A stretch of 23,682 nucleotides of DNA, taken from IMG/VR virus record IMGVR_UViG_3300001533_000636, positions 1-23,682 of that record, one strand, 5' to 3'. The notes beneath the pieces are model-generated. The model did not search any database and was not told where the DNA came from. It saw only the letters and a list, made by a program, of their open reading frames with translations. Shown one piece after another: positions 1 to 23,682 of the stretch. This DNA comes from a virus. Position 1 is the first letter of the stretch. Each line of letters begins with the position of its first letter. A program made the position numbers and the translations under genes.

Positions 1-2554
1 GTGAGGTTTCAGCCGTTTTGGCCGTCTGAAAAACTATGCGCTGTGAAAAGTCCGAATCAGAAAAAGTTGAACCCGTCTCAAAATCAATAGAAGCCGTATA
101 TCTTTCTGCGCCATCACGGTATGGAACAGAAATAACACTATAAATAGATTCATTTGTTCCTATGTCTGTTTTCGCAGCAAAAGTATTTCCATACTTAAAG
201 GCAAGCATCTTGTTGGCGTAAGCATTACTATCAGTTGCTAATTGCATTTGATATTGATTATCTCTACTACTACCATCCTCATCAGAATTCAAAAGAACAA
301 AGGTTAAATTATTCTCAGTACCAGAAGCATCAACTATAAATCTTCCGTCAACTTCAAGTCCATTTGCGTATGTTGGATTATGACTTAATGATACATCATC
401 TGCCGCTCCGAAGTAGAAGGGCTTATCATAAGGGAAAGAAAGATATTCGCTTCCAGCAGTCATATTGCCTTTAATCAAATTGCCTATGTTAAGCTGGTAG
501 TTTCCGGTAGCGGAGGGAGCGTCTACATCATAACCCAATATTATATTATATTGTCCGGTGGTAATCTCATACCCGGCATTAGAGCCAATTAAAGTATTAT
601 AGCTTCCTGTTGCTTTGTATCCCGCACCATAACCAACCATTACGCTGTCTCTGACAGCTCCCGCTGAAGCAACTCCGTTGCCATAGCCAGAAAATGCTCC
701 GATAAAAACATTATAGCTGGACGTAGTAACATAGCCAGCGGCATAGCCATTAGCGACATTGGAAGAGCCAGCCGCCCCGCCCAAAGCGTTTCTGCCAATA
801 GCAGTATTGTTGGAACCAGAGACGACAGAAATAGCCGTACTTGAACCCACAAAAGTATTGGAGCCCCCCGAAGTCAGCCCTGTGCCGGTGTTATGCCCGA
901 TTAAAACATTCTGGCTACCGGAAGTCAAAGAATCTCCTGCGTAAGTCCCTATGATGACATGCTGGGCATTGGAGAGATTAGCGCTCAAAGAACCCACGCC
1001 AATAGTTATCAACCTCTCGTCAATATTCATTACTGAACTTCCGTCTTTCAGTAACAATGCGTTAGTTATATTAGGTCTCCAATAACCCGCTCCTGAATAC
1101 CCTGTCAAATCAGCATCAGCTGTATTGTCTATATATTCAGTGGTGGTATTATCGTTAATGGTTGTCAGAAGATAATCTAGCCAATAACCGGCGCCCGCCT
1201 TTGTCCTGTAAATCTTTCTGCCGGTTACCCTGTAATCACTGCTCGTGGGGACAGTTAATCTTACTTTTCCGTGGGCGGCGTCGGTGGTTACTTCTACTCT
1301 TGGGGCTGAAGAATCAACAGAAGTTTCTCCACGGTCAGTAACATAGCTGACATAATACCTGTGAACTCCGGCATCAACATTGCCCGCTTCTTCTATCAAT
1401 TCAGTTGTAAGTTTGTCCGGCTGCTCCACAAAAATAAAGTCCATTCCATAGTCGGTTGTGTATTTGCCTTCGCTGTCAATTGAGGCAACTTCGTTCGTCC
1501 CGTCATTTATAGCCAACTGCCCGAATGTTGCTGTTCCTGTGGTGATAAAATCGTTGCTTTCCAAATCAATATTCCCCCCACTAAACACAAAATCCCCAGC
1601 AGTAATAGTATGGACAGCTCTGGTGCCGTCCCACTGTATTGAGTAATCATCTCCAGCTCCGAAGTAGAGCTTCTTGCTGTCAGTTGTTATTCCTACATCT
1701 CCGCCTGATATTTCCAGTTTGTGAGCTGGATTATTAGTCCCTATCCCCACATTCCCATCACTACCTTGCACGAATAATGCATTAGCGGCACTTACTCCCT
1801 CTACTCGGAAGTCTACGTCTGCACCTGCGTCATTAACTACCACTTCCCCTACCGCAGTAAGGTTCATCTTCCCGATAGTCTGCTTTATCTCAACGTCATT
1901 CATCGCCTGCGTAATACTGAATGTCGGGTCAGAGGCTACGGCACCTTGTATCATCTTGAAGACACCACCGTTGACGGTAGCACTGCCTAACTGGAATAGG
2001 GGAAGGTCGGTTCCGATATACTCGTTCCCAGCAGTCGTATCAGAGTTGATTACTAAGGCAGAAGCACAGCTCTTGGTCCTGAATGTATAATCAAGCGTCC
2101 TAGAACTACTGTTTATGATAAAACCAGTAACAGAACTCCCAAAATCGAGTACCGTATTAGCTGTTGGATAGACTCCCAAGGACATGGCTATATTGTCACT
2201 ATCACCGACTGAAAGCCTTAGTAACGAACCCCGCGTTCCCTTGCCTCGTATCCTGACATTACTCTGGGTATTGGTTGATTCATCAGTGCTAAGGTAGAGG
2301 TCGCCATCACTCCACTTCATGTACGCATCTGTGCCATCGTGGGTAATCGCAGTAGTGTCGCCAGTAGTGTCAGTTGCTATCAGTCCACCGCTCAATATAC
2401 TGTTTAGCCCTAAATTTACAGCACCAGTAGCACCTGTGTATGGAACAAACCCATACACAGGGTCACTTAAACTAACCCAGCCATAATTTTTCCTACCATA
2501 TATAATAGCATCAGCAGGTGCTTCACCTAAAAATTGGTCATTTATTATCGGCAT
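1..2554 (-). CDS. Phage tail fibre / virion appendage protein, partial (runs off left edge)
   Basis: The frame is open from the ATG at 2554 to base 2, giving at least 851 codons with no stop. The ATG overlaps the stop of the upstream gene (TAATG) and follows AGGAGG. The N-terminal part carries fibre-type phrases such as HDGTDAYMKWSDG, then DGNVGIGTNNP around residue 275, a motif common in phage fibres and secreted adhesins of uncultured bacteria. Two copies of a YFGAxDDxS phrase lie near residues 295 and 713. Residues about 530-675 hold a degenerate repeat of the form N-T-x-I-G-x-x-A-G, for example NTLIGSNAGYE and NIILGY, expected to fold as a trimeric beta-roll like YadA-type heads. It probably binds the host surface. 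The C-terminus, where an autoproteolytic chaperone domain often sits, is outside the window. The fibre role is inferred from the repeat style and the position at the end of the virion operon. Confidence 0.85.
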   Translation of the reverse strand, partial: MPIINDQFLGEAPADAIIYGRKNYGWVSLSDPVYGFVPYTGATGAVNLGLNSILSGGLIATDTTGDTTAITHDGTDAYMKWSDGDLYLSTDESTNTQSNVRIRGKGTRGSLLRLSVGDSDNIAMSLGVYPTANTVLDFGSSVTGFIINSSSRTLDYTFRTKSCASALVINSDTTAGNEYIGTDLPLFQLGSATVNGGVFKMIQGAVASDPTFSITQAMNDVEIKQTIGKMNLTAVGEVVVNDAGADVDFRVEGVSAANALFVQGSDGNVGIGTNNPAHKLEISGGDVGITTDSKKLYFGAGDDYSIQWDGTRAVHTITAGDFVFSGGNIDLESNDFITTGTATFGQLAINDGTNEVASIDSEGKYTTDYGMDFIFVEQPDKLTTELIEEAGNVDAGVHRYYVSYVTDRGETSVDSSAPRVEVTTDAAHGKVRLTVPTSSDYRVTGRKIYRTKAGAGYWLDYLLTTINDNTTTEYIDNTADADLTGYSGAGYWRPNITNALLLKDGSSVMNIDERLITIGVGSLSANLSNAQHVIIGTYAGDSLTSGSQNVLIGHNTGTGLTSGGSNTFVGSSTAISVVSGSNNTAIGRNALGGAAGSSNVANGYAAGYVTTSSYNVFIGAFSGYGNGVASAGAVRDSVMVGYGAGYKATGSYNTLIGSNAGYEITTGQYNIILGYDVDAPSATGNYQLNIGNLIKGNMTAGSEYLSFPYDKPFYFGAADDVSLSHNPTYANGLEVDGRFIVDASGTENNLTFVLLNSDEDGSSRDNQYQMQLATDSNAYANKMLAFKYGNTFAAKTDIGTNESIYSVISVPYRDGAERYTASIDFETGSTFSDSDFSQRIVFQTAKTAETS

Positions 2555-3144
2555 TAAACCTCCTTAGGCCTCTCTCTTATAACGTCCTTCCAAACAATTC
2601 TTTCAGCCTGAGTTGTAACCCACTTTAACTTAGGTACCTCAATCTCCTTCTCCACTAACTTATAATTACTCACACTATCCAACTGCGCTTTTAATTTAGG
2701 TATTTCCTCCACCAACCCCCTAACAAGTCCAATAAGTTCTTTAACTGATGCTATATCTTCCACCGAGGTAACTACATATTTCTTTTCCTCAATTATTGGC
2801 TTCTCATACTTAACCACACTTACCACAGGCTTCTCATATTCCTTCTCAACTATCTTTGGCTTCTCACATTCAACTTCCTTAGGAACATATTTAATAGTTT
2901 CTTTCTCAGTTACATTATACCTAGTAGTATTTTCTTCCTTAGGAATATACTTAACAGTTTCTTTTTCAATTAATACTGGCTTTTCATATTCAACATCCTT
3001 AGGAACATATCTTAATTCAGGGATATCAATAACCTTAACCCTTTCAATAATTTTAACATCTTCAACAACTAATACTGATTTTAATTTTTCTTGCTGAGGT
3101 TTATATGCCTGACCTTCTCCACCACCACTTACATTCTGACCCAT
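2554..3144 (-). CDS. Val/Lys/Glu/Pro-repeat protein with C-terminal coiled coil
   Basis: About 196 residues. Residues 46-125 contain degenerate repeats beginning RYVPKDVEYEKP, KYIPKEE, KYVPKEVECEKP and KYEKPIIEEK. Valine and glutamate/lysine alternate with proline, so an extended beta or filament-like structure is likely. Residues about 128-160 look like a short amphipathic helix or coiled coil (VKELIGLVRGLVEEIPKL). A last EKEIEVPKLKW block follows. The pattern recalls the VPV/EK repeats of alveolin-type cytoskeletal proteins and repeat proteins seen in some phages; I do not claim homology. It lies directly before the fibre gene and is translationally coupled to it, so a virion or fibre-attachment role is possible. 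A GTG at 3147 is in frame, but the ATG at 3144 has better spacing from the AGGGGGC Shine-Dalgarno. Confidence 0.8.
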   Translation of the reverse strand: MGQNVSGGGEGQAYKPQQEKLKSVLVVEDVKIIERVKVIDIPELRYVPKDVEYEKPVLIEKETVKYIPKEENTTRYNVTEKETIKYVPKEVECEKPKIVEKEYEKPVVSVVKYEKPIIEEKKYVVTSVEDIASVKELIGLVRGLVEEIPKLKAQLDSVSNYKLVEKEIEVPKLKWVTTQAERIVWKDVIRERPKEV

Positions 3145-3155
3145 CACTCGCCCCC

Positions 3156-3548
3156 TTACGTTGTTTTCTTAATCCCTACAAACTCGATAGTAAGGTATAT
3201 ATCCATGGCCACTCCAGCCACGTTGGTATAAGTAAATACTAAGCATTCACCTTTATTAAGCAACTCTGCCGCGGGGAAGTCTAAATTGGTTGTTGCCCTA
3301 GCCCCTGTATTATAAACCCCTTCCATTAATATTGCTAATAATTCCCCAGCACCAAGTAAGTCATCAAAATGTTCAATCTTCATGGTATCTCCAGCCCCGT
3401 ATGCACTTGGGGTTATGGATATACTATTAACCGCTGCGCCTGTGGGGGTAGTAATAACAACAGTGTAATCCCCAGCACCCGCGCCTACTACACACTTCTC
3501 GCCTTTATAATAACTACCACCTATTTTTATCCGTTTCGCCAGTGCCAT
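3156..3548 (-). CDS. Small virion-like protein, unknown
   Basis: 130 residues, rich in Gly, Ala, Thr and Val, with no recognised motif. The composition and alternating hydrophobic pattern suggest a beta-rich structural protein, and it sits among virion genes 7 bp upstream of the repeat-protein gene. An AGGGG Shine-Dalgarno precedes the ATG. The end (LTIEFVGIKKTT) forms a typical terminal strand. A decoration, tail or head-fibre role is possible, but the sequence gives no specific function. Confidence 0.7.
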   Translation of the reverse strand: MALAKRIKIGGSYYKGEKCVVGAGAGDYTVVITTPTGAAVNSISITPSAYGAGDTMKIEHFDDLLGAGELLAILMEGVYNTGARATTNLDFPAAELLNKGECLVFTYTNVAGVAMDIYLTIEFVGIKKTT

Positions 3549-3560
3549 CCTACACCCCTT

Positions 3561-3836
3561 TTATTTAGATACTGCAAAAAATAAAGTACACACCCCAGTT
3601 CCCGAACAAGTCGCATTCAACCCAGCTTGTAATGCGATTGGTACTGTGGGCGCGAAAGCAACTGTGTCCAAGTTAGCCGTGGACTTGAGTACTAGAAAAG
3701 TTCCAGTACCTGCTTTAATAGTAAGAGTACCAATCCCACCCCCAATGGCTGCTCCAAGAAAATGCGAGTTTGCCGTACTTGCCACTAATGTTGCGCCTGC
3801 AGAATTCGTACTCACAAACGTTCCTGCTGATATCAT
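3561..3836 (-). CDS. Small Ala/Gly/Thr-rich virion-like protein, unknown
   Basis: 91 residues, very rich in Ala, Gly, Thr and Ser with almost no charged residues; this resembles small phage capsid-decoration or tail proteins. The start is well supported by GGAGGTGGGTT before the ATG. It lies 12 bp upstream of the next virion gene. A palindromic TTCAA-TAT-TTGAA element lies just upstream, between this gene and the adaptor gene. No family is recognised. Confidence 0.7.
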   Translation of the reverse strand: MISAGTFVSTNSAGATLVASTANSHFLGAAIGGGIGTLTIKAGTGTFLVLKSTANLDTVAFAPTVPIALQAGLNATCSGTGVCTLFFAVSK

Positions 3837-3856
3837 AACCCACCTCCATTTGTATT

Positions 3857-3869
3857 TTCAATATTTGAA
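3857..3869. repeat. Gene-boundary palindrome, copy 1
   Basis: TTCAA-TAT-TTGAA with flanking CATAAG on the minus-strand side. It lies in the short gap after the adaptor stop (3878) and upstream of the Shine-Dalgarno of the next minus-strand gene. The same element occurs at 11360-11372, 15966-15978 and 19364-19376. Confidence 0.6.
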
Positions 3870-3877
3870 CTTATGAA

Positions 3878-4609
3878 CTAGTCTGGATAACTTGATAATG
3901 GGTCACTAGGATTTGAAAAAGGGTCGAGCCAAGGTTCTCCACTTGAGTACGTGGGGTCGCCCCTAAATGGTTCAGCCTCAGGTTCCCAGTCTAGGCTTCT
4001 AAGTACCTTAATACAATCACTAAGTATACCAGTAAACCTTTCATACCACAACTTGGCATCCGCATATTCTTCCATAGCCAAGTACCCCTCAAGTATACCC
4101 CCAGCAATTAGGAGTTCATCCTTATTCTCATAATCACTTACCTGACTACCAGAAGCAAGTACTTGTGGCCACTGCGCATATCTTATACTAAGGGAGTAAT
4201 TATCATCAGGGATTTTAAAGAATTCTAAGTTATTACCATCCCTTACATAAATACGTGGTCTTGCCGTGGAATACTGCTCAGGCCTTGGATACTTCTTATC
4301 ATATTTTCTATAATGCCACCTCTCAAGTTTCCACGAGTTAGCCGAATCAATAAGGCGAATACTCCTTATATCCTTCAATCTTACAAGCCCAAGGTCGCTA
4401 AATGAATACCTCTTCTTACTTGTAGCTAAGGTAGAAGCGGTATTGAGGACATTAAGCTCATCAAAGTCAAATGCCTTAGCCACCCTTCTCTGCGCCCAGT
4501 TTAAGTAATTAACTACCCTGTCCTCTAAATTCGCCCCTGATACAGAAACAGAAGCCCGAGCTTTACCAAGGGTATCACATATTTCAGTTACCATCTGGTC
4601 TCTTGTCAT
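3878..4609 (-). CDS. Probable head-tail adaptor / head completion protein
   Basis: 243 residues. The N-terminal helical part reads MTRDQMVTEICDTLG..., then LEDRVVNYLNWAQRRVAKAFDFDEL; this style is typical of phage adaptor proteins that dock below the portal. The middle has Tyr/Arg-rich strands (RPRIYVRDGNNLEFFKIP) and a helical stretch, residues about 165-210 (ELLIAGGILEGYLAMEEYADAKLWYERF). The Pro/Asp/Ser-rich tail is probably disordered. It is close to the capsid genes, as adaptors usually are, and its start overlaps the lysozyme gene end by 26 bp with AAGGGGG before the ATG. The family is assigned by general resemblance and gene order only; a minor tail protein is the alternative. Confidence 0.6.
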   Translation of the reverse strand: MTRDQMVTEICDTLGKARASVSVSGANLEDRVVNYLNWAQRRVAKAFDFDELNVLNTASTLATSKKRYSFSDLGLVRLKDIRSIRLIDSANSWKLERWHYRKYDKKYPRPEQYSTARPRIYVRDGNNLEFFKIPDDNYSLSIRYAQWPQVLASGSQVSDYENKDELLIAGGILEGYLAMEEYADAKLWYERFTGILSDCIKVLRSLDWEPEAEPFRGDPTYSSGEPWLDPFSNPSDPLSSYPD

Positions 4610-5081
4610 TACCAGCCCCCTTTATACTTTCCCATGTTTCATGCGCAGCTTTAAACCTTCTTTGCATATGTGGTTTTCCTGGCCTCAACACCCTATCTGA
4701 AAACATAGCTGTTATCTCATCTACATCCCCACGTTCAAACGCCCCTTGTATATGTTTCCTATGCCCAGCACCAATGTCATATATTTCATCATCAACTAAT
4801 ATATTCCCCATGAAATCTATTTGTGAAGCAGCACTATCTTTCGCGCCTTCCTTCTTTAGATACTTCTGATAAGCTTCTAGCATCCCATCACCCATCTGAA
4901 ACAAACCGCGCCCTTTACCACCGCCTATTTGCTTCTGCCTGTAATCATAAGTACCACCAGTCTCCACGTCAATATTACCTAAGATACCAGCAGCTACCGC
5001 AGGAGAAGTTCGCTCAAGTAATAATGCGAGTATCTCTTCCTTAGGATGCTTCTTAAGTTCCTCAGTATATTGACTAGGCAT
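4584..5081 (-). CDS. Virion-associated lysozyme (phage tail lysozyme-like)
   Basis: 165 residues from the chosen ATG at 5081. The core phrase AVAAGILGNIDVETGG (residues about 28-43), followed by GKGRGLFQMGDG, matches the phage tail lysozyme pattern, in which a Glu in a GI-x-GN-x-x-x-E-(S/T)-GG context is catalytic; here that is Glu40. The enzyme would cut peptidoglycan, probably locally during DNA entry, because the gene sits among virion genes rather than with a holin. The frame extends upstream to an ATG at 5165, but that would overlap the neighbouring gene by 92 bp; starting at 5081 gives a small coupled overlap. The Shine-Dalgarno at 5081 is weak, so expression may depend on coupling. Confidence 0.75.
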   Translation of the reverse strand: MPSQYTEELKKHPKEEILALLLERTSPAVAAGILGNIDVETGGTYDYRQKQIGGGKGRGLFQMGDGMLEAYQKYLKKEGAKDSAASQIDFMGNILVDDEIYDIGAGHRKHIQGAFERGDVDEITAMFSDRVLRPGKPHMQRRFKAAHETWESIKGAGNDKRPDGN

Positions 5082-5289
5082 TAATCTGCACCCATGTTCC
5101 ACTTCCAGCTGTCGCAGTGCAAAGAAACCAATCTCCTGCACTTGAATCAAGAACCATCTGTCCAAGTTTATAAGACTTAGCTCCCAACCCTGTTCCCGTA
5201 GCCGTTACACATAAGGTATTCATAAAATCAGCACGACCATTAAATACCTTGTTTACTAAGTTTCTCCTCAACCCAACGTTACTTGGCAT
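5074..5289 (-). CDS. Small virion-like protein, unknown
   Basis: 71 residues: a basic N-terminus (MPSNVGLRRNLVNKVF) followed by a beta-rich Gly/Thr half ending GDWFLCTATAGSGTWVQINA. That C-terminal phrase resembles short repeat motifs in phage tail or baseplate proteins. The start is certain: AGGAGG lies 5 bp before the ATG and is formed by the last codons of the upstream glycosyltransferase gene. Function unknown. Confidence 0.7.
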   Translation of the reverse strand: MPSNVGLRRNLVNKVFNGRADFMNTLCVTATGTGLGAKSYKLGQMVLDSSAGDWFLCTATAGSGTWVQINA

Positions 5290-5290
5290 G

Positions 5291-6196
5291 TTAACCTCCT
5301 ACTTTTGTTATTGGTTTAGCAATCCCCGTTCCACTTTGTTCATAGAATATTTTATTCTCACTCATCTTCTTCTTAAACTCTTCCTCAGCCTGCTTCAATT
5401 TAAGTGCCATATACATTTCATGTCGTCTCATTTCATCCTGCGTCAAATTAATTATATTAGGACCTGATGCAAGTTGCTGTTCTATAGTACCAATTTGTCT
5501 CCATAAGTGAACAGTCTCCGCCTTAATTCCCCTATGATTAAGCAACACACCGAAGTGAGCATATGGTTTAATCCCTTGTTCCATAATACTATCCATAAAC
5601 CAGGAATCCGTAGGAGCTTGGGTATCACATTTAAACCATGGTTTCTTTACCTTCTTAAATACATCAGTTTTAATAAGGGTAAAACAAAAAGGTATTAAAT
5701 CTACTTCTTGTATACCTGTCCTTTGTTCAGGTGGTACTTCATACAACCGAGCAGGACCTTCTTGTATAGGCATATCCGCCACCTTAACATTCGGGTCATA
5801 TCTTCTGAATGCGCACATGGAATATGGGAAACCAGAGGTGTGCATAATTCCGCTTATTACATCCTTATCCGCATCAATTAACTTAATTAAATCCTCAGCC
5901 TTAATATCATATATGTCGTCATCCATAAGCAGTAAGTGTGTACAACCTGCGTCTATCGCCTTCTGTGCTAACGATTCCTCCGCCATATGTACGGGCTTCC
6001 TATATTCAAATTCAAAGCCCACGTGGAACTTCCTACCCTTATGTTGATATGTCATTATATCAGTCCAAAATTTCAAGAAGCTTGTAGCAAACTCGTGTGT
6101 CCACGTTAGTATCGGAACACCAATTAATATCTTAGGTATAACTTCTTCCTTAACCTCTACCTTAACTTTCGCCTTCTTGCATTTAACTTTAGCCAT
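5291..6196 (-). CDS. GT-A fold glycosyltransferase (DDD motif) inside the virion operon
   Basis: 301 residues. After a Lys/Val-rich N-terminus comes KILIGVPILTWTHEFATSFLKFW, then HLLLMDDDIYDIKAEDLIKL with Asp92-94, the metal/nucleotide-sugar DxD motif of GT-A enzymes, and DKDVISGIMHT after it. A later VDLIPFCFTLIKTDVFKK and a DSWFMDSIMEQGI acidic stretch fit the acceptor half of family-2-like or Anp1-like transferases. The C-terminus (residues about 250-290) is helical and charged. It probably adds sugar to a virion protein, phage DNA or a host glycan. An ATG at 6211 is also in frame, but AAGGAG lies between it and 6196, so 6196 is the true start. A strong GC-rich hairpin precedes the gene. 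Confidence 0.8.
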   Translation of the reverse strand: MAKVKCKKAKVKVEVKEEVIPKILIGVPILTWTHEFATSFLKFWTDIMTYQHKGRKFHVGFEFEYRKPVHMAEESLAQKAIDAGCTHLLLMDDDIYDIKAEDLIKLIDADKDVISGIMHTSGFPYSMCAFRRYDPNVKVADMPIQEGPARLYEVPPEQRTGIQEVDLIPFCFTLIKTDVFKKVKKPWFKCDTQAPTDSWFMDSIMEQGIKPYAHFGVLLNHRGIKAETVHLWRQIGTIEQQLASGPNIINLTQDEMRRHEMYMALKLKQAEEEFKKKMSENKIFYEQSGTGIAKPITKVGG

Positions 6197-6221
6197 TTCA
6201 TTCTCCTTCATTTTTAAGTTT

Positions 6222-6254
6222 CATGGGGGGCAAGCAACTCGCCCACCCCCCACG
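6222..6254 (-). other. GC-rich stem-loop between decoration and glycosyltransferase genes
   Basis: On the minus strand CGTGGGGGGTGGGC pairs, with a few G-U wobbles, to GCTTGCCCCCCATG around a GAGTT loop, giving about 14 pairs in otherwise AT-rich DNA. There is no T-run behind it, so it is not a standard terminator. It may protect or process the capsid mRNA and set lower expression of the genes downstream. Confidence 0.6.
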
Positions 6255-6269
6255 TGCGGACACCGGACA

Positions 6270-7046
6270 CTACGGCGCAATTTCTAGGAACACCATTCCG
6301 TATTCACTATTACTAAGAACCTGGAGTGAATGCCCTATTATCTGTTGCTGTGCACTAGAACCAGCAGCAGCTAATACCCCAACCTGACCCGTTGCGGTAG
6401 GCGAAACATTATCACCAGCAGGTACAGTAGAGGCCTTAACATTACAAGGTCCCCAAGTCTGTAACCAGAAGTAATCGTTAGTTGTAACTGCTATCGGAGC
6501 AACACCAACCGCTGGTGCAGTTCCGTTTGTGCATACAGTTAAATCTGTATGTACATTTTTCATCAACGTGTACTCATCAGTAACGTCAATTGCCTTAACA
6601 AGCGGGTCATATAAATATAATGTCCCCGTAGTTGTTTTCGCTATAGCTGCATGGGACTTAACCCTATACATCAGGCCTAAGTTAGCCGCAGTACCACTCT
6701 GAGAAATTATATATCCCTCAGCGTAGTCATTAGCTCCAATGGCAGTTGCAGCATACCACGTGAACATTTTAGCACCCGCTGGCTGAACGCCACCAGCAGT
6801 AACACTATCAAGTGCTGCGGTAGCAGATTGCTGAAGTACAGCACCAGCACCAACCGCACCACCAGCTTTTGCATACCTAAACACCCTATCCCCAACAACT
6901 TTTCTCGAACCTAAATCTGTAAGGGGCACAGAAGAAGTTTCGTATATTGACTGTCCACCTTGAGGAACAGCAACCTGGTCACCACGCCAGTTCTGCTTAC
7001 CTTCAGGCGCAACGTTTCCTTGCATAAAACTATTTATATCAGCCAT
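6270..7046 (-). CDS. Probable head decoration / minor capsid protein
   Basis: 258 residues, Ala/Gly/Thr/Val-rich and beta-dominated, immediately downstream of the major capsid gene, where decoration proteins usually lie. The N-terminal half contains SRKVVGDRVFRYAKAGGAVGAGAVLQ in short strands; the centre has YFWLQTWGPCNVKA; the end reads GMVFLEIAP. These features suit a capsid-surface protein, but no named family is assigned. The ATG at 7046 lies 5 bp after AAGGAGG; the in-frame GTG at 7049 is too close to it. A small hairpin (GGCTA-AGG-TAGCC on the minus strand) lies in the gap after the capsid gene. Confidence 0.65.
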   Translation of the reverse strand: MADINSFMQGNVAPEGKQNWRGDQVAVPQGGQSIYETSSVPLTDLGSRKVVGDRVFRYAKAGGAVGAGAVLQQSATAALDSVTAGGVQPAGAKMFTWYAATAIGANDYAEGYIISQSGTAANLGLMYRVKSHAAIAKTTTGTLYLYDPLVKAIDVTDEYTLMKNVHTDLTVCTNGTAPAVGVAPIAVTTNDYFWLQTWGPCNVKASTVPAGDNVSPTATGQVGVLAAAGSSAQQQIIGHSLQVLSNSEYGMVFLEIAP

Positions 7047-7103
7047 CACTACCTCCTTAGGTTTATTGGCTACCTTAGCCTCATTGGCTTGAGACTCGGG
7101 GGC

Positions 7104-8087
7104 TTACGCAGCCTGACCTGTAAGTACCCCATGGCACCTACGTTTATCAACAAAGGTCTGACCTCTCTGCACTAACTGTGTAACTACGTCCTCATACTGG
7201 TTAGGTATGTTCTTCCAAGGACCCATAACCATATTAACCGCAGGGTCTACTATAAACCCATAATGGTCTCTGTCTATGAAGTATGTATATCCCGTAGTAC
7301 ACTTAGGACTCCATACCCATATCCTACCCTTGAAAGTAATGTGGTCAAGACCAAGGTCAACTGCTTCCTTATTAACCACACGTACCCTCTCTAGAGCCTC
7401 AGCCTCACCAAGTTCATAAGTGGTCTGGTCGCTTATCAGAAGTCCTATCTTACCCCACCTCTGACAAGTGTTCATGAAATTAGTCATATCACTTTCTCCA
7501 TAAACTGAGAACGCACCTGAGCTTGTTTTTTGCTGGTTTCTCCAGTAGTAATTACCATCCGTATCAACCGCAGTACTCTGGTTAATACCATGTATCGAAA
7601 CGTTTGCAGTTGGGTCAGCCTGGATTAAATAAGCAAGTCCATTATAATCCAAAACTCCTGGCCCACCAGTATTCGCCCACAGCGCATCTTCCAACTTCTC
7701 ATTCAAGGTATCACGAACGGTGTCTATCTTCGCGTTCATCATCTTAATATGAGCAGTCTTCGAACCACCATTGGCCTTATCATCAACCCAGTACCTTACA
7801 ATCTGGTCACCAAGGTTCTTCCAATCATCGTACGCAACCGTGAGTGGGTCGAAATCCGAGATAGTAAAAGTCGCACCTTTGGCAAAGAACTTAGCCGTGG
7901 TGGGCTTAGCAACACGAAGGGGTATTTCAACCCTCCTGCCGTCAGTACTCTCAAACTTCATCATACCCTTATTCTTCATGGTCTGAATCAGTTTGTTATC
8001 CTCGAATATCTGGTCAACTACACCTGCACGCCTTTTCTGCCAAGTCGTGGTATATAGTGTATTAAGATATTCAGTTATTGTAGACAC
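7104..8087 (-). CDS. Major capsid protein (HK97-fold type)
   Basis: 327 residues. The opening (TITEYLNTLYTTTWQKRRAGVVDQIFEDNKLIQTMKNKG), then RRVEIPLRVAK and DPLTVAYDDWKNLGDQIVRYWVDDKANGG with a long helical spine (residues about 105-140), is characteristic of one family of phage major capsid proteins. The C-terminal part (KGRIWVWSPKC..., then YFIDRDHYGF) corresponds to the axial domain. The gene sits between scaffold and decoration genes as expected. The start is GTG: GGAGGTGA lies 4 bp upstream and no ATG fits. A non-ATG start for what should be the most abundant virion protein is notable. Capsid identity is supported by motif style and strict gene order; no structure prediction was run. 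Confidence 0.85.
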   Translation of the reverse strand: MSTITEYLNTLYTTTWQKRRAGVVDQIFEDNKLIQTMKNKGMMKFESTDGRRVEIPLRVAKPTTAKFFAKGATFTISDFDPLTVAYDDWKNLGDQIVRYWVDDKANGGSKTAHIKMMNAKIDTVRDTLNEKLEDALWANTGGPGVLDYNGLAYLIQADPTANVSIHGINQSTAVDTDGNYYWRNQQKTSSGAFSVYGESDMTNFMNTCQRWGKIGLLISDQTTYELGEAEALERVRVVNKEAVDLGLDHITFKGRIWVWSPKCTTGYTYFIDRDHYGFIVDPAVNMVMGPWKNIPNQYEDVVTQLVQRGQTFVDKRRCHGVLTGQAA

Positions 8088-8105
8088 TTGTCACCTCCAT
8101 ATATT

Positions 8106-8855
8106 TTAAGCAGAAGGCATGGGGCCTAACTCTTTCTCGATTTCATCAAACGCCTCACTAGCAGCTTCTTCAGCAGAGTACTTTTTACCACTATCAAAAC
8201 TTCTACTCGCGCCACCTGGTTTTTCATTGGAAGCTTTTCTTGACTTAGCCTTAGCTTCATCAGAAGGTTCTGTATGAATTCTTTTAACGTGTTCCTTAGA
8301 TTTCTCATACAACTCAGCCAAGGATAAATCTTTATTCTTCGGGTCAAGGGATAGGCCATACATAATCGGCCTATATGTTGAGAAGTCCTCATGCGTTGCT
8401 GCAAACCTTCTAACCTCAAGCTTTACATTTTCCTTGTCCTTACTACTAAAGGTTTGTTCCAAAGAACTAACCGCGTTCTTCATTTCATCTTTAATATGCT
8501 TAACAAGTTCCGCCTTAGACATCTTCTCAAAATCAACACCCTCACTCGCACTCTCCTTACCCTTACCTGTATCAACTTCCTTCTTCTCTTCCTTCCCAGA
8601 TGCGCCAGTATCTTTAGCATTTATGAAGTCAATGTAATCTTGAGACATTACTTCCAACCTCATATCATCTAACTTTGATATGGCATCATTATACTTCTCC
8701 TGAAGTGATATGAAATCTTCTTTACTTACCCCACTTCCTTCACCCTTATCGCCAGAGCCTGCACCATCGCCTTCATTACCGTCATTCCAACGCACGCGGT
8801 TGAAACCCAGTAACTTTACACCATCTTTAAACTCATTTGCTTGCTTGAACTTCAT
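8106..8855 (-). CDS. Capsid scaffolding protein
   Basis: 249 residues from the ATG at 8855, preceded by AAGGAGG. The protein is highly charged and low in complexity: a Gly/Asp/Glu-rich linker (residues about 28-45), a helical coiled region (LQEKYNDAISKLDDMRLEVM), a second acidic linker, then helices (KAELVKHIKDEMKNAVSSLEQTF) and a C-terminus rich in Lys, Ser and Glu ending ELGPMPSA. This composition, and the position just upstream of the major capsid gene, are typical of phage scaffolds that guide procapsid assembly and then leave. The frame extends upstream to 8930, but that stretch lies inside the preceding gene and lacks a ribosome site. No protease gene is visible beside it. Confidence 0.8.
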   Translation of the reverse strand: MKFKQANEFKDGVKLLGFNRVRWNDGNEGDGAGSGDKGEGSGVSKEDFISLQEKYNDAISKLDDMRLEVMSQDYIDFINAKDTGASGKEEKKEVDTGKGKESASEGVDFEKMSKAELVKHIKDEMKNAVSSLEQTFSSKDKENVKLEVRRFAATHEDFSTYRPIMYGLSLDPKNKDLSLAELYEKSKEHVKRIHTEPSDEAKAKSRKASNEKPGGASRSFDSGKKYSAEEAASEAFDEIEKELGPMPSA

Positions 8856-9102
8856 CACTTTCCTCCTTCTTGTTTTCCCCTCTCGCAGGGTGTGTGTTCT
8901 TACATCGCCGAATACGATACGCCTTTGCAACTGAGTCCATGGCCTTTCTAATTAACATACCATTCCAAAACCCAGTGAATTCCACCGTGGGTTTGGCGCC
9001 AGCAATCATTGTAATAAGTATCGTTTTCTCCTCATTCATTCTTTCCTCATACGAGCCACTTAATTGGTCTTTTAATAATTTAGCAGTCAATGTTCCTTCC
9101 AT
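8833..9102 (-). CDS. Small hypothetical protein between portal and scaffold
   Basis: 89 residues with helical, mixed-charge composition (LTAKLLKDQLSGSYEERMNEEKTI), a short hydrophobic segment (ILITMIAG) and a basic C-terminus. The start overlaps the upstream stop (TGATG) behind AAGGGGGAA, and the end overlaps the scaffold start by 23 bp, so it is coupled to both. Phages often carry one or two such small genes between portal and scaffold; no function is assigned. Confidence 0.65.
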   Translation of the reverse strand: MEGTLTAKLLKDQLSGSYEERMNEEKTILITMIAGAKPTVEFTGFWNGMLIRKAMDSVAKAYRIRRCKNTHPARGENKKEESDEVQASK

Positions 9103-9338
9103 CACTTCCCCCTTCTCTGGTACTCGTCTTTAATGGCGAGCCCACGTTTTTCCAGTTCGCGTCTGAATTCCTCTTTGTTTCTAGTATGTACTGGTTTCGC
9201 GTCAATACCGAAATGCCAACCTTCATATCCTTTATTAGCATTCTTCCTCTCAATTCTCCGCTCCCTTAACTCCCGTTCCTTCTTGTTATCACTTAGGTAC
9301 TTATCATATTCATAATTGTCTAACCCACGCTTGCTCAT
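9102..9338 (-). CDS. Small charged hypothetical protein downstream of portal
   Basis: 78 residues, very rich in Lys, Arg and Glu (KKERELRERRIERKNANKGYEGW), predicted mostly helical. The ATG overlaps the portal stop by 4 bp (ATGA), and its stop overlaps the next start. A central GYEGWHFGIDAKPVHTRNKEEFRRELEK stretch looks like a short conserved domain, but I do not recognise it. The position suggests a head-assembly helper. Confidence 0.65.
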   Translation of the reverse strand: MSKRGLDNYEYDKYLSDNKKERELRERRIERKNANKGYEGWHFGIDAKPVHTRNKEEFRRELEKRGLAIKDEYQRRGK

Positions 9339-11092
9339 TCCATTCCCCCTTCTCCACCTTGTTCAGCAAGTTGTGGAAACTGACTCTGACCTCCGCCCCC
9401 GCCAGCTCCCATCTTACGCATAAAATCATGGAACATCATAGCTTTCTCTGGACTCCTTCCTTCTCCCTCACTCTGGGGAAATAACATTTTATGGTCAACC
9501 CACTCAAATTGGCGAGACCACTGTTCAACTAAATACCTCATATCAATACCAGGAACTTTCCCAGCAATTTCCATAAACTTCTCAACTTCCATTTGGCGCG
9601 TTCTCCTATCCTCAGGCACCGCTTCCTCTGGGTTAACTTTATATGCAAACTCCCCACGTAATTCATTCCCCGTAAACCTAACCCAATACTTAGCCCCATC
9701 CGGCCCGACTATATCTATAACCCTTTCCTCACTCCACTGCTCAAATATTATTTGGTTAAGTTTGCGCACACTATGTTCAAGGAAGTCCGCCATCATATCG
9801 CGCCTCTCATCTATCCTTATCATAGAAGCAGCACGAACTATCTCAGCCTCATGCGCAGTCCTACGACCCGAGGGCGCTTCAAACGCTCCCATCTGATTTC
9901 TCGAGAACCCCACTATCTCCCTAATATCCTCTCTTATTTCACGGGATGCACTAATCAAGTCAGGGGGAACGTGGCTCTGGAATAATTGAACCGCCTTCCT
10001 TATATCCCCACTTGCCCCCGCATCAATCCCAACCGCCGCCTTGGGGTCACCATCAAGTAACTTAGCCATCTCTTCTTTCCTTACCATACCCTTATCATAG
10101 AGTACTTTAAGTAAGGCAACCCGCCTGTGTGCACGAGCCATTGTACGAACATCATTAATCTCAAGCTGCTGTACTTCTATCATACGAGCATCCGGCGCCC
10201 ACCAGAAATAATCAGGGTCATCATTAAATCCAAGCACTCCTGCCGGCAACCCTTCCACTTGTAAATAATCTATTTCATTCCGGACAAACTTGTCATGGTC
10301 AAAACTTAGCGTAAACACCCGCCCCGTTCGTTGGTCATGAATTTCCCACAGCTCTACCCACTCTGCAGCTTCATCCATTTCGTGCCGATGCATACCTTGA
10401 TTTGCTGGTTTACTTTCATTACTTGAGTCCAACTTCGTTTTGAATACCCCTTTCATCCCACCTGTATTAGAATACTTCGGGTCTTCTTTAATGTCTTTAA
10501 GGGCGCGCATCTTCCTCATTGCATACCACGGTGCTTCCTCCCAAGAGGCCGTTCCCCATGGCACGATGAAGTCGGCAGGGTTACAACGCATCATCCAAGG
10601 CATCCCAGGTTTTACATTTAAGTTATACTCAATCTTTTGCCCCTTCTTATCGAATGAGGTAAGGGAAGCGTCTTCAAATTCCTCACTTAAGAAGCTTGGG
10701 TTAAATCCCCATTCACTATCATATCCATATATCATGGGCCCACGACCACATAGATAACAATCCAAGGCTGACATCTTAAGTTCCCTTTTTAACTGCAGTT
10801 CCCCAATAAGGTAGTTATCTATCCTCTCTAACATCCACGCGTGGGGCGCGTATCCAGGAAGCCTGGGATATACACTTACCCTTGGATTACGGAAATATAT
10901 CTGGGGTATCATACTACGCCCGATGGCATATATAATATTAACCGGAACAACACCCTTCCCCCAATAACCACGATACATGGTTTTATAGCGTTCCCAGTCC
11001 TTGGACTTCCCATATATACTACGGTATCTAACTCCCGCCTTAATTTGCGCCTTCCATTCGTCTAAGGGTTTTCTAGCCTGAAACTCTGTCAT
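9335..11092 (-). CDS. Portal protein
   Basis: 585 residues, a usual portal size. The N-terminal phrases DEWKAQIKAGVRYRSIYG and then VVPVNIIYAIGRSMIPQIYFRNPRVSVYP are typical of phage portals in which the N-terminal wing contacts the terminase. A long central region (residues about 275-400) contains RMIEVQQLEINDVRTMARAHRRV and the stem/clip helices. SGRRTAHEAEIVRAASMIRIDERRDMMADFLEHSVRKLNQIIFEQW (around residues 412-460) matches the C-terminal crown helices. The end is Gly-rich and ends in GGEGGME. It forms the dodecameric DNA gate at the capsid vertex. The start ATG follows GGGAG and overlaps a tiny upstream gene by 20 bp. Gene order (terminase, portal, scaffold, capsid) supports the call. 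Confidence 0.9.
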   Translation of the reverse strand: MTEFQARKPLDEWKAQIKAGVRYRSIYGKSKDWERYKTMYRGYWGKGVVPVNIIYAIGRSMIPQIYFRNPRVSVYPRLPGYAPHAWMLERIDNYLIGELQLKRELKMSALDCYLCGRGPMIYGYDSEWGFNPSFLSEEFEDASLTSFDKKGQKIEYNLNVKPGMPWMMRCNPADFIVPWGTASWEEAPWYAMRKMRALKDIKEDPKYSNTGGMKGVFKTKLDSSNESKPANQGMHRHEMDEAAEWVELWEIHDQRTGRVFTLSFDHDKFVRNEIDYLQVEGLPAGVLGFNDDPDYFWWAPDARMIEVQQLEINDVRTMARAHRRVALLKVLYDKGMVRKEEMAKLLDGDPKAAVGIDAGASGDIRKAVQLFQSHVPPDLISASREIREDIREIVGFSRNQMGAFEAPSGRRTAHEAEIVRAASMIRIDERRDMMADFLEHSVRKLNQIIFEQWSEERVIDIVGPDGAKYWVRFTGNELRGEFAYKVNPEEAVPEDRRTRQMEVEKFMEIAGKVPGIDMRYLVEQWSRQFEWVDHKMLFPQSEGEGRSPEKAMMFHDFMRKMGAGGGGGQSQFPQLAEQGGEGGME

Positions 11093-11243
11093 AACTACAC
11101 TCCCTTAATCTTTGTTTTCTTTCTTCCTCATTCGCTGGGGGAGTATATCCCCTCTTCTTTAATGAGGCCCACTTGGTATTAAGCACCCTTTCGTTACTTA
11201 TACTCTTACCTTTCCCAGAACCATGCACCCCTACTCTAGCCAC
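11073..11243 (-). CDS. Small basic hypothetical protein (56 residues)
   Basis: A GTG start at 11243 with GGAGG 6 bp upstream gives 56 residues beginning MARVGVHGSGKGKS and ending in a 20 bp overlap with the portal start. It is basic and probably helical from residue 37 on (ANEEERKQRLREC). The ribosome site and tight coupling on both sides support expression. There is no recognised family; position suggests a terminase- or portal-associated helper. Confidence 0.55.
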   Translation of the reverse strand: MARVGVHGSGKGKSISNERVLNTKWASLKKRGYTPPANEEERKQRLRECSYDRVSG

Positions 11244-11340
11244 GTAATGCCTCCGTGAATTGACTTACCTTAGCTTTCTTCTTAGCCTTAAGAAGCGCCT
11301 TTGCTTTCTTTATCATTTCCTCTCTACTTAGCTCGCCCAC
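11236..11340 (-). CDS. Very small Lys/Ala-rich protein (34 residues)
   Basis: A GTG start at 11340 preceded by GGAGG (spacing 5) gives 34 residues, mostly one basic amphipathic helix: LSREEMIKKAKALLKAKKK. The end overlaps the following GTG-start gene by 8 bp. It fills the otherwise empty gap between terL and portal. It may be a small nucleic-acid-binding or packaging peptide; function unknown. Confidence 0.5.
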   Translation of the reverse strand: MGELSREEMIKKAKALLKAKKKAKVSQFTEALRG

Positions 11341-11359
11341 GATAACCTCCACTCATATG

Positions 11360-11372
11360 TTCAACTTTTGAA
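11360..11372. repeat. Gene-boundary palindrome, copy 2
   Basis: TTCAA-CTT-TTGAA, immediately after the terL stop and before the Shine-Dalgarno of the 34-residue gene. On the minus strand it reads TAAATTCAA-AAG-TTGAACATATG, matching the orientation of the other copies. Confidence 0.6.
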
Positions 11373-11373
11373 T

Positions 11374-13053
11374 TTACGCCCAATCCTCAAACGGCACTAC
11401 ATTTTCCTCAGGATATGTATGTTCCGAGTCCTCATATATATGCTTAGGCGGGAGAGGATTATTAAATAAATCCACATTCTTATTCTTATTCCAGATACTT
11501 TCAAGAAACTCATCAATCGTTCCCACGGATATAAAATCGTTCCTATCTCCCTTTCCCCCAACTGGTTTCGCAATTCCAGGTCTAGCAATCTGTACTTGAT
11601 ACGAAGCAGCATCCAATATATCTTTGGTGATTGAATTATTGTTAGGTGCATATTCAAGAAACTCCTCAATAAAGTCTTTATGTTCCCTCTTCACGTGTAT
11701 GGCGAGGTTTGATGCCAGCGGCTCAAGTCCACGTATTCTTATTTCCTTACTTTCATGCCCCTCTGGTTTAATGCCCCTTATACTCATTCTTGGAATTTCA
11801 CCCTTATCCATAGCCTGCTGGGCAAAGTGTCGTAGCGCTTTCTGGAAATATATTTCCTCCACCCCAATATACTCAGGCGCGAATAAGCGCCAATGCTTAG
11901 CCATTATCTCAATAACCTCAGTTGGGTTAAACCTACCTACGTCATAATGGAGAACCCACATATGGTTACTTGGACACCATGCACACGTTAATACCACCGC
12001 ACGTGATAAGTGGGCGCGTTTACTAGTCCCCCACCCAGCCAAGTCCACCGTTGTAAATATCCTACTCTCCTCAGGCACCTCACTCCTCTTATCATAATAT
12101 TGGAGCCACTCAGGTTTGAATAACATATCCTCCGGGGACATGGGGAGATTCAAGTATTGCGTGGCATACATATATGGGCCTTGAGCACACTTAATCCTAT
12201 CAAGTTGTTTGAGGGGGTACATTTCGGGCCACCTTGGTACTCGTTCCCCCTCCTCATTTTGTACTTCCGCTTTTACGTCAAGTATTTTATACTCAGGCTC
12301 ATTTGCCCTTATATAATCAACCAAGTCATGCTTAGCCCACCGAGTACCCACGTTTATTAATGTAGTGTGCGGGCCTGGGACAAATAAGGAAAGTGCAAGT
12401 TTATGCCATCCTATGGCCTTGTCTATATCATCTTGGTCGGGCATAAGTTCCTTACCACTTAGGTCATCTTTCTTTGCATATATTAAGTCATCTTCTATTA
12501 TAATATCATAGTGCCTGGATACTGCCGAGCCCCCAACTCCAGCCGCTTCAAATGTAGACTCCGTAAAATCCATATCCCGCTCAATGCATGCGGAAGCATC
12601 ACTCCACTTAACTCGGTCGAAGTTTACGGGGATAACCTCGGGGAATAAGACTTGTAGCGCCTTCCCACGCTCATAAATTTTTTTAATATTGTTTAATATT
12701 TTCTGAGCATTCGTAACTACGTTTGATGCAATTAATACCCTTATATTTGGTCCGAGTTGATATAGGCGCGAATTCATACACTCATCATTCGGGAATTCCA
12801 GTCTCTCTTTCCTCGGTAAGCTTATCCATATTGGGTACGCTATACTTGATATACAAGTCTTAAGAAACCCACGGGGTAATGTTATTTGTTTCCTAGTACA
12901 TGGGTCTTCGAGCATATGGCAAACCTCAACGTGAATATCATCCGTCAAGTCCATATATCCCATAACTGCGATGCAGAACGCGTGCAAACTACTTAGGCAT
13001 CTCCTGCGTAATTCTAATCGTGCTGCTTCGCTCAGCTTTTCCATATTTATCAT
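11374..13053 (-). CDS. terL: Terminase large subunit
   Basis: 559 residues with both halves of the DNA-packaging motor. The ATPase half has a Walker A-like LPRGFLKT (residues 59-66; a deviant P-loop as in many terminases), a Walker B DIIIEDDL (183-190) with the catalytic Glu, and a coupling motif GTRW (236-239). The RNase H-like nuclease half has TVDLAGWG (Asp337), VEEIYFQKAL (Glu399/400) and KDILDAASYQ (Asp478 or Asp481) as the three acidic metal-binding positions. The enzyme translocates DNA through the portal and cuts it. The gene overlaps the small-subunit gene by 65 bp, so the two are probably coupled. ATGs at 13053 and 13044 are both possible; 13053 lies behind AGGGTGATGACGA. Confidence 0.93.
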   Translation of the reverse strand: MINMEKLSEAARLELRRRCLSSLHAFCIAVMGYMDLTDDIHVEVCHMLEDPCTRKQITLPRGFLKTCISSIAYPIWISLPRKERLEFPNDECMNSRLYQLGPNIRVLIASNVVTNAQKILNNIKKIYERGKALQVLFPEVIPVNFDRVKWSDASACIERDMDFTESTFEAAGVGGSAVSRHYDIIIEDDLIYAKKDDLSGKELMPDQDDIDKAIGWHKLALSLFVPGPHTTLINVGTRWAKHDLVDYIRANEPEYKILDVKAEVQNEEGERVPRWPEMYPLKQLDRIKCAQGPYMYATQYLNLPMSPEDMLFKPEWLQYYDKRSEVPEESRIFTTVDLAGWGTSKRAHLSRAVVLTCAWCPSNHMWVLHYDVGRFNPTEVIEIMAKHWRLFAPEYIGVEEIYFQKALRHFAQQAMDKGEIPRMSIRGIKPEGHESKEIRIRGLEPLASNLAIHVKREHKDFIEEFLEYAPNNNSITKDILDAASYQVQIARPGIAKPVGGKGDRNDFISVGTIDEFLESIWNKNKNVDLFNNPLPPKHIYEDSEHTYPEENVVPFEDWA

Positions 13054-13528
13054 TCGTCATCACCCTATCCCACGCCTGTTGCATCTTCTGGTCTATTTCC
13101 ACCGTTGTTGTTATTGTGTTTACCTTGGGCTTATATCCAATATATCCGAGGGCATCTACAATGGCGGATTTCCGTACTTGCTCACTCTCCGCACTTACTG
13201 CAAGATTAAGAAGTTCCTCAGCAAGTAGTTGTTTCTTTTCCTCAAACACTTGTTCCACAGGGTCGCCATGCACTACTCTGTCACTCTGTTTTTCAAGCAC
13301 CGCGCGCCCAAGCTTCTCACTTTCTTCCCCGCGCCTTTCTTTATACATGGGGGAATTTTTTATAATACTTACTCGAGATGGGGTAATTCCAACCATCTCT
13401 GCTATTTCATTATTAGACTTCCCACTCAAATCCAGATATAAAATATTCATTATCTTTGGAGTTATTTGCTTGGGCTCAAGCTTAACCGAGCTGGGCGATT
13501 TTAAATAATGTGGTAATGGTAATGGCAT
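12989..13528 (-). CDS. terS: Terminase small subunit (HTH protein)
   Basis: 179 residues from the ATG at 13528, preceded by AAGGGGGAAAG. Residues about 28-60 read ILYLDLSGKSNNEIAEMVGITPSRVSIIKNS, a helix-turn-helix of the kind used by small terminase subunits to bind the packaging site. Residues 80-140 are helical (EEKKQLLAEELLNLAVSAESEQVRKSAIVDALGYIGYKPK), suitable for oligomerisation. A basic C-terminal tail may contact TerL. It is the first gene of the leftward operon. An upstream in-frame ATG at 13585 lies inside the leader terminator-like hairpin and is rejected. Confidence 0.8.
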   Translation of the reverse strand: MPLPLPHYLKSPSSVKLEPKQITPKIMNILYLDLSGKSNNEIAEMVGITPSRVSIIKNSPMYKERRGEESEKLGRAVLEKQSDRVVHGDPVEQVFEEKKQLLAEELLNLAVSAESEQVRKSAIVDALGYIGYKPKVNTITTTVEIDQKMQQAWDRVMTNDKYGKAERSSTIRITQEMPK

Positions 13529-13573
13529 AACTTTCCCCCTTGTTCTCACTTTCCTTGAATTAAGGAAAAGAGT

Positions 13574-13639
13574 AAAAAACGCCACTCGCTCCCTTTGCCT
13601 AACGTAAGCAGTAGAAGTAAATGGCGTTTTAGCTAAAAC
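13574..13639 (-). promoter_or_regulatory. Attenuator-like terminator hairpin and competing palindrome in the structural-operon leader
   Basis: On the minus strand AAAACGCCA (13630-13622) pairs perfectly with TGGCGTTTT (13584-13576), which ends in a run of six T (13579-13574), as in an intrinsic terminator with a long loop. Inside the loop GCTTA-CGT-TAGGC can form a small second hairpin. Immediately upstream, the perfect palindrome GTTTTAGCTAAAAC (13639-13626) shares the first arm of the terminator, so the two folds exclude each other. This lies between the promoter and the terS start. It suggests conditional read-through into the virion genes. Confidence 0.6.
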
Positions 13640-13677
13640 TTAAGAACCACTGAGGTCATGACTCCCAGCGTGGTAAT

Positions 13678-13735
13678 ATCTAGGTAGTAAGTTCAATTTT
13701 CCACTTTGGTAAAGTTTCAATTTACTACCATAGAT
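13678..13735. repeat. Inverted repeat at the start of the structural-operon transcript
   Basis: ATCTAGGTAGTAA (13678-13690) and TTACTACCATAGAT (13722-13735) are inverted copies differing by one inserted base. Between them ACTTT-GGT-AAAGT (13703-13715) forms an inner hairpin. The outer repeat begins about 10 nt downstream of the predicted transcription start, so it could be an operator for a dimeric regulator or a structured leader RNA. Confidence 0.65.
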
Positions 13736-13752
13736 ATAAAAATTCTAGTTAG

Positions 13753-13781
13753 AGTATACCATATACTTTCAACTTTGTCAA
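13753..13781 (-). promoter_or_regulatory. Sigma70 promoter for the leftward virion operon
   Basis: Reading the minus strand: TTGACA (13781-13776), 17 bp, TATACT (13758-13753), with TGG before the -10 (extended -10). The predicted start is near 13746, giving a leader of about 220 nt before terS. The sequence class is the same as the two rightward promoters. Confidence 0.8.
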
Positions 13782-13789
13782 GGGCGCAA

Positions 13790-14210
13790 GTTCAAATATA
13801 TCTGACTATTTTATTCTTAATTTTAAGGGCGTAAAGGGGTATAGGGGGCGTTTTCTTCCTATATATGGGGCGGTGTACTTTGGGCGGTTAAAAGGGCAAA
13901 AGGGGGGCAAGGGCACATAAATTCAAGGGGTATATATAAGGGGCGCATAAGCGGTTAAGGGCGTTAAGAGTGCCCAAAAGTTAGTTATAAAAATTTGGGG
14001 GCTAGAAAAAAACAGGTGTTTATGTAATATTAAAACAGCCTTGGGGGGTGTATAGGGTGTTTTTTATAATGCTAGGGGTGTAAAGGTTTTTTATTCCAAG
14101 GCCACAAATTCAAGGCGTAAATTCAAGGGCGTAAATTCAAGGCGCGCGCCAAGTCTACGCCAAAGTGAAGGAGCCAAAGTCAAGGCCTAAAAACATATTT
14201 AATAAAAGAC
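13790..14210. other. G-rich, C-poor non-coding region with AAATTCAAGG repeats (candidate origin part)
   Basis: About 420 bp between the divergent promoters with no supportable gene. The plus strand is full of GGGG and GGGCG tracts and poor in C, a strong strand bias unlike the genes around it. Three tandem repeats of AAATTCAAGG(G)CG lie at 14106-14144 with a 13-14 bp period, a fourth copy at 13919-13928 and a fifth, downstream, at 14885-14894. Iteron-like repeats beside skewed DNA suggest a replication origin or a regulatory array, but no replication gene is visible nearby. Confidence 0.5.
14106..14144 (+). repeat. Three tandem copies of AAATTCAAGG(G)CG
   Basis: Copies start at 14106, 14119 and 14133, separated by one T or GT; the middle copy has an extra G. 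The AAATTCAA core recurs throughout the non-coding DNA of this window and forms one arm of the gene-boundary palindromes. Confidence 0.75.
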
Positions 14211-14239
14211 TTGACAAGTATATAATATTATGATATACT
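14211..14239 (+). promoter_or_regulatory. Rightward sigma70 promoter P1
   Basis: TTGACA (14211-14216), 17 bp, TATACT (14234-14239), with TGA before the -10. It drives the single small gene at 14303. The TTATGATATACTTA around the -10 is identical to that of promoter P2. Confidence 0.8.
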
Positions 14240-14261
14240 TAACATAGTAATAAACTGTTCA

Positions 14262-14276
14262 TTGACATATACTGGG
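14262..14276 (+). repeat. Left arm of inverted repeat flanking the 112-residue gene
   Basis: TTGACATATACTGGG, with AAGCGTA a few bases further in. An inverted copy, TTGACATATACTAGG on the minus strand, lies at 14696-14682, also followed by AAGCGTA. The pair brackets the gene at 14303-14641. Confidence 0.6.
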
Positions 14277-14302
14277 TAAAAGCGTAAAGCGAGGTAGTAA
14301 CT

Positions 14303-14641
14303 ATGATAAAATCCTTTACGGACACTGGTAAATATTCGGTTAAGGACACTGGCGAGGTCATAACATACGAGTATGAGTATATACAGTATACTAGTATTGA
14401 TGGCCTTAGTGATGAAGATATAGCCAAGGTTATATCACTAGCCAATAGGCAAGCCAAGGTTGACGCCAATAACATAACAAGGGAAAAGACTAAGACCGCC
14501 AATGGGCATAGTGAAAGACCAGTATTAACAGAAGAACAGAAACTTGCTAACAAGGAAAGACGGCAAGTTGAAAAACAAGCCTTGAGTAAACTTAAAGGCC
14601 TAGATCCCGAGACCCTTGCTAAACTTGGGATTGTACTGTAA
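14303..14641 (+). CDS. Small hydrophilic protein, first rightward gene, unknown
   Basis: 112 residues, charged, with a short beta-like N-terminal part (YSVKDTGEVITYEYEYIQYTS) and a helical C-terminal part (LTEEQKLANKERRQVEKQALSKLKGLDPETLAKLGIVL). It has its own promoter (P1), a GAGGT ribosome site 8 bp before the ATG and a perfect terminator after it: a self-contained transcription unit likely to be expressed strongly and early. The C-terminal EQK...KLG-V ending resembles that of the protein at 17137-17700. The opposite strand also carries an open frame of 136 codons but lacks these signals. Function unknown. Confidence 0.75.
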   Translation: MIKSFTDTGKYSVKDTGEVITYEYEYIQYTSIDGLSDEDIAKVISLANRQAKVDANNITREKTKTANGHSERPVLTEEQKLANKERRQVEKQALSKLKGLDPETLAKLGIVL

Positions 14642-14681
14642 GCTAGCAAGTATTTATTAAACTATAACATACGCTTGATAT

Positions 14682-14696
14682 CCTAGTATATGTCAA
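14682..14696 (-). repeat. Right arm of inverted repeat flanking the 112-residue gene
   Basis: TTGACATATACTAGG on the minus strand, matching the arm at 14262-14276 with one difference. It contains TTGACA and TATACT without a proper spacer, so it is more likely an operator-like or recombination-like site than a promoter. Confidence 0.6.
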
Positions 14697-14701
14697 CAAT
14701 G

Positions 14702-14732
14702 ACCCCTAGTATAAGGTTACTAGGGGTTTTTT
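14702..14732 (+). terminator. Intrinsic terminator after the 112-residue gene
   Basis: ACCCCTAGTA and TACTAGGGGT form a perfect 10 bp stem with a 6-base loop (TAAGGT), followed by a T-run to 14732. Confidence 0.9.
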
Positions 14733-14791
14733 GTTTTCTAGTTTACTATCAAGGTCGCGAAAGTTCCACTTCAACGCCCTAAGATTTATTT

Positions 14792-14810
14792 CGGGATATT
14801 CCCGTTTTTT
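14792..14810 (+). terminator. Second intrinsic terminator
   Basis: CGGGA-TAT-TCCCG followed by six T. It lies about 60 bp beyond the first terminator, and a T-rich tract (about 14819-14839) follows. It probably insulates the origin-like region downstream from P1 transcription. Confidence 0.75.
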
Positions 14811-15184
14811 GTTCTTAATTTTTTTTCTTTTTTTTTTTATTACCAAACAATGCCACACACAAATTAGATTACTCATAAATGTATAAATTCAAGGCCATAA
14901 ATTTGGGGAAAACATTAACGCCCTTGTGGTAACTTAGGGGTATTTTTAACACAAGGCCATATATTTAATAGGGTTATATCAAAAATCCCTTGTGGAACTT
15001 GTGGCACTATATTGATACTCTTAACATATTTTATCATAAGTCCATATAAATAAAGGGGTATCAGTATGTTAGAAGTATAAAAAATTACCACAAAAACCCA
15101 ATTTTATGTGGCACTCATTGGTAATGTTTAGCGGTCAATTCAATTTATAAATTCAACTTGGTAATAGTTAAAAATGCGGAAAGT

Positions 15185-15203
15185 TACCACAAAGTTTGTG
15201 GTA
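15185..15203. promoter_or_regulatory. Perfect 9+1+9 palindrome (operator-like)
   Basis: TACCACAAA-G-TTTGTGGTA, made of two inverted TTGTGGTA words. It lies about 65 bp upstream of the P2 -35 box. Confidence 0.65.
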
Positions 15204-15213
15204 TGCATTTATA

Positions 15214-15233
15214 CCCTTAACTTATGTTAAGGG
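15214..15233. promoter_or_regulatory. Perfect 8+4+8 palindrome upstream of P2
   Basis: CCCTTAAC-TTAT-GTTAAGGG with one more A-T pair outside. There is no T-run after it, so a protein-binding site is likelier than a terminator. Confidence 0.55.
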
Positions 15234-15267
15234 TTAAAAATTTGTAGATATAAATTGAACACACCCC

Positions 15268-15296
15268 TTGACATTGGTAATTAATTATGATATACT
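15268..15296 (+). promoter_or_regulatory. Rightward sigma70 promoter P2 for the early operon
   Basis: TTGACA (15268-15273), 17 bp, TATACT (15291-15296), extended -10 TGA. The predicted start is near 15303, leaving about 150 nt of leader before the first gene at 15453. The leader is rich in AAATTCAA and AAATTGAACTTATGG words. Confidence 0.8.
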
Positions 15297-15452
15297 TAGA
15301 GTATGAATTTACAAATTCAAAAATCCATATCGGGCGCAAATTCAACCCCTTGGGCGCTATCTCAAAAGTTGAAAAAATCAAAAAATCAAAAATTGAACTT
15401 ATGGCCTTGTATCAAAAAGGCTTGGGCGTTCCAAATAACAAAGGAGGACAAT

Positions 15453-15674
15453 ATGACAAAGACTAAGAAGTTCGGAGTTCTATGGAAGAGAGGGTGTATT
15501 GGAGAGTTGGACTTGGTAGAGGATATATATTTTGATAGTAAGGAAGAGGCTATCACATATATAGGAATTGAAACGATGAATATGTGTGTGGATGATATTG
15601 AGAATGTTAAGATAATTGGGAAGGTTGTAGAATTAGAAATGAATGACTGTGAAAGTATTGAGGAAGGAGCATAA
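15453..15674 (+). CDS. Small hypothetical protein, first gene of the P2 operon
   Basis: 73 residues starting MTKTKKFGVLWKRG; mixed alpha/beta with an acidic C-terminus (ELEMNDCESIEEGA). AAAGGAGG lies 5 bp before the ATG at 15453; the open frame extends to 15303 but without a ribosome site, and that part is leader. The pattern (short strand, EDIYFDSKEEAITYIG helix, strand) is common in small phage proteins. Function unknown. Confidence 0.75.
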   Translation: MTKTKKFGVLWKRGCIGELDLVEDIYFDSKEEAITYIGIETMNMCVDDIENVKIIGKVVELEMNDCESIEEGA

Positions 15675-15676
15675 AT

Positions 15677-15964
15677 ATGAATGCGGAAATATGTAAGAGA
15701 TGCTTATATTATAGTTGTGGGGATTGTGTTAGCGACCAAGATGATATAGTCCCCATTTCTTCTGTTGTGCAATGCGGGGAAGCAGATAAGATAGTGGAAG
15801 AGGCTACTGCAAAAGATAAGGGTGAAGGGTTATGTAACTGCGGAGCGCCATCTGAAATATTCGGAGGCCTTTGTGGTAACTGCGGAGCTTCCTTGTATTA
15901 TGGAGATGGTAGACCAGTTGGGATGACGGATGCGGAGTGGGTTAAAAAAACAGGTCGGGCGTAA
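15677..15964 (+). CDS. Small Cys-rich (zinc-ribbon-like) protein
   Basis: 95 residues with two groups of cysteines: CKRC...CGDC at residues 6-17 plus Cys33, and CNCG...CGNCG at 53-70. These suggest two zinc knuckles, the second resembling a zinc ribbon. AAGGAG precedes the ATG, 2 bp after the previous stop. It may bind nucleic acid or a host protein. The stop codon is directly followed by the palindrome at 15966. Confidence 0.7.
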   Translation: MNAEICKRCLYYSCGDCVSDQDDIVPISSVVQCGEADKIVEEATAKDKGEGLCNCGAPSEIFGGLCGNCGASLYYGDGRPVGMTDAEWVKKTGRA

Positions 15965-15965
15965 G

Positions 15966-15978
15966 TTCAATATTTGAA
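15966..15978. repeat. Gene-boundary palindrome, copy 3
   Basis: TTCAA-TAT-TTGAA, beginning 1 bp after the stop codon at 15964 and followed by TTATGA and the next Shine-Dalgarno. Confidence 0.6.
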
Positions 15979-15997
15979 TTTATGAAAAAGGAGAATT

Positions 15998-16204
15998 ATG
16001 AAAAAGACAATAAGATGGCGAATTAAACATGCTCAGCGTAAGATAAGTCAAGGGAGAAAGGTTAGCAAGTTTAAGAGAATGTTGATGATGTATAATAGAA
16101 TGAAACAAGAGGAGATGAGAACAGGCGTAACTTTCGTGTTTAGGCATGGCGTGAAATCAGATAGTATGCATATTCCTGCTGGTTATATTAAAACTGGGAT
16201 ATAA
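15998..16204 (+). CDS. Small very basic protein
   Basis: 68 residues, strongly basic in the first 40 (KKTIRWRIKHAQRKISQGRK). It is probably helical and could bind nucleic acid. AAGGAG lies 5 bp before the ATG. No family recognised. Confidence 0.65.
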   Translation: MKKTIRWRIKHAQRKISQGRKVSKFKRMLMMYNRMKQEEMRTGVTFVFRHGVKSDSMHIPAGYIKTGI

Positions 16205-16215
16205 AGGAGGTAGCT

Positions 16216-16413
16216 ATGTTTACCATTCGGGCGAAAGCAAGGGCGATTTCCAATGACTCCAAATACCCATTATCCTTTCGGTTTAGATGTAGGATGATAT
16301 CAATGGGTATGACAAAGCCAACTAATGAGGATAAGGCGATTATTATAGCAACAGCTCGGGAAATTGTAGAAGCTAAGGAGTATTTGTATTATGCCAATGG
16401 GTCAACCCTGTAA
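16216..16413 (+). CDS. Small hypothetical protein
   Basis: 65 residues; basic N-terminus (FTIRAKARAISND) and a helical second half (NEDKAIIIATAREIVEAKEYLYYANG). AAAGGAGG lies 5 bp before the ATG. The end overlaps the next gene by 23 bp. Function unknown. Confidence 0.65.
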   Translation: MFTIRAKARAISNDSKYPLSFRFRCRMISMGMTKPTNEDKAIIIATAREIVEAKEYLYYANGSTL

Positions 16414-16906
16414 ATATAATAAAGAATTCGTGTGCTACAAGTGGGGCGAGGAGTGCTTATATCCCGCCCTACTTGACTGCTTGAAAATCAATGTCCTCTC
16501 TCAAATTAGGGAGTTGGATAGGCTTAAGGCCACACGGATGGAGAAGCATACCACCGCAAGTATTAAGTGGAGGAATACCGCATTTTATTATAAAAAGAAA
16601 GCTAAGTATTTGGAAGCATTTTGCATCCACCATAAACTTGAGATACCACCATTTAGTGAACTTGCACGGATATTCTCGGATGTTAAGGCTAAGGAGAGTG
16701 TGGACTCTATATTTAAGGAAATACGGAAGACGAAAGTTGAGTTAATGAAGGGCGAATTACCAAAAAAGGAGGACAATTATGGTGAGGTACTTAGTGACGG
16801 GACGCTTCGCAGGGAGGAAGAAGGACTTCCTGATAACTCAGGAAGTAACGCCTGTGATGGCGGAGAGGGTGGGAAAGAGGCTTTACAAGAGGATGGGATT
16901 AGTTAA
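16391..16906 (+). CDS. Cys-cluster protein with unusually long overlap into the next gene
   Basis: Up to 171 residues. The N-terminus has four cysteines in an evenly spaced group (PCKYNKEFVCYKWGEEC...DC, residues 7-30), which may bind zinc or an Fe-S cluster, followed by helical basic sequence. AAGGAG lies 10 bp before the ATG at 16391. The last about 43 residues (from EDNYGEV) lie wholly within the next gene in another frame and are low-complexity Gly/Glu/Asp, so they look like an accidental extension. The ancestral gene may have ended near 16770 and lost its stop. Confidence 0.55.
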   Translation: MPMGQPCKYNKEFVCYKWGEECLYPALLDCLKINVLSQIRELDRLKATRMEKHTTASIKWRNTAFYYKKKAKYLEAFCIHHKLEIPPFSELARIFSDVKAKESVDSIFKEIRKTKVELMKGELPKKEDNYGEVLSDGTLRREEEGLPDNSGSNACDGGEGGKEALQEDGIS

Positions 16907-17150
16907 GGTTAATGTGGTGAGAGTAACTACGCATGCGAATGCAAGAACGGAGTATGATAATATAATGAAACTGGAAACATTATGTCATCACTTTAATCAG
17001 CAACATACTTGGACTTGGGCGGATGCGGAAACTGAGCTTAGGTGCTTCTTATGCAATACCCTTATTAAACTTGGGATTAATGTGAAAGAAGTGCTTGAGA
17101 AACTGGAAGCGGAATTAGTAGAAGAGGAGCATATGTATGGCCAATATTAA
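16779..17150 (+). CDS. Small hypothetical protein
   Basis: 123 residues. A strong AAAGGAGG lies 6 bp before the ATG, so this start is secure despite 128 bp of overlap with the preceding frame. The N-terminal half is basic and beta/alpha; the middle has CHHFNQQHTWTWADAETELRCFLC (Cys and His that could hold a metal), and the end is acidic. The end overlaps the next gene by 14 bp. No family recognised. Confidence 0.65.
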   Translation: MVRYLVTGRFAGRKKDFLITQEVTPVMAERVGKRLYKRMGLVKVNVVRVTTHANARTEYDNIMKLETLCHHFNQQHTWTWADAETELRCFLCNTLIKLGINVKEVLEKLEAELVEEEHMYGQY

Positions 17151-17700
17151 GAAAGGGGATATCCTTGAACTTGAGGTAATTGTACAGCAAGGGGAACAAC
17201 TTGTCTATGGACATAATTCGGTGGATGAGGTGCATACTTGGATGGGGAAATCAGCACATGATACCTTTGGAACTACTCCGAGTTATAGGGTGGGCGCTGA
17301 CCCCATAAATGAAGGGCGATTTTCCGCCTTCGCACTAACTGGCTTCATTAAGAAAAAACAAGCTAAGGTAAGTTGGGTGATTGGGGATGAAGTTGCCCTA
17401 CAATATGATGATGGGGGATATGTAGTCCTTAATTTAAGTGAGGTTGAAGGGAAATGGCGCGTTATTAAAGAGGCCACTGCTTCTTACCAATCTTCAGTTG
17501 AACACCTTAGTGATGAAGAATTAAGAGCATCCATTGAACACCTGCGTTCTACTCGTACTCCCGGTGTTAACTCATATAAGAAGAAAGGGGTGAGTGAGCC
17601 CAAGGAAACTGTGGATAAGAATGACCCCATGGCTAAATTAGTAGCAAATATGACGCCTGAGCAGAAACAAGAACTTTATAAAAAACTGGGCTTGGTTTAA
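17137..17700 (+). CDS. Hypothetical protein, 187 residues
   Basis: The N-terminal domain (residues 1-115) is beta-rich: KKGDILELEVIVQQGEQLVYG... and KVSWVIGDEVALQYDDGGYVVLNL. The C-terminal 60 residues are charged and Pro/Ser-rich, probably flexible, ending in a helix MTPEQKQELYKKLGLV. The layout of a beta domain plus flexible tail with a short terminal motif recalls small ssDNA- or partner-binding proteins, but no family is recognised. GAGGAG lies 8 bp before the ATG at 17137. The terminal motif resembles the end of the protein at 14303-14641. Confidence 0.65.
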   Translation: MANIKKGDILELEVIVQQGEQLVYGHNSVDEVHTWMGKSAHDTFGTTPSYRVGADPINEGRFSAFALTGFIKKKQAKVSWVIGDEVALQYDDGGYVVLNLSEVEGKWRVIKEATASYQSSVEHLSDEELRASIEHLRSTRTPGVNSYKKKGVSEPKETVDKNDPMAKLVANMTPEQKQELYKKLGLV

Positions 17701-17715
17701 TTAAAGGAGGACACA

Positions 17716-18021
17716 ATGGACAGGGAAGAAAAAGTTGTATGCAAGAGAGGTACGGAATTTGCGGAGAAAACTTTTAATCGGAGTAAAGAGAATGCAGTTA
17801 AAGCTATCTTGGATAGTACGGAGTTCTTAGTTATATGTAGGACTAAGACAAACGGCCTAGCAACTATATCTACTGTATCCTCACCCCTTACGGCCATAGC
17901 GGTTAATGCTGCAATAGATGAGTGGAATAAGGAATTGGCAAAGGGGTTGTTGGAAGGTGTTATGGCAAGCTTGCTTGATAGTTTAAAGAAGGAGAAAACT
18001 AATGATGAGAAAGTTGACTGA
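17716..18021 (+). CDS. Small hypothetical protein
   Basis: 101 residues, alpha/beta, with a middle stretch DSTEFLVICRTKTNGLATISTVSSPLTAIAVNAAIDEWNKELAKG and a Lys-rich C-terminus. AAAGGAGG lies 5 bp before the ATG. It overlaps the next gene by 20 bp. Function unknown. Confidence 0.65.
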   Translation: MDREEKVVCKRGTEFAEKTFNRSKENAVKAILDSTEFLVICRTKTNGLATISTVSSPLTAIAVNAAIDEWNKELAKGLLEGVMASLLDSLKKEKTNDEKVD

Positions 18022-18208
18022 CTTAAATATTGTGGTTAAAATAATATCCCCCTCGGATAATATATATCAATGGAAAGCGGGGCTTAATGGGGGACTTGAA
18101 TTCTATGTATGGAAAGGGACTTACTGTCCCACAGAAGAATATGCCAAGGCGGATTGGGAAGCCTTTGCTTCAATTAATAACTTAAAGTGGGAGTGGGCAG
18201 TAGCATGA
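18002..18208 (+). CDS. Small hypothetical protein coupled to the radical SAM gene
   Basis: 68 residues with Trp/Tyr-rich beta pattern (YQWKAGLNGGLEFYVWKGTYC...). AAGGAG precedes ATGATG. Its stop overlaps the radical SAM start (ATGA). No family recognised; the coupling means it is co-translated with the enzyme and might be its partner, which is speculation. Confidence 0.6.
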   Translation: MMRKLTDLNIVVKIISPSDNIYQWKAGLNGGLEFYVWKGTYCPTEEYAKADWEAFASINNLKWEWAVA

Positions 18209-19278
18209 ATGGACAAGAAAAGTGGCGCTTTGACGGATGCAAGTTGCTTTGGCACATGGATAGGGTGCACCAATATTATAGGGATGGGAAGAGAATCGCC
18301 CCCATCCATATGGACATTGGGGCAACTAAGTTGTGTAATGCCAAATGCGTTTACTGTTATGGGATATATCAGGAGATGTCTAGGGACATTATACCTGCAG
18401 ATATTTTAATTAGGTTGCTCTCCGATGCCCCTCATCTGGGTGTTAAATCACTTACGATAACTGGGGATGGTGAACCTACATTAAACCCTGCTTTGTATGA
18501 TGCCGTTCAAGCTGGCTTTAAAGCGGGACTTGATATCGGGATTGCCACGAATGGGATTGCCCTAGACATCGCCAAACTTGCTATATTACTAGGCACCTGC
18601 ACATGGCTTCGCTTTAATCTCTCAGGGTATGGGGAAGAGGGTTATAAGTCCATACACGGCGTCCCTCAGTGGGAGCGTGTGCAGGCAAATATTCTCCTCG
18701 CCTCGGAACTTAAGAAGGAGTATGGGTATAAGTGTACCATTGGGCTTCAGATGGTGCTTATACCCTCCGCCTTGCCCCACGTAATACCCATATCCAAGTT
18801 TGCAATTAAGAATGGGATTGACTACTTTGTAATTAAGCAATATAGTGACCCAGGTTGCTCCCTTATGAGTCAGTTTAACTTGGACTGGTATAATAATACT
18901 GAGGTGCTTAATACATTGTATGAAGCGGAACAAATGAGCACAGGCGGAACTAAAATTGTACCTAAGTGGGGGATGATAAAGTCCATGGGCGTTAGGCCAT
19001 ATGACCATTGCATGGACTGCCCCCTTATTTTTCAAGTAAGTGGGAATTCCAAGTGTTACCCATGTGGCTACCTCTTTAATAATGAGGAGTATTGTTATGG
19101 CGACCTCAAGAAACAAACCTTACAAGAAATAATTACCTCAAAAAGATACTGGGATATAATTGACAAGATGGCGAAATTTGACGTACATAAGGATTGTCAT
19201 GGGAACTGTAGACATGACTTCACTAATGAGTTTATACACAATTATTTAAGAAAACCAGACCACATAAACTTTATATAA
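18205..19278 (+). CDS. Radical SAM / SPASM-domain enzyme
   Basis: 357 residues from the ATG at 18205, coupled to the previous stop. CNAKCVYC (Cys44, Cys48, Cys51) is the CX3CX2C site for the radical SAM 4Fe-4S cluster. GDGEPTLNP (residues 88-96) is the SAM-binding GGE-type motif, and IATNG (113-117) the next strand. The C-terminal Cys set (269, 272, 284, 287, 297, 331, 335) is a SPASM-type region that binds extra Fe-S clusters. SPASM enzymes commonly modify peptides or proteins, and related ones act on sugars or nucleosides. Neighbours are a GT9 transferase, a YkgJ-like protein and a TPP enzyme, so glycan or peptide modification is plausible. The substrate cannot be told. A GTG at 18187 is in frame but has weaker support. 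Confidence 0.88.
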   Translation: MNGQEKWRFDGCKLLWHMDRVHQYYRDGKRIAPIHMDIGATKLCNAKCVYCYGIYQEMSRDIIPADILIRLLSDAPHLGVKSLTITGDGEPTLNPALYDAVQAGFKAGLDIGIATNGIALDIAKLAILLGTCTWLRFNLSGYGEEGYKSIHGVPQWERVQANILLASELKKEYGYKCTIGLQMVLIPSALPHVIPISKFAIKNGIDYFVIKQYSDPGCSLMSQFNLDWYNNTEVLNTLYEAEQMSTGGTKIVPKWGMIKSMGVRPYDHCMDCPLIFQVSGNSKCYPCGYLFNNEEYCYGDLKKQTLQEIITSKRYWDIIDKMAKFDVHKDCHGNCRHDFTNEFIHNYLRKPDHINFI

Positions 19279-19282
19279 ATGG

Positions 19283-19375
19283 ATGCACCCCGAGCTTGTT
19301 CTCCTTAACTCCACTTGTTGTGGTTACCCTTGCCCAAGGGGGGCTTGGGGTGCGTTCTATAAATTCAATAATTGA
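19283..19375 (+). CDS. Possible 30-residue Cys-containing peptide after the radical SAM gene
   Basis: An ATG at 19283 opens 30 codons: MHPELVLLNST, then CCGYPCPRG and an aromatic end (GAFYKFNN). It lies 4 bp after the radical SAM stop, which could allow reinitiation, but no Shine-Dalgarno is present. A Cys-containing peptide beside a SPASM enzyme resembles a peptide-substrate arrangement. Alternatives: the CGYPCP phrase is a decayed remnant of another radical SAM start, or the ORF is chance inside the RNA fold at 19285-19353. Low confidence as a gene. Confidence 0.2.
   Translation: MHPELVLLNSTCCGYPCPRGAWGAFYKFNN
19285..19353 (+). ncRNA. Predicted three-way-junction RNA fold, unidentified
   Basis: GCACCCCGAGC (19285-19295) pairs with GCTTGGGGTGC (19343-19353) through 11 pairs with one G-U. 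Inside lie CCAC-TTGTT-GTGG (19311-19323) and CCCTT-GCCC-AAGGG (19327-19340). There is no T-run after it, so it is not a terminator. It has no tRNA T-loop or fitting arm lengths. It may be a structured intergenic RNA element; it overlaps the 30-codon ORF. Confidence 0.4.
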
Positions 19376-19376
19376 A
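19364..19376. repeat. Gene-boundary palindrome, copy 4
   Basis: TTCAA-TAA-TTGAA within TATAAATTCAATAATTGAAC, followed by TTATGA and the Shine-Dalgarno of the GT9 gene. Confidence 0.6.
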
Positions 19377-19399
19377 CTTATGACCAAGGAAGGTGACGG

Positions 19400-20329
19400 A
19401 TGAAACGGAAGAAGGTACTTATAATAAAATTGGGTCATTCGGAAACACTATGCCCAGAGATAAGTAGAACCTGCTCACTTGGTGATGTCCTCAGGTCTAC
19501 AGTTATCCTAAATTACTTGAAAGAACATGAGGTAACTTGGCTTGTGGATGAAATGGCCATTCCCCTCCTACTTGATAACCCACATATTAACCGCATTCTC
19601 CCCTGGAACTTTGAAACCTCCCTCCAGTTATGTCATGAGCATTTCGACTGGGTCATTAATTTGGAGAAGGGCGCGGGGATTTGCGCCTTGGTGGAAGGGA
19701 TGAACGTGTGGCAAAGGTCGGGCTTCCGTTTCAACCACACTACTGGAACCGCAGATGCCCACGTGGATACAGAACGGATACTCGCACTTACCTTGAATAA
19801 GAAGGATAATCATAAGGTGTGGCAGGAATACTTAGCCCAGTTAATTAGGAAGAAATGGAAACATAATCACCGATATATAATTCCAAAAAGGAGAGTGGCG
19901 TGTGAAAACAAGATTGGACTTAACTTCAAGGTGGGTACAAAATGGGCAAATAAAGGGTGGCCAATCGGACATTGGCATGAGCTCGCACAAGTCCTTGAAA
20001 ATAAAAAATATAAAGTATCCTGGCAAGAAGGGTTCGACTCTCTTAATAAGTATATGGACTGGGTTGCTTCTTGCAGTTACATTATTACCACTGATAGTCT
20101 TGGCTTACATTTGGCTCTCGGTTTTGGTAAACGGGTGATTGGGATATTCGGGCCTTCCCCGTGGAAGGAAGTTTATATGTATGGGCTTGGGGAAATAATT
20201 ACCCCACCATCTCAAATAAAGTGCGCCCCATGTTTTATGGATTCTTGTGAGCGTAATAATGAATGTATGTATAATATATCCCCAAGTAAAGTGCTTAAAA
20301 AAGTGGAGGAGTTATGGCCAAGAAAATAA
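19400..20329 (+). CDS. Glycosyltransferase family 9 (ADP-heptosyltransferase-like)
   Basis: 309 residues, the usual GT9 length. The N-terminal domain has VLIIKLGHSETL and SLGDVLRSTVIL (residues 6-37), the GT9 nucleotide-fold start. The C-terminal domain has IGLNFKVGTKWANKGWPIGHWHELAQVLE (residues 172-200) and IITTDSLGLHLALGFGKRVIGIFGPS (228-253), the two hallmark GT9 phrases around the donor site. Cysteines near the end (275, 278, 283, 289) match the CxxC...C tail found in many members. It would transfer a sugar, by family typically ADP-heptose onto lipopolysaccharide core, though other donors occur. GGAAGGTGA precedes the ATG. Phage GT9 enzymes may change host surface sugars or decorate the virion. 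Confidence 0.85.
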   Translation: MKRKKVLIIKLGHSETLCPEISRTCSLGDVLRSTVILNYLKEHEVTWLVDEMAIPLLLDNPHINRILPWNFETSLQLCHEHFDWVINLEKGAGICALVEGMNVWQRSGFRFNHTTGTADAHVDTERILALTLNKKDNHKVWQEYLAQLIRKKWKHNHRYIIPKRRVACENKIGLNFKVGTKWANKGWPIGHWHELAQVLENKKYKVSWQEGFDSLNKYMDWVASCSYIITTDSLGLHLALGFGKRVIGIFGPSPWKEVYMYGLGEIITPPSQIKCAPCFMDSCERNNECMYNISPSKVLKKVEELWPRK

Positions 20330-20589
20330 TATGTAAGAGGTGTGGGGATTGTTGTCATACCCAATTTGAACTATTTCTCCTAAACCTACCCGATATGCAA
20401 CAAACACGTACTCTTATTAGGGATGCGGTTGAGAAGGGATTCAAGCTTAAATTTAAATCGGTTGAGGATATAAGTGTTACTGTGTATGGGGAATGTAAAT
20501 ATTATGATAAGAAAGATAAGAAATGCCTAAGTTATAAAAAGAGGCCAGAGAGGTGTCAGTTGTATTATTGTGGGAGGTATACTGAATGA
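20314..20589 (+). CDS. YkgJ-like Cys-cluster protein
   Basis: 91 residues. The N-terminal CKRCGDCC (Cys7, 10, 13, 14) with later Cys61, 71, 81 and 86 in the pattern GECKYYDKKDKKCLSYKKRPERCQLYYC matches the YkgJ / UPF0153 zinc- or iron-chelating family (CxxCxxCC ... C...RP..C). The biochemical role of the family is not known. It overlaps the GT9 gene by 16 bp and the next gene by 4 bp (ATGA), with GGAGG before the ATG, so it is part of the same unit. It might load or protect the Fe-S clusters of the radical SAM enzyme; that is inference. Confidence 0.8.
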   Translation: MAKKIICKRCGDCCHTQFELFLLNLPDMQQTRTLIRDAVEKGFKLKFKSVEDISVTVYGECKYYDKKDKKCLSYKKRPERCQLYYCGRYTE

Positions 20590-21212
20590 AAAGGAAATAT
20601 ACGAAGGAAGAGTTGATTAAGTTTGAGCATTATATTTCCAACTTATTTGAGCTTGGTAAAATAAATGTCCCAATCCATTTAAGTGGTGGGAATGAAGAAG
20701 CCTTAATAACAATATTCAAGGGGGTACAAGATGCAGATTATGTATTTTCTGGCCATCGTAATCATTATCATTACTTGCTTAAAGGCGGAAGCCCTCATAA
20801 ACTTGTTGAAGAACTTCTGGGTAGTAAGGGGGGAGTTAACCACGGAGCAGGTAGAAGTATGCATATATTTGAACCGAGGATTAATTTTTATACAAGTGGC
20901 ATTGTCGGTGGCGTGTGCGCTCCTGCTGTTGGTGTGGGTCTTAGTTTAAAGAAACTTAAGTCAAAGGCTCACGTGTGGTGTTTTGTTGGGGATGGTGGGG
21001 AAGACACTGGCGCGTTTATGGAGGCAGTACGTTTCTCCGTTGCCCGTGTGCTTCCGATTACATTCGTGGTTGAGGATAATGACCTCGCGGTGGAATCAAG
21101 TAAAAAAGATAGATGGCATAATTACCCCATGTTCAACTCACCCAATATTCTGAGGTATGAATATAAAAGAGCGTGGCCTCATGTGGGAGTTGGGAAGCAT
21201 GTTAGTATGTAA
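20586..21212 (+). CDS. Short TPP-dependent dehydrogenase E1-alpha-like protein
   Basis: 208 residues. FSGHRNHYHYLLKGG (residues 54-68), GAGRSMHIFEP (87-97), YTSGIVGGVCAPAVGVGLS (102-120) and GDGGEDTGAFMEAVRFSVARVLPITFVVEDND (135-166) follow the order of E1-alpha subunits of pyruvate/2-oxo acid dehydrogenases; GDG with the later Asn is the thiamine diphosphate-binding motif. Family members are usually about 320-360 residues, so this one is about a third shorter, missing part of the N- and C-terminal regions, but it ends cleanly with YEYKRAWPHVGVGKHVSM, not in a frameshift. No E1-beta gene is in the window. It overlaps the preceding gene by 4 bp. It may act alone as a TPP-binding carboligase, or pair with a host subunit. 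Confidence 0.75.
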   Translation: MKRKYTKEELIKFEHYISNLFELGKINVPIHLSGGNEEALITIFKGVQDADYVFSGHRNHYHYLLKGGSPHKLVEELLGSKGGVNHGAGRSMHIFEPRINFYTSGIVGGVCAPAVGVGLSLKKLKSKAHVWCFVGDGGEDTGAFMEAVRFSVARVLPITFVVEDNDLAVESSKKDRWHNYPMFNSPNILRYEYKRAWPHVGVGKHVSM

Positions 21213-21227
21213 ACTGGGAGGCACACA

Positions 21228-21719
21228 ATGAATGAAGACTTGAAATGGGCGATAGGCATTAGCAAGGCAACCGCAGAAGAAAACCTCTGCTCTGTTTGTT
21301 TACAGCGAGGGGCATTAGACGCAGAAGATGTGGGGGCATTACAACTCCTCATCACAACAGCCGAACAAGTCCTTGAGGCAGGGGAAAATCTCCCTTACCA
21401 AGACACGGGTAATCCTGCGAGGGATAGTGAGCATAATAGCGTTGTAGACCTCTGCCTCCCTATCCACGCTAAAGTTAAACAAGAACTTGCCGAGCTAAAG
21501 GCGTTAATTGAGAGTGCTAAGGAGGAGTTGCCAGAGAAGAAAGAATACACAGATTTAGTGGGAATGATGACCTCTGACGATAAAATGGACAGGGTAATAG
21601 CTAATGATGTGTCGAGTGTAAGAACAGGTTATGATATGTGCAGGGCTATCTGCCTACCCATACTGGCTAAAAAGAATTTGAGGATTAGGAAGTTGGAGGA
21701 AGAACTTTCAAGAATGTAA
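21228..21719 (+). CDS. Helical hypothetical protein with Cys pair
   Basis: 163 residues, largely alpha-helical with a long charged coil (residues about 80-105, KVKQELAELKALIESAKEEL) and another at the C-terminus (KKNLRIRKLEEELSRM). The N-terminus has CSVC (residues 21-24). GGGAGG precedes the ATG. No family recognised. It marks the start of the block of small genes carrying the MSQD cassette. Confidence 0.65.
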   Translation: MNEDLKWAIGISKATAEENLCSVCLQRGALDAEDVGALQLLITTAEQVLEAGENLPYQDTGNPARDSEHNSVVDLCLPIHAKVKQELAELKALIESAKEELPEKKEYTDLVGMMTSDDKMDRVIANDVSSVRTGYDMCRAICLPILAKKNLRIRKLEEELSRM

Positions 21720-21728
21720 GGAGGTCAA

Positions 21729-21971
21729 ATGAGCCAAGAGATTAAAAGAGAATACATAATGCGATACGGCGGTGGCTCTACTGCTGAAGATATGTGGTAT
21801 GACGAAGAAGTTATTGTTGTTAAAGAAGGCGATGTCTGTCCTGAATGCGGTAAGGGTAAAATGAAGGTCAGCAAGAACAAAAAACTATATTGTTCTGAAA
21901 TATGTTGGGAGGAACACTATGAGCCAAGACAGTACAACACCTATAGAAGATTATATGGTAAAGGACTATGA
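21729..21971 (+). CDS. Small zinc-knuckle protein, MSQE start
   Basis: 80 residues starting MSQEIKREYI. CPECGKGKMKVSKNKKLYCSEIC (Cys37, 40, 55, 59) is a zinc ribbon. AAGGAGG precedes the ATG, which opens the shared cassette ATGAGCCAAGA. The last residues (YEPRQYNT...) are encoded by the next cassette copy in another frame, so this gene overlaps its neighbour by 53 bp. Confidence 0.7.
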   Translation: MSQEIKREYIMRYGGGSTAEDMWYDEEVIVVKEGDVCPECGKGKMKVSKNKKLYCSEICWEEHYEPRQYNTYRRLYGKGL

Positions 21972-22164
21972 AATAGGCAATCAAATAAACTGCGATGTTT
22001 GCGGTGGGTATTGGCAGAAGGGGTTTGCTACTGAAAGTTCTTGGGGGTTTGGTGAGGTTTCTATTTGTTCCAAGTGTATACCGAAGTTTATGAAGTGGGC
22101 GATAGAGAAATATAAGCAGGAGGTTCCAAATGAGCCAAGAAGCATTGATATACATACTGATTAG
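21919..22164 (+). CDS. Small zinc-knuckle protein, MSQD start
   Basis: 81 residues starting MSQDSTTPIEDY. Cys25, Cys28, Cys50 and Cys53 form two CxxC knuckles (CDVC and CSKC). GGGAGG precedes the cassette ATG by 6 bp. The C-terminal NEPRS is again the next cassette read in another frame. Function unknown. Confidence 0.7.
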   Translation: MSQDSTTPIEDYMVKDYEIGNQINCDVCGGYWQKGFATESSWGFGEVSICSKCIPKFMKWAIEKYKQEVPNEPRSIDIHTD

Positions 22165-22390
22165 CATAACCACAGGCGGTTTCTGGAGTTTCTTTTTATT
22201 TTGGTGTTTGTGGTTTTCCAATCCTAAATGCAAACATATTAACAAAGAGAAACTGAACCTCGGAGTTATAGACAATACGATAAACGTGAAGTTTAACGAA
22301 ACAGACATTCCCACAACTTATTTGTGCAATAGGTTTGAAGTGTATCTATGTCACGAATGCGGGTGTGTGGTGTTTAAGGAGGAACTATGA
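22130..22390 (+). CDS. Small membrane protein with Cys motif, MSQE start
   Basis: 86 residues: MSQE followed at once by a transmembrane helix (LIYILISITTGGFWSFFLFW, extending to about residue 29), then a soluble domain with CKH and CHECGC (residues 34-36 and 74-79), which could bind metal. AGGAGGTTCCAA precedes the ATG; the same spacer recurs before the gene at 23542. The membrane helix begins straight after the tag, so the tag would be at the extreme end facing one side of the membrane. Confidence 0.7.
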   Translation: MSQEALIYILISITTGGFWSFFLFWCLWFSNPKCKHINKEKLNLGVIDNTINVKFNETDIPTTYLCNRFEVYLCHECGCVVFKEEL

Positions 22391-22725
22391 GCCAAGACAA
22401 GAGTAAATACCGAAAGAAACCAGTAGTGATTGATGCTATTTTATGGACAGGGAAAAACTTTGAAGAATGTTCTAATTTTATTACTGATAAAAACTATAGA
22501 AGAATAGACAGACTTACTGGAAAATTAAGAATTAAGACACTTGAGGGAACAATGCTTGCAGATGTAGGTGATTATATTATCAAAGGCGTTAAGGGCGAGT
22601 TCTATCCTTGCAAGCCCGATATATTTGAGATGACATACGAACCTGCTGATACTCCTGCCGACTGCGAGGGTGAGAAGGGAGGGCAAATGAGCCAAGACAA
22701 GGAGAGCAGATATGATAACAGGTAA
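22387..22725 (+). CDS. PGDYG-type phage protein with MSQD extension
   Basis: 112 residues. YRKKPVVIDAILWTG (residues 8-22) and LRIKTLEGTMLADVGDYIIKGVKGEFYPCKPDIFEMTY (residues 47-84) match a small protein common in phages that normally begins with (M)KYRKKPVVIEA and carries the GDYI(I/V)-G core. Here MSQDKS precedes the family start, showing the shared cassette has been joined to it. The frame ends GGQMSQDKESRYDNR: it reads through a second cassette (start at 22687 with its own Shine-Dalgarno) before stopping. The role of the family is not known to me. Confidence 0.75.
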   Translation: MSQDKSKYRKKPVVIDAILWTGKNFEECSNFITDKNYRRIDRLTGKLRIKTLEGTMLADVGDYIIKGVKGEFYPCKPDIFEMTYEPADTPADCEGEKGGQMSQDKESRYDNR

Positions 22726-22765
22726 AAAACAAAAGGGGTCAGGGTCGAGGTCGTGGTCTTATTAA
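22712..22765 (+). CDS. Possible 17-residue peptide
   Basis: ATG at 22712 with AAGGAG 8 bp upstream; MITGKKQKGSGSRSWSY then stop. It is small, basic and Ser/Gly-rich, and follows the truncated cassette copy at 22687. It may be the decayed start of a former gene. Weak support. Confidence 0.25.
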   Translation: MITGKKQKGSGSRSWSY

Positions 22766-22791
22766 ACCAAAAACAAAAAGGAGAAACCAAA

Positions 22792-22818
22792 ATGAAAGTA
22801 TTAAAGGAGGAGAAATGA
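22792..22818 (+). CDS. Eight-residue leader ORF before the methyltransferase
   Basis: ATG at 22792 with AAGGAG 8 bp upstream; MKVLKEEK, whose stop overlaps the methyltransferase ATG (ATGA). The Shine-Dalgarno of the methyltransferase lies within it, so translation of the leader could couple to the enzyme. Weak but tidy. Confidence 0.3.
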   Translation: MKVLKEEK

Positions 22819-23303
22819 ACCCAAAAGAGACTAACCTTAAGCTTATCAATACAAATCTTCGAAGATACACATTTGAATCCCCGAAAATAAAAAATTGGGT
22901 AGAATCTGTTTGTGGGGGAAAGGTATTAAATTTATTTGCTGGGAAAACTTTCTTGAATTTAGATGAGTTTAGGGTAGATATTGACACTTCAGCATTTGCT
23001 CACATTCATATTGATGCATATTCTTATATTAGTAATTGCGATAAAAGATATGATACTGTTATTCTTGACCCGCCTTATGCATATAGAAAGGCTATGGAGA
23101 TGTATTGTGGGAATTACACAAGTAAGTTTAAGCTTATTGCAGATGAAATTAAAAGATTACAAATTCCAAAAGTTGTGTCTTTCGGATATCATTCTACTTT
23201 TATGGGGAAAGTTAGGGGGTACACATTGAGTGAACTTTGTGTTTTTGCTCACGGGGGAGCACAACATTGTACTATTGGGATTGTTGAATTGAAGGAGGTC
23301 TAA
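22815..23303 (+). CDS. DPPY-type DNA methyltransferase
   Basis: 162 residues. KVLNLFAGKT (residues 36-45) is the SAM-binding motif I in the form LFAG, and DTVILDPPYAYR (residues 80-91) is the catalytic DPPY motif IV of N6-adenine or N4-cytosine methyltransferases. GGNYTSKFKLI-like helices and VVSFGYHSTFMG follow. It is short (single domain, no visible target-recognition domain), so specificity may be loose or given by another protein. It may protect phage DNA from host restriction. AAAGGAGGAG precedes the ATG. Confidence 0.75.
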   Translation: MNPKETNLKLINTNLRRYTFESPKIKNWVESVCGGKVLNLFAGKTFLNLDEFRVDIDTSAFAHIHIDAYSYISNCDKRYDTVILDPPYAYRKAMEMYCGNYTSKFKLIADEIKRLQIPKVVSFGYHSTFMGKVRGYTLSELCVFAHGGAQHCTIGIVELKEV

Positions 23304-23545
23304 TGAGCCAAGACAAGATAAACGAGTGTCCTAAATGCGGTAATCTGTTACAGAAGGAGGGGTGTATAGTGTGTAAAATGAGCCAAGACAAGACTAAATA
23401 CCGAGAAGAAGCAGAGGGGTTGTTGGGTTTCGCTGGCTTAAAAGAGCGTGGTGGTTGGATACCTCTTGAAAAAGCCATCGAAATCCTCGCAAAAGTGTTG
23501 GAGGATAAATCCGACTGCGAGGGTGATAAGGGAGGTTCCAAATGA
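23303..23545 (+). CDS. Zinc-knuckle protein fused in frame to a second MSQD module
   Basis: 80 residues. Residues 1-25 are MSQDKINECPKCGNLL... with CPKC and CIVC (Cys9, 12, 21, 24), a complete zinc knuckle. At residue 26 a second MSQDK begins in frame and continues as TKYREEAEGLL...KAIEILAKVLEDKSDCEGDKGGSK, a paralogue of the next protein. GAAGGAGG before the first ATG is good; the internal ATG has only a distant GGAGG, so this is probably a fusion of two former genes. Confidence 0.65.
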   Translation: MSQDKINECPKCGNLLQKEGCIVCKMSQDKTKYREEAEGLLGFAGLKERGGWIPLEKAIEILAKVLEDKSDCEGDKGGSK

Positions 23546-23682
23546 GCCAAGACAAAAGTAAATACCGAGAAGAAGCGGAGAGGTTGTTACCTAAAAGCCC
23601 GTGGGACACCGAATCAGGAAACGAGTGGGTTCGTAATCGGGAAATAGGATTTACTTGTGCAAGAAACAAAGCCATCGAAGTC
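23542..23682 (+). CDS. MSQD-module protein, partial (runs off right edge)
   Basis: 47 residues visible, starting MSQDKSKYREEAERLLPKSP and ending RNKAIEV at the window edge. It is a paralogue of the second half of the preceding protein, with a divergent central insert. GGGAGGTTCCAA precedes the ATG. It is probably complete a short way beyond the window, by analogy with LAKVLEDKSDC in the preceding gene. Confidence 0.7.
   Translation, partial: MSQDKSKYREEAERLLPKSPWDTESGNEWVRNREIGFTCARNKAIEV

Follow-up and report, generated by a model that had tools for sequence, protein, structure and literature searches.

How do several neighbouring small genes of one phage, encoding proteins that look unlike one another, come to begin with the same stretch of nucleotides? 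The way in which phages gain and express new small genes is an open question, and the locus described here touches on it. The DNA analyzed (the window) spans 23,682 bases and makes up an entire IMG/VR record; it is a linear fragment of the genome of an uncultured phage. Its minus strand carries structural genes (small and large terminase, portal and major capsid) and its plus strand carries small accessory genes.

The repeated start and its array

The segment ATGAGCCAAGA occurs in eight exact copies on the plus strand (at 21729, 21919, 22130, 22387, 22687, 23303, 23378 and 23542), with no copy on either strand of the window outside 21,729-23,552. About 0.005 exact copies per strand would be expected by chance versus the eight seen, and 11-mers unrelated to ATGAGCCAAGA reach at most four copies in the window. 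A GGAGG is placed 4 or 6 nucleotides 5' of the ATG in seven copies; for the one at 23378 the closest GGAGG is too far upstream. An earlier note on this DNA had reported eight cassettes, usually with a Shine-Dalgarno sequence, and the count agrees. Since the array runs off the contig end, further copies are possible. No locus other than the window, in a set of 202 (1.8 Mb, window included), had more than three Shine-Dalgarno-led starts with the same 11-mer. Allowing mismatches and leaving out homologous bodies gave six alike starts in the window and no more than three in any of 262 other loci, figures that serve as a comparison and not as a random sample because the loci were partly chosen by motif or by one gene family. 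The cassettes and the genes around them are listed in Table 1.

Table 1. Start cassettes and associated genes of the array (window positions).
Feature	Position	Strand	Length	Description
Untagged gene upstream of array	21228..21719	+		ITTAEQVLEAG segment, also in L214 957-1178
Cassette 1	21720..21739	+		GGAGGTCAA-ATGAGCCAAGA; opens ORF 21729-21971
ORF 21729-21971			80 aa	Zinc-knuckle-like CPEC...CSEIC; separate gene from the one upstream
Cassette 2	21908..21931	+		GGAGGAACACT-ATGAGCCAAGAC; opens ORF 21919-22164
ORF 21919-22164			81 aa	CDVC...CSKC
Cassette 3	22119..22140	+		GGAGGTTCCAA-ATGAGCCAAGA; opens ORF 22130-22390
ORF 22130-22390			86 aa	Membrane ORF; N-terminal hydrophobic segment, then CHEC
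Cassette 4	22378..22413	+		GGAGGAACT-ATGAGCCAAGACAAGAGTAAATACCGA; opens PGDYG-type ORF 22387-22725
Cassette 5	22658..22701	+		25-nt repeat CCGACTGCGAGGGTGAGAAGGGAGG upstream (repeat family D6); in frame inside ORF 22387-22725
Methyltransferase-like gene	22815..23303	+		Inside array, without cassette; AAGGAGGAGAA-ATGAACCC; phrog_11619, E 4e-24
Cassette 6	23294..23318	+		GGAGGTCTA-ATGAGCCAAGACAAGA; opens ORF 23303-23545
ORF 23303-23545				Minimal zinc ribbon CPKCGNLLQKEGCIVC joined to charged domain
Cassette 7	23378..23404	+		ATGAGCCAAGACAAGACTAAATACCGA; in frame inside ORF 23303-23545; without close Shine-Dalgarno
Cassette 8	23511..23568	+		CCGACTGCGAGGGTGATAAGGGAGG-TTCCAA-ATGAGCCAAGACAAAAGTAAATACCGA; 25-nt repeat upstream (repeat families D2, D6); opens ORF 23542-end

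Upstream ORFs enter the cassette in all three phases. Two cassettes, at 22687 and 23378, form in-frame fusions, as the earlier note had placed them inside genes; the first of these opens just a 12-codon stub (MSQDKESRYDNR) and the second sits at the junction of zinc ribbon and charged family. At 22387 and 23542 the upstream gene stops at an ATGA overlap (with ORFs 22130-22390 and 23303-23545, respectively), and cassette 6 shows a TAATG overlap with ORF 22815-23303. At 21919 and 22130 the cassette is read in the frame xAT-GAG-CCA-AGA, as YEPRQ within ORF 21729-21971 and as NEPRS within ORF 21919-22164. The read-through described in the earlier note is thus real, but EPR is not C-terminal because more residues come after it. 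This use of all three phases is unlike a coupling device, which should favour one of them. The in-frame fusions and the stub look like deletion scars.

The short gap at 22726-22815, which follows the stub and holds an 8-codon minigene (MKVLKEEK) ahead of the methyltransferase-like gene, resembles what a lost gene would leave behind. Low RNA structure in the start region was rejected as a driver, the mean being -3.4 kcal/mol at the cassette starts versus -1.7 kcal/mol at those of other genes.

Two other regions of the window are recorded here. The intergenic stretch 13586-14300, between divergent gene blocks, contains many direct repeats resembling GGGCGTAAA or TAAATTCAAGG (the latter at 13918, 14118 and 14132, and again at 14884) and is possibly an origin or regulatory region. 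Positions 18187-21212 encode, in a row, a radical SAM/SPASM protein, a 309-aa ORF (19400-20329) that matched no PHROG, a protein rich in cysteine and one resembling E1 dehydrogenases, the last with a 38% relative in L129, a metabolic cluster unusual for a phage.

Downstream proteins and the added N-terminus

At least five of the downstream proteins have no detectable homology to each other. Once the tag was removed, an all-against-all comparison gave, paralogues apart, short or weak matches (E ~4e-4 or worse), the strongest of them (22387 versus 23378) taking in a shared ADCEG/SDCEG tail. The products of 23378 and 23542 are paralogues with MSQDK[TS]KYREEAE.LL in common, and 23378 makes up the latter half of ORF 23303. 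The eight unrelated genes of the earlier note are therefore reduced to several unlike bodies, together with this pair of paralogues, the half-gene and the stub at 22687.

Tandem duplication of one tagged gene, with divergence of the bodies and retention of the start, accounts for 23378 and 23542 and might extend to the zinc-knuckle ORFs, which may be distant paralogues. The three zinc proteins are too short for common descent to be excluded; their Pfam matches are below threshold. As an account of the whole array it is improbable. Bodies are homologous in the 23378/23542 pair and other matches are short or weak, so the array is not one paralogous gene family; the membrane and charged proteins are unlike the PGDYG-type protein and one another, and the latter has a known family of its own that is untagged elsewhere. 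Moreover, duplication would have to keep 11 nucleotides perfect, third codon positions included, while all other similarity was lost.

The PGDYG-type protein, which matches phrog_419 and phrog_1810, allows one of these starts to be compared with those of homologues. Eighty loci with homologues were fetched and a KYRKKP-like motif was located in 70; in 64 of the 70 the nearest start lies 1-2 residues before the motif. Gordonia phage DatBoi has MTTTPK before the motif and Microbacterium phage Pajaza has MSAD, neither of which is MSQD. As the start in homologues is almost invariably M(A)KYRKKP, the MSQDKS of the window protein is an added N-terminus, a 6-residue extension that almost no homologue has, and the earlier note was right on this point. 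Between 22387 and the charged family, identity stops at AAATACCGA, the KYR codons being native to both, and this is likely the joint at which the start segment met the PGDYG-type gene.

Codon usage bears on whether DNA or peptide was conserved. The Ser-Gln codons are AGC CAA in all eight copies, with no silent variation, and AGC represents 8.7% of this phage's Ser codons and 6% of those on the plus strand. For independent copies, eight identical Ser codons, whichever the codon, would arise with a probability of ~4e-4 and eight AGC CAA pairs with one of ~1e-11. Such invariance is expected from common descent or a nucleotide-level constraint and not from selection on the peptide; identity at the codon level points to DNA having been copied rather than peptide. 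The earlier note had raised the alternative that the peptide serves as a shared tag, with selection acting on MSQD/MSQE for sorting, stability or partner binding. At least six predicted products do begin with MSQ plus D or E, but the rare AGC is used throughout and the PGDYG-type homologues manage without MSQD.

The limits of the copied segment are not constant. Exact pairwise identity extends 0-11 nucleotides to the left of the ATG and 11-16 to the right, differing by pair, and therefore a site-specific mobile element or fixed-end insertion is not indicated; neither fixed ends nor target duplications were present at the cassettes. One cassette pair has an extra 25 nucleotides upstream in common, CCGACTGCGAGGGTGA-AAGGGAGG, at 96% identity, and the genes that end at this repeat differ, one being PGDYG-type and the other of the charged family.

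Start cassettes in other phages

An IMG/VR scan for a Shine-Dalgarno sequence plus ATGAGCCAAGA returned mostly chance singletons among the matches listed, and a scan of genomes from 85,000 species gave 39 matches with one exact copy each. L004 was considered as a second array and rejected, having two copies only, 68 nucleotides apart. A pattern coding for MSQDKSKYR gave no match. In phage and plasmid records no match was found for the array proteins 21228, 21729, 21919 and 23378, nor any convincing DNA match to the array; Rfam and tRNA scans found nothing. The sole backbone relative of the window, L128, does not extend over the array region, and no pair of genomes was seen that differed by the gain or loss of a unit.

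With a stricter cassette pattern eight viral contigs were matched and one was judged real. This contig, L214 (IMGVR_UViG_3300043030_000058), is a phage fragment of 7,630 bases whose terminase is unrelated by sequence to that of the window. It carries GGAGGTTCCAAATGAGCCAAGACAAGA before a gene different from the window's, with GAAGGAGGTTCCAAATGAGCCAAGACAAGATA preceding an unrelated 51-aa ORF. Positions 422-443 are 22 nucleotides identical to window cassette 3, and positions 422-455 are 94% identical to cassette 8 over 34 nucleotides (E 3e-6 among the loci compared). As in window ORF 21919-22164, the upstream gene reads through the cassette as EVPNEPR. Variant starts, MSKED, MSKEE and MSKDK (ATGAGCAAAGA), are found at 28, 585 and 824, MSKE and MSKD being common N-termini generally. 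The ITTAEQVLEAG segment of the untagged window gene lies inside this MSKE/MSQD array, giving the two arrays a further piece in common besides the cassette. The search across other phage contigs that the earlier note recommended thus found the cassette before other genes, in L214 as the sole other phage; as this contig was selected by the cassette pattern, the independent evidence in it consists of the variants lying within that kilobase and of the read-through tail found in both.

L214 also bears on two of the alternatives. Its codons 3 and 4 vary in amino acid (MSQD, MSKE, MSKD) with hardly any silent changes, so that the peptide itself is altered; the shared tag is not supported and selection on it is very improbable. 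As for false joins made by the assembler at short repeats near the contig end, the contig does end within the array and two ORFs contain in-frame fusions at cassettes, but the exact repeats are no longer than about 25 nucleotides, below the usual final assembly k-mers, and both the cassette and the read-through tail recur in L214, a separate contig. An artefact of this kind is extremely improbable.

A different repeated start, CACAGGAGGACAACT(C/G)ATGACTGA, was seen in L208, which had been fetched for its PGDYG-type gene. It consists of a Shine-Dalgarno sequence, spacer, ATG and first codons, and stands before many small genes. Its 24-nucleotide word is present in 15 viral contigs, that of L208 included, and starts with a looser form of the word fall into 16 clusters of small proteins. 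In the cultured Synechococcus phage S-SKS1, a 36-nucleotide stretch matches at 97%, at a start in a small-gene island. This second cassette differs in sequence from the MSQD cassette and is conserved mainly 5' of the ATG, which brings it nearer to the start-associated sequences discussed below. Its locations are L208 1980-5570, L257-L271 and S-SKS1 near 167-168 kb; at L208 4318-4638 a PGDYG-type gene is again found within an array of repeated starts.

A probable recombining gene-start module and known systems

We consider it probable that the ATGAGCCAAGA segment is a repeated gene-start module that spread by recombination through a fast-changing array of small accessory genes. The portable translation-start module proposed in the earlier note finds support in the PGDYG-type extension, the codon identity and the presence of the cassette in an unrelated phage. 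The module would comprise the Shine-Dalgarno sequence, the start codon and the first 3-9 codons, plus, in one pair, the last ~25 nucleotides of the preceding gene. Short homology between cassettes could allow whole gene units to be swapped or deleted; alternatively, an incoming gene could acquire the start segment by copying at a short stretch common to both, as probably occurred at 22387, where AAATACCGA corresponds to the KYR codons. A gene landing behind a cassette would be translated immediately. Exchange at short homologies is plausible since lambda Red recombines diverged DNA efficiently (PMC2327257); no annealing recombinase was recognised in the window. We infer both the recombination events and their selective benefit from the sequence. 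In this view the common MSQD/MSQE peptide most likely arises as a by-product.

If this reading is correct, a repeated start that supplies both recombination homology and a ready translation start would be a simple mechanism, and it would account for the odd shared N-termini, the read-through tails and the fusions met in phage annotations. Annotators should be aware that neighbouring phage genes can have an N-terminus in common without being homologous or carrying a functional signal. A wider idea, put forward tentatively and with less confidence, is that start cassettes might be a general phage device by which accessory genes are plugged in and out through annealing recombination, with lineage-specific sequences, the MSQD and cyanophage-type MTD cassettes being independent.

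In our literature search, which was incomplete in coverage, we came across no account of a start module in which shared codons are included. The statement in the earlier note that nothing of the kind had been described is nevertheless too strong, since Cluster K mycobacteriophages, TM4 among them, have close analogues in their start-associated sequences (SAS), found with extended forms (ESAS) at gene starts (PMC3203893), as do Cluster EF Microbacterium phages (PMC7302621). More distant likenesses are seen elsewhere. T4-like phages have promoter early stem-loop (PeSL) cassettes (Arbiol 2010, Comeau 2014, as cited in PMC4503421). These are also repeated and, according to that citing paper, are proposed as agents of gene shuffling in plastic regions; they carry an early promoter and a stem-loop, whereas the genes of the MSQD array overlap. 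Promoter-like sites in the array numbered 3 versus 6.5 in shuffles and terminator-like sites 2 versus 1.8, none of them recurring at the cassettes. In Cluster O mycobacteriophages short direct repeats flank genes absent from relatives, which fits gain and loss by recombination (PMC4351075), but these repeats are not described with a start codon and shared codons before many genes.

The likeness to SAS raises the alternative of a regulatory repeat, in which selection keeps the segment identical so that a phage or host factor (a protein, a small RNA or a ribosome feature) switches the genes together. SAS are kept across gene families in Clusters K and EF, where a regulatory role is suspected (PMC3203893, PMC7302621), and in the window all copies belong to one array on one strand, seven of the eight with a strong Shine-Dalgarno sequence. 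However, two copies lie within genes, one of them without a Shine-Dalgarno sequence, and 5' of the ATG just GGAGG is well conserved, full conservation being confined to the first 11 coding nucleotides. ESAS, a 17-bp imperfect inverted repeat, lies upstream of about half of the SAS sites, and no such inverted repeat pair tied to the cassettes was found in the window. Taken as a whole, a regulatory repeat of this kind appears unlikely.

Like SAS, the MSQD cassettes are short asymmetric repeats at the starts of different gene families in one genome, mostly in one orientation and over the ribosome site. The 13-nucleotide SAS (PMC3203893) lies upstream of the start codon and ends before it, and in 11 TM4 sites that we re-read the pre-start block is conserved with low information past the start codon. 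Of the SAS upstream block (consensus GGGATAGGAGCCC or GGGAAAGGACCCC) the window shares just GGAGG. The core of the MSQD cassette, in contrast, starts at the ATG and enters the coding sequence: conservation peaks from ATG to +11, with 2.0 bits at all 11 positions. SAS are also distributed genome-wide whereas the MSQD array is local. The best reading is of a recombining start module that is functionally like the SAS of Cluster K but reaches into the coding sequence.
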